Assembly (NCBI RefSeq): GCF_001648155.1
Contig: NZ_CP015199.1
Coordinates: 3,295,001-3,359,000 of the forward strand
Length of the DNA stretch: 64,000 nt
DNA from: Chryseobacterium glaciei
Lineage (GTDB): Bacteria; Bacteroidota; Bacteroidia; Flavobacteriales; Weeksellaceae
Reading direction: 5' to 3'
The notes beneath the pieces were generated by a model. It ran no database searches, was not told the DNA's origin, and saw nothing but the letters and a program-made list of their open reading frames with translations. Shown here one piece after another: positions 1-64,000 of this stretch. Made by a program: the position numbers and the translations under genes. Numbering within the stretch: the first letter of the stretch is position 1; every line of letters starts with the position of its first letter.

Positions 1-180
1 CTCAGCTTTCTAAAATTCATTTCTTTTACTATATTCTTTCGGTGCAAAGGAATAAAACATTAGTGGTGAAAATGGTTTAGCGAAATTTAAATTTTCCTTA
101 ACTAAACATTAACAAAACGCCGTTATTGTTAACTTTATGTGAACGATAGTTTATTTATTAATCTATGCTTTAAAAATTGT

Positions 181-188
181 TAACTTTG
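181..188 (+). promoter_or_regulatory. -7 promoter box before response regulator
   Basis: TAACTTTG fits the Bacteroidota -7 consensus TAnnTTTG and lies 18 bases before the ATG at 207. No clear TTTG -33 box is seen at the usual distance, so the promoter call rests on the -7 box alone. Confidence 0.5.
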
Positions 189-206
189 ACTCAGTAAAAA
201 TTAAAA

Positions 207-887
207 ATGAACCAAAAGAAAATACTCTTAATAGACGATGAACTGGATATTTTAGAGATCCTGTCTTATAACTTAGAAAAGGAAGGTTACGATATCTCCA
301 CTGCTACCAACGGTAATGAAGGGATTGAGAAAGCTAAACAAATTGTTCCGGATCTTATCTTATTAGATGTAATGATGCCGGAAAAAGACGGTATCGAAAC
401 TTGTCAGGAACTTCGTAAAATAAAAGAACTTCACAAAACACTGATTGTTTTCCTTTCTGCAAGAAGCGAAGAATTTTCTCAGTTAGCAGGTTTTCAGGCA
501 GGAGCCAATGATTATATTGTGAAATTAATCAAACCGAAAATTCTTATTTCTAAAGTTAATGCTTTATTACAGTTAACTTCTCAAGTTTCAGATAATGCTA
601 AATTAATTGAAATTGGAGATCTTATTATTGATAAAGACAACTTCAGAGTATCAAAAGCCGGACAGCAGTTTTTACTTCCGAAAAAAGAATTTGATCTTCT
701 TTATCTTTTAGCTTCAAATACAGAAAAAGTATTTAAAAGAGAAGAGATTCTGGAGAAAGTTTGGGGGAACGATGTTATCGTTGGAGAAAGAACGATCGAC
801 GTTCATATCAGAAGATTAAGAGAAAAACTGGGAATTAATACCATCCAGACTCTAAAAGGGATTGGGTATAAGCTGATCGTTTTATAG
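207..887 (+). CDS. OmpR/PhoB-family response regulator
   Basis: A two-domain DNA-binding response regulator of 226 aa. The receiver domain (about 1-120) has the acidic pair D10/D11, the phospho-acceptor D54 (in LLDVMMP), S84 and K106. The C-terminal winged helix (about 130-226) ends with the usual ERTIDVHIRRLREKLG motif. It sits 45 bp before a histidine kinase on the same strand and is almost certainly its partner, probably in envelope or phosphate sensing like PhoB; the signal cannot be read from sequence. One oddity is that residue 107, normally a conserved proline after the switch lysine, is leucine (IVKLIKP). Confidence 0.95.
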   Translation: MNQKKILLIDDELDILEILSYNLEKEGYDISTATNGNEGIEKAKQIVPDLILLDVMMPEKDGIETCQELRKIKELHKTLIVFLSARSEEFSQLAGFQAGANDYIVKLIKPKILISKVNALLQLTSQVSDNAKLIEIGDLIIDKDNFRVSKAGQQFLLPKKEFDLLYLLASNTEKVFKREEILEKVWGNDVIVGERTIDVHIRRLREKLGINTIQTLKGIGYKLIVL

Positions 888-932
888 CTTAAAAAACCTA
901 ACTTTACATAAACCAATAAAAACTTTGTAAAA

Positions 933-1964
933 TTGAAATTTTACAGACTTACCCTCGTCGCATCATGTCTATTGACATTGGTGATGTTCTTTCTAGTAAT
1001 CGTTTTTGATTCGCTAAAGGATATCTATTACAAAACCCCATTCTTTAAAATAGGACTTTTCATATGTCTCATCGTTATTTTTATCATTAATTATTTAGTT
1101 TTAGAACTATTGTTTAATTATTATGGTAAAAAACAGGTTCGTGGGCTTTCTTTGCTTTTACCGCAGGAGATCGTTCATGATAACGATGAAAATATTACCA
1201 TTAAAGAATTGGGAGAAAGGTTTTCAGATCTTAATCAGCAAAAAGTTACCGAACTTGATATGATGAAAGAAATGGAAAGCTACCGTAAAGAATACATCGG
1301 AAATGTTTCTCATGAGCTTAAAACGCCACTTTTTTCCATTCAGGGATACGTGGAGACGTTGAGGGATGGCGGAGTCGATAATCTTACGATTCGTGATAAA
1401 TATTTAGAAAGAATTGATATTTCGGTTGAAAGATTAATTGCCATCGTTACAGATTTAGATATGATTAACAGGCTTGAAGCCGGAGAAATTAACCTTACTG
1501 TTTCCAGATTTGATGTCAATTTATTGATAAAAGAAATTTTTGATCTTCTAGACCTCGAAGCTGAAAAACACAACACAACATTACAGATTCAGACCTTAAA
1601 TCCTCAGATTTTTGTGGATGCCGATAAACAGAAGATCTCTCAGGTTTTCATCAATTTAGTTTCTAATGCGATTCATTATGCGAACAGACAGGAAGCAAAA
1701 GTTGTTGTAAAGACAAGCGTTCTGAAAAATAAGGTTCTGATAGAGGTCATCGATAACGGAATGGGAATAAAATCAGAAGTTTTATCAAGAATTTTTGAAA
1801 GATTCTACCGTGTAGAAACCAGCAGAAGTAGAAGAGAAGGTGGTTCAGGATTAGGATTGGCCATCGTAAAGCATATCCTTGAGGCTCATAACGAAAACAT
1901 TACGGTAGAGAGTGTCTATCTCGAAGGCACGAAGTTCAGTTTTATGCTTGAGAAAAGTAAATAA
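933..1964 (+). CDS. Sensor histidine kinase, PhoR-like
   Basis: A membrane histidine kinase of 343 aa. Two N-terminal membrane segments (about 7-25 and 38-60) enclose only a dozen residues, so there is almost no periplasmic sensor domain. HisKA follows with the phosphorylated H127 in SHELKTPL, then an HATPase domain with N box (INLVSNAIHYA), G1 (DNGMGI), F box (FERFYR) and G2 (GSGLGLAI). The start is TTG; no nearby ATG would keep the first membrane helix intact. It is the probable partner of the response regulator just upstream, in the same operon. Confidence 0.93.
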   Translation: MKFYRLTLVASCLLTLVMFFLVIVFDSLKDIYYKTPFFKIGLFICLIVIFIINYLVLELLFNYYGKKQVRGLSLLLPQEIVHDNDENITIKELGERFSDLNQQKVTELDMMKEMESYRKEYIGNVSHELKTPLFSIQGYVETLRDGGVDNLTIRDKYLERIDISVERLIAIVTDLDMINRLEAGEINLTVSRFDVNLLIKEIFDLLDLEAEKHNTTLQIQTLNPQIFVDADKQKISQVFINLVSNAIHYANRQEAKVVVKTSVLKNKVLIEVIDNGMGIKSEVLSRIFERFYRVETSRSRREGGSGLGLAIVKHILEAHNENITVESVYLEGTKFSFMLEKSK

Positions 1965-2012
1965 TTTCTTCAAAATGTAAGAAAAAAAAATATTTTAAAA
2001 AATTCATAAATA

Positions 2013-2045
2013 TTTTTTTGTCACATGTCATTTATTATATATTTG
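2013..2045 (+). promoter_or_regulatory. Bacteroidota promoter (-33 TTTG / -7 TAnnTTTG)
   Basis: TTTTTTTG ending at 2020 is followed after 17 bp by TATATTTG at 2038-2045, a close match to the Bacteroidota -33/-7 pair. It overlaps the longest possible reading frame of the next gene, which supports the internal ATG at 2099 as the real start. Confidence 0.7.
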
Positions 2046-2098
2046 CAACAGAGATTAATCATAATAACAAAGGCAAAAAAGTAATTTATAAAACTGAT

Positions 2099-2695
2099 AT
2101 GGTTTACAAAATCCGCGTAATATTAGATGCAAAAGAAGATATTTTCCGTGATATCGAAGTTAAAGGAAAACAGACGCTATGGAACTTACACTTAGGAATT
2201 AAAAGTGCGTTCAGCCTTCAGGGCGAGGAGCTTTCAACTTTTAATTTATTGGAAGATGACGGTACGATCGTAAAAACTGTTCCGTTAGAAGATATGAGTG
2301 ATGATGGAGATGGGGAGATTATGTCGGATGTATACATTGATGAGGCGTTTGAAAGTGCTGGTAAAAAGGCGCAGTTCCAATACGGATTTCTGGATCTTTG
2401 GGAATTCTTCTGTGAGCTTGTTGAGGTGATCGACGAGACCAAAGGAGTAAATTATCCGATCACAGTCTACAGATTTGGAAACGTTCCGTTGAAAGCACCT
2501 AGCAAAAACGGAAGTGCAGGAGGGAAAAAGAAATCGGCAATGCCTTTAATGGAGGACGATTTTGCTTTCGAGGACGACTTTGCAGGAGGAAGCAGTTTTG
2601 CAGATGAAGATGATGACAACTTCGATGACGAGGAAGAAGAAAACTATGACGACGATGTTTTCGATGATGAAGATGACAACGACGACGAAAGATAA
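2099..2695 (+). CDS. Plasmid pRiA4b ORF-3-like protein with acidic tail
   Basis: A cytoplasmic protein of 198 aa. The body (MVYKIRVILDAKEDIFRDIE, then LWNLHLGIKSAFSL and VYRFGNVP) matches the pRiA4b ORF-3-like family, whose function is unknown. The last 50 residues are almost all Asp/Glu. The frame is open upstream to a TTG at 2018, but that start overlaps a strong promoter (2013-2045), so ATG 2099 was chosen. It stands alone and is followed by a clear terminator. Confidence 0.85.
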   Translation: MVYKIRVILDAKEDIFRDIEVKGKQTLWNLHLGIKSAFSLQGEELSTFNLLEDDGTIVKTVPLEDMSDDGDGEIMSDVYIDEAFESAGKKAQFQYGFLDLWEFFCELVEVIDETKGVNYPITVYRFGNVPLKAPSKNGSAGGKKKSAMPLMEDDFAFEDDFAGGSSFADEDDDNFDDEEEENYDDDVFDDEDDNDDER

Positions 2696-2710
2696 TACTT
2701 AAAATATACA

Positions 2711-2738
2711 GCCCTGAATGAAAATTCAGGGCTTTTTT
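2711..2738 (+). terminator. Rho-independent terminator
   Basis: GCCCTGAAT-gaaa-ATTCAGGGC makes a 9-bp perfect stem followed by six T. It ends the transcript of the acidic protein gene. Confidence 0.9.
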
Positions 2739-2795
2739 GTCTTAAAAACTAAGTATTTTAATTACTTATTACCAATTACTTATTATTTATTTTTC

Positions 2796-2880
2796 AGGAG
2801 CTATTTCCCGCTTTCCGCTATATCTTTTGTTCCGCGTTGCTGCACAAAAGGATGTCGCTGCAATCGGGGCTAGGACTTTG
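2796..2880. repeat. Interspersed intergenic repeat, copy 1
   Basis: The segment begins GAGCTATTTCCCGCTTT and ends AATCGGGGCTAGGACTTTG. The same two ends, with a different middle, recur at 28521-28632 (GAAGCTATTTCCTGCTTTTC and AATCAGGGCTAGGATATTTG). The ends are partly complementary (AGC..CCCG against CGGGGCT), so the element can fold. It is a non-coding repeat; its function is unknown. Confidence 0.65.
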
Positions 2881-3240
2881 TCATAATTAACAAATCTTCG
2901 TCATAAAAACAGGTGACTTCGAGAACCTCGGTCATCTGTTTTTCAGAATTTTATCAACCAATTATTTGATTGTAACTTTGCCCGCACTTGGTGGCTGAGG
3001 TTCTCGAAGCCATCAATTCCAACATTCAATCTTAATTGAGTGAAACGCCTTTGCGATCTTAAAAGCACAACCAAAATCAAAAAAAACATTGCGATCCTTG
3101 CGTTTAAAAAAAGTAAATCCAATTCATTTATTAGATTTTTGTAGAATTTTTATCAAAAAAATTTACTTGCAAAGCAAAATTCACCATTAACAATTCACTC
3201 ACTTACATTGCGATTCATTATTTTTGTTAAAACTTGATTA
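2881..3240. other. Gene-free interval with degenerate repeats
   Basis: No convincing ORF is present. Two imperfect repeats of a CTTTGCGATC/CTTGCGTTTAAAA type lie at about 3045-3110. An AT-rich stretch with CAAAGCAAAATTCACCATTAACAATTCAC (two segments of a sequence class also seen near 28440, 28780 and 31260) lies at about 3170-3200. Confidence 0.5.
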
Positions 3241-4590
3241 ATGAAAAAATTATTTTTACTCGCTGTAATTGGTCTGGGAATTGTTTCCTGTACCACTCAA
3301 AATATAAATAAAAACACTATGGATTTGCCGAAAGAATGGAAACACTCTACTAATATTTACGAAGTCAACGTCAGACAATATACCAAGGAAGGAACTTTTA
3401 AAGCATTCGAAAAAGAAATGCCACGCTTAAAATCAATGGGAGTAAAGACGCTTTGGTTCATGCCGATCACTCCGATTGCTCAGGAAAAGAAAAAAGGAAG
3501 TTTGGGAAGTCCGTACGCAGCATCAGATTACACTTCCATCAATCCTGAATTTGGAACGCTTAATGATTTCAAACACATGGTGAACGAAGCTCACAGATTG
3601 GGATTCGAAGTTATCATAGATTGGGTTGCAAACCATACCGGTTGGGATCATGTCTGGACAAAAACACACCCAGAATTTTATTTAAAAGATCCGGACGGGA
3701 AATTTCACATCGCATCCGGGATGGATGATATTATCGAATTAGATTATAAAAATCCGGAAATGCGCAAAGCAATGATCGATGCTATGAAATTTTGGGTAAA
3801 AGAAACCAATATCGATGGTTTTAGATGTGACTTGGCTTCTTGGGTAGAAGTAGATTTCTGGCAGCAGGCTCGTCCTGAAGTTGAAACTGTAAAGCCACTT
3901 TTCTGGTTAGGCGAATTTGATGAACTAGAAACTCCCGAATACGGAAAAGTTTTCGATGTAAGTTATTCTTGGTCTTGGATGCACAAATCTGCCGATTATT
4001 ACAATAAAAACTTGCCTTTGCAGGATTTGAAAGATCTGTTGGTAAAATATTCAAATATTGGAGATTCTTCCATGAGAGCTTGGTTTACAACAAATCACGA
4101 CGAAAATTCATGGAACGGAACAGAATACGAAAAATATGGAGTAATTACAAAACCAATGGCTGTATTTTCTGCAACATGGAATGGCGTTCCATTATTATAT
4201 TCCGGTCAGGAACTTCCCAATATAAAAAGATTGGAGTTCTTTGAAAAAGATGTTATAAAATGGACAAATACGTACCAGGTCTCAGATTTTTATAAAACTT
4301 TATTAAGTTTAAAATCATCAAATCCTGCATTAAGAGGAGGGGATCCAAATATTGGAACTCATCTTTTAAACACGACGGCCAACGATAAAATTTTAGCCTA
4401 CATTAGAAAAAATGGAAAAGATGAGGTCTTGGTAGTTTTAAATATGTCAAAAGAACCTGTAAATTTCATTATTGAGGATGAAAATCTTTCAGGAAGCTTC
4501 AAAAATGTTTTTGACGGAACAAAAAGAGACTTCAACAATGGGAAAGATTTCAATTTCAAAGTCTCAGATTATGTTGTATTTGAAAAATGA
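3241..4590 (+). CDS. Alpha-amylase family (GH13) lipoprotein
   Basis: A secreted, lipid-anchored GH13 glycoside hydrolase of 449 aa acting on alpha-glucans. The signal peptide ends in the lipobox GIVSC (Cys17). The GH13 signatures are in order: DWVANH (127-132), GFRCDLA with nucleophile D197, GEFDE with acid E225, and NHD with H286/D287. The C-terminal beta-sandwich is at about 365-449. All catalytic residues are present. It is a single-gene unit, not adjacent to a SusCD pair, ended by a terminator at 4671. The exact substrate within GH13 cannot be fixed. Confidence 0.92.
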   Translation: MKKLFLLAVIGLGIVSCTTQNINKNTMDLPKEWKHSTNIYEVNVRQYTKEGTFKAFEKEMPRLKSMGVKTLWFMPITPIAQEKKKGSLGSPYAASDYTSINPEFGTLNDFKHMVNEAHRLGFEVIIDWVANHTGWDHVWTKTHPEFYLKDPDGKFHIASGMDDIIELDYKNPEMRKAMIDAMKFWVKETNIDGFRCDLASWVEVDFWQQARPEVETVKPLFWLGEFDELETPEYGKVFDVSYSWSWMHKSADYYNKNLPLQDLKDLLVKYSNIGDSSMRAWFTTNHDENSWNGTEYEKYGVITKPMAVFSATWNGVPLLYSGQELPNIKRLEFFEKDVIKWTNTYQVSDFYKTLLSLKSSNPALRGGDPNIGTHLLNTTANDKILAYIRKNGKDEVLVVLNMSKEPVNFIIEDENLSGSFKNVFDGTKRDFNNGKDFNFKVSDYVVFEK

Positions 4591-4670
4591 ATTTTTAAAC
4601 CATTTAAATTTGGTTGAAAATTTAAAATATTCTTATATTTAAAATAAATAATTTGATTATTATCAATACG

Positions 4671-4695
4671 AGCGGGCTTTAGCCCGCTTTTTAAT
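4671..4695 (+). terminator. Rho-independent terminator
   Basis: AGCGGGCT-tt-AGCCCGCT is a perfect 8-bp stem followed by five T, downstream of the amylase gene. Confidence 0.88.
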
Positions 4696-4726
4696 TCAAA
4701 CGAAAAAGCTTTAGCCAAACCTTACA

Positions 4727-5167
4727 ATGAATAAAGAAGAAATTTTAAACATCATAAAAACAAAGATCTCAGAAAAAATTCAAAACTTTGAAACCCTGAT
4801 TGCTGAAACCCGTGCTTCAAGTAACGACACGAAAAGTTCAATGGGAGATAAATACGAAACAGGAAGAGAAATGTTGCAGCAGGAGATCAATAATCTTCAA
4901 AGACAATTGAATGAAACTTTAAATCAACAAAGTATTATCCAGAAAATCACAGATGAACCATCAATGAAAGTTCAAAACGGAGCGTTGGTAAAAACAGATA
5001 AAGGATTGTTTTACATTTCGGTATCGCTGGGAGAAATTGTTTTTGATGATCAAAAAATTATGACTGTTTCTGCAGAATCACCTTTAGTGAAAGCTATGTT
5101 TGGCAAGAAAACGGGAGAAACATTTTCTATAAATACCATCCATCAAGCGATTGAGAATGTTTGGTGA
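4727..5167 (+). CDS. GreA/GreB C-terminal-like small protein
   Basis: A 146-aa protein without a signal peptide. The N-terminal half is a long helix or coiled coil (residues 1-75, rich in Glu/Gln/Lys, with SSMGDKYETGREML). The C-terminal half (GALVKTDKGLFYISVSLGEI, then SPLVKAMFGKKTGE) has the shape of the FKBP-like domain of GreA/GreB transcription factors, including the typical SPLG/SPL-type loop. Close relatives in flavobacteria are often labelled 3-oxoacyl-ACP synthase, which this sequence does not support. Its role could be in RNA polymerase binding, by inference. Confidence 0.75.
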   Translation: MNKEEILNIIKTKISEKIQNFETLIAETRASSNDTKSSMGDKYETGREMLQQEINNLQRQLNETLNQQSIIQKITDEPSMKVQNGALVKTDKGLFYISVSLGEIVFDDQKIMTVSAESPLVKAMFGKKTGETFSINTIHQAIENVW

Positions 5168-5417
5168 AACTCAAAAAAAACAAATATCATCTTAATGTGA
5201 AATAAAAAATAAATGAAATATATACATCATTAAGTATACTATTATACTACTATTTAATAGAGAATTAAGATTAATTTGGAATTGAAAAACTGCTGTTTAT
5301 ACTTTTTTTCATCTGAAAATCAGTTGATTATATTGTAATGGTATATAGATAGTATAGTGCTTTTTTGGAATATTATTTAGTTTTCCATCTATTTGTTGCT
5401 TATTAAAATATTAAGTA

Positions 5418-6551
5418 ATGAAAAAAAACATTTTATCTTTTATTATTGTTCTATACTCACAATTAATTTTCTCACAGGTTGGTATAGGTACACCTAATCC
5501 TAGAGGTGCTTTGGATATCAATAAACCAACCACTAATAATATGGGATTGATTTTACCTACCAATGCCAATGCCAACAACCTTATCAATCCTTTAGGAGGA
5601 AGCGTAGTTCCTGGGACAATTATGTATGACAGCACACTAGATTGTGTAAGGCTTTACAAAGGGACTAATGTTTGGAGTAATTGTCTTAGTGAGACTAATG
5701 GTTCTTCTTCTACTGGAACAATCACCAGATTAAACTGTGCTGGTGCTACAAATAATGGTACACTTACAAGCGGTAGCCCGGCAAGCGGTGTATCATCTGT
5801 AATACCTTATACAGGAGGTGATGGAGGTTCTTATGCAGCACAAAACGTAACTTCTACAGGAATAACAGGATTAACGGCTACGCTGAACGCGGGAAATTTT
5901 GCTAACGGAAACGGATCCCTTACTTATACCATTACGGGAACTCCATCAAGTCCAGGAACTGCAAGTTTCGCAATTAACATCGGTGGTCAGGCTTGTATAT
6001 TGGAGAGAACGGTAGGTAGTAGTACGATACCGCCTAATCCCGATCTTACAAATACATGTAACGGTCTTGAATTACCTTCCGGTGTTAGTTCTACTAGCGG
6101 AACTGTGAATGGGCTGTCGGTTACTGCAACCTATAATAATAGTTTAAATCCAGGATATAATTCACTTGCCAGCTGTGGAATTACTCAAAGCTCAAAATCA
6201 TTTGCATTTTATGGAAGCTCTTCTTTGAAATTTAATTTTAATCGAAAAGTAAGCAATCTCAAAATAGTTGAAAAGGGTGCAGTTGCAAATCATCGTATAA
6301 CTTTTACACTAAAAAGAGATGGTATAGTAGTATCACCTACTATAACAGTATCAAATGTAGGAACTTGTAATTCCAGCTTTAGTATTGGGACAAATTCTGT
6401 AACTTGTCTTTCCCCTTCTATTGGTTCGCCCACGGATAGTAGTATAATTTTTAATATAGGTGGAGTTTGGTTTGATGAGATCGTAATCAGTAGAACTTCA
6501 TCAGATAATAAATTAACTTTCCTAAATTTCTGTTTAGGCGCTGCTCAATAA
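5418..6551 (+). CDS. Secreted VGIGT-type surface protein
   Basis: A 377-aa exported protein. The signal peptide (MKKNILSFIIVLYSQLIFSQ) is directly followed by VGIGTPNPRGALDINKPT, the N-terminal motif of many large flavobacterial surface proteins. The rest is Gly/Ser/Thr/Asn-rich with repeat-like beta segments (TGTITRLNCAGATNNGTL, GGDGGSYAAQNV) and scattered Cys. No T9SS C-terminal signal or enzyme motif is visible. It is probably a surface or adhesin-like protein; the exact role is unknown. Confidence 0.8.
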   Translation: MKKNILSFIIVLYSQLIFSQVGIGTPNPRGALDINKPTTNNMGLILPTNANANNLINPLGGSVVPGTIMYDSTLDCVRLYKGTNVWSNCLSETNGSSSTGTITRLNCAGATNNGTLTSGSPASGVSSVIPYTGGDGGSYAAQNVTSTGITGLTATLNAGNFANGNGSLTYTITGTPSSPGTASFAINIGGQACILERTVGSSTIPPNPDLTNTCNGLELPSGVSSTSGTVNGLSVTATYNNSLNPGYNSLASCGITQSSKSFAFYGSSSLKFNFNRKVSNLKIVEKGAVANHRITFTLKRDGIVVSPTITVSNVGTCNSSFSIGTNSVTCLSPSIGSPTDSSIIFNIGGVWFDEIVISRTSSDNKLTFLNFCLGAAQ

Positions 6552-6576
6552 GAATTAAAGAGTTTAAATATTTTAT

Positions 6577-6653
6577 AAAACACTAATAACCAAGGGTAAT
6601 AACCCGTAAAGTGTTTTGAAAAGTAAACCTCGGGTTAATTTGAATCGGGGTTT
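6577..6653 (+). terminator. Two consecutive hairpins after surface protein gene
   Basis: The first hairpin pairs AAAACACT (6577-6584) with AGTGTTTT (6610-6617), with an inner GGGT/ACCC. The second pairs AAACCTCG with CGGGGTTT (about 6626-6653). T-tracts are weak, so their terminator role is likely but not certain. Confidence 0.5.
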
Positions 6654-7075
6654 ATATTTTATATAAAAACGAGGTTATATCATATCATTTAGTAACTAAT
6701 TAATTTTCTGCTCACTGTATCTTATAATAACAATATTGAAAAGGAAATAAGAGAAAAGAGCATTGCAATATGTGAACGGGGTTGTGAACTCATCCGATGT
6801 GGTTCCGAATATATCCAGATAAGTTACTTAATAGGAAAATTGCTGCTACTTAATGCCTTTTCAGGGTTATTTGAAGCTTCTTAGAGGTTGTCGAACCTAT
6901 ATTTACAAGTAAATTACATATCCAGACCATTAAAATAATGTGTTGGGATATTTCTGAACCACTCTAAAACAGTAAAGTGACAGTCCGGATATTAAAATGG
7001 GGAGAAGAATGAATAAAAGACCTATCCGGATAATAAATCATCCCTAAAATTAAGGTTTAAGGGATGGTTTTGATA
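6654..7075. other. Gene-free interval
   Basis: About 420 bases without a supported gene on either strand. Composition is close to that of coding DNA in places (about 6720-6900), so a decayed gene is possible, but no protein family was recognised in any frame. Confidence 0.4.
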
Positions 7076-7396
7076 TTATTTTTTCGTTGCTATAATTATC
7101 ATCTTCGTTTTATCATACAGATAATTTAATTGCTCAATTTCTTTTTTGTCTTTGATAATTTTAAAGGTAGTGATTTTATCCTTTTTAAGCAGTTGCTTAA
7201 ATTTTTTAAATGGATATTCTTTATTATTAACCAATACTATTGTCTGTTGATTTTCTTTCTCAATAGCATATGAGATATTTAACAGACGTCGATCATCCTC
7301 ATAACTTGAATTAGTAGCAATAATTGGCTGAGATAATTTTTTGTTACAGCTATATGATGTTGATAAAATTAGAATAATAATAACTAAGAATTTCAT
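7076..7396 (-). CDS. Small lipoprotein of unknown function
   Basis: A 106-aa lipoprotein beginning MKFLVIIILILSTSYSC, where the Cys is the lipobox cysteine. The mature part is Lys/Ile-rich (QQTIVLVNNKEYPFKKFKQL) with no recognised domain. The frame is open 13 codons further upstream, but the shorter start gives a normal signal peptide and leaves a 19-bp gap after the GLPGLI gene, with which it is co-directional and probably co-transcribed. Confidence 0.7.
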   Translation of the reverse strand: MKFLVIIILILSTSYSCNKKLSQPIIATNSSYEDDRRLLNISYAIEKENQQTIVLVNNKEYPFKKFKQLLKKDKITTFKIIKDKKEIEQLNYLYDKTKMIIIATKK

Positions 7397-7415
7397 ATTT
7401 GTTTTTTTATTTAAA

Positions 7416-8198
7416 TTAATAAATACTGAGCTCAATAGGGTTGAATGTTTTTTCTGATTTCATTGTATTCCGTCTTATCATTTCAATATCATCTTTATCT
7501 TCGAGCATTTGCTCATGTAATCTCATCATGCTTGCAGATCTGTTTTTAAAAGCTTCCCATACTTTTTCCTTTGTTGTTTTTTTAACATCGGTGAATGTGT
7601 AAGCAGATTTGCAGGTATATTTTCTTTTTCTGAAAGTGTAAAGCTTATAGTGATAATCATCTTTAGTATCATACAATTCAGTGATGAGACCTGGTAAGCC
7701 ATTAAATTTATATGGTCCGTATTGAAAAGGAATATCAGTTGTGAACCAAGCTGTCCATGTTCTGCCATATTTGGTAGTTTCCGCTTTTTGGCATTTGAAT
7801 CCTAAGACTGTTTTAAATTCATTTTTGACTTTCCAATTAATGTTGTTAGGTTCTTCGTAAGAGTAATTATTAATTACGCTAATTACAGTTGTTACATACA
7901 ATTTAGAAGAAGTGGTACCAATAGTTTCCCGAAAATCAGTTGCATATTTCATAGCTTCCTCAAGTGGGATTCTCTTTTTTTCTACTTCAAGGGAATCAGA
8001 AATATATTTGTTCATATTCTTGAAAAATGAAGAAGATTCATTAATAAGTAGTGCAAAGGTTGTTGTTTTCTTGAAATCACTGTCAGTGGAAAGTTTGTAT
8101 TTCAATTCGTAATCTGCTTCATAAACTACATCAAATTTTTTCTGAGAAAATACAGATGTGATTATTAATAAGTGAATGAGTAGTATAATCTTTTTCAT
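7416..8198 (-). CDS. GLPGLI family protein
   Basis: A 260-aa secreted protein of the Bacteroidota-specific GLPGLI family (Porph_ging). It has a signal peptide (MKKIILLIHLLIITSVFSQ), and the family motif appears as FNGLPGLITELYD in the second half, preceded by the typical W-T-AWFTTDIPFQYGPYKF segment. The function is unknown; members are often found next to TonB-dependent receptors, which is not the case here. ATG 8198 was preferred to ATG 8207 because it starts the signal peptide cleanly. Confidence 0.88.
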   Translation of the reverse strand: MKKIILLIHLLIITSVFSQKKFDVVYEADYELKYKLSTDSDFKKTTTFALLINESSSFFKNMNKYISDSLEVEKKRIPLEEAMKYATDFRETIGTTSSKLYVTTVISVINNYSYEEPNNINWKVKNEFKTVLGFKCQKAETTKYGRTWTAWFTTDIPFQYGPYKFNGLPGLITELYDTKDDYHYKLYTFRKRKYTCKSAYTFTDVKKTTKEKVWEAFKNRSASMMRLHEQMLEDKDDIEMIRRNTMKSEKTFNPIELSIY

Positions 8199-8219
8199 TG
8201 TAAACATTTGTTCATGATA

Positions 8220-8247
8220 AAGAAACCGCCACGATTGGCGGTTTCTT
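8220..8247 (-). terminator. Perfect 11-bp hairpin terminator
   Basis: AAGAAACCGCC-acgatt-GGCGGTTTCTT is a perfect stem between two leftward genes and most likely ends the transcript of the small secreted protein gene. Confidence 0.75.
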
Positions 8248-8269
8248 ACATTGCCTTTTTAATTTTTTT

Positions 8270-8485
8270 TTAGTGGCTGTAAACTACAGTGATAATAGCA
8301 GAACCGGCATGTTGAGGGCATGTTACACCATTTAAAGCAGTTAAATAATCAGTTAATCCATCTTGACTCATATTCTGAGCATAGCTATTACTAACTTGTA
8401 ATACTTTTCCGCAAGAAGTTCTAAAAGGGAATGCGCTTACTATTCCTGCTAATAAAAACGCGCCTAGTAATAATGTTTTTTTCAT
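8270..8485 (-). CDS. Small secreted cysteine-containing protein
   Basis: A 71-aa precursor. The N-terminus MKKTLLLGAFLLAGIVSA is a clear signal peptide; the mature part is only about 53 residues with two Cys (TSCGK and GVTCPQH) that could form one disulfide. A TATATTTG -7 box lies upstream on this strand (8508-8515), and a terminator follows, so it is an independent small transcript. No family was recognised. Confidence 0.7.
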   Translation of the reverse strand: MKKTLLLGAFLLAGIVSAFPFRTSCGKVLQVSNSYAQNMSQDGLTDYLTALNGVTCPQHAGSAIITVVYSH

Positions 8486-8507
8486 AATTTTTATTTTTTA
8501 TGTATTG

Positions 8508-8515
8508 CAAATATA
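8508..8515 (-). promoter_or_regulatory. -7 promoter box for small secreted protein
   Basis: On the minus strand this reads TATATTTG, matching TAnnTTTG, 23 bases before the ATG at 8485. No -33 TTTG was found at the expected distance. Confidence 0.5.
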
Positions 8516-8638
8516 TATAAGTTAGGGATTGGTACATCATTCAGATGTGAATAATTTTTTATCAATTTTGAATATTTTTAAAATAGTCTTTAGAAAATAT
8601 ATGACCGCAATAGATTTTTTTAGGAGTAAGTAAAAAAC

Positions 8639-8646
8639 TATATTTG
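8639..8646 (+). promoter_or_regulatory. -7 promoter box for XRE regulator
   Basis: TATATTTG lies 12 bases before the ATG at 8659, implying a very short leader of about 5 nt. Confidence 0.55.
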
Positions 8647-8658
8647 TAATAAAAAAAA

Positions 8659-9063
8659 ATGAAACTTTCAGATAAATTATTAACAACCCGCACAGCAAAG
8701 AAGCTTTCCAAACAAGAGGTTGCAGATATGCTGGGAATGGATGTTACAACATACGGAAGAGTTGAGGCAGGAAAGAGAAATTTAGAAATAGATAAATTGA
8801 AACTTTTGCCGGAAGCTTTAGATATCAAAGTAGAAGAGATATTAGATTTATTAGAAATTGATAAAGGAAATATTTTTAATATCAATAACGGAGAACATGC
8901 AACTGGAAGTGGTATTGGAAATGTAGAGAATTTCTATACAGAAAGTAAAGAAACTTTAGCTGAGATAAAAAACTTATATACAGAACTTCTCAAGCAAAAA
9001 GATATGATGATAAACCACTTGAAGCAGGAAAATGAAGCATTGAAAAGTGCACTAAAAAAATAA
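8659..9063 (+). CDS. XRE-family HTH regulator with C-terminal coiled coil
   Basis: A 134-aa transcriptional regulator. The helix-turn-helix domain (about 5-62) shows [20 protein letters not shown] and [12 protein letters not shown]. The C-terminal part (about 95-134) is a charged coiled coil ([20 protein letters not shown]), probably for dimerisation. It ends 4 bases before thyA and so may be co-transcribed with it. It resembles the phage-like repressor at 37973 in architecture, but its location gives no sign that it belongs to a prophage. Confidence 0.85.
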
Positions 9064-9067
9064 CGTT

Positions 9068-9862
9068 ATGCAAAATTACTTAGACCTTTTACAACATATT
9101 TTAGACAACGGAACCGATAAAACCGATAGAACGGGTACCGGAACCAGAAGTGTTTTCGGATATCAACTGAGATATGATCTTTCGAAAGGCTTTCCTTTGG
9201 TGACAACTAAAAAAGTGCATTTGAAGTCTATTATTTACGAACTTCTTTGGTTCTTAAAAGGCGATACCAATGTTAAATATTTAAATGATAATGGAGTAAG
9301 CATTTGGGATGAATGGGCAAATGAAAACGGCGACTTGGGGCCTGTTTATGGTGCTCAGTGGAGAAGCTGGAACGGTGCAGACGGAAAAATTGTAGATCAG
9401 ATTACAGACGTTATCGATCAGATTAAAAAAAATCCAGACTCTAGAAGATTGATAGTCTCTGCATGGAATGTTGCAGAAATTCCAAATATGGCTCTGGCAC
9501 CTTGTCACGCTTTATTTCAATTTTATGTGGCGGATGGAAAATTATCACTGCAACTCTATCAGAGAAGCGCAGATGTTTTCTTGGGAGTTCCTTTTAATAT
9601 TGCGAGTTATGCATTGTTATTAATGATGGTTGCGCAGGTTTGTGATCTTGAAATTGGGGATTATGTTCATAGTTTCGGAGATGTTCACATTTACAATAAT
9701 CATTTTGAGCAGGTAAACAGACAGCTTTCAAGAGAAACAAGACCTCTTCCGACAATGAAATTAAACCCGGAAATTAAAGATATTTTTGATTTTAATTTTG
9801 AAGATTTTACATTAGAAAATTATGATCCGCATCCGGGAATTAAAGCGCCTGTTGCGATTTAA
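9068..9862 (+). CDS. thyA: Thymidylate synthase
   Basis: ThyA converts dUMP and methylene-tetrahydrofolate to dTMP and dihydrofolate. Its length of 264 aa equals the classical enzyme. Catalytic Cys146 sits in [22 protein letters not shown] (phosphate loop), [24 protein letters not shown] and HIYNNH are all present. It begins 4 bp after the XRE gene. No dihydrofolate reductase gene follows, although thyA-folA pairs are common. Confidence 0.98.
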
Positions 9863-9918
9863 TTTTGCTAAAATAATTTTGTAATTATTTCATTAACTTT
9901 GATTTAAATTCAAAATGT

Positions 9919-10161
9919 ATGGAAATTAAAATAAGTTTAGACGAATATGCAGATGTTGCTTTCATCAAAAAACTTTTATCCCAGATAAAAGGTATTAATA
10001 CGATTGAAATTTCTGAGGATGAAAAGACTTATTCCTGGAATGAGCTTGAAGACTCAGAGCATTTTGGAAAGGTGATGGAGCAAAGTGAGAATGATTATAA
10101 AAGCGGAAAAATTCAGGAGCTGACAGATGATTTATTAAATGAAATATTTAATAAAAAATGA
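9919..10161 (+). CDS. Antitoxin-like protein of a type II TA pair
   Basis: An 80-aa acidic protein (MEIKISLDEYADVAFIKKLL, then IKGINTIEI). It overlaps the following toxin-like gene by 4 bp (ATGA at 10158-10161), the usual antitoxin-toxin coupling. It is paralogous to the solitary gene at 10521. The fold is not one of the well-known antitoxin DNA-binding types visible by eye; its role is inferred from position. Confidence 0.75.
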   Translation: MEIKISLDEYADVAFIKKLLSQIKGINTIEISEDEKTYSWNELEDSEHFGKVMEQSENDYKSGKIQELTDDLLNEIFNKK

Positions 10162-10451
10162 AAATAACAATTTCAGAGACTGCGAGAATTTCGCTGGATG
10201 AAATTATAGATTTTCTACAAGCGAAATGGACTGCAAAAGAAATTGCTGTTAGGAAATTTAGACAAACAATGATTGATGGCATTATAAAACATCAGTCTTT
10301 AGAAAAGTCTCCAAATATAAAATTTACGCTTATTGGTAAGAAACAAGTTAAGCTATTTTATGAAATCAAAACAGACGAAATCGTTATTAAACTATTTTGG
10401 CACTGCAAAAAAGATCCATTACAATTAAAAGATCTTCTTAATAAAGAATAG
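10158..10451 (+). CDS. RelE/ParE-like toxin
   Basis: A 97-aa basic protein with the length and layout of ParE/RelE toxins: N-terminal MKITISETARISLDEIIDFL, a Lys/Arg-rich middle (AVRKFRQTM), and C-terminal strands VKLFYEIKTDEIVIKLFWHC. Translational coupling to the upstream antitoxin-like gene supports a toxin-antitoxin module. Whether it cleaves mRNA or poisons gyrase cannot be told from the sequence. Confidence 0.8.
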   Translation: MKITISETARISLDEIIDFLQAKWTAKEIAVRKFRQTMIDGIIKHQSLEKSPNIKFTLIGKKQVKLFYEIKTDEIVIKLFWHCKKDPLQLKDLLNKE

Positions 10452-10456
10452 AAATT

Positions 10457-10487
10457 AAAGTGAAGCCTATAAACTTCACTTTTTTTG
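10457..10487 (+). terminator. Terminator after toxin gene
   Basis: AAAGTGAAG-cctataaa-CTTCACTTT followed by T6 separates the toxin-antitoxin pair from the orphan antitoxin-like gene. Confidence 0.8.
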
Positions 10488-10520
10488 TAACTTTCAAAGC
10501 AAATTTTACACTTATCAAAT

Positions 10521-10751
10521 ATGAAATATCTAAAAATCAATATTGAGGAAAACGCAGATGCTGAAAAGCTGAAAGAACTTTTATTTCAGGTAAAAGGAGT
10601 GGATTCAATAGAAATCATTGATGATGAAAACCCGGAAAGCGAACTGAAAAAAGCTTTTAATAAAACGAAAGAACAGTTTAAAAAAGGAGATTACGAAACA
10701 GTAGTTAATGATATATTCGATATTTTAACAAAAAATAATTCTAAAAAATAA
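10521..10751 (+). CDS. Orphan antitoxin-like protein
   Basis: A 76-aa acidic protein (MKYLKINIEENADAEKLKEL, then VKGVDSIEIIDDE) clearly related to the antitoxin-like protein at 9919: both share the pattern I-(K/E)-x-A-D-x-x-x-(I/L)-K-x-L-L-x-Q-(I/V)-K-G-(I/V). No toxin gene follows; the next gene is an M1 peptidase 14 bp downstream. It may be a duplicated antitoxin that outlived its toxin. Confidence 0.7.
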   Translation: MKYLKINIEENADAEKLKELLFQVKGVDSIEIIDDENPESELKKAFNKTKEQFKKGDYETVVNDIFDILTKNNSKK

Positions 10752-10764
10752 TTAATAAATAAAG

Positions 10765-13275
10765 ATGAAAAAGGCCATTTTATCGATTGCTATACTTGGA
10801 ATTTTCTTTTCCGCAAATGTATCGGCACAAACCGAAACTTCGGGCAGAGAAAAGGTGTACAGAGCGACTCATACCAAAGTAACGGAACTGAAACACACCA
10901 AGCTAAAAGTAAATTTCGATTATCAGAAGGAACAAATGAACGGGGAAGAATGGCTAACGGCTTCACCTTATTTTTATCCTACCAACGAATTGACGCTTGA
11001 TGCAAAAGGAATGTTGATTCACGAGGTAGCTTTAGATATCAACGGTAAAAAATCTTCTTTAAAATATGACTATAAAAATGATGTTTTAAAGATTAGCTTA
11101 GATAAGACCTATCAGAAAAATCAGGATTATACAGTTTACATTAAATATACGTCTCGCCCGAATGAGGTGAAACAGGAGGGAAGCGCGGCAATTAATGATG
11201 CAAAAGGTTTGTATTTCATTAATCCACAAGGAAAAGATCCTGATATGCCAACTCAGATCTGGACGCAGGGAGAAACAGAATCTTCTTCTGCTTGGTTCCC
11301 CACAATTGATAAACCAAATCAAAAGTCTACTCAGGAAATTTACATGACGGTTCCGGATAAATATGTGACGCTTTCAAACGGAATTATGAAAGATTCTCAA
11401 AAAGAATCTAACGGACTGAGAACCGATCATTGGATGATGGATAAGAGACATTCAACTTACCTTTTCTTCATGGGAGTGGGTGAATATGCGATCGTTAAAG
11501 ACAAATGGAAAAATATTCCTGTAGATTATTATATTGAAAAGGAATATGAGCCGTACGCAAAACAGATCTACGGAAATACTCCAGAAATGATCGAATTTTT
11601 CTCGAAAAAAATGGGCTACGATTATCCTTGGGCAAAATATGCACAAATTTCAGGAAGAGATTATGTAAGTGGAGCGATGGAAAACACGACCGCGACTCTT
11701 CACGGAAGTGATATTCTGCAAAAACCAGGACAATTAATTGATGAAAATTCTTGGGAAGACACAATCGCCCACGAATTATTTCACCATTGGTTTGGAGATT
11801 TGGTGACTGCAGAAAGTTGGAGTAATCTTACGGTAAATGAATCTTTTGCCAACTATTCCGAATACCTTTGGAATGAATATAAGTATGGAAAAGATCAAGC
11901 CGATTACCATCAATTGGAAGATGTTAACAGATATATCCACAATCCTTCTGATTTCAAGAAAAACTTGGTGAGATTTAATTATGAATCTCGTGAAGATGTT
12001 TTCGATTTGGTGACTTATCAAAAAGGGGGCGGAATTCTTCATATGTTAAGAAATTATCTTGGTGACGATGCTTTCTTTGCGGGAATGAATGATTATTTAA
12101 AAACCAATGAATATCAAAACGCAGAAGCACATCAGCTAAGATTATCATTCGAAAAAGTTTCAGGAAAAGACCTGAATTGGTTCTTCAATCAGTGGTATTT
12201 CGGAAGCGGAAACCCGAAATTAAACTATTCATCTACTTTTGAACCTGTTAAAAAACAAGTTACAGTAACAATCAATCAAACTCAGGATCAGCCTTTTGAA
12301 TTTCCTTTGGCAATTGATGTGTATGATAACGGTAAGCCGAAAAGATATAATGTTTGGGTAAATGCTGAGGCAAAAAATACATTCAATTTTGATGTTTCAA
12401 AAACTCCGGATTTAATTAATATCAATGCGGATGGCGTTTTAGTGGCAGATATTACGGATACAAAAACTCCTGAGCAATATTTAATGCAGTTCACAAATTC
12501 AAAAGAATTCAAAAACAGATATGCTGCTTTGAACGGGATTAAAGATCAGGTTGGAAAAAATCCTGTAGCAACAAAATTATTGGCTGCGGGGATAAAAGAT
12601 CCTTATTTTAGAGTGAGAAATAAAGCGTTAGAATTGATGGATTTAAACAATCCTGAACAAATGAAAACGTTAGGGGCTGATGTTGAAAAAATAGCATCAA
12701 ACGATCCGAAAACCTTAACTCAGGCTGCTGCTATTGCTGCTTTAGCGAAAACTAAGGATAAAAAATACTTTCCGATTTTTGAAAAAGGAGTGAATGCTGT
12801 TTCTAATGCTGTGAGAGGAAATTCGTTGGGAGCTATTTCGGCAATTGACCCATCAAGAATGGCTTCTTTGGCTGATAAAATTGATTTAAGCGGTGCTTCA
12901 GAAGATCTTTTGACGCAAATGTTACCGATTGTTGTTAAGAATAAAGTGACTTCTCAGATGGCTAATATTGCTCCGATTGCTGCATTTTATCCTTTTGTTA
13001 AATTTCAAAATCCGGAGTTGGGAAAATCTGCCGAAGAAGGATTCAATTGGATCATGTCTTCTGACAATCTAAAAGCAACTGAAAGCATTACTAAAATGAT
13101 TGGACACGCAAAAAGCCAAATGGGAGATAATCCACAGGCAAAAATGATGATTTCTCAGATGTTGAAAGATGGTTTGAGCAAAAAAATGGAATTGTTAAAA
13201 CAAAATCCTCAAAAGGCTTCAAGTATCAATCCTCAAATTGATGCTCTAAATAAAGCGATCGAAGATTTTAAATAA
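10765..13275 (+). CDS. M1 family metallo-aminopeptidase
   Basis: An exported zinc aminopeptidase of 836 aa (signal peptide MKKAILSIAILGIFFSANVSA). The zinc site is HELFHHWFGD (H336, E337, H340) with E359 in NESFANY; the exopeptidase signature GAMENT lies before it. The long C-terminal part (about 590-836) is helical and repeat-like, as in other flavobacterial members. It likely trims peptides in the periplasm. It starts 14 bp after the orphan antitoxin gene. Confidence 0.95.
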   Translation: MKKAILSIAILGIFFSANVSAQTETSGREKVYRATHTKVTELKHTKLKVNFDYQKEQMNGEEWLTASPYFYPTNELTLDAKGMLIHEVALDINGKKSSLKYDYKNDVLKISLDKTYQKNQDYTVYIKYTSRPNEVKQEGSAAINDAKGLYFINPQGKDPDMPTQIWTQGETESSSAWFPTIDKPNQKSTQEIYMTVPDKYVTLSNGIMKDSQKESNGLRTDHWMMDKRHSTYLFFMGVGEYAIVKDKWKNIPVDYYIEKEYEPYAKQIYGNTPEMIEFFSKKMGYDYPWAKYAQISGRDYVSGAMENTTATLHGSDILQKPGQLIDENSWEDTIAHELFHHWFGDLVTAESWSNLTVNESFANYSEYLWNEYKYGKDQADYHQLEDVNRYIHNPSDFKKNLVRFNYESREDVFDLVTYQKGGGILHMLRNYLGDDAFFAGMNDYLKTNEYQNAEAHQLRLSFEKVSGKDLNWFFNQWYFGSGNPKLNYSSTFEPVKKQVTVTINQTQDQPFEFPLAIDVYDNGKPKRYNVWVNAEAKNTFNFDVSKTPDLININADGVLVADITDTKTPEQYLMQFTNSKEFKNRYAALNGIKDQVGKNPVATKLLAAGIKDPYFRVRNKALELMDLNNPEQMKTLGADVEKIASNDPKTLTQAAAIAALAKTKDKKYFPIFEKGVNAVSNAVRGNSLGAISAIDPSRMASLADKIDLSGASEDLLTQMLPIVVKNKVTSQMANIAPIAAFYPFVKFQNPELGKSAEEGFNWIMSSDNLKATESITKMIGHAKSQMGDNPQAKMMISQMLKDGLSKKMELLKQNPQKASSINPQIDALNKAIEDFK

Positions 13276-13297
13276 TAAAAGCAAAATATAAATTGTA

Positions 13298-13325
13298 AAG
13301 CATCTCATTTTGGGATGCTTTTTTA
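13298..13325 (+). terminator. Rho-independent terminator
   Basis: AAAGCATC-tcattttggg-GATGCTTT followed by T-rich sequence, downstream of the M1 peptidase gene. Confidence 0.85.
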
Positions 13326-13415
13326 TTTTAAATTGTAATTAATGATAAAAAATAGGTGAATAACAACCGTTTTTTTGAATTATCTTTTATAATTTAGTAT
13401 TAAAATTACAGAATT

Positions 13416-14744
13416 ATGACTTTTGGAATCGAGGCAGCTAGCTATTATGTACCGTCTTTATATTTGGAAATTAAAGATTTAGCAGAAAAAAGAGGAATTG
13501 AACCCACAAAATTGGAAAAGGGATTAGGGCTACATAAAATGGGATTTCCGGATGTTCATGAAGATGCAGCTACTTTCGCAGCAGAAGCTTTATTAAAATT
13601 AGTAAAGGATTATACGATTAATCCAAAAGATATTGCCAGAATTTATTTGGGTACAGAAAGCGCTTTGGATGCTGCAAAACCAACCGCTTCTTATGCAATG
13701 CAAATGGTTGAAAAGGTGTTGGAAAGTGAATTTGGAGAAAGATGTTTTAGAAACTGTGACGTTGTGGATATGACTTTCGCTTGTGTCGGAGCAGTAGATG
13801 CTTTGCATAATTCTTTAGACTTTGTAAGAGTTAATCCTGATAAAAAAGCAATCGTCATTGCCAGTGATTATGCTAAATACGAATTAGCTTCTTCAGGCGA
13901 ATATACGCAGGGCGGTGGCGCAGTTTCTTTATTGATTTCCTCAAAACCCGATCTTTTAGAAATTGAAAATAATTGGGGAGTAGCCACAGAAAGTGTGTTG
14001 GATTTTTTTAAACCAAGACGTCAATATAAAAAAGAAGATTTAACAAATGCTTTAGAAACTTTTCCAGATAAAATTGAAATTTTCACGGATGAACCGGTTT
14101 TTGATGGACAATATTCTAACCAATGTTATCAGGACAGAATAAGAGAAGCTTATAATCATTATAAAGAAATTACAGGCAAAAATAAGCCTTATGAAAATTG
14201 GAAATATCTGATTTTCCATCTTCCTTATGCCTTCCACGGTAAAAGAGTTTTCACTGAAATTTACAGTTTGGAAAATGGACTTGCATATGAAACACCAGAG
14301 GAACAAAAAGCAGTGGCAAAATCTGAAAATTATATTCAGTTTATTAATGATACAATAGAAAAATCGCAACGTGCATCCTCCGAGATCGGAAATATGTACA
14401 CCGCTTCAATTTTTATGGCGTTACTTTCAGCATTGCAGACTTCTTTTAATGAAAATGAAGAACTAAAAGGTTTAGAAATAGGATTTTTAGGTTACGGAAG
14501 CGGATCAAAATCTAAAGTTTTCGTAGGAAAAGTATCTGAAAACTGGAAAACGGTTGTTTCAAAATGGGATTTATTTGAAAATCTTAAAAATAGAACATCT
14601 ATTGATTTTGAAACCTATGAAAAGTTACATAGAAAGCAATTAGAAGAATCTGTTAATGAAAATTACAAAGGATTTGGACTAAATTCTGTGGAATTAGAAA
14701 ACCCTGTTTTAAAAGGAGCGAGGTATTATCACCATCAGAAATAA
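13416..14744 (+). CDS. mvaS: Hydroxymethylglutaryl-CoA synthase
   Basis: Joins acetyl-CoA and acetoacetyl-CoA to HMG-CoA in the mevalonate route to isoprenoids. It is 442 aa. Acid/base E81 is in GTESALDA, nucleophile C123 in DMTFACVGAVDAL, and the histidine motif is IFHLPYAFHGK. GYGSGSKSKVF near 365 is the conserved C-terminal glycine motif. It stands alone between two terminators. The family assignment is firm; the gene symbol follows bacterial usage. Confidence 0.93.
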   Translation: MTFGIEAASYYVPSLYLEIKDLAEKRGIEPTKLEKGLGLHKMGFPDVHEDAATFAAEALLKLVKDYTINPKDIARIYLGTESALDAAKPTASYAMQMVEKVLESEFGERCFRNCDVVDMTFACVGAVDALHNSLDFVRVNPDKKAIVIASDYAKYELASSGEYTQGGGAVSLLISSKPDLLEIENNWGVATESVLDFFKPRRQYKKEDLTNALETFPDKIEIFTDEPVFDGQYSNQCYQDRIREAYNHYKEITGKNKPYENWKYLIFHLPYAFHGKRVFTEIYSLENGLAYETPEEQKAVAKSENYIQFINDTIEKSQRASSEIGNMYTASIFMALLSALQTSFNENEELKGLEIGFLGYGSGSKSKVFVGKVSENWKTVVSKWDLFENLKNRTSIDFETYEKLHRKQLEESVNENYKGFGLNSVELENPVLKGARYYHHQK

Positions 14745-14770
14745 GAATTAATTATCATAAAATTCAACTG

Positions 14771-14797
14771 CCACTTCTTCATGAGGTGGTTTTTTAT
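14771..14797 (+). terminator. Terminator after HMG-CoA synthase gene
   Basis: CCACTTC-ttcat-GAGGTGG (one G-T pair) followed by TTTTTT. Confidence 0.8.
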
Positions 14798-15199
14798 GTT
14801 TTGATTTTAACAATTTTAGTCAAAAATTATGAAATTTTTAAAAATAGTGTGTTTTATTTTCGAAATATTAGATACCATCATTTTTTATTAACAAATCCCA
14901 ACTTATGATTTAATTAATTTTTTACTTGAAAAGATATTTTTTAATAAATATCATATAACCAGAAGTGATATTTATGATTGTAGTGAAAAAAAAGTGAAAA
15001 TAAAAAAAATTAGTTAAATATATTTTTCAATGAAGATATTTTTAAGCTATTATGAATAATAGAACAGTTAATTACTGAGATTTGATCGTTGTTTAAGAAT
15101 TTTAATAAATTTTAAGTTATTGTAATTCAGTTTTTTCACATTGTATTTGTTAGTATTTATTAACAAATTTGCTTTCTTAAAAATACTAAATAAAAAAAC
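14798..15199. other. Very AT-rich gene-free leader of susC
   Basis: About 400 bases, strongly A/T, without an ORF. The last 60 bases contain TATTTG (15144-15149) and AAATTTG (15165-15171), a weak candidate for a -33/-7 pair. The rest may be a long untranslated leader or regulatory region. Confidence 0.4.
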
Positions 15200-18034
15200 A
15201 TGAATGTGAAATTATGCATTATGACAACAGCTGTTTTGTTTTTTACAGGACAGGTTGTAAGTGCTCAAAAAAAAACGAATGATTCAATAAAGGAAGCAAG
15301 TATTGATGAAGTTGTAGTTACAGGGTATCAGAAGAAAAGCAAAGATGAGGTTACTTCCGCGATCACTGTTGTCTCTGGAAAAGCTTTGTCTAATTTCTCT
15401 TCTTCAACAATGGGATCTAATGCTTTACAGGGAAAAGCTGCTGGTGTAGATATTTCGGCACTGAATGGTAAACCTGGTTCAGGATCAGCGATTAATATTC
15501 GAGGATTAGGGAATGTTACTACAAAAGTTGGTGCTTCAAATCCATTGTTTGTTATTGATGGTTTTGTTGTTGGAAATGATCAGAGAGCACAGGATGTTTT
15601 CAACTCTATTAATCCTAGTGATTATGAAAATATTTCTATACTGAAAGATGCAGCTGCAGCAGCTATTTATGGTTCGCAGGGAGCAAATGGAGTTATTGTT
15701 TTAACGACAAAAAGCGGAAAATCAGGAAGGCCTGTTATCACTTTAAGCTCTCGAATTGGATTCTCTGAGAAAATTAAAGATATTAATTTCAGAATGATGA
15801 ATTCTGCTGAGAAAATTGATTACGAGAAAAAAATGTATGCTCTCGGTATTAGCGGATACAGCGCATGGACAGATTCCAATGTATCTGCAGCTCTGGCTTT
15901 AGATCATGATTGGCAAAAAGATATTTTAAGAAGATCAGCAATTGAGTCTTACCAAGTGGGGATTAGAGGAGGAAACGAAAAATCTAAATATACATTTTCA
16001 TTAGGATATGATTCTGATAACGGCATTGTGCAAAATATTCATGCTTACAAAAGATATACAGGGAGAATGAAGTATGAAGCGACTCCAACAGATAGAATGA
16101 GCTTTGGAGTTTCTACTGGTGTTAATTATAGTATGTCTCAGGATATAAGGGACAGAAATAATGAGCAGAATCCTTTTAGAGCAATGTATTCTTATAATCC
16201 ATATGAACCTGTTTTTAACGCTGATGGAAGTTATAATTCTACGAAAAGAGGTTTCCCTATTTTAGAAGCTCTTAAAAATAATCCTGAACGAAATAATTCT
16301 TTAATTTTTGATGGGAATATTTTCGCCCAATATAAAATTTTAACAGGATTGAATTTTAAAACTCAATTAGGAGGATATTTTAATAACATAAGGTGGAATA
16401 GAAAGGTTCTAAGAGGATCATTTTTAGATAGATCTTTAGGAATAAATGGAAGTGTTGTAGAGCAAAATCAAAATCGTTTCAGATATACAAATTCTAATAC
16501 ATTAAATTATACAAAAACATTTGGTAGCCATAGTATTGATTTATTAGGTTTGGTAGAATATACAGAATTCCGGAATGATTATATTAGTGCAACAGGTAGA
16601 AACTTGTCGTCGCCAACATTAAATGAGCTGGATAATGCATCAACCCCTTTTGAAGTTAAGGGTTATGATGAACTTTACAGGACGTTTTCTTACGGAGCTT
16701 TTTTAACTTATGATTTTGCTAAAAAGTATATTTTAACGGCATCTGTAAGACAAGATAAAGATTCTAGATTTGGAAAAAATAATGTACTGTCTGAACCATT
16801 CTGGTCAGTAAGTGGTGCTTGGAATGTTACTAATGAAGAATTTTTGAAGGATAATACCATTTTATCACTATTAAAACTAAGGGCATCCATTGGTACCAGA
16901 GGATACAATAATATTGACCTTAATTTAAATAACACATTAATGTCCGGAAGTAGTTATGGTTCTTTTCCTACTATTGCTCCTAATATAATTTATGGAAATC
17001 CAGATCTAAAGTGGGAAGTCACAAAATCACAAAACTATGGAGCTGAATTTGGATTTCTAAATAATAGAGTAAGAGGAACTGTAGATTATTTTATTGATCA
17101 AAAAAAGGATTTCATATTTACTGTTCCTAATTTTGGCTCAGAAGGAGGAGCATATGCCACTAATATTAATGCAGGTGATTTAAAAAATAAAGGACTTGAA
17201 TTGAGCTTATCAGCAGATATCATAAAATCTGCAGGCTTTAATTGGAGCATCAGAGCCAATACAAGTTTGATGAGTTATAAACTTGTTAAACTAAGGAATG
17301 GCGAAACAGAAAGAACTGTCGGAGCAATAAATCAGCTGAAAGAAGGTGAAGAACCGTTTTCATTCTATCTAGTAAGGAGCGCAGGTATTAATCCTGACAA
17401 TGGGAATGAAATATATTATACTAAAAATGGAGGAACTACAGAGGTATATAGTTCTAATGATGCTGTTTTATTACAAGGTAAATCACCACTTCCAAAATTA
17501 TTTGGAGGTTTTGGTACTACTTTATCTTATAAAGGATTTGATTTACAAGCTGATTTTACTTATAAATCAGGTAATTATACTTACAATTATATGGCACTCG
17601 GTATGTTGAGCTATCCTAATGGAGCTACAAATAATATGAGATCTGATGCTATTAATTATTGGACAACACCAGGGCAGACAAATGTATTACCAAGACCTAA
17701 CAATACTTCCAATGCTCCTGGGGGAAGTACAGGACTACAGACTACCGACAGATTCCTCCAAGATGCATCTTACATCAGATTAAGAAATGTAAGTATAGGA
17801 TATACATTGGACAAAAGAATATTGGGTGAATCATTCCCTGTAAACAAAATTAGAGTTTCATTATCGGGGCAGAACTTAGCTACTTGGACAAAATTTGAAG
17901 GAGATCCGGAAATATCAATCGGTTCAGGAGAAAGCCAAACAGGAGGTGGGCAAACATTTATAAATGGTGCATTTGCATTATATAGCTATCCTGCGGTAAA
18001 AACATATTTATTTGGAATTGAAGTAGAATTTTAA
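15200..18034 (+). CDS. SusC/RagA-like TonB-dependent outer-membrane transporter
   Basis: A 944-aa TonB-linked outer-membrane protein that imports oligomeric nutrients with its SusD partner. After the signal peptide (to about residue 22) the TonB-box-like segment IDEVVVTGYQKK follows at once, then the plug (LQGKAAGVDISALNGKPGSG, then SILKDAAAAAIYGSQGANGV) and a long beta-barrel ending in aromatic residues (TYLFGIEVEF). The usual N-terminal carboxypeptidase-D-like domain is missing, making it a short SusC. It is followed 17 bp later by susD. Confidence 0.95.
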   Translation: MNVKLCIMTTAVLFFTGQVVSAQKKTNDSIKEASIDEVVVTGYQKKSKDEVTSAITVVSGKALSNFSSSTMGSNALQGKAAGVDISALNGKPGSGSAINIRGLGNVTTKVGASNPLFVIDGFVVGNDQRAQDVFNSINPSDYENISILKDAAAAAIYGSQGANGVIVLTTKSGKSGRPVITLSSRIGFSEKIKDINFRMMNSAEKIDYEKKMYALGISGYSAWTDSNVSAALALDHDWQKDILRRSAIESYQVGIRGGNEKSKYTFSLGYDSDNGIVQNIHAYKRYTGRMKYEATPTDRMSFGVSTGVNYSMSQDIRDRNNEQNPFRAMYSYNPYEPVFNADGSYNSTKRGFPILEALKNNPERNNSLIFDGNIFAQYKILTGLNFKTQLGGYFNNIRWNRKVLRGSFLDRSLGINGSVVEQNQNRFRYTNSNTLNYTKTFGSHSIDLLGLVEYTEFRNDYISATGRNLSSPTLNELDNASTPFEVKGYDELYRTFSYGAFLTYDFAKKYILTASVRQDKDSRFGKNNVLSEPFWSVSGAWNVTNEEFLKDNTILSLLKLRASIGTRGYNNIDLNLNNTLMSGSSYGSFPTIAPNIIYGNPDLKWEVTKSQNYGAEFGFLNNRVRGTVDYFIDQKKDFIFTVPNFGSEGGAYATNINAGDLKNKGLELSLSADIIKSAGFNWSIRANTSLMSYKLVKLRNGETERTVGAINQLKEGEEPFSFYLVRSAGINPDNGNEIYYTKNGGTTEVYSSNDAVLLQGKSPLPKLFGGFGTTLSYKGFDLQADFTYKSGNYTYNYMALGMLSYPNGATNNMRSDAINYWTTPGQTNVLPRPNNTSNAPGGSTGLQTTDRFLQDASYIRLRNVSIGYTLDKRILGESFPVNKIRVSLSGQNLATWTKFEGDPEISIGSGESQTGGGQTFINGAFALYSYPAVKTYLFGIEVEF

Positions 18035-18051
18035 AACACATATTAAAACTT

Positions 18052-19533
18052 ATGAAAAAAATAATCAATATATCATTATTATCACTTGCATCTTTTCTTT
18101 CATTACAATGCAGCGATGAAAGGTTTGATATTCTTCCTAATAGTCAGGATGCACCAGAAATCATCTTTACAACAGAAGCTAACTATAGATTAGTTTTAGA
18201 TGGAGCTTATGATGCTTTTAAAAGCCCGACATATTATAATGGTGATACAGGAAGCTCTATTATTTTGGGAGATGTATTGGCCGACAATCTTATTTTAAAT
18301 ACCCAAGGAAGGCAGACGAATAAAGCGGCTTATGAATGGTCTTATAGTCCAATTACTCCAGCGGTTACCTCATTGTATTCATCTGCATATTTTGTAATTT
18401 CCAGAGCAAATATTGTTTTAGATAATCTAAATAAAGTTCCATATACAGACTATATGAAGAATATTGAAGCTGAAGCAAAGGCAGTTAGAGCAATTGCACA
18501 TTTTGATTTGGTAAGAGCATATGCGAAAATACCTACACAAAGTAGTGATGCATCTTCATCTTTGGGAATAGCATACGTAACTACTTTTGATCCAGGTATT
18601 AAGCCGTCAAGAGATGCTACAGTAATGATTACATATGATAAGATCATTGCAGATTTACAGGATGCATTGGCGAAAATTAATACAGTTAATGGGACAATCG
18701 GAAGGCTAAACAAAACTTCGGTTTTAGGTTTTTTATCCAGAGTCTATTTATATAAAGGAGATTATGATAAAGCAATACAATATGGGGAACAGTGTATTCT
18801 AGCAAGTACATCAGTAGGAGCAAGTGGTAATTTTGTAGATGTTTGGAAAGACGCATCTGATGATGGAGAATTATTTACAATATTAAATGCAAATGTTAGT
18901 AATGATAACATAAATGTTGGAGTTGCTTATAATCAAAACTCTGTAAATCCGGCAGGTATTCGTTCAGAATATAACGTAAATTATGATTTATTTACAAAGT
19001 ACGGTTCTACTGATATTAGAAAGGAAGCATATGTTCTTACATTTAATTATATAACGACACTTTACAATCATGTAATTAAGTATAGAACAAGAGCTGGTTC
19101 TCCTGCGCCTCCTGCTCAGGTAGTAGATATTAAATTATTAAGATCTGCCGAGGTTTATCTTAATGTTGCAGAAGCTTATATGAAATCTGCAGCTCCAAAT
19201 CAAACTAAAGCTCTTCAAGTACTTAATACCTTAAGAGCTCAGAGATATGCATCTTATGTACCAGGAACAGAAACCGGAACAGCTTTATTAAATGCAATCT
19301 ATTACGAAAGAAGATTAGAATTGGCATTTGAGAACGACCGATTCTGGACAATAAAAAGATTAGGACAATCAGTTGTTAGATCAGATTATGGTTCATCTGT
19401 TAGCGGAGGTGGCGGAGATGCTCCTACTGGTGCATTGAAAACTTTGCCAGCAAATAACTTCAGATTTGTATTGCCGATTCCGCAGGATGCGATTAATCTA
19501 AATCCAAACTTAGTTCAGAACCCTGGGTATTAA
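18052..19533 (+). CDS. SusD/RagB-like nutrient-binding lipoprotein
   Basis: A 493-aa surface lipoprotein partner of the upstream SusC. The lipobox is LSLQC near residue 20. The TPR-like helices and SusD C-terminal motif (YYERRLELAFENDRFWTIKR, then FVLPIPQDAINLNPNLVQNP) are plain. With the short SusC it forms a two-gene uptake unit, with no glycosidase attached; the nearby convergent esterase is the only hydrolase. Confidence 0.95.
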   Translation: MKKIINISLLSLASFLSLQCSDERFDILPNSQDAPEIIFTTEANYRLVLDGAYDAFKSPTYYNGDTGSSIILGDVLADNLILNTQGRQTNKAAYEWSYSPITPAVTSLYSSAYFVISRANIVLDNLNKVPYTDYMKNIEAEAKAVRAIAHFDLVRAYAKIPTQSSDASSSLGIAYVTTFDPGIKPSRDATVMITYDKIIADLQDALAKINTVNGTIGRLNKTSVLGFLSRVYLYKGDYDKAIQYGEQCILASTSVGASGNFVDVWKDASDDGELFTILNANVSNDNINVGVAYNQNSVNPAGIRSEYNVNYDLFTKYGSTDIRKEAYVLTFNYITTLYNHVIKYRTRAGSPAPPAQVVDIKLLRSAEVYLNVAEAYMKSAAPNQTKALQVLNTLRAQRYASYVPGTETGTALLNAIYYERRLELAFENDRFWTIKRLGQSVVRSDYGSSVSGGGGDAPTGALKTLPANNFRFVLPIPQDAINLNPNLVQNPGY

Positions 19534-19622
19534 AACTAAATAAATTAATCATTCAATATTCACTTGAAGATCAAGGTTTAATAAGAATAATAAGTAATTA
19601 ATCTTAAGTTAAGAGTAATTTT

Positions 19623-19652
19623 ACGAGGCTATATTTTTATAGTCTCGTTTTT
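19623..19652 (+). terminator. Terminator after susD
   Basis: ACGAGGCTATA-tttt-TATAGTCTCGT followed by eight T. It lies between convergent genes and may serve mainly the plus strand. Confidence 0.85.
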
Positions 19653-19675
19653 TTTGATTTGTTTAAGCTGTATTT

Positions 19676-20620
19676 TCAATTTTTCCAGAAACCGCTCTTC
19701 TGCACCCATGTTTTGAAAAGTCCGGGCCAAGCAGACACTTCACTCCCTTTTTTACCTAAGCCCCAGCCATGTCCTCCCGTTTGGAAAATATGCATTTCAA
19801 CAGGAATATTTGCATTTTTTAAAGCTTTATCCATCAGATAACTATTATCTACAGGAGAAATAGGGTCATCCAAAGCTTGTGCTAAAAATGTGGGGGGAGT
19901 ATTTTTATTAACCTGCCTTTCCACAGAAAAAGCAATCTCTTGTTTGGTTGTTGGCTGAGTTCCCAAAATGCTTTTTTGGGCGTGCGTTTTATTATTAGGA
20001 GAAAGCATTGAGATCACGGGGTAAATAAGTCCTTCAAAATCCGGTTTCGCAGATATGGAATCTATTTTATCAACAGGTTTATAAAACTTTTTATCAAAAA
20101 GAGTAGAGGTTATACCTGCCAAATGTCCTCCTGCGGAAAATCCGAGTACTCCGATTTTATTTTGATCAATACCGTACTGCTTTGACAGATTGCGAATCAT
20201 GCGAATAGCACGTTGAGCATCCTCAAAAGGAACATCAGTACTTTTCCAATTTTCCTGAGGTAAACGGTAAATGAGTTCAAATGCCGTCACTCCTTCAGAT
20301 TGTAACCAATTAGCAGTTGGAGTACTTTCTTTTCCTAGTTCAATATGAGCATATCCGCCGCCACTGATAACTAAAATTGCAGTTCCATTAGGATGTTGAG
20401 ATTGATGAACGATCAGTCTTGGGGTGGAAACATTCCTCACAGATCCTTTATCGCTAATGAGCTCCGAACTTCGATTACCTCCCGCATTCGGCATATGAGA
20501 TGGCCATAAATCAATTTGTTCTAAATTACTCTGAATACTGAATTTTTGCCCCTTAATTTGTGCACTTATTGATGTGCAGGTAGAAAATAATAAAGCAGTA
20601 ATGATAATAAATACTCTCAT
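19676..20620 (-). CDS. Exported alpha/beta hydrolase (esterase/lipase-like)
   Basis: About 314 aa, with a signal peptide MRVFIIITALLFSTCTSISA. Alpha/beta-hydrolase features are the oxyanion SGGGYAH, nucleophile elbow GFSAGG, Asp in ALDDPISP and His in GGHGWG. The layout is that of acetyl-xylan-esterase-like hydrolases. An alternative ATG lies one codon upstream (20623), and the frame is open further. It is convergent with susD and co-directional with the AraC regulator; a role in polysaccharide deacetylation is inference. Confidence 0.85.
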   Translation of the reverse strand: MRVFIIITALLFSTCTSISAQIKGQKFSIQSNLEQIDLWPSHMPNAGGNRSSELISDKGSVRNVSTPRLIVHQSQHPNGTAILVISGGGYAHIELGKESTPTANWLQSEGVTAFELIYRLPQENWKSTDVPFEDAQRAIRMIRNLSKQYGIDQNKIGVLGFSAGGHLAGITSTLFDKKFYKPVDKIDSISAKPDFEGLIYPVISMLSPNNKTHAQKSILGTQPTTKQEIAFSVERQVNKNTPPTFLAQALDDPISPVDNSYLMDKALKNANIPVEMHIFQTGGHGWGLGKKGSEVSAWPGLFKTWVQKSGFWKN

Positions 20621-20679
20621 CATAATAAACGAATAACTTATGCTATCCTGGACGAGGTATTGCAAAAAATATGCAAATT

Positions 20680-21603
20680 TTATTCATTAAATGTAGTATT
20701 GTTCTGAAAACTTTTCGGAGTAATTCCTACCAATTGTTTGAATACTCGGGTGAAATAATTGGTGTCTGAAAATCCTGTTTGATAGGCAGTTTCTTTAATG
20801 CTGTTCTGACTCGCCAATAATTCTTTTGCTCTATTAATTCTTTCCTGTAAAATAAATTCATTCGGAGAAGTTCCCAATTCATCTTTAAACATTTTAAAGA
20901 AATTCGATTTGCTTACGTAGGCCAACTTAGCAATGCTGTCGATTGATAATTTCTGATGAAGATTATTTTTAATATAATCCACAGCAAAACCAATTCTTGA
21001 CTTATTTTTAGCAATATTTTTTTCTACCATACTTCTTGCTTGGGTTTGCATCAGTCTAATCAATAATTCTTTCAAAGCAAAATCAGCCATAATATCCTTT
21101 TCAGAATTGTCATCCATGGCGATTCTCATGATATTGTTAGTCGCAGAAGCAAGAGATTTATTATTAAACAGAAAATACTCATCAAGTTGAATATTCCATT
21201 GTGAAGTTTCATCAACTTTTGGTAAATGATAATTTAAATGATTTAAAGAATTTTCGATAAACTCAGGGTTAAGGCTTAAAGAAATGCATTGTGATGGAAT
21301 TTCATCGGCTTCGGGGAAATCTATAACCATTGTTTCTCCAGGTGCTACTAAAATACTTTCTCCAGGAAAATAATCGAAATAATTGGTTTTATTGTCCAGT
21401 TTCATATATTTTTTTCCTCGAAGCATGGCGGTAAAAGCAATATTTTCAAAATGAAGTTTTACATCAAAAGCGGTTTTATGGGTTTCGTAGATACTGAATT
21501 CACAATTATTTAGATTGAATTTTGTCTGATTTTCAATTAAGTTTAAAAGCTGATTTTCCTTTTTTAATTCAGGAGTATTTAATAAAAATTTATTATCATT
21601 CAT
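20680..21603 (-). CDS. AraC-family transcriptional regulator
   Basis: A 307-aa regulator. The N-terminal cupin-like half (about 30-190) belongs to the AraC_N type; two C-terminal helix-turn-helix motifs are LSIDSIAKLAYVSKSNFFKM and IKETAYQTGFSDTNYFTRVF. It is divergent from the aldehyde dehydrogenase at 21784, the same regulator/enzyme pairing seen with DUF779 in many bacteria, so it most likely controls that gene. Confidence 0.93.
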   Translation of the reverse strand: MNDNKFLLNTPELKKENQLLNLIENQTKFNLNNCEFSIYETHKTAFDVKLHFENIAFTAMLRGKKYMKLDNKTNYFDYFPGESILVAPGETMVIDFPEADEIPSQCISLSLNPEFIENSLNHLNYHLPKVDETSQWNIQLDEYFLFNNKSLASATNNIMRIAMDDNSEKDIMADFALKELLIRLMQTQARSMVEKNIAKNKSRIGFAVDYIKNNLHQKLSIDSIAKLAYVSKSNFFKMFKDELGTSPNEFILQERINRAKELLASQNSIKETAYQTGFSDTNYFTRVFKQLVGITPKSFQNNTTFNE

Positions 21604-21783
21604 TTCTAAACATTTTTTATTGCCTCTTCTATCAAATATAGAAATTTAAACGCTATGCAGTTGTTAATAAAACTATAAAATTAGCCATCTGCACTATTTT
21701 GATGTTTTTTTGTAGGATTATGCTATGCGTTTGTGCTAGGTAAGTGTAATTTGGTTGAACAGAAAAATTAAAATTATACTAAT

Positions 21784-23313
21784 ATGAGCACTATTACAGA
21801 ACAACAACCAGGGACAACTTTACAGTGGCCTGAATTCAAAAGCAAATACGATAATTACATCGACGGAAAATTTACAGCTCCTGTCAATGGTCAATATTTT
21901 GACGTAGTTTCTCCGGTTAACGGGAAAAATTTCACGCAGGCAGCACATTCATCTAGAGAAGATTTGGAATTGGCTGTCAACGCAGCGGAAAAAGCATTTC
22001 AGACTTGGAAAGATACTTCTTCAACGCAAAGAAGTATTATTTTAAACAAAATTGCCGACAGGATCGAGGAAAATCTTGAATATTTAGCAACGGTTGAAAC
22101 CATTGACAACGGAAAAGCAGTTAGAGAAACTTTGGCAGCAGATTTACCTTTGGCAATCGATCATTTCAGATATTTTGCTTCGGTGATCAGAGCAGATGAA
22201 GGTTCTCACAACGAATTAGATAAAGATACGGTTTCATTGATCGTTCATGAGCCACTTGGAGTAATCGCTCAAATCATTCCATGGAATTTTCCTTTATTAA
22301 TGGCAATCTGGAAACTTGCCCCGGCTTTAGCAGCAGGAAACTGTGTAGTTCTAAAACCGGCAGAAAGCACCCCAATTTCTATCATGGTTTTAATGGAAAT
22401 CATCGGAGATTTACTTCCAAATGGAGTAGTAAACATCGTTAACGGTTTCGGGGCAGAATTGGGAAGAGCGTTGGTTACGAATCCAAAAGTGAATAAAGCA
22501 GCATTCACAGGTTCTACGGCAACAGGCCGTTTGGTGATGCAGTATGCAACAGAAAATATTATTCCTGTGACATTAGAATTGGGAGGGAAATCTCCAAACG
22601 TTTTCTTTAGTTCGGTGATGGATGCGGACGATGCGTTTTTAGATAAAGCAATCGAAGGTGCGGTTCTTTTTGCTTTAAATCAGGGCGAAATCTGTACTTG
22701 TCCTTCGAGATTATTGGTTCAGGAAGACATTGCAGATGCATTCATCGCAAAAGTGATCGAAAGAGTAAAAGCCATCAAAGTCGGAAATCCTCTTGATAAA
22801 ACGGTGATGATGGGGGCTCAGGCATCTCAGATTCAAAAAGATAAAATCCTTTCTTACATCAAATTAGGAAAAGAAGAAGGTGCTGAGGTTCTTGTCGGAG
22901 GTGAAGTGAATCATGTTGGCGAAGGTCTTGAAAACGGATATTACATCCAGCCAACGATCTTCAAAGGAAACAACAGAATGAGAATTTTCCAAGAAGAAAT
23001 TTTCGGACCTGTTTTGGCGTTCACAACTTTCAAAGATGAAGAAGAAGGAATCAAAATCGCTAACGATACGATTTATGGTCTTGGAGCAGGAGTTTGGACG
23101 AGAGATGCACATCAGTTATACAACGTTCCGCGCCAGATCCAAGCGGGTAGAGTTTGGGTTAATCAATATCACTCTTACCCTGCTGGAGCGCCTTTCGGGG
23201 GATATAAGCAGTCAGGAATCGGTCGCGAAAACCACAAAATGATGTTAGATCACTACCGTCAGACCAAAAATATGTTGATTTCTTACAACAAAAACAAACT
23301 AGGTTTCTTTTAA
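21784..23313 (+). CDS. NAD(P)-dependent aldehyde dehydrogenase
   Basis: A 509-aa enzyme oxidising aldehydes to acids. Catalytic C304 is in GEICTCPSR, general base E265 in LELGGKSPN, and the cofactor loop in IPWNFPLLMA with FTGSTATG. It is closest in pattern to AldB/ExaC acetaldehyde dehydrogenases. A divergent AraC regulator lies upstream and a DUF779 gene downstream, the usual set for this subgroup. The 180-bp divergent gap is the probable control region. Confidence 0.95.
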   Translation: MSTITEQQPGTTLQWPEFKSKYDNYIDGKFTAPVNGQYFDVVSPVNGKNFTQAAHSSREDLELAVNAAEKAFQTWKDTSSTQRSIILNKIADRIEENLEYLATVETIDNGKAVRETLAADLPLAIDHFRYFASVIRADEGSHNELDKDTVSLIVHEPLGVIAQIIPWNFPLLMAIWKLAPALAAGNCVVLKPAESTPISIMVLMEIIGDLLPNGVVNIVNGFGAELGRALVTNPKVNKAAFTGSTATGRLVMQYATENIIPVTLELGGKSPNVFFSSVMDADDAFLDKAIEGAVLFALNQGEICTCPSRLLVQEDIADAFIAKVIERVKAIKVGNPLDKTVMMGAQASQIQKDKILSYIKLGKEEGAEVLVGGEVNHVGEGLENGYYIQPTIFKGNNRMRIFQEEIFGPVLAFTTFKDEEEGIKIANDTIYGLGAGVWTRDAHQLYNVPRQIQAGRVWVNQYHSYPAGAPFGGYKQSGIGRENHKMMLDHYRQTKNMLISYNKNKLGFF

Positions 23314-23324
23314 TTTTAAATATT

Positions 23325-23465
23325 AGGGCGTGCCCGTTTGCCTCAGCTTAGGCCGAGGCAAAACGGTCGGGCTATTCAGGGCTCCACTTCGTTTCGGTGC
23401 TCCGCTTCGCTCCGCACCGGCTCATTCTTCGCCGCCCTTCCTATCCCTCACGCGAAGTGCGACGT
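23325..23465. repeat. GC-rich interspersed repeat-like element
   Basis: GGGCGTGCCC, then an inverted repeat GTTTGCCTC...GAGGCAAAAC (23336-23364), GGTCGGGCTATTCAGGGCTCC, and a palindromic series TCGGTGCTCCGCTTCG/CGCACCGG, ending TCCCTCACGCGAAGTGCG. It is far more GC-rich than its surroundings and non-coding. It looks like a mobile repeat of a different family from the one at 2796. Nothing else was seen in 23466-23724 apart from AT-rich leader sequence. Confidence 0.6.
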
Positions 23466-23724
23466 ATCAATTGTGTGGGGAAAGAAATTAACAGCAGTGT
23501 TTTAATTATATATTGCTGATAGATAATGTGTTATGATGAGTTTTTTATCAAACTAGGAACTAACTCAAAAAATAGCGTAAAAATGTTACAACGCCTTTAT
23601 CATCTCGTAGAGATCTAAACAAAACTTGGAAAACAGTATTAATAGAAGAGTCTAGGCTCTTACGGAAGGACAAAGACATTTTTAAACGAAACTATTATAA
23701 TTTATACATACAAAAATCAAAAAA

Positions 23725-24108
23725 ATGCAAACCAACATATCCAGAGTCTCAGTCACAGAAAAAGCATTAGAAGTAATCTGGGAGTTAGAAAGAAAATATG
23801 GCGAACTCATGTTCTACCAAGCCGGAGGATGTTGCGAAGGAACTCAGCCCCAGTGTTTCGAAAAAGGAGGATTCTTCCCTAGAATGAATGATGCAATGAT
23901 CGGAACCATCAATAGTCACGAATTCTGGATCGACCGCGATTTATTTGAATACTGGAAATATTCTCATTTTACATTGGATGTTGTAGACGGTTTCGGGCCA
24001 GGCGGATTTTCTTTAGAAACACCTTTAGGAAAAACGTTTAAAATAGAATACAAACTTTTCACTCCAGAGGAATTCGAAAACCTAGAACCTGTAAAACGCA
24101 GTGAATGA
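23725..24108 (+). CDS. DUF779 family protein
   Basis: A 127-aa protein with the DUF779 hallmarks: the N-terminal ELMFYQAGGCCEGTQPQCF with a Gly-Gly-Cys-Cys centre, IGTINSHEFWIDRDLFEYW, and the C-terminal DVVDGFGPGGFSLE. The function is unknown; the family is habitually linked to acetaldehyde dehydrogenase and its AraC regulator, as here. A gap of 410 bp, containing a repeat, separates it from the dehydrogenase, so co-transcription is not assured. Confidence 0.88.
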   Translation: MQTNISRVSVTEKALEVIWELERKYGELMFYQAGGCCEGTQPQCFEKGGFFPRMNDAMIGTINSHEFWIDRDLFEYWKYSHFTLDVVDGFGPGGFSLETPLGKTFKIEYKLFTPEEFENLEPVKRSE

Positions 24109-24196
24109 AATCTGTGAAAATCTGTGGTTAAAATCTCTTGCAGATTCAAAGATATTGGTGTTAAAATTAGTGAAAAAACATTCGTGTAATTTGTGT
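24104..24196. repeat. Degenerate tandem phrase repeat
   Basis: GAAATCTGTGAAAATCTGTGGTTAAAATC and later ATTCGTGTAATTTGTGTTTAAAC look like decayed copies of one phrase (TCTGTGAAATCTGTGTTTAAA). Similar phrases are common between flavobacterial genes. No gene is seen here. Confidence 0.45.
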
Positions 24197-25411
24197 TTAA
24201 ACAAACAAAATATCAAGTCTTGACAACCGATTAACAAACATCGAAGCCACTACTTGTCCAACTGCATTTAAAACCGTCGCCAAAGGATCAACCAATGTCC
24301 CAATAATCATCACAGCAGGAATGGCTTCCTGAGGCAATTTATAAACAGAGATCATCAGCATTTCTCCAATATATCCTCCGTTCGGAATTCCGCCTGCAAC
24401 GATACTTACAAAAACAGTAATTCCTAATGCTAAAAGTAGATTCATCGGATCAAAAAAATCTCTTCCTATAATTAAGAAAGCAACATAAATTTTAATAATT
24501 GAAGACATCGAGGAACCGTTTTTATGCAAAGTCGTCCCGATCGGAATCACAAGATTCGCAATAGAACTTGGAATACCAATTTTAGAGGCAGCCTGTAAAT
24601 TGGCAGGCATTGTTGCAAAACTACTGCATGTACTTAAAGCTGTTAGGGTCGGATAAATTGCATTTTTCCAGAAACTTTTCACTCCATTTTGTCCATTCGC
24701 CATAAAAGCATACAGTGAAAAAAATACTAAGAAATAAACGATTCCTGCAATATAATAAAGACCTAAAGGTTTAGCGTAAAATCCGAAAAGCTGAGGTCCT
24801 AAAGTTGCGACCTGGTAGGCAAAATAAGCTCCTAAACCAATCGGTGCTACTTTCATAATCAATAAAAGTAACTCCTTCATCACTTCATATCCGGAAGCAA
24901 GAAAAACTCTGAATGGTTGTCCTTGTTCTCCAGCTTTTCTGGCTGCAAACCCTGTCATGAAGGCAAAGATCAAAAGAGCCAACATATTTTGTCTTGAAAA
25001 AAGCTGAGTAAATTCTCCCACGGTAAAGAAGCCGACAATTCTATTTCCCCAACTGTCTCTATTAGTGGCTTCTTCCACAATTTCCTTACTTCCCGAAACT
25101 CCGGAAACAGGGAATAGGTAAACAACACAAATGGTAAAAACTGCTGCTGTTAAAATGAAAAATAGAAAAGTAAAAACCATCGTCAGCATGATTTTTCCAA
25201 ACTTCGATTGCTGTTCTAAGGAAGCGATCGAATTAGAAACTGCAAAAAACACCAACGGAACTACACTTACAAAAAGAAGATTCAGGAAAATATCTCCCAA
25301 AGGTTTTATATACTCAACAAAATTGGGAGCAACGATTCCAATAATGCTTCCAACAGTGATCCCGAGGAGTAAAAGTATAATTCCTGAGTAGTTTTTAAAT
25401 ACTTCTTTCAT
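24197..25411 (-). CDS. Dicarboxylate/amino acid:cation symporter (DAACS)
   Basis: A 404-aa inner-membrane transporter with about eight membrane helices. The family core is visible: the serine-rich stretch TALSTCSSFATMPANLQ (the substrate hairpin) and GTTLHKNGSSMSSIIKIY, then DPMNLLLALGITVFVSIVAG and GGYIGEMLMISVYKLP. It probably takes up C4-dicarboxylates or acidic amino acids with sodium or protons. It is divergent from the DnaJ-like gene. Confidence 0.9.
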   Translation of the reverse strand: MKEVFKNYSGIILLLLGITVGSIIGIVAPNFVEYIKPLGDIFLNLLFVSVVPLVFFAVSNSIASLEQQSKFGKIMLTMVFTFLFFILTAAVFTICVVYLFPVSGVSGSKEIVEEATNRDSWGNRIVGFFTVGEFTQLFSRQNMLALLIFAFMTGFAARKAGEQGQPFRVFLASGYEVMKELLLLIMKVAPIGLGAYFAYQVATLGPQLFGFYAKPLGLYYIAGIVYFLVFFSLYAFMANGQNGVKSFWKNAIYPTLTALSTCSSFATMPANLQAASKIGIPSSIANLVIPIGTTLHKNGSSMSSIIKIYVAFLIIGRDFFDPMNLLLALGITVFVSIVAGGIPNGGYIGEMLMISVYKLPQEAIPAVMIIGTLVDPLATVLNAVGQVVASMFVNRLSRLDILFV

Positions 25412-25504
25412 GCAGGTTTTTTATCAAAGATAGTTTTATTTTTAACATTCCGTTATATTATTTTCAGGCATAATTTTGGTAAATTTGAGTAAATAATCGT
25501 TTTT

Positions 25505-26410
25505 ATGGCTTATATAGATTACTATAAAATTTTAGGCGTAGATAAAAGCGCAACGCAGGATGATATTAAGAAAGCGTACCGAAAACAGGCAAGAAAACTC
25601 CATCCTGATCTCAATCCCAACGACAAAGAAGCTGAGAAAAAATTCAAAGAGCTGAACGAAGCCAATGAGGTTCTCAGCAATCCTGAAAATCGTACGAAGT
25701 ATGATAAATACGGAGAAAATTGGAAACATGGTGAAGAATACGGAAAAGCTCAGCAACAGCAAAGTCAAGGTGGAAATTACAGTGGCGGATTTTCCGGTGC
25801 TGATTTTGGCGAAGGCGAAGACTTTTCAGACTTTTTCCAAAGTATGTTTGGCGGAGAAGGAGGTGGTTTTGGAAGAAGTTCCAGAGGAAGTGCATCAGGG
25901 AAATTTAAAGGTCAGGATGTTCATGCAGAACTGAATTTAAATTTAAGAGACGCCGCAACAACGCACCCGCAAACTTTTGATATTAATGGTAAAAAAGTAA
26001 GAATTACGATTCCTGCAGGTGTTTATGACGGACAGCAAATTAAGTTAAAAGGTCACGGAAATCCTGGAGCAAATGGTGGCCCGAGTGGGGATTTATATAT
26101 CACTTTCAATATTTCTGCTGATGCTGATTTTGAAAGGATTGGTGATGATTTGAAAACAAAGATTCCGATTGACTTGTACACAGCAGTTTTAGGTGGCGAC
26201 GTAAAAGTAAATACGTTGGATGGAAGTGTCAACCTTAAAGTAAAATCCGAAACGCAAAGCGGAACTACGGTGAGATTGAAAGGAAAAGGTTTTCCTGTGT
26301 ACAAAAAAGAGGGACAATTTGGTGATTTGTTTGTGACTTATGAAGTAAAATTACCGACAGATCTTACAGAAAAGCAAAAAGAACTTTTTGAACAACTTAA
26401 AAATTCCTAG
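25505..26410 (+). CDS. cbpA: DnaJ-class co-chaperone, CbpA-like
   Basis: A 301-aa Hsp40 without the zinc finger. The J domain (1-70) contains HPD (RKLHPDLNP); the Gly/Phe-rich linker spans about 80-130 ([18 protein letters not shown]); the C-terminal substrate-binding DnaJ_C domains follow (about 135-295; [34 protein letters not shown]). It stimulates DnaK. It sits 3 bp before a CbpM-like gene, as in the CbpA-CbpM operon. Confidence 0.9.
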
Positions 26411-26413
26411 GCT

Positions 26414-26716
26414 ATGAGTGAAAGAATATCGCGAGAAGAGCTCGTAAAAATATACAATATTGAGATCACTTTTTTTGACGAATTGGTAGATTCTGGATTG
26501 TTGACTATTCAGACTGAGAATGAAATACGTTACCTGATGTATGAAGATCTGCCGGTTTTCGAAAGATTTACCAATTGGCATTATGATCTGGAAATTAATC
26601 TGCCGGGTTTAGAGGTCATTCATGATATGTTAAATAAAATGGAAGATTTAAAACGGAAAAATCGTGAATTAATGATCAAACTTTCCGGAATAAGCAGTAA
26701 ATATGAAGACGGATAA
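26414..26716 (+). CDS. Chaperone modulator CbpM-like
   Basis: A 100-aa protein (MSERISREELVKIYNIEITF, then YLMYEDLPVFERFTNWHYDL) with the MerR-like helix arrangement of CbpM, which binds the J domain of CbpA and blocks it. Its size and position directly after cbpA support the assignment. The C-terminal end is a Lys/Arg-rich helix. Confidence 0.82.
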   Translation: MSERISREELVKIYNIEITFFDELVDSGLLTIQTENEIRYLMYEDLPVFERFTNWHYDLEINLPGLEVIHDMLNKMEDLKRKNRELMIKLSGISSKYEDG

Positions 26717-26775
26717 TTTGTCAATATTTAAGGAGTTCCGAAGGAACAATTTAATTCAGGATAGGATGAAAATCT

Positions 26776-26783
26776 TATCTTTG
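26776..26783 (+). promoter_or_regulatory. -7 promoter box
   Basis: TATCTTTG lies 22 bases before the ATG of the membrane protein gene at 26806 and matches TAnnTTTG. Confidence 0.55.
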
Positions 26784-26805
26784 TAAATATTAGATCAAAT
26801 TAATT

Positions 26806-27333
26806 ATGAATGAAGAAAAGGTTATTGTATTAAAACCTAAAAGACAGGATTTTGAAGAAATTTATTTCAATGGTAATCAAGGAAGTTTATTTTTTTCACA
26901 GACCACTAAAGGGAAAACAGTTACAACCATTGTCGTAGGATTGATTTTGATGATTTTATTTTGTTTTAAAGATGATTTAAGCAAAGAAAAATTTGGGATT
27001 TTATATTTTGTAAGCTTTTTATTTCTGCTTTGTGCGGTTTATCTTTCTTTAAGCATCAACAAAGTTTCAAAATGGAAAAAACAGGTTAACAGATATTTAA
27101 AATCATTGGAAGACTCTAAAATATATGAATTGAGGTTTAATGATGAAATTTTTAACGTCAATCTTAATCATCAGGAAGAATTAAGTAAATGGGAAGATTT
27201 TAAGTATTTTGAATCGAATAACGAATTTATTTCTCTGGAAGGCAAATTCAATTATATGTTTCCACGAAAATCAATGAGCGAAAAAGAGTACAGCTTATTG
27301 AAGCAAGTATTTAAGAAAAATATCAAACAATAA
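26806..27333 (+). CDS. YcxB-like membrane protein
   Basis: A 175-aa protein with two adjacent membrane helices (about 44-62 and 68-90) and a cytoplasmic C-terminal part resembling the YcxB-like domain (LSKWEDFKYFESNNEFISLE, then YMFPRKSMSEKEYSLLK). The role of this domain is unknown. It has its own promoter box and a terminator shared with the convergent cysteine synthase gene. Confidence 0.75.
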   Translation: MNEEKVIVLKPKRQDFEEIYFNGNQGSLFFSQTTKGKTVTTIVVGLILMILFCFKDDLSKEKFGILYFVSFLFLLCAVYLSLSINKVSKWKKQVNRYLKSLEDSKIYELRFNDEIFNVNLNHQEELSKWEDFKYFESNNEFISLEGKFNYMFPRKSMSEKEYSLLKQVFKKNIKQ

Positions 27334-27365
27334 AAAAATCAGAGTAAACTTTTACTCTGATTTTT
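27334..27365. terminator. Bidirectional terminator
   Basis: AAAAATCAGAGTAAA-ct-TTTACTCTGATTTTT is a 15-bp near-perfect stem with A- and T-runs on both sides, between two convergent genes. Confidence 0.9.
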
Positions 27366-27385
27366 ATTTTTATAATGAAAATTGA

Positions 27386-28369
27386 TTAATCCAACCAACC
27401 CATTTCTTTCATCCATTCGTCGTTGTAGATTTTCCCTACATATCTTGAACCGTGATCGTGAAGAAGAACAACAATAACATCATCTTTTGTAAACTGATCT
27501 TTCATCTGAATCAAAGAAGCAATTGCGCTTCCCGCAGAATATCCACAGAAAATTCCTTCTTCTTTAGCTAATTTTCTAGCATAGATTGCTCCGTCTTTAT
27601 CAGTTACTTTTTCGAAATGATCAATTACAGACATATCGTAGTTTTCAGGAATGATATCTTCACCAATTCCTTCTGTGATGTATGTGTAAGCGTGATCGTA
27701 ATGCAATTCACCCGTCTCATGGAATTCCTTCAAAATAGAACCATAAGTATCAACACCAATCACTTTAATGTTAGGATTTCTCTCTTTAAAGAAAGTTCCA
27801 CAACCTGTAACGGTACCTCCTGTTCCGGCTCCTGCTACAAAGTGAGTTAATTGTCCGTCAGTCTGTTCCCAGATTTCAGGTGCAGTAGACTCGTAATGAG
27901 CAGTTCTGTTGGATAAATTATCGTATTGATTAACGTACCATCCGTTTTCTGTTTCAGTTGCTAATCTCTTGGAAACCGAGTAGTAAGAACGCGGATCTGT
28001 AGGCTTAACGTCTGTTGGACAAACGATTACTTCAGCACCTACAGCACGAAGAATATCACATTTTTCTTTTGATTGTTTAGCGTTTGTTACAAAAATACAT
28101 TTGTAACCTTTGATGATTGCTGCAAGAGCCAATCCCATCCCTGTATTTCCAGAAGTCCCTTCAATAATGGTCCCTCCGGGTTTTAATCTCCCGTCTTTCT
28201 CTGCATCTTCAATCATTTTCAGAGCCATTCTATCTTTCACAGAATTCCCGGGATTGAAGGTCTCAACCTTTGCCAAAACTAATGCAGGAAAATCTTCACC
28301 CAAAACCTTATTAAGCTTTACAAGTGGCGTATTTCCGATAGTTTCAAGGATGTTTTTTGCGTATTTCAT
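27386..28369 (-). CDS. PLP-dependent cysteine synthase family protein
   Basis: A 327-aa fold-type II PLP enzyme. Schiff-base K45 is in GNSVKDRMAL, the substrate loop is GTSGNTGMGL, and the phosphate loop is GAGTGGTVTG. O-acetylserine sulfhydrylases and cystathionine beta-synthases share these; there is no CBS regulatory domain at the C-terminus. Both activities are possible. It is a single gene with a -7 box at 28391. Confidence 0.9.
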   Translation of the reverse strand: MKYAKNILETIGNTPLVKLNKVLGEDFPALVLAKVETFNPGNSVKDRMALKMIEDAEKDGRLKPGGTIIEGTSGNTGMGLALAAIIKGYKCIFVTNAKQSKEKCDILRAVGAEVIVCPTDVKPTDPRSYYSVSKRLATETENGWYVNQYDNLSNRTAHYESTAPEIWEQTDGQLTHFVAGAGTGGTVTGCGTFFKERNPNIKVIGVDTYGSILKEFHETGELHYDHAYTYITEGIGEDIIPENYDMSVIDHFEKVTDKDGAIYARKLAKEEGIFCGYSAGSAIASLIQMKDQFTKDDVIVVLLHDHGSRYVGKIYNDEWMKEMGWLD

Positions 28370-28390
28370 AAATGTTTTTTATATGCGGTG

Positions 28391-28398
28391 CAAAGATA
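28391..28398 (-). promoter_or_regulatory. -7 promoter box of cysteine synthase gene
   Basis: On the minus strand this reads TATCTTTG, 22 bases before the ATG at 28369. A -33 box is not evident. Confidence 0.55.
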
Positions 28399-28520
28399 CA
28401 GCTTTCAGATAATTAACGATTACGATTTGAATATTATTAAGTGAATTCTCAATAGTGAATTGTAAATTTAAAACTAAACCAGAAAAATTTATAATTCAGT
28501 ATTTACAATTATTTATTTTA

Positions 28521-28632
28521 GAAGCTATTTCCTGCTTTTCGCACTCGCTATTTTTTGTGTTTCGGCGGCATTGCCGCCGAAACACAAAAAATGAGCTCAA
28601 ACAAATGCTCCAATCAGGGCTAGGATATTTGT
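28521..28632. repeat. Interspersed intergenic repeat, copy 2, with perfect palindrome
   Basis: The ends match the element at 2796-2880 (GAAGCTATTTCC... and ...CAGGGCTAGGA). The middle is a 20-bp perfect palindrome with a 1-base centre (28551-28570 against 28572-28591; core TTTCGGCGGCA/TGCCGCCGAAA), not shared with copy 1. It is non-coding. Confidence 0.7.
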
Positions 28633-28650
28633 CGTTTATTCTACAGCCAC

Positions 28651-28683
28651 AGCCTTGTCAAGGTTCTAAACCTTGACAAGGCT
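28651..28683. repeat. Perfect 15-bp inverted repeat
   Basis: AGCCTTGTCAAGGTT-cta-AACCTTGACAAGGCT. Each arm is itself partly palindromic (CCTTGTCAAGG). It follows repeat copy 2 and may be part of the same mobile unit. It has no T-run, so it is an unlikely terminator. Confidence 0.75.
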
Positions 28684-28821
28684 TAACAATCAGATCCACA
28701 CCATAAATCAAAACGACAAACTTTATGTAAAAAATAAATTAATAATTTGTCATCAGTAAATTTTACATGAAGTTTGTAAAATTCACAATTAACTAGCGAA
28801 GCTAAATTGACAATTCACCCT

Positions 28822-30051
28822 TTAATTATACTTAATAGCTTTAACAGGAGAAATTTTACTAATCAAATAACTTGGAATAATCAATGCCAATCCGGAAATG
28901 ATTAAAATTCCAACTGAAATTGAAATAATCGCGATAGGATTTAAGTCTACAGGAACGGTACTCACGTAATAATTCTCTGGATTCAATTTAATAATTCCAA
29001 AAAATTTCTGTAATAATATCAATCCAAGACCAATAATATTTCCATATAAAAGTCCGGGAATCATGATGATCAAAGTATAATTAATGAAAGTTGCTCTGAT
29101 CTGAGAATTGCTTGCTCCTAATGTTTTAAGTAAACCGATGGAATTCGTTCTTTCAATAATCAGAATCAAAAGAACCATGATAATATTAATGACAACTACA
29201 ACCAGCATAATGACGATGATCAATGCAATATTAGTGTCAAAAATACTGATCCAATCTGTGATTTGCGGGAATTTTTCAGTTGCTTTTTCTGCGTAGTTTT
29301 TGTAGCCGATTAACTTTTCTATTTCGGGGAAATCACTGTCGATATCATTTACATTTTTCAGGAAAATATCGATTCCGCCAATTTCATTAGGCTTCATATC
29401 CTGAATCTTTCTCACATGATTGATTCCACCAATAACGAACTGTTCATCAATCATTTTGATATCGGTTTTATAAATACCGACTACTTCAAATTTTCTGTAA
29501 ATAGGCTTCTGATCTGCTTTCGAAAATATCGTAACAATGCTGTCTTTAACCTTTAGATGAAGATCATTTGCTATTTTTTGAGAAATAGTAACGCCATTAT
29601 TGTAGCCTATTTCTGTAATTTTTGGAGTCGTTCCTGCAACAAGGAATTTTTTGAATCTTAAACTGTCAAAATCCTTTCCAACACCTTTAAAAATAATTCC
29701 TGCAAAGTTATGCTCATTACGCATAATTCCTGTAGTCATTGCATATTTCTGAACGGTTTCTACGTCAGGAATTTCTTTTATTTTTGGAATATCCAACCCC
29801 TGATTATCGAGAACGGAAGTGTTGTAGGAAGAGTTTGAACGAGTAGATTTTACCGTAATATGTCCGCTGAAATCCGCCAGTCTTTCTTTAATCGCTTTTT
29901 TTGACCCGAAACCTGTGGAAACCGTGATCAGTGAAACGATAATTCCTAAAGCCACAGAAAGTCTGCCTATGAAGATGATAACCCTTGAAAGGTTATTTTT
30001 GTTATCTTTGGAAAACGCTATTTTTCTAGAGAAATATAAAGGAAATTTCAA
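28822..30051 (-). CDS. FtsX/LolC-like ABC transporter permease
   Basis: About 409 aa, MacB/FtsX permease type: one N-terminal membrane helix (RLSVALGIIVSLITVSTGFG), a large periplasmic domain (about 60-260), and three C-terminal helices ending in SYLISKISPVKAIKYN. It probably works in lipoprotein release or outer-membrane traffic with an ATPase encoded elsewhere. The frame is open further upstream, but a TTG at 30051 (protein starting KFPLYFSRKIA) fits the family N-terminus. That start lies only 4 bp from the divergent DUF1343 start. Confidence 0.85.
   Translation of the reverse strand: MKFPLYFSRKIAFSKDNKNNLSRVIIFIGRLSVALGIIVSLITVSTGFGSKKAIKERLADFSGHITVKSTRSNSSYNTSVLDNQGLDIPKIKEIPDVETVQKYAMTTGIMRNEHNFAGIIFKGVGKDFDSLRFKKFLVAGTTPKITEIGYNNGVTISQKIANDLHLKVKDSIVTIFSKADQKPIYRKFEVVGIYKTDIKMIDEQFVIGGINHVRKIQDMKPNEIGGIDIFLKNVNDIDSDFPEIEKLIGYKNYAEKATEKFPQITDWISIFDTNIALIIVIMLVVVVINIIMVLLILIIERTNSIGLLKTLGASNSQIRATFINYTLIIMIPGLLYGNIIGLGLILLQKFFGIIKLNPENYYVSTVPVDLNPIAIISISVGILIISGLALIIPSYLISKISPVKAIKYN
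30003..30010 (+). promoter_or_regulatory. -7 box for DUF1343 gene inside opposite permease gene
   Basis: TATCTTTG ends 45 bases before the ATG at 30056, with TTG at 29985-29987 as a possible -33 element. The box lies within the first codons of the divergent permease gene. Confidence 0.5.
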
Positions 30052-30055
30052 GCTT

Positions 30056-31252
30056 ATGAATTTAGATTTCAAAATTAAAAATTTACTTCTGATTTGCCTA
30101 ATTTTTTTAGGAGTATTCAATCAGTATTATTCTCAAACGGGTAATGTCGGTACTTTTAAAACCGGAGCAGACCGTCCTGAAACATATTTGCCATTATTAA
30201 AAGGAAAGACAATAGGGATCGTGACCAACCAGACAGGTTTGATGAGCGACAAAACTCATTTGGTAGATTTTTTAGTTAAAAATAATATTAAAATAAAATC
30301 AATTTTTGCTCCTGAACATGGTTTCAGAGGTGATGCTGATGCAGGTGAAAAGGTGAAAAATGGAGTAGATGTAAAAACAGGAATTCCTATCGTTTCTTTG
30401 TACGGAAATAATAAAAAGCCAAAGCCTGAGCAATTGAAAGGACTTGATATTGTGATTTTTGATATTCAGGATGTTGGGGCAAGATTTTACACGTATATTT
30501 CTACGTTAACCTATTTAATGGAAGCCGGAGCGGAAAATAATGTTGAGATCATGGTTTTAGACCGACCTAATCCGCATGATGGTTACACAGATGGACCTGT
30601 TTTAAAGAAAAAATGGACAAGTTTTGTAGGAATGCATGAAGTTCCTGTCGTTTACGGATTAACAATCGGTGAATACGGAAAAATGGTGAATGGCGAAAAG
30701 TGGCTGAAAAATGGAGTTCAGGCAAAATATACTTTGATCCAGATGCAAAATTATCATAAGAAAATGCGTTATCCAATTTTAGATAAACCATCCCCAAATT
30801 TACCAAACGATAAATCCATCAATTTATATCCAAGTTTATGTTTTTTTGAGGGAACGCAGGTTTCGGCGGGAAGAGGAACAGATTTGCCCTTCCAGATTTA
30901 CGGTTCTCCATGGACAAAAGATCTGCCTTATCAATTTACTCCAAAACCCAACTTTGGTGCAAAAGATCCTTTCTTAAATGGCAAATTATGTTACGGAGAA
31001 AATCTTTCAAATTATCCTACAGATTTACGAGAATTAAACCTTGAATGGGTTATTAAAGCCTATAAAAACTACAAAAATCCACAGCAGGATTTCTTCTTGA
31101 AAAATTTATGGTTTGATACTTTAGCCGGAACAGATGAATTGAGAAAACAAATCATCGCAGGAAAATCGATCAAAGAAATTAAAGCTTCCTGGAAAACGGA
31201 TTTAGATAAATTTGAGAAAATAAGAACGAAATACGTTGTTTACGAAAATTAA
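30056..31252 (+). CDS. DUF1343 domain exported protein
   Basis: About 398 aa. The N-terminal hydrophobic signal (KIKNLLLICLIFLGVFNQYYS) is followed by the DUF1343 body: GIVTNQTGLM, FAPEHGFRGDADAGEKV, IVFDIQDVGARFYTYISTL, LDRPNPHDG and the C-terminal FWFDTLAGTDELRKQI-type end. Members of this family (e.g. NamZ-type) cleave N-acetylmuramic acid from peptidoglycan fragments; that activity here is inferred from family. ATG 30056 was chosen because it begins the signal sequence. Confidence 0.88.
   Translation: MNLDFKIKNLLLICLIFLGVFNQYYSQTGNVGTFKTGADRPETYLPLLKGKTIGIVTNQTGLMSDKTHLVDFLVKNNIKIKSIFAPEHGFRGDADAGEKVKNGVDVKTGIPIVSLYGNNKKPKPEQLKGLDIVIFDIQDVGARFYTYISTLTYLMEAGAENNVEIMVLDRPNPHDGYTDGPVLKKKWTSFVGMHEVPVVYGLTIGEYGKMVNGEKWLKNGVQAKYTLIQMQNYHKKMRYPILDKPSPNLPNDKSINLYPSLCFFEGTQVSAGRGTDLPFQIYGSPWTKDLPYQFTPKPNFGAKDPFLNGKLCYGENLSNYPTDLRELNLEWVIKAYKNYKNPQQDFFLKNLWFDTLAGTDELRKQIIAGKSIKEIKASWKTDLDKFEKIRTKYVVYEN
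30070..30077 (-). promoter_or_regulatory. -7 box for permease gene inside opposite DUF1343 gene
   Basis: On the minus strand this reads TAATTTTG, matching TAnnTTTG, 18 bases before the TTG start at 30051. It lies inside the DUF1343 signal-peptide codons. Confidence 0.5.
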
Positions 31253-31255
31253 AAG

Positions 31256-31346
31256 AAAAGTGAATTGTCAACAGTCAATTTGGCTAAGCCAGTCAATTTT
31301 AAAATTCACACAAGCGCAAGCGAATTCACTATTGACAATTCATATT
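31256..31346. repeat. Imperfect inverted repeat of GTGAATTGTCAA type
   Basis: GTGAATTGTCAACAGTCAA at the left pairs with CACTATTGACAATTCAT at the right; the middle has GGCTAAGCC and AAGCGCAAGCGAATT. It is non-coding and similar to sequence near 3170, 28440 and 28780. Confidence 0.55.
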
Positions 31347-31350
31347 CTGA

Positions 31351-31557
31351 CTAATCAAAATCCGGTGGGGGAGTTTTATCGTCTTTACCTTTATTCAGGA
31401 TGAAAAGCCCGATCGTTAAACCAATAACTCCTGCACCCGCGATCATTAAAGCACTTTGTAATTTATCAGCCTGATCATTTCCGATGAAATTCATTAAAAA
31501 AAGAATGACAAAGGTGATCGCTGATATGATGATATGGTTTCTTCCGAAAAGTTTCAT
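31351..31557 (-). CDS. Small two-helix membrane protein
   Basis: A 68-aa protein with two hydrophobic helices (about 8-24 and 35-55) and a charged tail (KGKDDKTPPPDFD). It is the last gene of a leftward group with the DUF3575 and thioredoxin genes, with a 4-bp gap upstream. No family recognised. Confidence 0.7.
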   Translation of the reverse strand: MKLFGRNHIIISAITFVILFLMNFIGNDQADKLQSALMIAGAGVIGLTIGLFILNKGKDDKTPPPDFD

Positions 31558-31561
31558 TGTA

Positions 31562-32191
31562 TTATTTTAATTTATAAGAGATCATGATTCCGCCTCTGTA
31601 CGGGAGAATTTCACCACTTTTGTTATATTTTTCTGCAACATCATAACGTTTGCCTGTTGTACGGTCATAACCTTTGTAAAAACCTTGCGAAGTACCAACG
31701 GTTGCATATATATCCATATTCCACCTGTCTGATAGTTGGAATTGATAACCTCCTGTAATTCCCAATGCAATAGAATACCCCTTTTGATAAAGATTTGAAT
31801 ATACTAATAAATCTCCATTATGTTCATTAATAAACTCACCATCACTCCAGTAGCTCCATTTTTGTAACGTGAAGGCAGATGCAGCAATATTGGCTCCGAT
31901 ATACCAATGTTTAAAAGCTTCATTAAAATAATATCTTCCTTCTAAAGATACAGAGTAGTTCTGCAGTTCATGGCCTGCAAAAGATTTCCATGGAGAAATG
32001 AAAACATCAGCTTGTACGGTATATTTTTTACTGATTTGATGTTCTAAACCTGCATTTAAAATTCCTATAGGTAAAAATGGAGCATTTACTTTTACATAAA
32101 CACTCTTTTCACTATTGTCTTGTTCTTGAGCATTGATTGTTCCTAATAAAAATAAGGTTAGGAATCCTGTAAGCAATTTAATTTTCAACAT
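31562..32191 (-). CDS. DUF3575 outer-membrane beta-barrel protein
   Basis: A 209-aa exported protein (signal peptide to TINAQ). Alternating aromatic strands (YTVQADVFISPWKSF, YSVSLEGRYYFNEAFKHWYI, GYSIALGITGGYQFQLSDRW, GIMISYKL) describe a small beta-barrel, and the pattern fits DUF3575. It is in an operon with the upstream thioredoxin-like gene, 3 bp apart. Confidence 0.82.
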   Translation of the reverse strand: MLKIKLLTGFLTLFLLGTINAQEQDNSEKSVYVKVNAPFLPIGILNAGLEHQISKKYTVQADVFISPWKSFAGHELQNYSVSLEGRYYFNEAFKHWYIGANIAASAFTLQKWSYWSDGEFINEHNGDLLVYSNLYQKGYSIALGITGGYQFQLSDRWNMDIYATVGTSQGFYKGYDRTTGKRYDVAEKYNKSGEILPYRGGIMISYKLK

Positions 32192-32194
32192 TTG

Positions 32195-33370
32195 TTATTT
32201 TATTTGTTTTAATAACCCTTCTGCCAGAGTAGAATCCTTTTGAGATTGGGATGCTATATTTTTTGACATTTCAGCGTAAGTTTTTGCCATCTCATTATTT
32301 CCTGTTAAGAAATAAAGTCTTGCCAAAATATAAGTGTTTTCCGAAGTTTCCCCTCTCATTACAGATTTTTCTGCCCATTCAAGAGCTTTCTTTAATGATG
32401 ATGGTGTTTTTATATGTTCAGAAAAAATCCATGCTGTTTTTAGTAATTCGTTTGGTTCGAAAGAATCAGAATTTTTATAATATTCTAACGCTGCTTTTTC
32501 GTATTCAGGAAAATTGGCATTTTGCTCGTAATAGGCTAATTTTGTCTGATTAAGCTTAGTCTGAGCATCAAGTTTTCCAACCAACGGTTCGGCTATTTTC
32601 ATGAAATATTCGTCGTTGATTTTTTTATTTTTATCATCAATAGATTGCTCAACAACTTTTGCTAATTTTAACTGATTATCAAATTCTTTGTAAGTTTCCT
32701 CGGGTAAAAATTTAATGATTTCTGCTTTTTTCGAAGTGAAAATTTTATAATTTGAGTCTTCGGTAGACTTTAAAAAGAAGAATAAAAATCCGATATCATC
32801 TTTTGAAAGTTCATCGGTTTTCTTTTTATTTTCAAAATATCTTTCAGAGGCTTTTTTGGCAAAATCAAAATCGCTTGTTGAATTTAATTTCATGATATTA
32901 ACCAAGAATTCAGAATCTTTTTCCCCTTTTGCAAAACGGTCTTTTAGAGAACCTTTTTTGTTATTTGGTGAATTTACTTCTTTGGCCATCGATAAGAAAA
33001 GACTTTCTTCCATGTAACCGAAGTTTTGAGAAACCAATTCTCCGTCACCGTTTAAAAACAGATAAGTTGGGTACGAACGAACTCCGTATTTCGCAGCGAT
33101 TTCTCTTCCTTCACCTTTCTCCATATCAAATCTTGCATTCACAAAACTGGAGTTGAAATAATCTCCGACAGATTTTTGAGTAAATATATTTTTCTCCATC
33201 ATTTTACATGGGCCACACCAAGAAGCATAAGCGTCTATAAAAACAATTTTGTTTTCTTTTTTTGCTTTAGCAACGAGATCTTTAAACGGTAACTCCTGAA
33301 ACTTTATTGCTTCCTGAGCAAATGTAATGATGGTAGAGAATAAAAATAATCCAGAGATGATCTTCTTCAT
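32195..33370 (-). CDS. Exported thioredoxin-fold protein with helical C-terminus
   Basis: A 391-aa protein with a signal peptide (MKKIISGLFLFSTIITFA). The thioredoxin domain (about 25-140) has the redox motif YASWCGPCKMME and the cis-Pro loop VRSYPTYLFL. The remaining 250 residues are helical, TPR-like (WAEKSVMRGETSENTYILAR). It is probably a periplasmic disulfide reductase. First gene of a three-gene leftward operon. Confidence 0.88.
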   Translation of the reverse strand: MKKIISGLFLFSTIITFAQEAIKFQELPFKDLVAKAKKENKIVFIDAYASWCGPCKMMEKNIFTQKSVGDYFNSSFVNARFDMEKGEGREIAAKYGVRSYPTYLFLNGDGELVSQNFGYMEESLFLSMAKEVNSPNNKKGSLKDRFAKGEKDSEFLVNIMKLNSTSDFDFAKKASERYFENKKKTDELSKDDIGFLFFFLKSTEDSNYKIFTSKKAEIIKFLPEETYKEFDNQLKLAKVVEQSIDDKNKKINDEYFMKIAEPLVGKLDAQTKLNQTKLAYYEQNANFPEYEKAALEYYKNSDSFEPNELLKTAWIFSEHIKTPSSLKKALEWAEKSVMRGETSENTYILARLYFLTGNNEMAKTYAEMSKNIASQSQKDSTLAEGLLKQIK

Positions 33371-33587
33371 GTTTGATTTAAAATTAAAAAAGCGAATATA
33401 CTTATTTTCAACGTAAATGGAAGATGAATAGTATTGAAAGTATGATTTGTTTTTATATATTAAAATGATAACTGAGCTATAAAATGTTATAAGATTTTAA
33501 TAAAAATATAATAAATGAACGGTTATTCTTCCTTTATTTATAATAATTGATTTTTTATTCTTTATTGATTAAAATTCAGGCATAATT

Positions 33588-33616
33588 AAAAAAAACGCCT
33601 TTGGGAGAGGCGGTTT
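33588..33616 (-). terminator. Terminator of T9SS cargo gene
   Basis: Read leftward: AACCGCCT...AGGCGTT followed by a T-run, with one bulged base. It lies 27 bp after the stop of the gene at 33643. Confidence 0.75.
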
Positions 33617-33642
33617 AAGGATTGTAAAAAACGTTAAAGAAG

Positions 33643-35970
33643 CTATTTTTTGATAACCTTTTTAATTATTGTTGGTGTATTTGCCTGATCTATTTTCAGA
33701 AGATAAACTCCTTTTATTAAACCGGAAATATCTATACTTGATTTGTTTTCTGATGTTAAAACCAATTGTCCTGCTGTGCTGTAGATCGTTACTTTAAACT
33801 TCGTAGCATTTTTGCCTAATTTAATATTGATTACGTCCTGAGCCGGATTCGGATAAATACTGATATCATCTTTTAAAATACCCGGATTTGAAGTTCCTAA
33901 GTTTGTGAAAGAGATAACATCTTTTAAAATACCTAAAGAATTGGTCGTCAAATAAATTTCAGCAGTTGTAGCGTCTACAAAGCGGGCTGTACCATCAATA
34001 ACTGTTGTGTTGAAATAGTTTGAGGCCGTTTTTTCCTGCCAGTTTGTTCCTCCGTTGCTAGTGTAGATAACTTTTGGAAGAGTAGTTAAATACGTGTTGG
34101 TAATTCCTATGATCTGTCCGTTTTGTTTTGTTGAATGTTCAACTTTATTTACCATTCCGTCATAGATCTTAGACCATGTATTTCCTGCATCAATTGAAGT
34201 GTAGATACCATTTGAAGCGGCCATTGTGTACTGACTTGTATTTATTGGATTCTGAACTAAGCTTAAAGCAATATTCGGAAGCGTTAAACCTTGCAAACCT
34301 GCAGTAATTTCCGTCCATGAAGTTCCACTGTTTGTAGTTTTAAACAATCTGTTACCAACGGTTACCAATACTTCATTGGAGTTGTTTTGATTTACTTTAA
34401 TTCCATAAATATAATCTTCATCATAAGGTAAAGTGATGATGTCGTTTACCGGATTTCCTGTATTTGTAAAATCAGATTTAATCAAAGTTGCATTGACACC
34501 ATTGAAAGTGGCAATCCAAGCAATATTTTGATTAGCCGGATCTGTTTCTGCAGCGGTAAAGCCAGTGTCATAAGTATTGTAAAGCGGTGTTACAGTAGTT
34601 CCATAATCATCACTTACATTGATGTTATTTCCCATAAAAGATGATTCATAGGTATAGACTCTTCCTGCATGCTTTTTGTCGATATACATCAGTCCAATTT
34701 GTCCATCCATCGGGCTTTCGTTAAGAGGCATTACGCTGATTGGCATTTCCTGATTGTTGGTAAGATTTTTTACAGTGTAGCCATATTGTACTCCATAAAT
34801 TAACTTATCAACACCATTATCATTAATTACATTTATTTTTCCCATTCCATTAAAAAACGGATTTGCTATAGAAGTAAGCGTTACTCCTCTGTCTGATGAG
34901 AATTTTGGAAAACGGTTGTTGGAAATGATAACATTGTTTAAATTATTCGGATCAAATGTGGCATCAATTCCATAATAATAAGAACTTCCGTCTGTTAAAC
35001 CAGCGTGTGGAGTGGTAGTCCACGTTGTCCCGTCATTTGTTGTTACTGCAACTCTGTCGTCAGCTAAAACAACTACGTGGCTTGGTTTATAAGGGTTTAT
35101 TTCAATTTTCGGTACATTTTTTAGTCCAATAGGATTTGTAGACCATGTAATACCAGTTTGTTCTGTCCAAGCATTTCCTGCATCTGTAGATTTGTAAACT
35201 GCTTCATGCTGATTTGGATACGTCCAAAGAACACCAGTTCCTGCATACATAATATTCGGATTAGAAGGATTAATTGCGATTGATTGTAGGATAAGTCCGT
35301 TAAGTTTTTCTGTCCAAGTTGCTCCTGCATCTGTTGATTTTAATAAACCTCCATCTACATTTCCGGGACCTCCGTTACGTACGATATAAAGTTTTTGAGG
35401 GTCTGTAGGATCCATAATAGCATCGTTTACAAGGACATTTTCATAATTTGCAGCATCAAAAACCTTCGTCCAGGTAGTTCCGCCGTTGGTCGTTTTAAAA
35501 AATTTATCATTGTCGCCTTTTGCAAACATGGTTGCGGTATTCATATTACCATTATCAAGAATCGAATAATTGCTAATGCTTTCAACAGCTTCGTTGGGAG
35601 GCATATTGTATTCTTTTAAAATGCTTAAAGTTGATAAATTCAATACAATAACTCTGTTTAGCGTACTTCCTAAACCGAAGTATTGGATAAAACTCAATGC
35701 TGTACCATTATTGGTAAGTCTCATTTGTGAAATGCTTGGCGCATATTCCGGGTAGGGAAGGGTGTATAAGACATTCCAGGTTGTTCCATTGTTGTTGGAG
35801 ACCATAATGTGCTTATCAATATAAGTTGTTGCGTAAATTTTGTTGGGAACAGTTTTGTCGTAAACAAAATTTCGTAACTGTCCATATTCCGGATTTCCTG
35901 CGAAGCTTACCTGCGCATAGGTAAATTGCAGAATCAGAATAAAAAATAAAGTAAATACTGTTTTCTTCAT
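33643..35970 (-). CDS. T9SS-sorted protein with BNR/sortilin-type repeats
   Basis: About 775 aa. The signal peptide begins at ATG 35970 (MKKTVFTLFFILILQFTYAQ). The body is a beta-propeller built of repeats of the type STDAGATWTEKLNGL, SGTSWTEITAGLQG and NGGTNWQEKT (Asp-box like). The last 75 residues (ISIYPNPAQDVINIKLGK, then GVYLLKI and IIKKVIKK) are the type A C-terminal sorting signal of the type IX secretion system. It is exported to the surface; its substrate is unknown. Confidence 0.92.
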   Translation of the reverse strand: MKKTVFTLFFILILQFTYAQVSFAGNPEYGQLRNFVYDKTVPNKIYATTYIDKHIMVSNNNGTTWNVLYTLPYPEYAPSISQMRLTNNGTALSFIQYFGLGSTLNRVIVLNLSTLSILKEYNMPPNEAVESISNYSILDNGNMNTATMFAKGDNDKFFKTTNGGTTWTKVFDAANYENVLVNDAIMDPTDPQKLYIVRNGGPGNVDGGLLKSTDAGATWTEKLNGLILQSIAINPSNPNIMYAGTGVLWTYPNQHEAVYKSTDAGNAWTEQTGITWSTNPIGLKNVPKIEINPYKPSHVVVLADDRVAVTTNDGTTWTTTPHAGLTDGSSYYYGIDATFDPNNLNNVIISNNRFPKFSSDRGVTLTSIANPFFNGMGKINVINDNGVDKLIYGVQYGYTVKNLTNNQEMPISVMPLNESPMDGQIGLMYIDKKHAGRVYTYESSFMGNNINVSDDYGTTVTPLYNTYDTGFTAAETDPANQNIAWIATFNGVNATLIKSDFTNTGNPVNDIITLPYDEDYIYGIKVNQNNSNEVLVTVGNRLFKTTNSGTSWTEITAGLQGLTLPNIALSLVQNPINTSQYTMAASNGIYTSIDAGNTWSKIYDGMVNKVEHSTKQNGQIIGITNTYLTTLPKVIYTSNGGTNWQEKTASNYFNTTVIDGTARFVDATTAEIYLTTNSLGILKDVISFTNLGTSNPGILKDDISIYPNPAQDVINIKLGKNATKFKVTIYSTAGQLVLTSENKSSIDISGLIKGVYLLKIDQANTPTIIKKVIKK

Positions 35971-36081
35971 AATAACTGTTCTATTGATTAATAGACACAA
36001 ATTTATTTTTTGAAAAAAACTTTAAGCTAAATCACGAGGGAATTAGTAAGACCGGAACGAGAAAAAACGTGACTTTTTTAT

Positions 36082-37719
36082 CTAAATATTTGATAAATAA
36101 CTAAATAAGTCATTTGAGTTGGCGAGGTTCAATTTCTTAGAAACCCTTTCTTTTCTTTTTCGGCAGGCTTCAATAGTGATATTAAAAATGGATGAAATTT
36201 CTTTGGTTGAAAGATTCATGTAAATGTAACTGATGTATCGGATATCATTCAAAGTAAGATCTGGATGCTTTTCTTTTAAATTGTCGATAAATTTGCTGTT
36301 GATTTTTTCGAAGTGGGTTAAAAAATCATCATCATTACTGTCTTCTTTGGTCAGAATTAATTTTAACTGATCCAATTGTTGAGAAAGCTGATCGTTTTTA
36401 ATGATTTCCGGATTCTTTTTCAGTTTAAGAATATATTCCTCAATTTTATCATTTCTTTGAGCGATATGAATGGCATTTGCAGCTAGTTTTCGGTTTCTGC
36501 TTTCCAGTTCATTTTTGAGTTTTTCTTTTTCCAGAAGAGCTTCAGTTTCCTTTTCTTTGATCTGTTGTTCGAGTAAAAGATTATCGTTTTCTTTATTTTT
36601 TAATTCTAATGTAATAATCTGCTCATTTCGTTCAGCAATAGTTCTTTTTTGTCGGTTTTTTAAATAAAGTGTTCTGAACAGCCAGCTCAATAAAGCTAAA
36701 ATTGAAATACAGAATGCAGCAACGTAAAATTTTAACCTTTTTTCGCTTTTAAGTTCTTTTTGTGAGTCCTGAAGTTTTAGTTTGATCTCACTATTTTGGT
36801 ACATCGCCTGATTTTTAATTGCATTAAGCGAATCTTTAACAATAATCACAGAATCTTTGTATTGTAAAGCCTTATCATAATTTCCCAAACTGAAATACAG
36901 GTTCGAAAACTGATTGTAAATATCTTTTGTATTCGTATAATTCAGGTTTTCTTTTTGAGCCTGATTGACGTAGGAAATGGCTTTATCACTTTGTTTTTTA
37001 CCCAAATAAACTTTCGAAAGTATTAATAATGCCGAAATTCTGTGATCAATATATTCCTTGCTCTTTAATTTTTGTAAAAGAGGTTCCAGAATATTGAGGG
37101 CTTTGTCAAATTCATTTCTTTCAACAAAATTTTTAGCTTCTGCGAGATCAAGATCGATGTCTGTTCTTACATTATTTTTTATTTTTAAAGCTTCTCTGGA
37201 GATTTTAATATATTCCAACGCTTTATCGAGTTGATGAGTTATGTTATAAAGATCAGCCAAACTACTCGAATAGATCGCAATGCCAATTTGATCTTTATTG
37301 GCAACCGCAAGATCGTAGGCTCTTTTTTGATGTTTTTCGGATTCTTTATATTTTCCCTGTTGAAGATAAACGAGGGCGATGTTGTTTAAAACCGTCATTT
37401 CACGGTCGCTCTTCAAATATTTTACAGCAATGGAGTACGCTTCTAAATAATAATCTAAAGCGGTGCTGTAATCGGACATTTGATAATAATTAAGTCCAAT
37501 ACAGTTTGTGGTAATAAACTGCTGTTGGTACAAACTATTTTGTTCGGCAACTTTTTTGGCTTCGGCAAAAATTTCTAAAGAGGCAGAGTGATCTTTTTTA
37601 TATAAAGCATCAATTCCTTTTTTTATTAAAGCATCACAATGTTCTGCAGCGTCATCTTTTTGGGCAAGAAGATGACCTGATGATAAAATAAACAAGAATA
37701 ACAAAATAAGGTGCTTCAT
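36082..37719 (-). CDS. TPR sensor with membrane helix and LuxR-like HTH
   Basis: A 545-aa protein: signal peptide, periplasmic TPR array (about 25-320), one membrane helix (FYVAAFCISILALLSWLF, about 330-350), a coiled coil (about 360-440) and a C-terminal helix-turn-helix (LTLNDIRYISYIYMNLSTKE, then EACRKRKERVSKKLNL). It belongs to the Bacteroidota type of one-piece membrane transcription regulators. Targets unknown. It is the last chromosomal gene before the phage region. Confidence 0.88.
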   Translation of the reverse strand: MKHLILLFLFILSSGHLLAQKDDAAEHCDALIKKGIDALYKKDHSASLEIFAEAKKVAEQNSLYQQQFITTNCIGLNYYQMSDYSTALDYYLEAYSIAVKYLKSDREMTVLNNIALVYLQQGKYKESEKHQKRAYDLAVANKDQIGIAIYSSSLADLYNITHQLDKALEYIKISREALKIKNNVRTDIDLDLAEAKNFVERNEFDKALNILEPLLQKLKSKEYIDHRISALLILSKVYLGKKQSDKAISYVNQAQKENLNYTNTKDIYNQFSNLYFSLGNYDKALQYKDSVIIVKDSLNAIKNQAMYQNSEIKLKLQDSQKELKSEKRLKFYVAAFCISILALLSWLFRTLYLKNRQKRTIAERNEQIITLELKNKENDNLLLEQQIKEKETEALLEKEKLKNELESRNRKLAANAIHIAQRNDKIEEYILKLKKNPEIIKNDQLSQQLDQLKLILTKEDSNDDDFLTHFEKINSKFIDNLKEKHPDLTLNDIRYISYIYMNLSTKEISSIFNITIEACRKRKERVSKKLNLANSNDLFSYLSNI

Positions 37720-37857
37720 CGTAAATGTGTGCCTAAAAGTATTTTAATTAATGTATAAATCCCAATTTGCGATTAAAATTACACAAAAACTAGAAAACAG
37801 AGCCTAATCTTAATCTAGTTTTGAATCTTTAAATTTAAAATGAAGAATTTGGACATA

Positions 37858-37884
37858 AAAAAACCACCTTGATTAAGGTGGTTT
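37858..37884. terminator. Hairpin terminator near prophage boundary
   Basis: AAAACCACCTT-gatt-AAGGTGGTTTTG is an 11-bp stem. It sits just after the presumed left edge region and would stop transcription leaving the phage repressor gene leftward. Confidence 0.7.
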
Positions 37885-37939
37885 TGTGGTTTCTCCAGGA
37901 ATATTTCAACGACTCTAAGTACTTCTTTATTAATTGTTT

Positions 37940-37972
37940 AATTTTTTTACTGTGGCAATACTGTGGCAATAA
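37940..37972. repeat. Short tandem repeat ACTGTGGCAAT x2
   Basis: Two directly adjacent copies of ACTGTGGCAAT (about 37948-37969) lie at the junction between the chromosomal genes and the phage repressor gene. This could be part of the attachment site; the other end is outside the window, so it cannot be compared. Confidence 0.45.
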
Positions 37973-38380
37973 TTATTTTTTTCCTTGATTTTTTAGTATT
38001 TCAAGCATTTCACGGAGTAGCTCATTTTCTCTTTTAAGAGCGTCATTTTCGTTATGAAGAATGTCATTACTGTGCATTACTTGAGTAATGTTCGAATTAT
38101 TATTTCCGATTTTCTGATATCCAACATTATTATCATTCCCATTTACATTATTTATTGTTTCGGATAAATACCTTTCTCCAAGACCTAAAATCAGCCAATT
38201 AGGATCGATATTAAGCTTCGTGCATAATTTGAATATAAACTGAAAGCCTGGAAAGGAAGAGCCATTTATATAATTTGAGATAGAAGTATCACTTGTTTCA
38301 ATACTTTTCCCAAATTTTGTTAGGTTTCCTTCAAATAATTCTTCTGATAAAATTTTAATCCTATCCTTTAATTCGCTCAT
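37973..38380 (-). CDS. Phage repressor-like XRE protein
   Basis: A 135-aa DNA-binding protein: HTH (about 15-60, LTKFGKSIETSDTSISNYIN, then FIFKLCTKLNIDPNWLILGL), an Asn-rich linker and a C-terminal coiled coil (LKRENELLREMLEILK). Its leftward orientation facing a rightward promoter and early genes is the usual lysogeny-switch layout, so it is probably the prophage repressor. It has no peptidase domain, so induction would not be LexA-like. Confidence 0.85.
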   Translation of the reverse strand: MSELKDRIKILSEELFEGNLTKFGKSIETSDTSISNYINGSSFPGFQFIFKLCTKLNIDPNWLILGLGERYLSETINNVNGNDNNVGYQKIGNNNSNITQVMHSNDILHNENDALKRENELLREMLEILKNQGKK

Positions 38381-38411
38381 TTTCAGAGTTTTGTTTTAAT
38401 TGTTAAAATAT

Positions 38412-38455
38412 TTAGAATAATAATTTGGATAATTCAAACAATTATTCTAATTTTG
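38412..38455 (+). promoter_or_regulatory. Rightward early promoter with operator-like inverted repeat
   Basis: TTAGAATAAT (38412-38421) and ATTATTCTAA (38441-38450) form a 10-bp inverted repeat. TTTG (38424-38427) and TAATTTTG (38448-38455), 20 bp apart, make a -33/-7 promoter firing right. A repressor dimer on the repeat would cover the promoter. A further palindrome CGGAATAATAATTCCG lies at 38706-38721, and ATAATAATTCCGT recurs at 38461. Confidence 0.65.
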
Positions 38456-38492
38456 TCCGTATAATAATTCCGTAAAAAACTTCCGTAAAAAT

Positions 38493-38714
38493 ATGAAATA
38501 TCTATTATCCTCAAAAATTTTAAACAGAATTCTTTCAGATAATGAATTCTCCCTGGCTTTAAGCCTGCATTTAAAGAAGAAACAGGATACGGTGATAAGA
38601 CTTGCAAAAAGAGAAAGTGATATACTTAGATTACCGGAACAAATCAACTTTTATAAGGAAAACGGATATCAACAAGAAGAAATATTTGATATCGTCGGAG
38701 AAAAATCGGAATAA
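38493..38714 (+). CDS. Small early protein, first rightward gene
   Basis: A 73-aa basic protein (SLALSLHLKKKQDTVIRLAKRE, here split by a likely turn) directly after the early promoter. Its place opposite the repressor suggests a Cro-like antirepressor or early regulator, but no HTH can be assigned firmly. It is followed by a hairpin (AAGGCA...TGCCTT) with nine T at about 38741-38773. Confidence 0.6.
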   Translation: MKYLLSSKILNRILSDNEFSLALSLHLKKKQDTVIRLAKRESDILRLPEQINFYKENGYQQEEIFDIVGEKSE

Positions 38715-38740
38715 TAATTCCGTTTGTTAATTCTAACTGA

Positions 38741-38775
38741 AGGCATGAAGGGTGAAAACCAGCTCCAGGAGTGCA
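38741..38775 (+). terminator. Terminator-like hairpin with long T-run
   Basis: AAGGCA (38741-38746) pairs with TGCCTT, followed by a run of T. The loop is long (over 20 bases), so it could be an attenuator. Confidence 0.45.
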
Positions 38776-38814
38776 GTGCCTTTTTTTTTAAACAATTTAA
38801 AAAAAATAAATAAA

Positions 38815-39165
38815 ATGGAAAAACAAGACCAAAATCAGACAACTGAGAATTTGTTAACAAATGAAATGTTCATTTCTGAACTGAGAGCTTTAATAAACAA
38901 GGCTCCTAAAAGTGTAACGTTTTCAATAAATGTTACAGAAAATGATAAAATATGTAAGGGAGTAGAAAAAGGTATTTCTGCTATCCAGGGTTCGCCCTCA
39001 AATATGATTTTATTATATCAGGAAGCTTTTGAGGCATCACCAGAAATAAAAGAAGTGATTTTTGACGCTGTAAGCTTTTACAAATTTAGAAAAGTCTTTG
39101 ATTCACGTCGTCAGGAAACATCAATTTTCGACACAATTTTTGGGAGTTCACCATTCAGACGATAA
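38815..39165 (+). CDS. Phage early protein, unknown
   Basis: About 116 aa (MEKQDQNQTTENLLTNEMFI...). It has no signal peptide and no recognised domain; the centre (KSVTFSINVTENDKICKGVE) is mixed helix/strand. ATG 38815, closely preceded by an A-rich leader, was chosen over ATG 38752, which lies inside the upstream hairpin region. It precedes the tRNA-like genes. Confidence 0.65.
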   Translation: MEKQDQNQTTENLLTNEMFISELRALINKAPKSVTFSINVTENDKICKGVEKGISAIQGSPSNMILLYQEAFEASPEIKEVIFDAVSFYKFRKVFDSRRQETSIFDTIFGSSPFRR

Positions 39166-39170
39166 AATAT

Positions 39171-39262
39171 AAAGCACTTATAGAAAGGGATTTTCAAGTA
39201 ATCGTTAGGTTAAATTTTGTTAAATCTTGGTCCCAATCAGACAGGCGTTCAAAAAGTGCTTT
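39171..39262. repeat. Wide inverted repeat before tRNA-like gene
   Basis: AAAGCACTT (39171-39179) and AAGTGCTTT (39254-39262) are perfect complements around a 74-base loop. The enclosed sequence does not fit a tRNA. It may be a structured RNA or a processing site for the following tRNA-like gene; it is not supported further. Confidence 0.35.
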
Positions 39263-39265
39263 GAT

Positions 39266-39348
39266 GGGGAGATAGCTTAGTCAGGATAGAGCAAGGGTGG
39301 CCACATTAACATGATCCTAAGGCGAGGGTTCGAATCCCTCTCTCTCCA
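39266..39348 (+). tRNA. tRNA-like gene with enlarged anticodon loop
   Basis: Acceptor GGGGAGA pairs with TCTCTCC (39341-39347), with A73. The D-arm is GCTT/GAGC, and the T-arm GAGGG-TTCGAAT-CCCTC is perfect. The anticodon stem AGGGT/ATCCT encloses a 15-base loop instead of 7, so no anticodon can be read. It is not a normal tRNA: either a pseudogene, an intron-like insertion or a tRNA mimic. Confidence 0.6.
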
Positions 39349-39349
39349 C

Positions 39350-39386
39350 AATGCGAGGTTAAGCTACAGGAAATTGCGCTCGCATT
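39350..39386 (+). repeat. Hairpin after first tRNA-like gene
   Basis: AATGCGAG (39350-39357) and CTCGCATT (39379-39386) are perfect complements immediately after the acceptor end of the tRNA-like gene. Confidence 0.5.
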
Positions 39387-39452
39387 AATGATTCTCATAT
39401 TTTAATTTGATTTTTTCATGTTTAATTTGAGTTTTCATGGTTATTAGTTTTT

Positions 39453-39475
39453 GCCCGGTTTCGGCCGGGCTTTTT
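39453..39475 (+). terminator. Terminator between tRNA-like genes
   Basis: GCCCGG-tttcgg-CCGGGC followed by TTTTT. Confidence 0.85.
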
Positions 39476-39480
39476 AAAAT

Positions 39481-39551
39481 GCTTGGATGATGTAATGGTA
39501 GCATGATGGTCTCCAAAACCATTCGTAAAGGTTCGAATCCTTTTCCTCGTG
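39481..39551 (+). tRNA. tRNA-Trp(CCA)-like gene with weak acceptor stem
   Basis: Anticodon arm ATGGT-CTCCAAA-ACCAT gives a CCA anticodon (Trp). The T-arm AAAGG-TTCGAAT-CCTTT is perfect, the D-arm short, and the discriminator G73 matches bacterial tRNA-Trp. The acceptor stem GCTTGGA/TCCTCGT has two mismatches (3-70, 4-69). The CCA tail is not encoded. It may be functional with a host enzyme or be a decoy. Confidence 0.65.
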
Positions 39552-39592
39552 CGATTCTCATGTTTAATGAGTTTTCATGGTTATTAGTTTCT

Positions 39593-39624
39593 GCCCGGCT
39601 AGCAAAATGCTGGTCGGGTTTTAT
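39593..39624 (+). terminator. Terminator after second tRNA-like gene
   Basis: CCCGGCTAGCA-aaa-TGCTGGTCGGG (G-T pairs and one mismatch) followed by TTTTATT. Confidence 0.75.
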
Positions 39625-39644
39625 TATTTAGAAAATTAAACTTT

Positions 39645-39842
39645 ATGGATCTAAAAGTAAAAGAGTTTGTAAACTCTTATAAAAACAAACCCCTTCCTAA
39701 TTTAACAATTGGTGAGTTTATAAAGCATCATAATCATGAAATTAACAGGACCTGTCCAAAGTGCGGATCTATCGAAGATTTACGAAAAACCTCATGCTGT
39801 ACTTCTTGTGGAACTCAGTTATTAAATCAAAACATTAAATAA
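39645..39842 (+). CDS. Small zinc-ribbon protein
   Basis: A 65-aa protein with two CxxC knuckles (CPKCGS and CTSCGT) at the C-terminus, a probable zinc ribbon. It is eight bases before the first DGR target gene and on the same strand, so it could belong to that operon. Function unknown. Confidence 0.7.
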   Translation: MDLKVKEFVNSYKNKPLPNLTIGEFIKHHNHEINRTCPKCGSIEDLRKTSCCTSCGTQLLNQNIK

Positions 39843-39849
39843 ATATAAA

Positions 39850-40335
39850 ATGAACATTTTAGAAATTACAAAAGAAGCGGCTTTAAAAGCACATAAAGAA
39901 GCTTCACCGAAAGGTAAAATTTTACTAGAAAATCTTTTTGGAGGAAAAGTATTCTTACAAAAAATTACTGACCGTATTAAAAGTATCGATGACGCAGTGG
40001 GGGAACTTGGAGAAGATGATCCGGATGTAATTCATTATTTAAAGCTTGAAGCTTCAGGTATTAACGGTCATATACTTTACTCTCAGATGCTTGTAGTTAT
40101 CACTAAAGCTTTGAATGAAGAATACACACCTGATTGGAATAATGGCGAGTGGGATAAATGGTATAACTGGTTTAATATGAGTTCGTCCTCGTCTGGTCGG
40201 TTCTCGTTCGGCGGCTCCGCTGCTCGGGGCTCGCTTTCGTATTGCGGCTCTCGCCTTTGCTTCAAATCAAAAGAGTTGGCACAGTATGCAGCAAAACAAT
40301 TCATTGATATCTACGAAAAAGCATTCACAATTTAA
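39850..40335 (+). CDS. DGR target protein 1 (variable protein)
   Basis: A 161-aa protein without a signal peptide. It shares with the next two genes a middle motif LNEEYTPDWNNGEWDKWYNWF, then the variable repeat (40182-40260) coding SSSSGRFSFGGSAARGSLSY and CGSRLCFKS, then a conserved helical tail (KELAQYAAKQFIDIYEKAF). Compared with the template repeat, all differences in the core are at template adenines. The variable part is internal, followed by about 27 constant residues. Function unknown; binding of a variable partner is the inference. Confidence 0.85.
   Translation: MNILEITKEAALKAHKEASPKGKILLENLFGGKVFLQKITDRIKSIDDAVGELGEDDPDVIHYLKLEASGINGHILYSQMLVVITKALNEEYTPDWNNGEWDKWYNWFNMSSSSSGRFSFGGSAARGSLSYCGSRLCFKSKELAQYAAKQFIDIYEKAFTI
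40182..40260 (+). repeat. DGR variable repeat VR1
   Basis: 79 nt aligned without gaps to the template 41228-41306. The first 28 bases contain no adenine and are identical in all copies. Of nine mismatches, eight are at template A (five to G and others to C or T) and one is a T-to-C at the last base. The 3' part TTGCGGCTCTCGCCTTTGC is shared by VR1-3 and is the likely initiation (IMH) end. Confidence 0.88.
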
Positions 40336-40345
40336 TTTATAAAAA

Positions 40346-40804
40346 ATGGAAATATTAAAAATTCAAGTACCTGAAGGATTTCAAATTGACAGCTTTGATA
40401 AAAGCACAGGCGAAATAAAGTTCGCTCCAAAACCAAAGGATATTAAAGAAAGAATAAAGCATTTTGATGATGTTTTATTATATCATGGTATCAACTCGGA
40501 TGTGTTCAAAAAAGAATGTTCGTTTCTGACAGATGATGAGATTGCTTACAGACAGTTAAGATTGATTGTATCGGCTTTAAATGAAGACTTTCCGCCAGAT
40601 TGGCAAAATAATAATCAGTGGAAATATTTTCCTTGGTTTGATATGGACGATTCGTCCTCGTCTGGTCGGTTCTCGTTCTACGGCTCCGATTATCAGAGCT
40701 CGGATTCGTTTTGCGGCTCTCGCCTTTGCTTTAAATCTCGCGAATTGTGTGATTATGCAGCCACAACATTCATAGAAATTTATAGAAAATTTTTCACAAT
40801 TTAA
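40346..40804 (+). CDS. DGR target protein 2 (variable protein)
   Basis: A 152-aa paralogue of target 1, 10 bp downstream. It has its own N-terminus (MEILKIQVPEGFQIDSFDKS), the shared ALNEDFPPDW...KYFPWFDM region, variable repeat 40651-40729 (SSSSGRFSFYGSDYQSSDSF) and the helical tail. Its variable repeat has several changes at template bases other than A, so it may derive from an earlier template. Confidence 0.85.
   Translation: MEILKIQVPEGFQIDSFDKSTGEIKFAPKPKDIKERIKHFDDVLLYHGINSDVFKKECSFLTDDEIAYRQLRLIVSALNEDFPPDWQNNNQWKYFPWFDMDDSSSSGRFSFYGSDYQSSDSFCGSRLCFKSRELCDYAATTFIEIYRKFFTI
40651..40729 (+). repeat. DGR variable repeat VR2
   Basis: 79 nt aligned without gaps to the template. Six of nine template adenines are changed, but six mismatches in codons 1, 4, 5, 7 and 9 after the constant part are at G or C of the present template, plus T-to-C at the last base. 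Confidence 0.8.
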
Positions 40805-40816
40805 AATATACACAAA

Positions 40817-41197
40817 ATGTCAAATATCACAGAAAAAGTAAAAAATTACGAAGATGCCTGTAAGGTTCTTAACAGAGAAACAACACTTCCGGATTTCAGT
40901 ATGATCCCTGAAAAGGATAGAAAACCATTAATAGCACATTTTAAACTCACGGTTATTTGCGAGGCGCTTAATGAAGGTCATATCCATGATTGGAATAATG
41001 GAAAGTGGGATAAGTGGTATCCTTGGTTTTATATGTTTGGTTCGTCCTCGTCTGGTCGGTTCTCGTTCGGCGGCTCCGCTGATCTGGGCTCGCGTTCGTT
41101 TTGCGGCTCTCGCCTTTGCTTTAAATCTGAAAAACTGGCAGATTATGCAGGAAAACAGTTTGAGCAGTTGTATAGAGAATATTTCGTGATCGATTAA
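40817..41197 (+). CDS. DGR target protein 3 (variable protein)
   Basis: A 126-aa paralogue of targets 1 and 2 (ALNEGHIHDWNNGKWDKWYP, variable repeat 41041-41119 coding SSSSGRFSFGGSADLGSRSF, tail KLADYAGKQFEQLYREYF). It is the nearest target to the template and reverse transcriptase. Its N-terminal part is the shortest of the three, which suggests the variable half plus the W-rich motif is the functional core. Confidence 0.85.
   Translation: MSNITEKVKNYEDACKVLNRETTLPDFSMIPEKDRKPLIAHFKLTVICEALNEGHIHDWNNGKWDKWYPWFYMFGSSSSGRFSFGGSADLGSRSFCGSRLCFKSEKLADYAGKQFEQLYREYFVID
41041..41119 (+). repeat. DGR variable repeat VR3
   Basis: 79 nt aligned without gaps to the template. Nine mismatches: eight at template adenines (A to G or T) and the T-to-C at the last base shared by all VRs. 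Confidence 0.88.
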
Positions 41198-41202
41198 AAA
41201 AA

Positions 41203-41334
41203 AAGGTTGTATGGTGTTTGGGTTTAGTTCGTCCTCGTCTGGTCGGTTCTCGTTCGGCGACTCCGCTGATCAGGACTCGCATTCGTATTGCAGCTCTCAC
41301 CTATGTAGCAAAAAATAAAAGTACCATAAACCTT
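41203..41334 (+). ncRNA. DGR template RNA region with flanking inverted repeat
   Basis: AAGGTT-g-TATGGT (41203-41215) and ACCATAAACCTT (41323-41334) are complementary with one bulged G, enclosing the template repeat. A second small hairpin TTACC-tctc-GGTAA (41333-41346) follows. The structure suggests a folded, protected template RNA. A 35-codon frame (41211-41318) runs through it but is probably not translated. Confidence 0.6.
41228..41306 (+). repeat. DGR template repeat (TR)
   Basis: 79-nt non-coding copy of the variable repeats, between the last target gene and the reverse transcriptase, the usual DGR order. It contains nine adenines, all in its second half (GAC, GAT, CAG, GAC, CAT, TAT, AGC, CAC, CTA codon contexts), at which the VRs differ. 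The 3' end TTGCAGCTCTCACCTATGT corresponds to an IMH*-like variant of the VR end. Confidence 0.85.
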
Positions 41335-41414
41335 ACCTCTCGGTAAAAAATAAAAAACTTTCCAAAGGGCGTTGGTAGGATTTTCCGAAAACGACTTTTT
41401 TTAAAGCAAAGGCT

Positions 41415-42392
41415 ATGAAAAGATTGAATAATTTATTCTCACAGATCATTAGTATAGAAAACTTAATAAAAGCTGACGAAAAGGCACAGAAAGGCAAGAT
41501 AAGGCAATACGGTGTGCGTATTCATAACAAAAATAAAAAAGAAAATATACTGAAGCTTCACGATTTATTGATAAGTAAAAATTATAAAACTTCACAGTAT
41601 GATATTTTTAAGGTTTTTGAGCCAAAAGAGCGTGATGTTTACCGTCTTCCATATTATCCGGACAGAATATGCCATCATGCAATAATGAATGTTTTAGAGC
41701 CTGTTTTTGTGGCTGTATTTACAGCAGATTCTTACAGTTGTATAAAAGGTCGTGGAATTCATAAAGCTTCATCAAATCTAAGGAAATCATTAAGAAATCA
41801 ACATGAAACTACTTTCTGCTTAAAACTGGATATAAAAAAGTTTTATCCGAATATTGATCATAATATTTTGAAGATTTTATTACGTAGAAAATTTAAAGAT
41901 TTTGATCTTCTATGGTTGCTTGATGAAATCATCGACAGCGCACCCGGACTTCCAATAGGAAATTATCTTAGTCAGTATTTGGCAAACTTCTACCTAACTT
42001 ATTTTGATCATTGGATAAAGGAGAATTTAAAGATTAAGTATTATTTCAGATATGCTGATGATATAGTAATTCTACATCATGACAAAGGCTATTTGCATCA
42101 ACTTTTAAAGGATATTGAAAGGTATTTTAAATTCAATTTAAAACTAGAAGTTAAAAATAACTGGCAGGTTTTTCCGGTTGCAAAACGAGGAATTGACTTT
42201 GTAGGATATAAGCATTACCATTCGCATGTATTATTAAGAAAATCAATAAAAAAAAGATTTGCAAAGATGATGAAGAAAAATCCGAACAAATCGTCACTAG
42301 CATCTTATATGGGCTGGGCTAAACATTGTAATTCCCGGAACTTACTAAAAAAACTAACAACAGATGTTCAACTTCAAAGATTTAAACATTAA
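41415..42392 (+). CDS. DGR-type reverse transcriptase
   Basis: A 325-aa RNA-dependent DNA polymerase of the DGR group. The N-terminal MKRLNNLFSQIISIENLIKA fits DGR RTs. Motif A is LKLDIKKFYP (D139), the DGR-specific motif 4 is GLPIGNYLSQ (178-187), and the catalytic YADD is at 213-216, with GIDFVGYKHY near the thumb. No other enzyme domain is fused. It would copy the template RNA with errors at adenines. It overlaps the next gene by 29 bp. Confidence 0.92.
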   Translation: MKRLNNLFSQIISIENLIKADEKAQKGKIRQYGVRIHNKNKKENILKLHDLLISKNYKTSQYDIFKVFEPKERDVYRLPYYPDRICHHAIMNVLEPVFVAVFTADSYSCIKGRGIHKASSNLRKSLRNQHETTFCLKLDIKKFYPNIDHNILKILLRRKFKDFDLLWLLDEIIDSAPGLPIGNYLSQYLANFYLTYFDHWIKENLKIKYYFRYADDIVILHHDKGYLHQLLKDIERYFKFNLKLEVKNNWQVFPVAKRGIDFVGYKHYHSHVLLRKSIKKRFAKMMKKNPNKSSLASYMGWAKHCNSRNLLKKLTTDVQLQRFKH

Positions 42393-42660
42393 ACCGAAAG
42401 AAAACACATTTATAGGAAAAAAAATTGAAATAGACGATATTTTAAATATAGAAGTCATCATTCACGGATTTGAAATAAAAGATTCAACAAAAAAAGCAGG
42501 AACAAAGTATCTCACTTTACAAGTTGAAAAAGAGGAAAATAAAAGAGTGGTATTTACGGGATCAAAAAATTTGATGGATCTAATTTCCCAAGTTCCTGAA
42601 GATAAATTTCCCTTCAAAACAACAATTAAGAAAAACGATAAACGATTATTATTTACCTAG
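42364..42660 (+). CDS. Small OB-like phage protein
   Basis: A 98-aa protein overlapping the 3' end of the RT gene in another frame. Mixed strands (KYLTLQVEKEENKRVVFTGS, then FPFKTTIKKNDKRLLFT) are consistent with an OB-like single-strand-binding fold. It could serve the phage replication module or the retroelement; it does not look like the usual helical accessory protein Avd. No known name. Confidence 0.65.
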   Translation: MFNFKDLNIKPKENTFIGKKIEIDDILNIEVIIHGFEIKDSTKKAGTKYLTLQVEKEENKRVVFTGSKNLMDLISQVPEDKFPFKTTIKKNDKRLLFT

Positions 42661-42661
42661 A

Positions 42662-42925
42662 ATGACAGCGGAACAGATAAAGATTAAAGTAAAAGAAGCT
42701 TACGAAAATGTTGATTCAGGTGATTTCCTGCAACTTAAAATTAAGCAACAAGTAGAATTACACCGTATAAACTTCAAGAGATTTAAAGAGGTTTATCCGG
42801 ATAAAGATTTTGAATATTGGAAATATTACAATGAAGCTATGAATATCAATTCGACCAATAATCAGGAAATAATGGCGATGGGAATTTACTTCCTTGCCTT
42901 GGATGAATTTAAACCCGATGATTGA
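42662..42925 (+). CDS. Small helical phage protein
   Basis: An 87-aa acidic protein (MTAEQIKIKVKEAYENVDSG, ending LALDEFKPDD), one base after the preceding stop. It overlaps the next ORF by 4 bp. Unrecognised; part of the replication operon. Confidence 0.65.
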   Translation: MTAEQIKIKVKEAYENVDSGDFLQLKIKQQVELHRINFKRFKEVYPDKDFEYWKYYNEAMNINSTNNQEIMAMGIYFLALDEFKPDD

Positions 42926-43290
42926 ATATCATGAGCAAATTTTTCAAACTCAATTCTTATACCAGGGTTTTAAATGATGGGAAAACATCATTTGAAGAGA
43001 AAAAAAAGCTTTTGGAGCAGAAGTCCATCAGCAAAAGTTCTGGTTATAAAGCAGAAAAAAAAATAATTGTATCAAACAGAAATAGCAATTATAAAAAGTT
43101 CTGCAGGGAGGTTTTTAAAAAACGGGACTTTATCTCACAAAAGGAATTTCACTCTCTTATAATCCTAAAATTTAACGGCAATGTAACCTGGTATAGAAAG
43201 AGAATGATCGAGCTCGGTCTGATCTCCGAAAAGAATAAACTAATAAAATCCAATTATGAAAAAGAAGGGCAATCTGAAAAAGAAATATAA
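42922..43290 (+). CDS. Basic phage protein, possible HTH
   Basis: A 122-aa Lys-rich protein; the segment DFISQKEFHSLIILKFNGNV...RMIELGLI resembles a winged helix. The ATG overlaps the upstream gene's end by 4 bp. An alternative start is MSKFFKLNSYTRVL at 42931. Possibly a DNA-binding replication accessory. Confidence 0.6.
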   Translation: MNIMSKFFKLNSYTRVLNDGKTSFEEKKKLLEQKSISKSSGYKAEKKIIVSNRNSNYKKFCREVFKKRDFISQKEFHSLIILKFNGNVTWYRKRMIELGLISEKNKLIKSNYEKEGQSEKEI

Positions 43291-43453
43291 TGCAGCATAC
43301 AGACTCAGAAAAAAGCTTGGTGAGAAGGTATTACCGAAAAGATCCAGTGTAATTAAAGTTGACACTGAAACTGATCTTTCAAAAATATCTGAAGTTAATA
43401 TCCTTCTTTCTGAATTTGGATTTGTAATAGAACCGCACTTAATACTGGTCTAA
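43256..43453 (+). CDS. Small basic phage protein
   Basis: A 65-aa protein (MKKKGNLKKKYNAAYRLRKK...) overlapping the upstream gene by 35 bp and ending six bases before the primase gene. Its compact operon position supports it; it has no recognised domain. Confidence 0.55.
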   Translation: MKKKGNLKKKYNAAYRLRKKLGEKVLPKRSSVIKVDTETDLSKISEVNILLSEFGFVIEPHLILV

Positions 43454-43458
43454 TAACC

Positions 43459-46400
43459 ATGGCATATATAAAACAAGAATTTATAGATAAAGTACTGCAG
43501 GATGCAGATATTATAGAAGTTTTTCACACGTACGAAGATCCGGTTAAAAAGCGTGGTGTTAATTATTTTTGTAAATCTCCATTCACAGACGAAAAATCAG
43601 CAAGCTGCTGTGTTAACCCTACAACACAATTATTCAAAGATTTTAGTTCCGGAAAAGCCGGAAATATATGGACCTACATCATGCATAAAAACAATTGTTC
43701 TTATGTAGAAGCAATTGAAGACCTAGCTAAAAAACAAGGGAAAACCATTGAGTATGAAAATCCGGAGGTTGCAGAAAAAATTAAACTTAAAAAAGAAAAA
43801 GAACAAAATCTCCGTAAATACTTAGATGCTTTACTTGTTAAATTTCAAAATAAACTTTTTAAGTTAGAAAGATCACACCCGGCATGGCTCGAAATAAAAA
43901 GACGTGGATACTCCGATGAAGATGTAAAAGACTGGGGTCTTGGTTATGCTCCGGGAAACTACTTCATGTATGATCTATTTTCTGAAGCCGGGAATGTTGA
44001 AGCCGGTAAAAAATTAGGATTAATCAACGATGCGAATGCAGATAAGCTTTTTAACAAGCTTGTTTATCCAATTCGTGATGAGCGCGGCCAACTTACAGGA
44101 TTCGCCTCCAGAAGGCTTGATAATAACGATGATTATGCCAAGTGGATGAATCCATCTGAAAATGAGCTTTATGACAAAAAACAAACGCTTTACGGCCTTA
44201 ATATCGCTAAAAATGCTATCGTAAAACAAAATAGAGTCTGGATTGTTGAAGGATATAACGATGTCATCGCCTGGCATCTTTGTGGCCAGGAAAATACTGT
44301 TGCAGTAAGTGGAACTGCCTTTACCATCGAACAGATGAAAAAGCTGAAGAAGCTCACTTCAAAGATCACTTTATGTTTAGACGGTGACGCTGCAGGACAA
44401 AAAAAAGTTTCTCAATATGTAGCGAAACTTTTAGAGCTCGGTTTTGCGGTTGAAGTTTGTTTTTTACCAAATGATCTGGATCCGGATGACTATAGCAGAA
44501 TTATTCCTCCGGAAGATGTTTGCCGGAGATTAATATCTGAAGACATAAATCTTTCGAAGTCCCTGCAACCCTACATTACCAATGGGTTTGAAGTTTTCCT
44601 GAAGGAAAAAAATAAGGGTGATGAATTGGATCGAACAAATGGGATCCGGGAGATTATAAAAACTATCTCCAGAATTCCTGATATCGCATTGAGAAATCTT
44701 TATTCTGAGCGCCTTCAAAAAGAAGCCAAAGTAAAGCCTGCTCTTATCAAAGAACTCCTCCGTGAGCAAGAGGCTGAGCAGGTGAAAATTTTAAACGCAG
44801 CATCTGAGAAATTTGTACGGCCATACGGAGTTACCATGTCTTTTGAGGACATTGAACCGCTTGTAGATAAATACGAATTGTTCATTGACAATAATCAGAT
44901 CTACATGCAGGATTCTTATTCGTGGCCAATAACATTTGAGAGCGTTTCAAACTTTAGTATTGAGATCCTGCAGCACATGAATGACGATAAGTTTCCTAAA
45001 AAACTTCTTCGTGTCTGTAATACTGATAATGAAGAGAGAATCTTTGATGTGCCAGCAAATACGCTGAACTCTCTCCAGAGATTTGAAGATGCTTTATCGG
45101 ACCAGGGAAATTATGTTTTCTCTGGAGATACAAAACATTTAAGAAAACTTAAAACTTATCTATTCGATAAAATGGGAGTCGGCCGAAAGGTTGATATATT
45201 GGGTTGGAACCCCGAAGGTTTCTTTTGTTGGAATAATTCAGTTACGATTCCCGGAAAGCCGAGTATCCCAATCAACAAAGACGGAATCTTCCATTTTGAC
45301 GGCCATACATACTATGTTCCGTCGGCCAATGAAATCTATAAAACGAATCCATACCGCTTTCAGCAACAGAAGAAATTAGTCCTGAAGACTGTGAGCTTTA
45401 GTATAGAAGATTACCTGTCACAAATGTATAAAGTGCACAGAGAATTTGCGATACCTGGGATTTTATTTGCGTTCGCTACAGCACATCAGGATATCATATT
45501 TGATGTTGCAAAAGGTTTTCCGGAGTTTTTCCTGTATGGTCCGGCTTCTACCGGAAAAGATCAATTATTCAGCTGTATAAAGAGAATGTTCGGATTTACT
45601 GAAACCGATCTAATTTCTCTGGAAAACGGGCAATCTACCGGTAAGGCAAAACTGAGATCCTTTGCAGAATTTTCAAACATGGTTGTGCATTTATCAGAGT
45701 ACACCAATTCAAACCGGGATAATGTTGGAATGCTAAAGGAACTATGGGGTAAAAACGGTTATAAAATTGGTACCATGGACTCTAAAGTATCTACCGATAT
45801 GATTCCGATTCTTTGTTCGGCTATGATCACCGGGAATGAATATCCTATGGATGTGCCGTTAATGAGCCGTTTGGTTTTTGGAGAGATGAAAAAATATATA
45901 TTCAATGATCAGGAAGTTGAAGAATATAAAAAATTGGCTAAAATGCTGACAGAAACTGTTACGAGCTTCATGGATAAGGTGATATGGCAACGTACTGCGT
46001 TCGTAGACAATTTCTCTGACAAATTTAATTTATACAAGAAAACATTATCAAAGCGTCCGGCATTTGTTGGGGCTATTGACCGTATCATCACAAATTTTGC
46101 GGTTTTGGGTGCAACCTATGAGATTTTAAGAGATGCCAATGTATTTATATTCCCATTCTCATTAGATGATATGCTGAAGGCCTTTGACGACCTCGCAGCT
46201 AATTTACGGAGCAAGATTTCATCAGCGTCAATATTTATCAAGTTCTGGCAGCTGTTTATGGTGGCGCTTCGTGGCAATTCAGTAACACAGCTGAAGGAAG
46301 GTAGAGATTATAAAATTGATGGAGATATCCTATATATCCAGTTTACTTCAGTGTTTTCCAGAATTCAAACTGAGTGGTTCCCAAGATTTAATGAAGGCTG

Positions 46401-46731
46401 CCCTGGTATCAGAACATTCCAGGATGAAATCAAAAACGAAAGCTATTTCATTGAAGCAACTAAGAAACGTATGGAAATTGAAGAGAAGGAAGAACCTGGG
46501 ACACCGTATGATCAGAAGTTAAAGAAGAAAGAGAAAAGCAATTCAGCATCGGTATATGCACTTGATCTGACTAAAATGCCAGCAGATACAAAGGACGATA
46601 TCGAAAATGCAATCTATTGGCAGCGACAAGGTCGGAATCCGAACGGAAATCTGTTCGATCCCCTGCAACCCCTTTTACAAAACAATGGGTTAAAAACAAG
46701 TGATCACGAAGATGTCATAAATCGAGTTTAA
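43459..46731 (+). CDS. Phage primase-helicase
   Basis: A 1,090-aa replication protein. An N-terminal DnaG/CHC2-like zinc-binding part (about 1-100; FCKSPFTDEKSASCCVNPTT, FKDFSSGKAGN) is followed by a Toprim domain (about 262-345; WIVEGYNDVIAW, LCLDGDAAGQKK), then a middle region and a P-loop ATPase (GPASTGKDQL, about 694-701; EYTNSNRD, ITGNEYP) of superfamily 3-like helicase type. It would prime and unwind phage DNA. The iteron-like array lies just after it. Confidence 0.88.
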   Translation: MAYIKQEFIDKVLQDADIIEVFHTYEDPVKKRGVNYFCKSPFTDEKSASCCVNPTTQLFKDFSSGKAGNIWTYIMHKNNCSYVEAIEDLAKKQGKTIEYENPEVAEKIKLKKEKEQNLRKYLDALLVKFQNKLFKLERSHPAWLEIKRRGYSDEDVKDWGLGYAPGNYFMYDLFSEAGNVEAGKKLGLINDANADKLFNKLVYPIRDERGQLTGFASRRLDNNDDYAKWMNPSENELYDKKQTLYGLNIAKNAIVKQNRVWIVEGYNDVIAWHLCGQENTVAVSGTAFTIEQMKKLKKLTSKITLCLDGDAAGQKKVSQYVAKLLELGFAVEVCFLPNDLDPDDYSRIIPPEDVCRRLISEDINLSKSLQPYITNGFEVFLKEKNKGDELDRTNGIREIIKTISRIPDIALRNLYSERLQKEAKVKPALIKELLREQEAEQVKILNAASEKFVRPYGVTMSFEDIEPLVDKYELFIDNNQIYMQDSYSWPITFESVSNFSIEILQHMNDDKFPKKLLRVCNTDNEERIFDVPANTLNSLQRFEDALSDQGNYVFSGDTKHLRKLKTYLFDKMGVGRKVDILGWNPEGFFCWNNSVTIPGKPSIPINKDGIFHFDGHTYYVPSANEIYKTNPYRFQQQKKLVLKTVSFSIEDYLSQMYKVHREFAIPGILFAFATAHQDIIFDVAKGFPEFFLYGPASTGKDQLFSCIKRMFGFTETDLISLENGQSTGKAKLRSFAEFSNMVVHLSEYTNSNRDNVGMLKELWGKNGYKIGTMDSKVSTDMIPILCSAMITGNEYPMDVPLMSRLVFGEMKKYIFNDQEVEEYKKLAKMLTETVTSFMDKVIWQRTAFVDNFSDKFNLYKKTLSKRPAFVGAIDRIITNFAVLGATYEILRDANVFIFPFSLDDMLKAFDDLAANLRSKISSASIFIKFWQLFMVALRGNSVTQLKEGRDYKIDGDILYIQFTSVFSRIQTEWFPRFNEGCPGIRTFQDEIKNESYFIEATKKRMEIEEKEEPGTPYDQKLKKKEKSNSASVYALDLTKMPADTKDDIENAIYWQRQGRNPNGNLFDPLQPLLQNNGLKTSDHEDVINRV

Positions 46732-46743
46732 TTTTTTTTAAAA

Positions 46744-46968
46744 TGTTGAAAATTCATAAACGGCATATTTCCAAATTCAACAGATTCAACATTTTTTAAA
46801 ATTATATAAATCAAATAGTTAACTATTATTATATGTTGAATTATGTTGAAATAAGTGTTGAATACTGTTGAATTATGTTGAAAACAGGTTTTTGAATTTC
46901 AACACGATTCAACTAAATATAAGTCTAACTATTTGATAATCAAAAATGTTGAACTGTTGAATGTTGAA
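46744..46968. repeat. TGTTGAA iteron-like array, candidate replication origin
   Basis: TGTTGAA occurs nine times on the plus strand (46744, 46834, 46844, 46856, 46866, 46876, 46947, 46955, 46962) and TTCAAC four times (46776, 46785, 46898, 46908). Five copies are spaced 10, 12, 10, 10 bp, one per helical turn. With an AT-rich stretch and the primase-helicase just upstream, this could be the phage origin or an operator. Confidence 0.65.
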
Positions 46969-47008
46969 AACGGCTTTTTGCCCAAATTTTTTAAAAAAAT
47001 AAAAAAAT

Positions 47009-47389
47009 ATGATGTCATATCCCGAACATAAAATACTGCCTGCCGATCAGAATTCCTGGCTTGGAAAGGCTTTAGAACAAAAATTATTGGAATTTACGCC
47101 TTATACATTATGTTCATTTTACAAAGGCTTTACTGTTCTGCAGATGTATGGTGAAGAAAGTAAAGAATATTTCTTTGGAAATTATTTTAACGGAAAGTAT
47201 TGTGGATGTATTTATGTCGGCAAAGTTTTTTCTCAGCTTGAGGCTGCGAAAGCTTGCGACAAGCTAATGCCTAAAGACCTCTCAGAACTGAAAAAATATA
47301 TTATTGAGAATTGCGAAAAAGTCAGTTATTCTCATTTTCCAATGACGCAATATGCCTGGATCTATGATCGGGTTATTTCAAAAGTATAA
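47009..47389 (+). CDS. Phage protein, GFTVLQ family
   Basis: A 126-aa protein (KILPADQNSWLGKALEQKL, FYKGFTVLQMY). The layout, with LP near the N-terminus and GFTVLQ about 40 residues in, is shared with the protein at 47961, so they are paralogues. Unknown function. An alternative ATG is one codon downstream. Confidence 0.65.
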   Translation: MMSYPEHKILPADQNSWLGKALEQKLLEFTPYTLCSFYKGFTVLQMYGEESKEYFFGNYFNGKYCGCIYVGKVFSQLEAAKACDKLMPKDLSELKKYIIENCEKVSYSHFPMTQYAWIYDRVISKV

Positions 47390-47419
47390 TAAATTATCAT
47401 TAATATAAAATAATTAAAA

Positions 47420-47836
47420 ATGAAAACAGAATTATCAAAACAAATCAAAAATTTAAATGTTGAAGAATTAGTAAAACAGATGTTTCCTTTTAGTGAAAAT
47501 TATGTAGTAATTCATAAATTTTATACTAAAAGAGGTATAGCAGGATGGCCAACATGGTTTATTGTGATTTATACGGGTGAGTTATTAAATGATTATTTAC
47601 TATTTACAATTTGTGAACATTCTTCATTTACAAATATGAAGTATCTTAAACCTAATTTCAAATTAGATTCTTTTATTCATCAAGTTTCAAAGGCTTCAGG
47701 TGAAAATGAATTATTTACCTTTTTTAATAAAAACAACTTTGTTGAGCAAGAATATTTTCTTCAAGTTAATGAAATGAAACGTCTATATGATTACCTTGAT
47801 CAGCATGGAATCATTTTATTTGAGCCAACTGAATAG
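47420..47836 (+). CDS. Phage protein, unknown
   Basis: A 138-aa protein with no signal peptide (MKTELSKQIKNLNVEELVKQ, GWPTWFIVIYTGELLNDYLL). No domain recognised. It is followed by a clear terminator at 47877. Confidence 0.6.
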   Translation: MKTELSKQIKNLNVEELVKQMFPFSENYVVIHKFYTKRGIAGWPTWFIVIYTGELLNDYLLFTICEHSSFTNMKYLKPNFKLDSFIHQVSKASGENELFTFFNKNNFVEQEYFLQVNEMKRLYDYLDQHGIILFEPTE

Positions 47837-47876
47837 GCTTATTTATTAAAATTAATGTAGTTTTTACACAAATTAT

Positions 47877-47904
47877 CCCCGTGACAAAAGTCACGGGGAT
47901 TTTT
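47877..47904 (+). terminator. Rho-independent terminator
   Basis: CCCCGTGAC-aaaa-GTCACGGGG followed by ATTTTT; perfect 9-bp stem. It ends the early transcript. Confidence 0.9.
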
Positions 47905-47960
47905 ATGTTTTTTTTAATGGTTATTTTATGTTTTATTTGCTGAAATTAGAAAAAATATTG

Positions 47961-48455
47961 ATGGATAAAGTTCTCCTTCTGCTTCCGGTTCCTAAGTATT
48001 TGAAGCGGGTTTTAGAAAAAAAGTATGGTGAATATTTTCAGGCTACAGAAACAACCTTATTAGGTTTTACGGTTCTCCAGATCCTAAAAAGAAAATCAGA
48101 GATTAAATACGATTACATAAGACAAAATCAGAACGATTATTTTCGGGTGTATATCGGAGTTCGGAAGGCGGTGATAAAAGGTTTTATTTTTAATCAGAAG
48201 CGAAGCCATCAGCTGGCCAAAACTCTTGAACGTCAAACCAAGGAAGAACTTTTTACAACAACTATCCTTAATAAAGAAAATTACGGAATTGAGTATCAGG
48301 TTACGCTTCTAAATTTTTTAGATTTTTATGATATCCCGGATGAAGAGCTTACGTATGAAACCTTGCGAAAAGATTTTAACCGACAAAAATTAAAATTGAT
48401 ACAAAAACTTAAAATTAATTACACAAAAAAGGGTAAAAAAAATGGAATACTTTAA
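47961..48455 (+). CDS. Phage protein, GFTVLQ paralogue
   Basis: About 164 aa from ATG 47961 (MDKVLLLLPVPKYLKRVLEK, TTLLGFTVLQILKRK); ATG 47928 would add 11 residues. It is related to the protein at 47009 by the LP...LGKVLEKK...GFTVLQ layout. Its last codons (NYTKKGKKNG) are encoded by a 28-nt sequence that also serves as the leader of the next gene. Confidence 0.65.
   Translation: MDKVLLLLPVPKYLKRVLEKKYGEYFQATETTLLGFTVLQILKRKSEIKYDYIRQNQNDYFRVYIGVRKAVIKGFIFNQKRSHQLAKTLERQTKEELFTTTILNKENYGIEYQVTLLNFLDFYDIPDEELTYETLRKDFNRQKLKLIQKLKINYTKKGKKNGIL
48419..48446 (+). repeat. 28-nt exact leader repeat, copy 1
   Basis: TTACACAAAAAAGGGTAAAA and eight following bases, spanning the start codon of the gene at 48442, recur exactly at 60532-60559 over the start of another gene. 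It may be a translation-initiation or regulatory element. Confidence 0.75.
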
Positions 48456-48897
48456 AAACGAATCTGAGTCATTTTTTCGGGAGATCAGAAGCATTGAAAT
48501 CTATGCAGCTTCAGTTATCAAATACATCAATGTTTTCAATGGCATTTTTCCGGATCCGAAAACAGCTCTGTACAAATATGATATTGTTCCGGAGAGTTAC
48601 TCCAGGGGAATTTCTACCAAAACGCAAAACGGGAACTATTTTACCGATATAGATGTCAGTTTTCCTTTACTGGACATGTCGAAAGCTACCGTTGATAAAT
48701 GTTACAAGAATTTCAATAAGAAAAAATTTGTCATTGTTCTAAACTCCAACACTGAAAAAATGTTGTTAGGAAATGAGCGAGAGAAAATCAAGATTGAAAT
48801 CATTGATAATAAAAAGGATGATAATTCCGGCAATGATGAATATACAATAGCAATTTCTGGAGATACTATAATTAAACCTCAAATACATTCACTATGA
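48442..48897 (+). CDS. Phage protein, unknown
   Basis: A 151-aa protein (SFFREIRSIEIYAASVIKYI, YFTDIDVSFPLLDMSKATVD), overlapping the preceding gene by 14 bp and the next by 4 bp. It is at the start of the late head-gene run. Mixed alpha/beta; no known domain. Confidence 0.65.
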   Translation: MEYFKNESESFFREIRSIEIYAASVIKYINVFNGIFPDPKTALYKYDIVPESYSRGISTKTQNGNYFTDIDVSFPLLDMSKATVDKCYKNFNKKKFVIVLNSNTEKMLLGNEREKIKIEIIDNKKDDNSGNDEYTIAISGDTIIKPQIHSL

Positions 48898-49169
48898 AAT
48901 TTTTTTTAAAAACAAAAGGTACGTTTGCAACAGGTGTTGCAACATTTTTTATGATCGAAATAATCTTATTAGCTATGCACGGATACTGCGATGTAGTTAA
49001 TAGTGTCATTAAATACCCAGCCATATTTAATTACGAAAACTCGAATAAATTGGTTTTTACCTTGTCCAGATTGACGAGTTGGCTTTACGTAATTTTTGGA
49101 GGATTTACATTTATTTCGATTGTTACATTTTTAAGTTTGGGAAAATATTCGATTTCAAAAGAAAATTAA
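48894..49169 (+). CDS. Small phage membrane protein
   Basis: A 91-aa protein with two clear membrane helices (about 11-30 and 62-82, FATGVATFFMIEIILLAMHG and WLYVIFGGFTFISIVTFL). It could be a holin, but no endolysin neighbour was found, so this is only an idea. Confidence 0.65.
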   Translation: MKFFLKTKGTFATGVATFFMIEIILLAMHGYCDVVNSVIKYPAIFNYENSNKLVFTLSRLTSWLYVIFGGFTFISIVTFLSLGKYSISKEN

Positions 49170-49222
49170 TGTCCTTTCCTACACTTTAACGTAAACACAC
49201 TTTTGTCCGTGAAATCAAAACG

Positions 49223-50035
49223 ATGCACGGACTTAATTTTTTTAATACGCCACTGGCAATAGATCAATCTTTTCTATTGTCGTTTCTAACTGAATTTGTT
49301 TTAGGTGTTAAAACAAATACTCTTCTATCTGCAACGCAGGTAGAATCTAATTTCATTAAGTCCCTGGATACTCAGATGAGTATGAGCTCCGGTTCTGGAG
49401 CAAACAAATACCCGGTGGTATTTGATATCGTCGGACCAATCGTAAAATATTCCACTTACAGCATTTTAGGAACGCAGACCATGCAAAGCATTCTCCGTTC
49501 CATTGATCGCAATCCGAATGTTTCCGGAGTGATGTTCAATATCGACTCCGGAGGCGGTCAAGTTTCCGGTACTGCAGAATTCGCAGACTTTATCAAAAAC
49601 ATGCAAAAACCGACAATGTCCTTCACTTCAGAAATGCAGTGCAGTGCTGCCGAATGGATAGGTTCTGCCTGTGATGTGAGAGTTGCGAGCCCTTTTGCCA
49701 GTCACATCGGAAGTATCGGAACCTTCATGAACTTTCAGGATTTCTCTGCAATGTTCGAAAAATGGGGTGCAAAAATCTACGAGATCTATGCTCCTCAATC
49801 CACTGAGAAGAATGCTGATTTCAAAGAATTAATAAAGGGTAACGAAAAGCCTTATCAGCAACGCCTTGCTACAATAACAGAAGAATTTATCTCGACCATA
49901 CAAGCCAATTACGGCGAAAAATTAACTGATGACGGTCATGTTTTCAAAGGAAAGACATACAACGCACAGGAGGCTCTAAAAATTGGCTTGGTGGACGAAA
50001 TTTTAACAAAAGAACAAGCATTAGCAAAATTTTAA
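49223..50035 (+). CDS. S49-family prohead protease
   Basis: A 270-aa serine protease of the SppA/ClpP-fold type often used for prohead maturation. The motifs are VMFNIDSGGGQVSGTAEFAD and the nucleophile S141 in CSAAEWIGSA, followed by HIGSIGTFMNF. It directly precedes a scaffold-like gene and the capsid gene, the usual protease-scaffold-capsid order. Confidence 0.88.
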   Translation: MHGLNFFNTPLAIDQSFLLSFLTEFVLGVKTNTLLSATQVESNFIKSLDTQMSMSSGSGANKYPVVFDIVGPIVKYSTYSILGTQTMQSILRSIDRNPNVSGVMFNIDSGGGQVSGTAEFADFIKNMQKPTMSFTSEMQCSAAEWIGSACDVRVASPFASHIGSIGTFMNFQDFSAMFEKWGAKIYEIYAPQSTEKNADFKELIKGNEKPYQQRLATITEEFISTIQANYGEKLTDDGHVFKGKTYNAQEALKIGLVDEILTKEQALAKF

Positions 50036-50038
50036 TTT

Positions 50039-50482
50039 ATGAAAAAACATACCATTTTATTGAGTGTTTTGGGTTTGAGCGTGTTGGAAACACACTCTGG
50101 CGTAATGTCTTCCAAATCACATGTTCGACTTTCTGAAGAGGAACTCGATAAAGTTGAAAAAGCCCTTGAAGCAAATGATGTTACTGCGCTTAATACAACT
50201 ATTAAGGAGCAGGAAACAAAAATTTCCAATCACGAAAAGTTCGATGGGGAATTAAAAGAATCTCTTACAGCTGCTTTCGCTGCAAATAAACTTGAAATGG
50301 GAGATATGAGTCCTAAAGATGCTGTCGCTCATTTATCAGCCAAATGCAAGGAGTATGGTAAGGCTACAAACACACATTCAACTCCTCCTACCAACGGCCA
50401 GAACAATAATGGTGATCAGGCTCCGAAGTATGCCTTTGAAGAGGCTGTGAATGACACAAGTAAATATCCAGTTTTAAAATAA
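50039..50482 (+). CDS. Capsid scaffold-like protein
   Basis: A 147-aa charged helical protein (LSEEELDKVEKALEANDVTA, LNTTIKEQETKISNHEKFDG) with a Asn/Gln/Thr-rich linker (TPPTNGQNNNGDQ), placed between protease and major capsid genes, as scaffolds are. The role is inferred from position and composition. Confidence 0.65.
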   Translation: MKKHTILLSVLGLSVLETHSGVMSSKSHVRLSEEELDKVEKALEANDVTALNTTIKEQETKISNHEKFDGELKESLTAAFAANKLEMGDMSPKDAVAHLSAKCKEYGKATNTHSTPPTNGQNNNGDQAPKYAFEEAVNDTSKYPVLK

Positions 50483-50488
50483 TCATCC

Positions 50489-51499
50489 ATGTTAAATACA
50501 CAAGAAATAAGACAGGCAATTGTCGGATGGATTAACAATAATCCTAAAGCATTTCAGGCGGCTTTGTTGTCTGATAAAATTTTCTTGAGCAAATACGCTC
50601 AAAGAATTACTAAGGTTAATGGAACCTATGCCAATGTAGTAGCTCTAATGGGTCACGTTGTACAGGCATATTATTCAAAAACTTTTACTCCATTTACTGA
50701 TGTTACTTACAAAGTAAAGAAAATGGAAACCTTCAGACAGAAAGTAGATTTTGTATTGGATCCGGCAGAAATCTTAGGAACGATCTACGCAGATTCGTTC
50801 GATGAAGGTAAAAAGCCACAAGATAAGTCTATTACCAAAGAAATGATGGTTATGGTATTAGCTAAAATTTTGGATGATTGCGACTATCTTTCTGTTAATG
50901 GGATTTTCGATCCTACAAAAGTGGGTGCAGCAGTTCCTGTTTTTGGAGCTTCTATGGATGGTTTGAATCAGGTTCTTACTGATATCGTGACGACTTCTCA
51001 ACCTTATTTCATTCCAGGAGATGCTGTTACAAGTAATAATATCTTAGCTCAGGTTACTGCATTTGAGAAAGATATTCCGACGATGGCTAAACCAAAGGTT
51101 AAACAAATTTTTACATCTCAGGAAGATGCTGAAGAATATCAGGAAGCTTACGATGATGCTTTTGGTTTGAGACCAAGTTTCGACCAGAGTGGAGCAACTA
51201 AAACAAGGTTTGGAAAAAGAGAACTTGTAGGTGTTCCTGGTCTTGCAAAAGGGACCATTTATACTACAATCGATAAGAACTTCCTTGAATTAGTAGACGT
51301 TCAGGAGAATCCTGCAGTGATCACTGATGTTCAGGTGCAGGATAGAATTGTGAAGTTACTTTCTGAATTCTCATTAGGGTACAATTTCGCCATTGATCAG
51401 TATTTATTCATTCATACTGCAGATGCAACCAAAAACCTTGGACTTAACGATTCTGCGATGAATAAATTATTCTATCCAAACGAAAGAAAAATCTCTTAA
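50489..51499 (+). CDS. Major capsid protein candidate
   Basis: A 336-aa protein, the right size for a HK97-like capsid; it lies after protease and scaffold. VTYKVKKMETFRQKVDFVLD and YQEAYDDAFGLRPSFDQSG do not give a named family by eye. The long beta-rich stretches and genomic position make it the best capsid candidate in the window. Confidence 0.75.
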   Translation: MLNTQEIRQAIVGWINNNPKAFQAALLSDKIFLSKYAQRITKVNGTYANVVALMGHVVQAYYSKTFTPFTDVTYKVKKMETFRQKVDFVLDPAEILGTIYADSFDEGKKPQDKSITKEMMVMVLAKILDDCDYLSVNGIFDPTKVGAAVPVFGASMDGLNQVLTDIVTTSQPYFIPGDAVTSNNILAQVTAFEKDIPTMAKPKVKQIFTSQEDAEEYQEAYDDAFGLRPSFDQSGATKTRFGKRELVGVPGLAKGTIYTTIDKNFLELVDVQENPAVITDVQVQDRIVKLLSEFSLGYNFAIDQYLFIHTADATKNLGLNDSAMNKLFYPNERKIS

Positions 51500-51511
51500 T
51501 CAATAATAAGA

Positions 51512-52009
51512 ATGGCAACAAAAAATACACAAGCTACTCCTCTTACCGAGGAGGAGCTTTTACAAAAAGCAGCCGATTTACAGGCTCAGTCTGAAAAATT
51601 GGAAGCAGATATCAAAGCCTTTGAAACTGAGAAAAAAGAGTTTGCAGAATACAGAGAAACTATTGATGCAGCGGTGAAAACCAACGTAGCACTAGATGAA
51701 GATCTGAAAAACAGAGAAGCTTCTTTGGCAGAAAAGCAAACAGCTTTCGATACATACGTTGATGAAACTAATGAATCGCTTGAAAAAAGAGAAGCTGCTT
51801 TAGAAGAAAAAACCGGAAAAAAATCCGGAGAATCCGAACCAGGATTAGAGTTTGAATTTGAAGAAGAGCCGTACAAGTTTACTGACTCAGCTCCGAAATT
51901 AATCACAGTTAATGGTAAAGCATATAGTCAGAAGCAAATTGTTGAAAACTATGATCTTGCTCTACAATTGATTGGCGGGAAAAGTTCTTTAATCATTAAA
52001 ATTTCATAA
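51512..52009 (+). CDS. Coiled-coil phage structural protein
   Basis: A 165-aa protein; residues 10-105 form a strongly charged coiled coil (LTEEELLQKAADLQAQSEKL, LEKREAALEEKTGKKSG), followed by a small domain (KFTDSAPKLITVNGKAYSQK). Possibly a head decoration or tail-linked protein. Function not known. Confidence 0.65.
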   Translation: MATKNTQATPLTEEELLQKAADLQAQSEKLEADIKAFETEKKEFAEYRETIDAAVKTNVALDEDLKNREASLAEKQTAFDTYVDETNESLEKREAALEEKTGKKSGESEPGLEFEFEEEPYKFTDSAPKLITVNGKAYSQKQIVENYDLALQLIGGKSSLIIKIS

Positions 52010-52010
52010 A

Positions 52011-52592
52011 ATGCCAGAATTAGACGATTGCTCATTTGACAATGTACCTACAGAAAACCTTAACTATTGTCCTAATAAAGACATGGTAGGTGGTACAGCG
52101 ATTGATTTTTACTATGCTCCGGCTGCTCATTTTTTAACTTTCGTAAAACCAATTGTAACTTCTGCAACTGGTTATGAAGCCAGAATTACCGTTGCAGCAA
52201 ATAGTATCACTTTTAAACCTGAGAAAGGTTGGAAGAAAATTACGATGTTAGTGGATGAAAGTGAACTGAAAAATACTTTAGTAGGTAACAAAGGAAACAA
52301 AAAGCCTAAAGTAGAATTTGATGCTTATATTCCAAACTTCATCGCAAGAAATATCGGTTTTATTGATGCTCACATGAATACTCCAATGGTTTGGTGTGTT
52401 CCTGATAGTACCGGGAAAAAATGGATTGTTGGTAATCCTGATGCTCCTGCGATCTTTGACAAGGGAGACGGTACAACCGGTAAGAAATACGAAGATAATT
52501 CCGGAGTTGGTGTGACGGTTTCAGCGAACACAAAACTTTACACTTACCTTGGTGAAGTTGTAGAGTTGGCCGACGAACCTGCAACACCTTAA
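52011..52592 (+). CDS. Phage structural protein, paralogue of 61491 gene
   Basis: A 193-aa beta-rich protein, one base after the previous stop. It shares with the protein at 61491 the line D-(S/T)-(T/N)-G-(K/R)-x-W and TGKKYEDNSGxGxTxxxN. Two copies in one phage suggest tail tube or tube-cap subunits; this is inference from position among structural genes. Confidence 0.7.
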   Translation: MPELDDCSFDNVPTENLNYCPNKDMVGGTAIDFYYAPAAHFLTFVKPIVTSATGYEARITVAANSITFKPEKGWKKITMLVDESELKNTLVGNKGNKKPKVEFDAYIPNFIARNIGFIDAHMNTPMVWCVPDSTGKKWIVGNPDAPAIFDKGDGTTGKKYEDNSGVGVTVSANTKLYTYLGEVVELADEPATP

Positions 52593-52602
52593 AAACTTTA
52601 TC

Positions 52603-52896
52603 ATGGATAAATATTTTCTATTGGTAGTAAAGCGTGGTTCTGTCGTGAATAGACCTAATGGACAAAGACAGACATTAACTGAAGTTCCAAAAAATGCATT
52701 AGAGCTATGGGAGGAGGGTACTTTAACGCTCTGCCTTCGTAAAGATGGATTAGAACTGTTAAATGATTTTTCTAAAGAACGCCTGGAGAAAGTTCTGCAG
52801 TTAAGAAAAAATCTAAATTACAGGGCCGAAATCCAACTTTTAGAAAGTTCTATCAAAAACTTTGGAAAAGCCAAAAAAGCCGATAAAGCAGAATAG
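52603..52896 (+). CDS. Small phage protein, unknown
   Basis: A 97-aa protein (MDKYFLLVVKRGSVVNRPNG, LRKNLNYRAEIQLLESSIKN) in the same run as the structural genes, ending before a terminator. No family recognised. Confidence 0.65.
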   Translation: MDKYFLLVVKRGSVVNRPNGQRQTLTEVPKNALELWEEGTLTLCLRKDGLELLNDFSKERLEKVLQLRKNLNYRAEIQLLESSIKNFGKAKKADKAE

Positions 52897-52928
52897 ATTC
52901 ATTTTTTATTTATATTTTATTTGTTAGG

Positions 52929-52956
52929 AACCTCCAGTGATGGAGGTTTTTTTTAT
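52929..52956 (+). terminator. Rho-independent terminator
   Basis: AACCTCCA-gtga-TGGAGGTT followed by eight T. Confidence 0.9.
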
Positions 52957-52958
52957 TT

Positions 52959-53675
52959 ATGGAAAAACATCAGCAAAACATAGAACTGTATCTGAGTTCC
53001 GGAGGAGATCCGAAACTCGCAGCCAGGTATAAAAGTCCGACCTTGGATAATAGATCCAAATTGAGCTACTTACTTTCTCAGATGAATATCTCTTACGAAA
53101 AAAAAGAAAATATTCATGGACAAACTTTGGACATCGATAGACAAAAAGTAGACAAACCTCAGAAAAAAGTAGATCTACCGGTTCCGGATCCGGTTGAACC
53201 TGATAAGCCTAAATTTTTAGGACTAATCACTCAATATCCGGTTGAGCTTCATTCTACATATCATGATGCTTTTGCGATCTGGCTCAAGCTCTGCAGTCTG
53301 AAAATAAAACTCAATGGCGTGGATCCGGAAGATGAAGCTTCAGCTTACAGTTTTCAAACGAAGATGCTCAGGCATATTCAGAAGTTTGATAAATGTAAAA
53401 GAGTCCTGGATCATTATCTTGAGAATAAAAGGATACTTCCAACTAAAAGCAAAAATGACTATTCCAATATGTCGGTTCTGGAGCTTGACCGGGAGAAAAG
53501 AAACCTTGCCGGTCTTATCTGCAGGAGAAAACAAACCATTGCTAAAATGGAAAGTATGCTTCCTGAAATAACGGCTCCGGACTACAATAGAAAGTTAGCT
53601 GCCATTAATAATAAAATTGAGCAGCTGGAGGTTTTAATTCTAGATCAAGAAAAAATACTGGAATTACTTGTTTGA
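52959..53675 (+). CDS. Phage coiled-coil protein, unknown
   Basis: A 238-aa protein: Pro/Lys-rich linker near 55-85 (KKVDLPVPDPVEPDKPKFLG), then helices with a C-terminal coiled coil (LAAINNKIEQLEVLILDQEK). The ATG directly follows the terminator. No enzyme motif. Confidence 0.65.
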   Translation: MEKHQQNIELYLSSGGDPKLAARYKSPTLDNRSKLSYLLSQMNISYEKKENIHGQTLDIDRQKVDKPQKKVDLPVPDPVEPDKPKFLGLITQYPVELHSTYHDAFAIWLKLCSLKIKLNGVDPEDEASAYSFQTKMLRHIQKFDKCKRVLDHYLENKRILPTKSKNDYSNMSVLELDREKRNLAGLICRRKQTIAKMESMLPEITAPDYNRKLAAINNKIEQLEVLILDQEKILELLV

Positions 53676-53708
53676 TGGTAGAATTTTATTTTATTTGAAA
53701 AAAATATT

Positions 53709-54209
53709 ATGAAACAAATCTTTAAATGTTTTCTAGCATTATCATTTTTACTTTTAACGTTTTCATGTAAAAAGAATCAGCCCAGTCATCAGACTTCCTG
53801 GAATTCTTCAGGAAACAATATGGTCAAAGTTCAGTCGTATGACAATAATGGAAACCTTATTGAGTATTTTATGACCTATTCTCTATTTAATAGTCTTTAT
53901 AACAATGGCGGTTATCGGTCTATAAATAATTATTATTATCACAATAGGCCGGCTTTTGACAGATCATATCGGACGTATAAGAGTCAGTATTCATTTTCGG
54001 AAAACCCGAAACGATACAAAAGCACTTATAAAAAGGCTGCATTAAGAGCAGTTTCCAAAAGTCCTTCACAAGAAAGAACAAAAAGTAAAAGCGGTTTTTT
54101 TTCAAGCTTCAGGAAAAGTTCACCGAGCTATAAAAGTTCATTCAGAAGTAGCAGCACTTCCAGATCATCGAGTAGCTTCAGAAGTTCATCATCAACTAGG
54201 AGAAGATAA
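53709..54209 (+). CDS. Ser/Arg-rich phage-encoded lipoprotein
   Basis: A 166-aa lipoprotein with signal peptide and lipobox (LLTFSC, Cys about residue 20). The mature part has Tyr/Asn-rich repeats (YNNGGYRSINNYYYHNR), and the last 45 residues are almost only Ser, Arg and Lys (KSSFRSSSTSRSSSSFRSSS). A lipoprotein in a phage late region is unusual; it could be a superinfection-exclusion factor expressed from the prophage. Function unproven. Confidence 0.7.
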   Translation: MKQIFKCFLALSFLLLTFSCKKNQPSHQTSWNSSGNNMVKVQSYDNNGNLIEYFMTYSLFNSLYNNGGYRSINNYYYHNRPAFDRSYRTYKSQYSFSENPKRYKSTYKKAALRAVSKSPSQERTKSKSGFFSSFRKSSPSYKSSFRSSSTSRSSSSFRSSSSTRRR

Positions 54210-54218
54210 TTTAATCTG

Positions 54219-54377
54219 ATGAAGAATAAAAAACGGATCCGAAATCGAATAAAATCAATACAGAAAGGGAGAAAGCAGGTTATAGTTATTTTTTCTTCTG
54301 CAGGATTTAAAATGTTTACAACTAAATTTCTAATGGATAAAGCGTTTAAAGCAAGTAACCGTATAAACATGCTTTAA
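54219..54377 (+). CDS. Small basic ORF after the lipoprotein gene
   Basis: A 52-aa frame (MKNKKRIRNRIKSIQKGRKQ, then VIVIFSSAGFKMF) starting 10 bases after the lipoprotein stop. Strongly basic N-terminus and a short hydrophobic centre. Real coding is uncertain. Confidence 0.45.
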   Translation: MKNKKRIRNRIKSIQKGRKQVIVIFSSAGFKMFTTKFLMDKAFKASNRINML

Positions 54378-54426
54378 CCAAATTATACTTTAAATTTTGA
54401 ATTTAATTTTGAAAATAATAAATAAA

Positions 54427-54882
54427 ATGACAGTATTAGATAGTATTAAAGAAAAATTGGCAGCTTTAGAAGCGCAAAAACAGGAAACTTTGAAAGACTT
54501 ACAAAAGGATTTTCCTTTGATTTTCAAACCATTATTTGAGAAATCTGAAAAAATTCAAAGTGTTGGATGGAGGCAATATACCCCATATTTCAACGACGGA
54601 GACGAATGCACCTTCAGTGCAAATACGGATGATCTTATAATCAATGGTGAAGATTCTGGCGATATGGAGGCTGAAAATGATTTCTTCAATAAAGAAATTT
54701 GGGATGGAGGTACAAAATTGAATCCGAATTATATTGAGAGTGAAGGAAATATTATTGAAGAATTTCAGAAAGCATTGTCTGAAATTCCGGAAGAATTCTA
54801 TAAAGAACTGTTTGGTGATCATATTAAAGTAATAATAGAAAGATCCGGTGAAATAAAAACAGAAGAATATAACCACGATTAA
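54427..54882 (+). CDS. Acidic phage protein, unknown
   Basis: About 151 aa (MTVLDSIKEKLAALEAQKQE), very rich in Asp/Glu in the centre (NDGDECTFSANTDDLIINGE). ATG 54427 was preferred; an upstream in-frame ATG exists at 54397. Acidic, DNA-mimic-like composition is possible, but no activity is known. Confidence 0.65.
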   Translation: MTVLDSIKEKLAALEAQKQETLKDLQKDFPLIFKPLFEKSEKIQSVGWRQYTPYFNDGDECTFSANTDDLIINGEDSGDMEAENDFFNKEIWDGGTKLNPNYIESEGNIIEEFQKALSEIPEEFYKELFGDHIKVIIERSGEIKTEEYNHD

Positions 54883-54883
54883 T

Positions 54884-55288
54884 ATGGCTGCACCTCATAT
54901 TCATGCGATTTCTTCTGTTAAAAAATATGGTGGAAAAATGGAGGATTATATTCCTATCCATGCTAAAATGGACTGTAGTAAAGCATATTTCCCAGATAAC
55001 AGGCATAGGGTATTGACACACAATATGTTTTGGGTAAAGGAAGTAATGATTCCTATTTTTGGAGAAGTCATAACAAACTCAGATGGGAAATTAGTAAGTG
55101 TTAAAGATATTTGTGAGCAGCATATACTCGAAGATTTTAGACATAAATTTATTCCTACTCCTCAAGATTATATTGAAAATATGGAATTTTTAGAATGGAT
55201 GCAAAACGGTCGGACGATACCAAATTCAGCAAAACTGTTGTATAAAAGTAATTCTTCGATAACATATAAAAATTCAATAGAAAATTAA
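54884..55288 (+). CDS. Phage protein, DUF6915-like
   Basis: A 134-aa protein beginning MAAPHIHAISSVKKYGGKME with DYIPIHAKMDCSKAYFPDNR and HRVLTH, a pattern I recall from a phage/prophage family labelled DUF6915. It starts one base after the previous stop. Function unknown. Confidence 0.65.
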   Translation: MAAPHIHAISSVKKYGGKMEDYIPIHAKMDCSKAYFPDNRHRVLTHNMFWVKEVMIPIFGEVITNSDGKLVSVKDICEQHILEDFRHKFIPTPQDYIENMEFLEWMQNGRTIPNSAKLLYKSNSSITYKNSIEN

Positions 55289-55295
55289 ATAATAC

Positions 55296-55856
55296 GTGAG
55301 TAATAAAAAAAGTATCAGGAAACTGATCCAGGCGAAATATAAGCCGTCAAGAAAAGTGACTTTCTTTGATCACCATAAATTTGGTTATGAGTTTGGAAAA
55401 GCTGGAGGGAATGCTGCTAAACAATTAAGGCTTATCTCAAAAGCATTTAGTTCAATTATGTATGCTTATAGTGATCTTTATAGACGACATTCAGTTAATT
55501 CTTTAAGAAAGTTTACAGGGAGAGGCCATAGTAATTCTATCAACCTTGGAAGAGAACTCAGTAGTGCAGTAAAGAATTTCCCTAGATCAACAGGTCTCAT
55601 TGTAGGCGAAACCTTTGTACAAATAAAATCCAGAAAATTACCATCAACAAAAGAAGGAATGGAGATGTTTGGTCTATATGAAGGTGTTGATTATGTAGTA
55701 GGTAAATGTGGTAAAGAACTAGGATTTGAAATGCCTTTTCAGCTTCCAAATTCATGGCAAAACGTAATTCATTTCAGGAATGGTACAATTGCAGTAATGG
55801 TGACATTAGATAATCTGAATTCTAGGCGTGGATTGAGATCAGATTTTATTTTATAA
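55296..55856 (+). CDS. Chimeric protein with partial terminase ATPase copy
   Basis: A 186-aa protein (GTG start). Residues 1 to about 90 (VTFFDHHKFGYEFGKAGGNA, HSVNSLRKFTGRGHSNSINL) are not terminase. From about residue 92 it matches the large terminase at 56541 with 77 of 85 residues identical (STGLIVGETFVQIKSR...). The match begins at a shared 9-mer TGCAGTAAA (55565 and 56708), after the Walker A motif, and ends before the Walker B-like VIGDEA. So the ATP site is missing. Possible relic of a recombined terminase or a modulator of packaging. Confidence 0.8.
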   Translation: MSNKKSIRKLIQAKYKPSRKVTFFDHHKFGYEFGKAGGNAAKQLRLISKAFSSIMYAYSDLYRRHSVNSLRKFTGRGHSNSINLGRELSSAVKNFPRSTGLIVGETFVQIKSRKLPSTKEGMEMFGLYEGVDYVVGKCGKELGFEMPFQLPNSWQNVIHFRNGTIAVMVTLDNLNSRRGLRSDFIL

Positions 55857-55901
55857 CACTCGGCTGACGCAAGATTAAATTTCAATTATTTACAGCTCAA
55901 G

Positions 55902-55926
55902 GCCTGACAGATGTCAGGCTTTTTTA
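55902..55926 (+). terminator. Rho-independent terminator
   Basis: GCCTGACA-ga-TGTCAGGC followed by TTTTTT, between the chimeric gene and terminase small subunit. Confidence 0.85.
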
Positions 55927-55966
55927 TGTCCTTTTATAGCGGTATCCATGACAATATTTTCGCTAC

Positions 55967-56551
55967 ATGGATATTGTAAAATTCACTAAAGACAGCATTT
56001 TTCAAAAGATAAAGGCTTGGTATATTGATGAGAGTTCGGTTACTCTCAGTGAAAAAGACCTTAAACGTAAAGATAGGATTTCACATGCCTGGAGTCTAAG
56101 AAAGAATAATAAATATTCTCCAAGTCAGGTTATCCAAATAGTAGTAAGAGATCACAACGTATCTGAATCTACTGCTTACAGAGATTATTCGATGGCCATG
56201 AATATTTTCGGTGATCTTGACCAGGTGAATGTTGCAGCTGAGCGACTGATCCTCGCTGAGAGCTACTGGAATCTGTACCAGATGTCTCTTAAAAAAGGTA
56301 ATGAAGAAACCGCCCGAAAATGCCTTGATTCCTATAAATCCCTATTCAACTTTGCTGATACTGAGCAAAAAATTGATCCTAAGAAACTCGAAGCTTCAGT
56401 TTATAAATTGAACCTTCCAAGAGGTGCAAAAAATATGTTGGAGGCTATGTTCCAAACCGGTGTTGCTGATTTCAACAATATTACAGCACAGGATGTCAGC
56501 TGGAAAGAGGTGGATAATAATGAAGAAGATACAGAAGACGATGGCGACTAA
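55967..56551 (+). CDS. Terminase small subunit
   Basis: A 194-aa protein with a HTH-like N-terminal half (KYSPSQVIQIVVRDHNVSES) and an acidic C-terminal tail, overlapping the large terminase start by 11 bp. Position and size make it the DNA-recognising small terminase subunit. Confidence 0.8.
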   Translation: MDIVKFTKDSIFQKIKAWYIDESSVTLSEKDLKRKDRISHAWSLRKNNKYSPSQVIQIVVRDHNVSESTAYRDYSMAMNIFGDLDQVNVAAERLILAESYWNLYQMSLKKGNEETARKCLDSYKSLFNFADTEQKIDPKKLEASVYKLNLPRGAKNMLEAMFQTGVADFNNITAQDVSWKEVDNNEEDTEDDGD

Positions 56552-58106
56552 TTTTTCACAATATAATATGCCTATCCGGGAGGTAACGCTGAACTGGATG
56601 CAGGCTTCTGTAGAGCTGGCAATTAATACCTACAAGATTAAGAATATTACCGTGAAGGCTGCGAGGGGTTCCGGTAAATCTACGATCCTGGGGGGTGCAA
56701 TCCGTACTGCAGTAAAAGAGATGCCACGATCCACTGGTGTAATTGTAGGCGAAACATTCGTACAGATCAAATCCAGAACGCTGCCATCGACCAAAGAAGG
56801 AATGGAGATGTTCGGTCTGTATGAAGGCCTTGATTATGTAGTCGGCAAGTGTGGAAAGGAATTAGGATTTGAGATGCCGTTCCAAGCTCCAGATTCCTGG
56901 CAAAACGTGATCCACTTCAGAAATGGTACAATTGCAGTTATGGTGTCGCTTGACAATCCAAACTCCGGGCGTGGTTTGAATGCCTATTGGGTGATCGGTG
57001 ATGAAGCTGCACTATTGACTTATGAGAGGCTTTATAATAACGTAATTACTACCAACAGGGCTAAGAAGGCGATATTTAAGAATAAGCCAATGCTCCATTC
57101 CCAGATATTTGTTACATCGGTACCGATGACCAAGAAGGGTGACTGGATCCATCACCGGGAGAAGCTGGCCCTCGAAGAAGTTAGAAATAGAGTTCCTTTA
57201 CATCTCAGAAAGCATCTATTTATTAAGGCTAATGCATTCATAAATGCCCATAACCTGAAGGATGGATGGATAGAAGATATGGAGAAAGAAGCTCTATCCA
57301 AGACTTTATTCAACGCTGAGATCATGAACATAGATCCTATTGGAGTACAGGACGGTTTCTATGCTCAGCTAAAGCCAAAGAAGCATTACTACAAGGATAA
57401 GGATAATGAATACCTTATTGACGTCGGTATAGCCGGCGAGTTTAAGCCAAGCTGTAAGTATGACCAGGATCTCGTCCGTAATGTTCCCCTGCAGATGAAT
57501 CTTGACTTTGGTGGTAAAATTAACTGTTTAACAATCTCTCAGTATCTGAAGACTCAGCATAGGGTCAATTTTATCAAGGAATTCTTCAGGAAGAATCCTG
57601 ATATCCTGGATGAATTGATCGATGACTTCATTGAGTATTATGAGCCACATAAAGCGAGCTGTAATGAGGTCCACCTGTACTATGACCGGTATGGTAGCAA
57701 GAAAGAAGCTAACAGTAAGACCACCCTGGCTGAAGATGTAATCAACAGATTAAGAAGGGCCGGTTGGAAGGTTATTGATAAGACCCCTAAAACGAATAAC
57801 CCGCCTCATGCAGCTAAATATACGCTTCTTAACTATATACTATCGGAATCCGATGTTCGTCTTCCTATCGTAAGGATTAATGAAGACAACTGTCCTAACC
57901 TTATCATATCGATGGAGAATGCACCACTGAAAGGTAATGATGCATTCGAGAAAGACAAGTCCTCAGAGCGAAGCACCATCATACTCCAGGAGCATGCCAC
58001 TCACTTCAGTGATACACTTGACTACAACCTATATTGGCAGTTCTGGCACTTGGCTGACAACTACTACAAGTCCTCATTCCCCGTATCGAACCTACTCATC
58101 CCTTAA
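56541..58106 (+). CDS. Terminase large subunit
   Basis: About 521 aa motor for DNA packaging. Walker A is RGSGKST (42-48), Walker B-like VIGDEA (151-156), and the nuclease part begins at MNLDFGGKIN with DRYGSKKEANSK further on. ATG 56541 (MATNFSQYNM) was preferred over the open frame upstream, which overlaps the small subunit. Codons are more GC-rich than in neighbouring genes, suggesting recent acquisition of this module. Confidence 0.92.
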   Translation: MATNFSQYNMPIREVTLNWMQASVELAINTYKIKNITVKAARGSGKSTILGGAIRTAVKEMPRSTGVIVGETFVQIKSRTLPSTKEGMEMFGLYEGLDYVVGKCGKELGFEMPFQAPDSWQNVIHFRNGTIAVMVSLDNPNSGRGLNAYWVIGDEAALLTYERLYNNVITTNRAKKAIFKNKPMLHSQIFVTSVPMTKKGDWIHHREKLALEEVRNRVPLHLRKHLFIKANAFINAHNLKDGWIEDMEKEALSKTLFNAEIMNIDPIGVQDGFYAQLKPKKHYYKDKDNEYLIDVGIAGEFKPSCKYDQDLVRNVPLQMNLDFGGKINCLTISQYLKTQHRVNFIKEFFRKNPDILDELIDDFIEYYEPHKASCNEVHLYYDRYGSKKEANSKTTLAEDVINRLRRAGWKVIDKTPKTNNPPHAAKYTLLNYILSESDVRLPIVRINEDNCPNLIISMENAPLKGNDAFEKDKSSERSTIILQEHATHFSDTLDYNLYWQFWHLADNYYKSSFPVSNLLIP

Positions 58107-58107
58107 G

Positions 58108-58132
58108 AACCTGCCTAGAGCAGGTTTTTTTT
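58108..58132 (+). terminator. Rho-independent terminator
   Basis: AACCTGC-ctaga-GCAGGTT followed by T-run after the terminase gene. A further hairpin, GAGGGGG-tag-CCCCCTC, lies at 58179-58195. Confidence 0.88.
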
Positions 58133-58405
58133 ACGGGAATACGTAAAATGCCCCAAAAACGCCATTTTATGCGGTTTTGAGGGGGTAGCCCCCTCATATA
58201 TCGTGAAATTCGAAAACTGCAATCGTAGGGAGGTATAAGGCGGCTGTGTGCCTCAAAGCCACATTTTGAGAATAAATATTGTTTTCCGGGAACTAAAATT
58301 TTGAGAATCAAAATTTTATAAAAAAAAACGTGAGAAAAGGGGGTGTTTTTTGACAAAAATAAATGTGTCCTTTACTCTGAATGGTGTCAGCTTCATATTC
58401 GCACC

Positions 58406-58726
58406 ATGCAAAAGACAATGTTTTTGAGAGAAGTTCTCACGGAAATGAAAAAGCTGGATGAGAATAAAAATCCGGTTCCTTTTTCTATTACCGTAAGAAC
58501 CTACAATCAACAAAACAAAGTAGGTGGCCGGTTGGTTACCTGGGACAATGCTACACTCATGCAACCTCCTAAAACACCGGGAAAAATCAGGTTATCTCAG
58601 AAAATAGATTTTAAAAATCCAAATCATTTTAAAAATCATACCAGGAACCTGAAGACAAACCTGGGGAAAAAGAAAATCAACATTCTGTTTATAACCATGT
58701 TTAACGGATATGAGGTCATTCTGTAA
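58406..58726 (+). CDS. Small phage protein, unknown
   Basis: About 106 aa (MQKTMFLREVLTEMKKLDEN, FSITVRTYNQQNKVGGRL). ATG 58406 was chosen; the frame is open to 58343. It is basic and beta-rich. No family recognised. Confidence 0.6.
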   Translation: MQKTMFLREVLTEMKKLDENKNPVPFSITVRTYNQQNKVGGRLVTWDNATLMQPPKTPGKIRLSQKIDFKNPNHFKNHTRNLKTNLGKKKINILFITMFNGYEVIL

Positions 58727-58756
58727 GCTTAATTATTAACTAAATACATTTTTATT

Positions 58757-58990
58757 ATGAGTAACGTACTATCAATCGGAGAAAGAAGAATGAGAATAGA
58801 CTTTAAAGAGCCTGAACCGGGAAATGTTTATGCTTTGAAAGCAAAGACTGCAGAAGCAATCAATCTTCTGGAAGATTATAAACTCGATCCGCGCAATGAA
58901 GTCGATGGAGAAACTGCAAGGCTGATCGCTACATCTCAAACGAATATTGAAGGTGCAGCTTTATGGGCCGTTAAAGCCGTCACAAAATAA
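58757..58990 (+). CDS. Acb2-like cyclic-nucleotide sponge candidate
   Basis: A 77-aa protein. Residues about 27-77 form a helical hairpin (LKAKTAEAINLLEDYKLD, then RLIATSQTNIEGAALWAVKA). The spacing and the R-x-I-A-x-x-(T/S)...(A/G)-x-(L/M)-x-(A)-(V/L)-x-A pattern resemble Acb2 (Tad1-like hairpin family), phage proteins that bind CBASS cyclic-nucleotide signals. This is a pattern match from memory, not a search. Confidence 0.55.
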   Translation: MSNVLSIGERRMRIDFKEPEPGNVYALKAKTAEAINLLEDYKLDPRNEVDGETARLIATSQTNIEGAALWAVKAVTK

Positions 58991-58991
58991 A

Positions 58992-59198
58992 ATGAAATGG
59001 AAAATCGACCGGACTGAAACCTATTGGTATCAGTCCGGCAGAGACTCCAGGACTTATGTAAAAATTACTTATTGGTATCAAACCGATAGCTGTTTGACAA
59101 AGCAAATAAAGATCAGCTACACGGCTTCTGATGAAGAAAACTTACCGGACTGGACTTTATATGCTCAAAAACGAAATACAAGTTTAGAAAATCACTAA
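58992..59198 (+). CDS. Small phage protein, unknown
   Basis: A 68-aa protein starting MKWKIDRTETYWYQSGRDSR, rich in Tyr/Trp. Its stop overlaps the portal start (TAATG). The frame is open upstream within the preceding gene, but ATG 58992 follows that gene's stop closely. Unknown. Confidence 0.6.
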   Translation: MKWKIDRTETYWYQSGRDSRTYVKITYWYQTDSCLTKQIKISYTASDEENLPDWTLYAQKRNTSLENH

Positions 59199-60529
59199 TG
59201 AAAATTTCAGAAGATATTTATGCCATTGGTGGCAAAAACAATGGAGCTGTACTCGCATTCAATGCAGTAAAAGACCCCATGCATTCTACTTTTAAAACTA
59301 AGAATACTGATACTTTAATCTCCGGAAAATGGCTTCCTTGGGGCGATGATAACTTGTATCCTATAACATTTGAAGCAAAATTAAAGAAAACAGGAGTTGC
59401 TATTGGAGGTCTTGAAGTTTTAACAGCTGCTCATTTTGGAACCGGCTTCCAACTTTATCAAGGTGTAGAAACGGAAGAAGCGATTACTTTTAAAGAACGT
59501 CTAGCTTCTTCATTCCCGGAAATAAATGATTTTTTTACCCGGACCAAATTTAATATTACGATATCTGAAATTATCCTGGATTATGAAACCTGGAGGATCG
59601 CATTCCCGGAATATTTACTTTCTCCAAACGGAGATAAGGTTATATCAATAAGAAGGCTTAAAGCTGCTGATTGTCGTTTCGAAGTTCCGGACAATACCGG
59701 GATCATTAATAATATCGGGGTCAATACGGACTGGGTTAATTATGAAGAGGCAAATACGGTTCCTATCCGTTGCTTTGCTGCGAATATTCCTATTGATGAA
59801 ATTAAAGAATATTGCAGGCAAAAAGGAATTAGGAAATTTACAATTCCGGTTATAGATACTCTATTGGTTGAGAAAACCTATCCTTCCGTTGGATGGCATT
59901 CTTCTTTTAAAAACGGGTGGGTTGACGTTGTCTTATCTCTTCCTGAGTTTAAAAAACAAATGTTCAATCAGCAGCTGAATGTAAAATATGTAATTCATAT
60001 AGCCGACGATTATTTTGCTCACATCTATGGGACTGCCTGGGATAGTTTCAGTGATCAGGAAAAGCAGAAAAAAAGAACTGATCTTGTTGATCTTATCGAT
60101 AATGAGCTGCGTGGTAATAAAGGGGCCGGTAAATCTATCATTTCGCCTTACTTCAGGGATAGAGATTCCGGAGAGATAATCAAGGGAGTTCAGATAGATA
60201 CGATTACACAGCCACAATCAAGTGGCGAATTCTTATTGGATGGCTCCGCTGCCAATTATGAGATATTGACTCCGATGGGGATTGATCCTTGTCTAATCAA
60301 TGGCGGAGCTTTCGGAGGTAAGTCGCTCAGCGGTTCCGGATCCGATAAGCGTGAAGCTTGGACAATTCTTTGTGCCAAATTTCCAATAAAGCAGATTCGC
60401 ACACTGCAGATATTTGAGAACATAAAGTATTGGAATACCTGGGATCCGACCTTATTCGGAAAGTTTCCAAATACCAATCTCACGACTTTGGATAAAAATC
60501 CTAACGGACAGACTAAAATCGTTAATTAA
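59198..60529 (+). CDS. Portal protein
   Basis: A 443-aa protein. WLPWGDDNLYPITFEAKLKK, LQGVETEEAITFKER-like helices and WDSFSDQEKQKKRTDLVDLI with IQIDTITQPQSSGEF-type segments are consistent with a phage portal; length and place between terminase and connector genes agree. Assignment by position and general pattern. Confidence 0.75.
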   Translation: MKISEDIYAIGGKNNGAVLAFNAVKDPMHSTFKTKNTDTLISGKWLPWGDDNLYPITFEAKLKKTGVAIGGLEVLTAAHFGTGFQLYQGVETEEAITFKERLASSFPEINDFFTRTKFNITISEIILDYETWRIAFPEYLLSPNGDKVISIRRLKAADCRFEVPDNTGIINNIGVNTDWVNYEEANTVPIRCFAANIPIDEIKEYCRQKGIRKFTIPVIDTLLVEKTYPSVGWHSSFKNGWVDVVLSLPEFKKQMFNQQLNVKYVIHIADDYFAHIYGTAWDSFSDQEKQKKRTDLVDLIDNELRGNKGAGKSIISPYFRDRDSGEIIKGVQIDTITQPQSSGEFLLDGSAANYEILTPMGIDPCLINGGAFGGKSLSGSGSDKREAWTILCAKFPIKQIRTLQIFENIKYWNTWDPTLFGKFPNTNLTTLDKNPNGQTKIVN

Positions 60530-60531
60530 AG

Positions 60532-60559
60532 TTACACAAAAAAGGGTAAAAAAAATGGA
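60532..60559 (+). repeat. 28-nt exact leader repeat, copy 2
   Basis: Exact copy of 48419-48446, covering the start codon of the gene at 60555. Confidence 0.75.
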
Positions 60560-61445
60560 GTATTATATTACTAAAGAACAACTTGAAGAATATCTGATTT
60601 TACCGAAAACTTTCGATTGGGAGTTAGTAGATCAGGAACTTGGTTTTGGAAAAATATTTGAAATTATTCCTGTAGAAATTTATCTGCAGATAAAAACTTC
60701 AATTGATATTAAGCAAAAAGAAATTTTCAGACTACTTACGAAAGCAGCTGTTCATTATTCTTTTGTGCTTTCAATCCCGAAAATTAAAGTTCACATCAAT
60801 AATATTGGAATCAGCAACTTTGATGATCCAAAATTAAAACCGGCTCCGTGGTGGGATGTTCGTGATCTGGGACTTTCGCTACTGAAATTTGCAGATAAGC
60901 TTTTTTCTGAATCCCTGGATAAAATTTCTGAAGTGCCAGCTTTAAAATCACAAGTTCCATTTTTTCAGAAAGTATCAGAATATATTTCTACTCCTTCAGA
61001 ATTTGAAAATATTTATTCAATCAATTATTCTCCGGAGGTTTTCTTAATGCTTCAGAGATTTTTAAAACAGGCTCTGATGCTCAAGGTTTACGAGAACATA
61101 AAGCCTGAGTGTGTGGATCAGATAAAAGCCAATCCTGAGTTGTACGAGTTTTTTAAGGATGCAATTGTTTTTTATTCTCTTTATTATGCAAGCCTGCTGC
61201 CTTCTTTTGTTTTCCTGCAGAATGCTGTAGTGATTCAATATGAAGAGCTGCCTTGGCAAAAGTCTCAGGTTTTATCTCCTGACGCAAAAATGATGTCCGG
61301 AAAGAATTTTTTAAAACTTGCAAATGAAAGTTTAAAAGTGATCAGCGATTACATGAAGTCACATTCTTCAGAGTTTCCATGCTACACAGGTCCGGAACCT
61401 GATCGCCTTATGCAAGCTCGCGATTCAGGAATTTATCTTACTTAA
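60555..61445 (+). CDS. Head-tail connector-like protein (DUF6712-like)
   Basis: A 296-aa helical protein (MEYYITKEQLEEYLILPKTF, DRLMQARDSGIYL). It lies after the portal, where connectors or adaptor proteins are found, and its start resembles DUF6712 proteins. Translation starts in a leader identical to that of the gene at 48442. Confidence 0.6.
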   Translation: MEYYITKEQLEEYLILPKTFDWELVDQELGFGKIFEIIPVEIYLQIKTSIDIKQKEIFRLLTKAAVHYSFVLSIPKIKVHINNIGISNFDDPKLKPAPWWDVRDLGLSLLKFADKLFSESLDKISEVPALKSQVPFFQKVSEYISTPSEFENIYSINYSPEVFLMLQRFLKQALMLKVYENIKPECVDQIKANPELYEFFKDAIVFYSLYYASLLPSFVFLQNAVVIQYEELPWQKSQVLSPDAKMMSGKNFLKLANESLKVISDYMKSHSSEFPCYTGPEPDRLMQARDSGIYLT

Positions 61446-61490
61446 CTGTCCTTTCAAACCGATACTCTTATCGGTTTTTTTGTTGCTGTA

Positions 61491-62069
61491 ATGAACAGCT
61501 TTGATAACATAGAGACTTGCTACTACACTGAATATAATTCAGGGGTACAATGTAGATTATATTATGCTCCTGAATCCTTTTTCTTTAGAACTCCACTTCC
61601 TTATCCGGGAGAAAGTTTTGAATCTGAAGTGATCATTCAGGACGAAATTATAATGAGACAAAACAAGAAGCTTCACTATATCGATATTTTAATTGATGAG
61701 AATGAATTAAAACTTCTTTTATCCGGGGCGTTAGCCAGAAAAAAAAGCAAGATTAATTTATCCATTTTCATTTTAGGATTCTTGCCTTCGGTGCTTGGAT
61801 TTATTGAAAGGGGAATGAACCTTCCATTTGTGTTTTTTATTCAGGATACAAACGGAAGGAACTGGCAGATCGGCCATATAAGGAACCGTGCTTTTATTGA
61901 AAATGCAGATACCGGAACCGGGAAAAAGTACGAAGATAATTCCGGATCAGGAATTACGATTACCTGCAATTCACCTCTATTTCTTTACAATTTTTCATTA
62001 GATCATTTCTCCAGACCTGGAGATTTTAATACAGATTTTAACAACGATTTTTTTAAAAGCTATGACTAA
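61491..62069 (+). CDS. Phage structural protein, paralogue of 52011 gene
   Basis: A 192-aa beta-rich protein sharing NGRNWQIG and TGKKYEDNSGSGITITCN with the protein at 52011. The N-terminal half differs more. Likely a tail-tube or tail-completion subunit, by position. It overlaps the tail-spike gene by eight bases. Confidence 0.7.
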   Translation: MNSFDNIETCYYTEYNSGVQCRLYYAPESFFFRTPLPYPGESFESEVIIQDEIIMRQNKKLHYIDILIDENELKLLLSGALARKKSKINLSIFILGFLPSVLGFIERGMNLPFVFFIQDTNGRNWQIGHIRNRAFIENADTGTGKKYEDNSGSGITITCNSPLFLYNFSLDHFSRPGDFNTDFNNDFFKSYD

Positions 62070-64000
62070 ACAAGAAATTTTAGACGCTATCCAAGATCAA
62101 ATTACAACAAACGGTTTGCAGGAAATTACAGGGCAAATTTTGAATATGATCCTGACTTCTATTGCCACAATTATTCCGGATGATGCAATGCTTACTTCTT
62201 CTTTTGGAGGCATTGTAACACCTGCAAGCGTTATTGTGGTTACACCCGGGCAGCAAAAATGGGTTTTTGCTAATCCTGGAACCTATCCCAATTATGGAGG
62301 ATTTACTTTTGTTGCAAATAAAATTAATATTCTTTCTTATGATGGTGCAGAATGGCAAAGACTTGAAATCGATATAGATAATCTAGGTCTTGCTTTAACT
62401 TTTGATCCTAGTAATAATACTGAACCAATTTCTGCTAAACTTGTAGCAGATAGATATGACAAAATTATTACTGCTCTGGATTCATTTTTTGTAAAAGATA
62501 AAAAAAGATACTATGCTACAGACACGTCTTTAGGGTGGAGTATTAATGCTTTAAAAAATGATAATACAAAAGTCTCTACTGGATTATTGTTTTTAACGGC
62601 TTTAAATATACCTACGATAGGAAGAGAAAAAATGTATATTAAGCTAGTTAGATTTTCTACACTAGAACAATATTTAGATGAGTATTCATCTATGTTGGGA
62701 GTAAAAGCAAATGGAGATGTTGAAGTTTTGTTGATTGGTAAATTAAATAGTTTGCCAAAGGAATTTGAAGAATTTACTATTGATATTTCATCATATACTT
62801 CTATTTCTATTTGTTACGATTTAGTAAACGAAAACACGCCTGATTTATACAGACCAACAATTGAACTTTATAGCACTAATAATGAAAAAGATTCAGTTAA
62901 AGCTTACATAGACAATAAAGCATTAGAAGATCAACCTGATAGCGTTTATTCTAATAAAATAAAAGATGTTGTAATTAACATCGATAACCTTACTGGCGTG
63001 AATGATGATGCGAAGATTGATAAGGCTATTGCTATGGTAGAAAATGTCGGAGGCGGACAAATATATTTTCCTTCTCGACAAATCAATATTTCAAAAGCTA
63101 TTTTAATCCCCTCTAACACTAGGTTCATCTTGGATAATTGTCAGATCCAGATGATAAATAATATTCATGATAATATTTTTCGCTCAAAAGGACTTAAAAT
63201 AAACCCAGCTCAACCGAACGGGTTGCAGACAGAAGCAGATTGGGCTGAAAACTTTGAAATATTAGGCATTGGCATGCCTACTATGCGGCAGTCAATTGTG
63301 CCTTTACATGTAGGAGACGCGTATGGCTGGAGAGGTTGTTCTATATTATTAGTTAAAAGTAGAAATTATAAAATATCAAATATTAAGATAATTGAATCTC
63401 ACATGTGGAGTATTTCCAACGAGTACTGCGAGAACGGTTATTTTGAAAATTTAGAATTCCAAAATACGTTGTATGCTAACGCTGATGGTTTGAATTTCCG
63501 TAATGGCTGTAAGAATATGTACGCTAAAAAGCTTCGTGGTGTAACGAATGATAATGCTGTAGCAACAACCGTTTTGGATTCAACTATTCCTGTAAATCCA
63601 AATGCTGGATATTCGTATCAGGCGTTAGGATGGAGTTACGGAGATTATCACGGAGCTGAAAATATAATTGTTGAGGATGTTCAGGTTAAAGCACTTTACG
63701 GGGTTGGTTTAATTATTAGCACATCCAATATAGTTAAGAATATTACCTATAAAGATTTTGTTAGTTCAGTTGTTTCTGCAAATGATTGGGATAATGTTGC
63801 CGTTTGCGGCAATAGTTACAGGTCTTTTGTTTATGGCACCTCGTATGTGGATGGAAATGTTCACAATATCAATATTATAAATTCAACAACATCTATACAT
63901 CAGTATTCTTTAGGAATATATGGTGGGAAAATTGAGAAAATTTATACTTCAATTATAACAAACTCTAATCTATCTGGATTAGGCGCAATCAAAAATGATA
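62062..64000 (+). CDS. Beta-helix tail spike, cut by window end
   Basis: At least 646 aa with no stop. The N-terminal part (about 1-110) has a short anchor-like domain (PGQQKWVFANPGTYPNYGGF). From about residue 300 a pectate-lyase-type beta-helix begins (VENVGGGQIYFPSRQINISK, then long runs of N/I/G-rich strands such as NIIVEDVQVKALYGVGLIIS). Such proteins bind or cut surface polysaccharide in host recognition. The DGR does not target it. Confidence 0.75.
   Translation, partial: MTKQEILDAIQDQITTNGLQEITGQILNMILTSIATIIPDDAMLTSSFGGIVTPASVIVVTPGQQKWVFANPGTYPNYGGFTFVANKINILSYDGAEWQRLEIDIDNLGLALTFDPSNNTEPISAKLVADRYDKIITALDSFFVKDKKRYYATDTSLGWSINALKNDNTKVSTGLLFLTALNIPTIGREKMYIKLVRFSTLEQYLDEYSSMLGVKANGDVEVLLIGKLNSLPKEFEEFTIDISSYTSISICYDLVNENTPDLYRPTIELYSTNNEKDSVKAYIDNKALEDQPDSVYSNKIKDVVINIDNLTGVNDDAKIDKAIAMVENVGGGQIYFPSRQINISKAILIPSNTRFILDNCQIQMINNIHDNIFRSKGLKINPAQPNGLQTEADWAENFEILGIGMPTMRQSIVPLHVGDAYGWRGCSILLVKSRNYKISNIKIIESHMWSISNEYCENGYFENLEFQNTLYANADGLNFRNGCKNMYAKKLRGVTNDNAVATTVLDSTIPVNPNAGYSYQALGWSYGDYHGAENIIVEDVQVKALYGVGLIISTSNIVKNITYKDFVSSVVSANDWDNVAVCGNSYRSFVYGTSYVDGNVHNINIINSTTSIHQYSLGIYGGKIEKIYTSIITNSNLSGLGAIKND

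What the first reader, a model, noticed from the sequence alone, without database searches (positions are those of the whole stretch)
39850..42392. Diversity-generating retroelement with three tandem targets in a flavobacterial prophage
Seen: three 79-nt repeats inside three adjacent paralogous genes and a fourth, non-coding copy next to a reverse transcriptase that carries the DGR motif GLPIGNYLSQ. In VR1 and VR3, eight of nine mismatches to the template are at template adenines. Known: DGRs copy a template RNA with errors at A into a variable repeat. Inference: all three genes are diversified from one template.
Basis: partly seen in the sequence, partly recalled or inferred. Interest (0 to 1): 0.92.

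Follow-up and report, generated by a model that had tools for sequence, protein, structure and literature searches.

The report
Gene-diversifying phage cassette, template itself mutated
A Chryseobacterium prophage carries a cassette that rewrites three small genes from one template with errors at adenine; here the template seems to have been hit by the same adenine-directed mutation, which shrank the variety it can make, and in related cassettes a small protein with a predicted DNA-binding-like fold nearly always sits beside the enzyme.

Summary
The finding is a real diversity-generating retroelement (DGR): three paralogous targets with 79-nt variable repeats, a non-coding template repeat (TR, 41228-41306) and a reverse transcriptase with LPIGNYLSQ. 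The inference that all three were written from this template needs correction. VR2 has only 6 of 13 mismatches at template A. Against the A-rich template of a relative (Soonwooa), VR1, VR2 and VR3 mismatch only at A (16/16, 11/11, 16/16); the window's own template differs from it at 9 sites, 8 of them A. The window template has the lowest A fraction of 155. So the template appears to have undergone A-directed mutation itself; VR1 and VR3 were rewritten afterwards, VR2 was not. Possible proteins fall from 1.8e8 to 4096. Whether self-homing or VR-to-TR conversion changed the template is open. Second result: a 98-aa ORF overlapping the RT end has a predicted OB-like fold and is tied to this RT: same 14 places in the same 11 of 320 genomes, and 52 of 53 viral loci.

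The parts
39850..40335 (+). Target gene 1 (161 aa), phrog_11581, function unknown
40182..40260 (+). VR1; 8 of 9 mismatches to TR at A; carries 8 of 8 bases that distinguish the core of the present TR from the Soonwooa-type TR
40346..40804 (+). Target gene 2 (152 aa), phrog_11581
40651..40729 (+). VR2; 6 of 13 mismatches to present TR at A, but 11 of 11 mismatches to the Soonwooa TR at A; carries 2 of the 8 new TR bases
40817..41197 (+). Target gene 3 (126 aa), phrog_11581
41041..41119 (+). VR3; 8 of 9 mismatches to TR at A; carries 8 of 8 new TR bases
41205..41217 (+). 5' arm of the inverted repeat that brackets the template (GGTTG + 8 nt)
41228..41306 (+). Template repeat (TR), 9 A in 79 nt; lowest A fraction of the 155 TRs compared
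41256..41288 (+). Variable core of the TR; 8 sites that are A in the Soonwooa-type TR are not A here (14 A against 6)
41289..41306 (+). IMH*-like 3' end of the TR; A at 41292, 41299 and 41303 differ in the same way in all three VRs (boundary inferred)
41320..41332 (+). 3' arm of the inverted repeat bracketing the template, with its anchor
41415..42392 (+). DGR reverse transcriptase (325 aa), LPIGNYLSQ and YADD, phrog_1423
42364..42660 (+). RT-linked small ORF (98 aa), phrog_19665, predicted OB-like fold; overlaps the RT end by 29 nt; candidate accessory protein

Best explanation
A Bacteroidota phage DGR of the target-TR-RT layout. The TR transcript, its ends probably held together by a conserved stem, is copied by the RT with errors at A; the cDNA replaces the variable repeats of three small paralogous phage genes. 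At some point the template itself received an A-mutagenised copy of the segment upstream of IMH*: 8 of its 14 core adenines became other bases while the rest of the TR stayed as in a relative. VR1 and VR3 were later rewritten from this poorer template (they carry all 8 new bases and are changed at 5 of its 6 remaining core adenines); VR2 still carries a copy of the older one. As this chemistry changes A only, the change is one-way and narrows the reachable proteins. The 98-aa ORF with an OB-like fold is probably the accessory protein of this DGR group and may bind the cDNA or TR RNA. Shown: anatomy, A-bias, nested history relative to a relative's template, RT linkage of the ORF, a predicted fold. 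Inferred: how the template was overwritten, present activity, roles of the ORF, the stem and the targets.
For: TR/VR anatomy. Window VR1/VR2/VR3 against the Soonwooa TR (L209): 16/16, 11/11, 16/16 mismatches at A; window TR against the same TR: 8 of 9 differences at A (P 7.4e-6). VR2's six internal non-A mismatches all fall on those sites (P 2.3e-7). VR1 and VR3 share 8 of 8 new TR bases, VR2 2 of 8. RT tree puts the window beside L311, L298, L302 (88/84), all with A-rich TRs of the same kind. Window TR has the lowest A fraction of 155 TRs (0.125; mean 0.277, s.d. 0.036; next lowest 0.152, L184). 0 of 115 homologous target proteins (120 held, 5 not parsed) carry the amino-acid fingerprint of the A-poor TR; window VR1 and VR3 do, VR2 does not. 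TR-to-TR differences elsewhere are not A-driven (A in the first TR at 2361 of 11162 mismatches, 1181 ordered pairs). Stem: 91 distinct arm pairs, 0.91 paired with own partner against 0.71 with swapped partners (maximum 0.75 of 1000). RT-linked ORF.
Confidence: 0.82

Rival explanations
1. The template was changed by ordinary homologous recombination: a VR already mutated at A converted the TR upstream of IMH* (VR-to-TR gene conversion), not by the DGR machinery acting on its own template. (This rivals one step of the best explanation, the way the template was overwritten.)
For: Gives the same signature: A sites changed, IMH* kept. VRs and TR lie 187 to 1046 nt apart with long identical stretches. 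In the relative L209 each VR has 10 of 14 core A changed (rows), near the 8 of 14 seen in the TR.
Against: In a reconstituted BPP-1 DGR in E. coli TR-VR recombination was rare (PMC12875486, passages). No VR left in the window equals the TR, but donors would have been overwritten.
Confidence: 0.45
2. Ordinary DGR; the VR2 mismatches at non-A are drift or non-A errors and the A-poor template is chance.
For: Non-A substitutions occur in 46.3% of TR-VR pairs in one survey (PMC6642488, passages).
Against: All six internal non-A mismatches of VR2 lie on sites where the relative's TR has A (P 2.3e-7); VR2 against that TR is 11/11 at A; the TR is the most A-poor of 155.
Confidence: 0.06
3. The present TR was acquired by horizontal exchange with another phage that has an A-poor template, and VR1 and VR3 were rewritten from it.
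For: Cassettes move within phages: in L035 the primase homologue lies upstream of the DGR, in the window downstream.
Against: No such TR among the 155 compared and no VR with its fingerprint among 115 proteins; outside the A sites and one edge base the TR equals the Soonwooa TR over 79 nt. It also only moves the A-directed change to another phage.
Confidence: 0.08
4. The cassette is a decaying DGR and no longer active.
For: Template A-poor; another A-poor locus (L107/L218) has no match to the OB-like ORF and has non-A mismatches.
Against: RT ORF intact with YADD; target ORFs, OB-like ORF and stem are intact; VR1 and VR3 were rewritten after the template changed.
Confidence: 0.2

Closest known systems
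CrAssphage LMMB DGR (lineage 3 of Wu et al. 2018, as cited in PMC7290462; passages)
   Same: Target-TR-RT order, no avd in the cassette, IMH/IMH*, RT 48% identical with PIGNYLSQ
   Different: One large tail-collar fibre target there, three small paralogues of unknown function here; the ORF after its RT shows no similarity to the OB-like ORF by profile comparison; its TR has 28 A in 35 codons against 9 A in 79 nt here
Bordetella phage BPP-1 DGR (NC_005357)
   Same: TR, VR, RT with SQ motif (IPIGSLTSQ); A-directed variation (PMC3240598, passages)
   Different: Has avd between target and TR and a tail-protein target (Mtd); no avd-like match among the window ORFs scanned
Soonwooa buanensis DGR (L041, L126, L209; NZ_FUYZ01000001.1)
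   Same: RT 79% identical, same TR outside A sites and one edge base, same target family, same OB-like ORF (82%)
   Different: A-rich TR (17 A in 79 nt against 9); two matching VRs found, 13/13 and 13/13 at A
Bacterial SSB / PriB proteins (e.g. 3pgz, 5wqv)
   Different: No sequence similarity found; gene coupled to the DGR RT

Membership tests
Diversity-generating retroelement | Template repeat and variable repeats whose mismatches lie at template adenines | tested here: met
   VR1 8/9, VR3 8/9; VR2 6/13 against the present TR and 11/11 against the relative's TR
Diversity-generating retroelement | RT with [I/V/L]GxxxSQ in motif 4 (PMC3521204, passages) | tested here: met
   LPIGNYLSQ, YADD
Diversity-generating retroelement | RT groups with DGR RTs and apart from other RT classes | tested here: inconclusive
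   Nested with crAss LMMB and cr55 RTs (80/82) and closer relatives (97/99), but the deep split from other RTs is weak (47/90), two 'other' rows fall on the DGR side on very long branches, and one row labelled 'other' (L009) bears an SQ motif too; nearest phage records are crAss-like RTs, 58%
Diversity-generating retroelement | IMH at the VR 3' end and differing IMH* at the TR | tested here: met
   Sequence only: three TR A sites (41292, 41299, 41303) differ in the same way in all three VRs and in the Soonwooa DGR; function not tested
[quoted passage not shown]
   VR ends 75, 75 and 78 nt before the end of the ORF
Diversity-generating retroelement | C-type lectin fold around the VR (annotated VR regions systematically so, PMC8144416 section 8) | tested here: inconclusive
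   Model of target 3: pLDDT 83 overall, 56-66 in residues 71-100; no PDB match of note
Diversity-generating retroelement | avd accessory gene in the cassette (common, not universal) | tested here: not met
   No avd-like Pfam match in the nine ORFs scanned (ORFs 42922 and 43256 were not scanned); PF05635 has 5 matches elsewhere in the genome, none in the window. Lineage 3 DGRs are reported to lack avd (PMC7290462, passages)
Diversity-generating retroelement | RT-dependent change of VR in living cells | not testable with these tools
   No reads or cultures
OB-fold protein, SSB-like (ORF 42364-42660) | OB fold | tested here: inconclusive
OB-fold protein, SSB-like (ORF 42364-42660) | Binds single-stranded DNA | not tested
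   Needs the purified protein

The most novel reading that the evidence does not exclude
DGR templates can be hit by their own adenine-directed mutagenesis. This is a one-way ratchet that removes adenines and narrows a cassette's reach, and the window preserves the order of events: older template in VR2, changed template in the TR, rewriting of VR1 and VR3. In the same avd-less DGR group an RT-coupled OB-fold protein takes the place of Avd as the cDNA- or RNA-handling partner.
Probability: 0.4. Interest if true: 0.78.

Novelty: new variant of a known kind. Interest (0 to 1): 0.62.

Why it matters
The template is usually taken as the fixed master copy of a DGR (recalled). A natural case in which it carries the DGR's own mutation mark, with VRs written before and after, makes template ageing testable. 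Such templates sit at the edge of what survey filters accept: DiGReF asks for at least 10 A in the TR and 7 changes (PMC3521204, passages), and this TR has 9 A in 79 nt or 10 in the 80 nt, so cases somewhat further along would be missed. The RT-linked ORF with an OB-like fold offers a candidate for the missing accessory factor in avd-less DGRs, of interest for how cDNA reaches its target and for DGR tools.

Tried and rejected
Drift as the cause of the A-poor template: rejected by 8 of 9 changes at A and by the lack of A-bias in other TR pairs (a coarse test, since flanks are counted and even the Soonwooa-window pair, 10 of 13, falls below its 80% cut). A further VR or TR elsewhere in the genome: none. 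The ORF after the RT in crAss cr55_1 and LMMB as a homologue of the OB-like ORF: no similarity; instead nine gut, crAss-type or Versailles loci that I chose have another family, phrog_11557, at that place (A2-A3 probability 0.2). Target fold: no match. PDB sequence profiles for OB-like ORF and target: nothing useful. Target 3 by tblastn in the phage collection: no match. L107/L218 as a second clear case of template mutation: its TR is A-poor (12 of 58), but VR mismatches are 5 of 7 and 7 of 9 at A and the TR also differs from kin at non-A sites, so it is only a possible, older case. Papers: the listings, and passages of the papers opened (sections in 47, 48, 107), showed no report of template self-mutation or of an OB-fold DGR accessory; most listed papers were not opened, and Wu et al. 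2018 is not held, so either may be described there.

Weak points. The pooled A-bias of relatives (4617 of 4727 mismatches, 297 pairs) was collected with a filter allowing at most one non-A mismatch in 45 nt, so it is inflated by selection. The stem test used 112 of 168 loci in which both anchors were found; some anchors are misplaced (e.g. L284, L271, L250), which lowers the score; swapped partners do not control for relatedness. The profile count of the OB-like ORF (152 of 168) uses a profile built from 82 rows taken from the same loci; in 143 of the 152 the frame lies at the usual place, in 9 elsewhere (one upstream of the RT, eight further downstream). In some searches at most 12 or 15 first-look candidates were scored per genome. 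The RT tree has long branches and its own warnings; 6 of 32 intended rows had no usable frame and were dropped, and the planned clade test did not run (wrong method name). One search ended in an error after printing its table; one search failed and was repeated; the regular expression was wrong and was redone. Foldseek on the OB-like model could not be run; only the second-look aligner ran.
Full report
What is there. The window holds, on the + strand, three paralogous ORFs (39850-40335, 40346-40804, 40817-41197), a non-coding repeat (41228-41306) and an RT ORF (41415-42392). The 79-nt repeats differ from the non-coding copy at 9, 13 and 9 sites, of which 8, 6 and 8 are A in that copy. The three targets match phrog_11581 (unknown function) and the RT matches phrog_1423. 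The RT has LPIGNYLSQ and YADD; its nearest phage records are crAss-like RTs (58% and below). Three A sites at the 3' end of the TR differ in the same way in all VRs, as expected of IMH* against IMH.

Where it is. Two contigs of same-genus genomes have the lengths of Chryseobacterium records (G001:C41 and L174, 154846 bases; G219:C5 and L164, 727286 bases), so the genus of the window is inferred to be Chryseobacterium. Phage context: a repressor-like ORF at 37973-38380 (-), a primase at 43459-46731, a head maturation protease at 49223-50035, terminase at 56424-58106 and a weak portal match at 59198-60529. An IMG/VR contig (L033) is identical over 9897 of 9897 bases from window 38493.

Relatives. 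The RT scan of viral contigs gave 326 relatives (80 kept), that of species genomes 73. From the loci held then I kept 168 distinct RT loci, the window included; 157 gave at least one repeat pair, and 129 of 168 had two or more pairs in the TR region. The TR mostly starts about 160 to 200 nt upstream of the RT, further in some gut loci, with the targets before it. Homologues of the three targets were found in 133 to 135 of 167 loci.

The template is odd. Its A fraction, 0.125, is the lowest of 155 (mean 0.277, s.d. 0.036; next 0.152, the distant L184). Soonwooa buanensis (L209; RT 79% identical) has a TR that equals the window TR over 79 nt except at 9 sites, 8 of them A in Soonwooa (P 7.4e-6). 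The window VRs compared with the Soonwooa TR mismatch only at A: 16/16, 11/11, 16/16. VR2's six internal mismatches at non-A bases of the present TR all fall on those 8 sites (P 2.3e-7; VR1 and VR3 have no internal ones; the edge site 41306 differs in all three). VR1 and VR3 carry 8 of 8 of the new bases, VR2 2 of 8. VR1 and VR3 are changed at 13 of the 14 Soonwooa-type core A, VR2 at 8 of 14, as two rounds against one would give. In the RT tree the window sits with L311, L298 and L302 (support 88/84), whose TRs are A-rich and of the same kind; L113 and L276, which are as near or nearer by identity or path, have a TR of another kind. Among 120 homologous target proteins held (211 found), 115 could be parsed and none shows the fingerprint of the A-poor template. 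Other TR-TR pairs show no such A-direction: of 1181 ordered pairs with up to 14 mismatches none passed the cut (at least 4 and 80% at A); A stands in the first TR at 2361 of 11162 mismatches; the pair Soonwooa to window has 10 of 13 at A with flanks included and 0 in reverse.

Reading. The simplest order is: an A-rich template wrote VR2 (and older VRs); an A-mutagenised copy replaced the template upstream of IMH*; VR1 and VR3 were then rewritten from it. The core fell from 14 to 6 adenines, DNA variants from 2.7e8 to 4096 and protein variants from 1.8e8 to 4096. Since the chemistry changes A only, the loss is one-way unless undone by recombination. Two routes fit: retrohoming of cDNA into its own template despite IMH*, or conversion of the TR by a VR. 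I cannot separate them. In BPP-1 the 21-bp IMH element sets the direction of transfer (PMC3240598, passages), and TR-VR recombination was rare in an E. coli system (PMC12875486, passages). The same paper's discussion (section 12 part 1) proposes that cDNA pairs with target strands left single during lagging-strand replication; a template locus could be exposed in the same way (my inference).

A stem around the template. In 112 of 168 loci two anchors, GGTTG upstream and A(A/G)ACC downstream, bracket the TR with 8-nt arms that pair. Over 91 distinct arm pairs, 0.909 of positions 1-8 pair with the own partner against a mean of 0.710 (maximum 0.749) for 1000 partner swaps; several positions use three or more pair types. 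An unanchored search for the best stem was only mildly above shuffles (30 of 156 at or above the 95% level), so the signal comes from position and covariation, not from strength. I read it as the closing stem of the TR RNA.

Targets. They are small (126-161 aa) and lie by the repressor and replication genes; no tail gene was recognised among the 20 ORFs scanned around them. The model of target 3 has no PDB match. In a large survey viral targets of three clades were mostly tail proteins (PMC8144416 sections 8 and 9). What these three bind is unknown; I do not commit beyond ligand-binding proteins that act in the cell or on its surface.

Known or new. Multi-target DGRs are known (about 13% with two targets, up to eight; PMC10743442, passages), as are avd-less target-TR-RT DGRs (PMC7290462, passages). 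The cassette is therefore a member of a known kind; the changed template and the RT-linked ORF with an OB-like fold were not met in the searches named under Tried and rejected.

Noticed in passing
L145, L162, L165, L166, L168, L171, L179, L358, L362 (ORF overlapping the RT 3' end): In gut Bacteroidales-type loci, crAss cr55_1 and Bacteroides phage Versailles the place behind the RT is held by an unrelated small ORF family, phrog_11557 (9 of 9 chosen), of unknown function: a second candidate accessory family.
   Followed up: partly
window 41205-41217 and 41320-41332: Covarying inverted repeat brackets the template in this DGR group.
   Followed up: partly
window 39266-39349 and 39481-39552: tRNA-Val (cac) and tRNA-Trp (cca) genes lie directly before the cassette, with a 31-nt direct repeat at 39428-39458 and 39568-39598 on either side of the second.
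   Followed up: no
L107 / L218 (IMGVR_UViG_3300047547_000350): Another A-poor template, with non-A changes and no match to the OB-like ORF: a possible decaying DGR.
   Followed up: partly
G257:C1 (L211, L215, L217): One genome of the same family carries three copies of this DGR RT, each with its OB-like ORF.
   Followed up: no
L035: The DGR lies on the other side of the primase homologue than in the window, so the cassette moves within related phages.
   Followed up: no
window 39645-39842: Small zinc-ribbon-like ORF just upstream of target 1, below Pfam cut-offs; no homologue seen in the 167 relatives within the flanks held.
   Followed up: no
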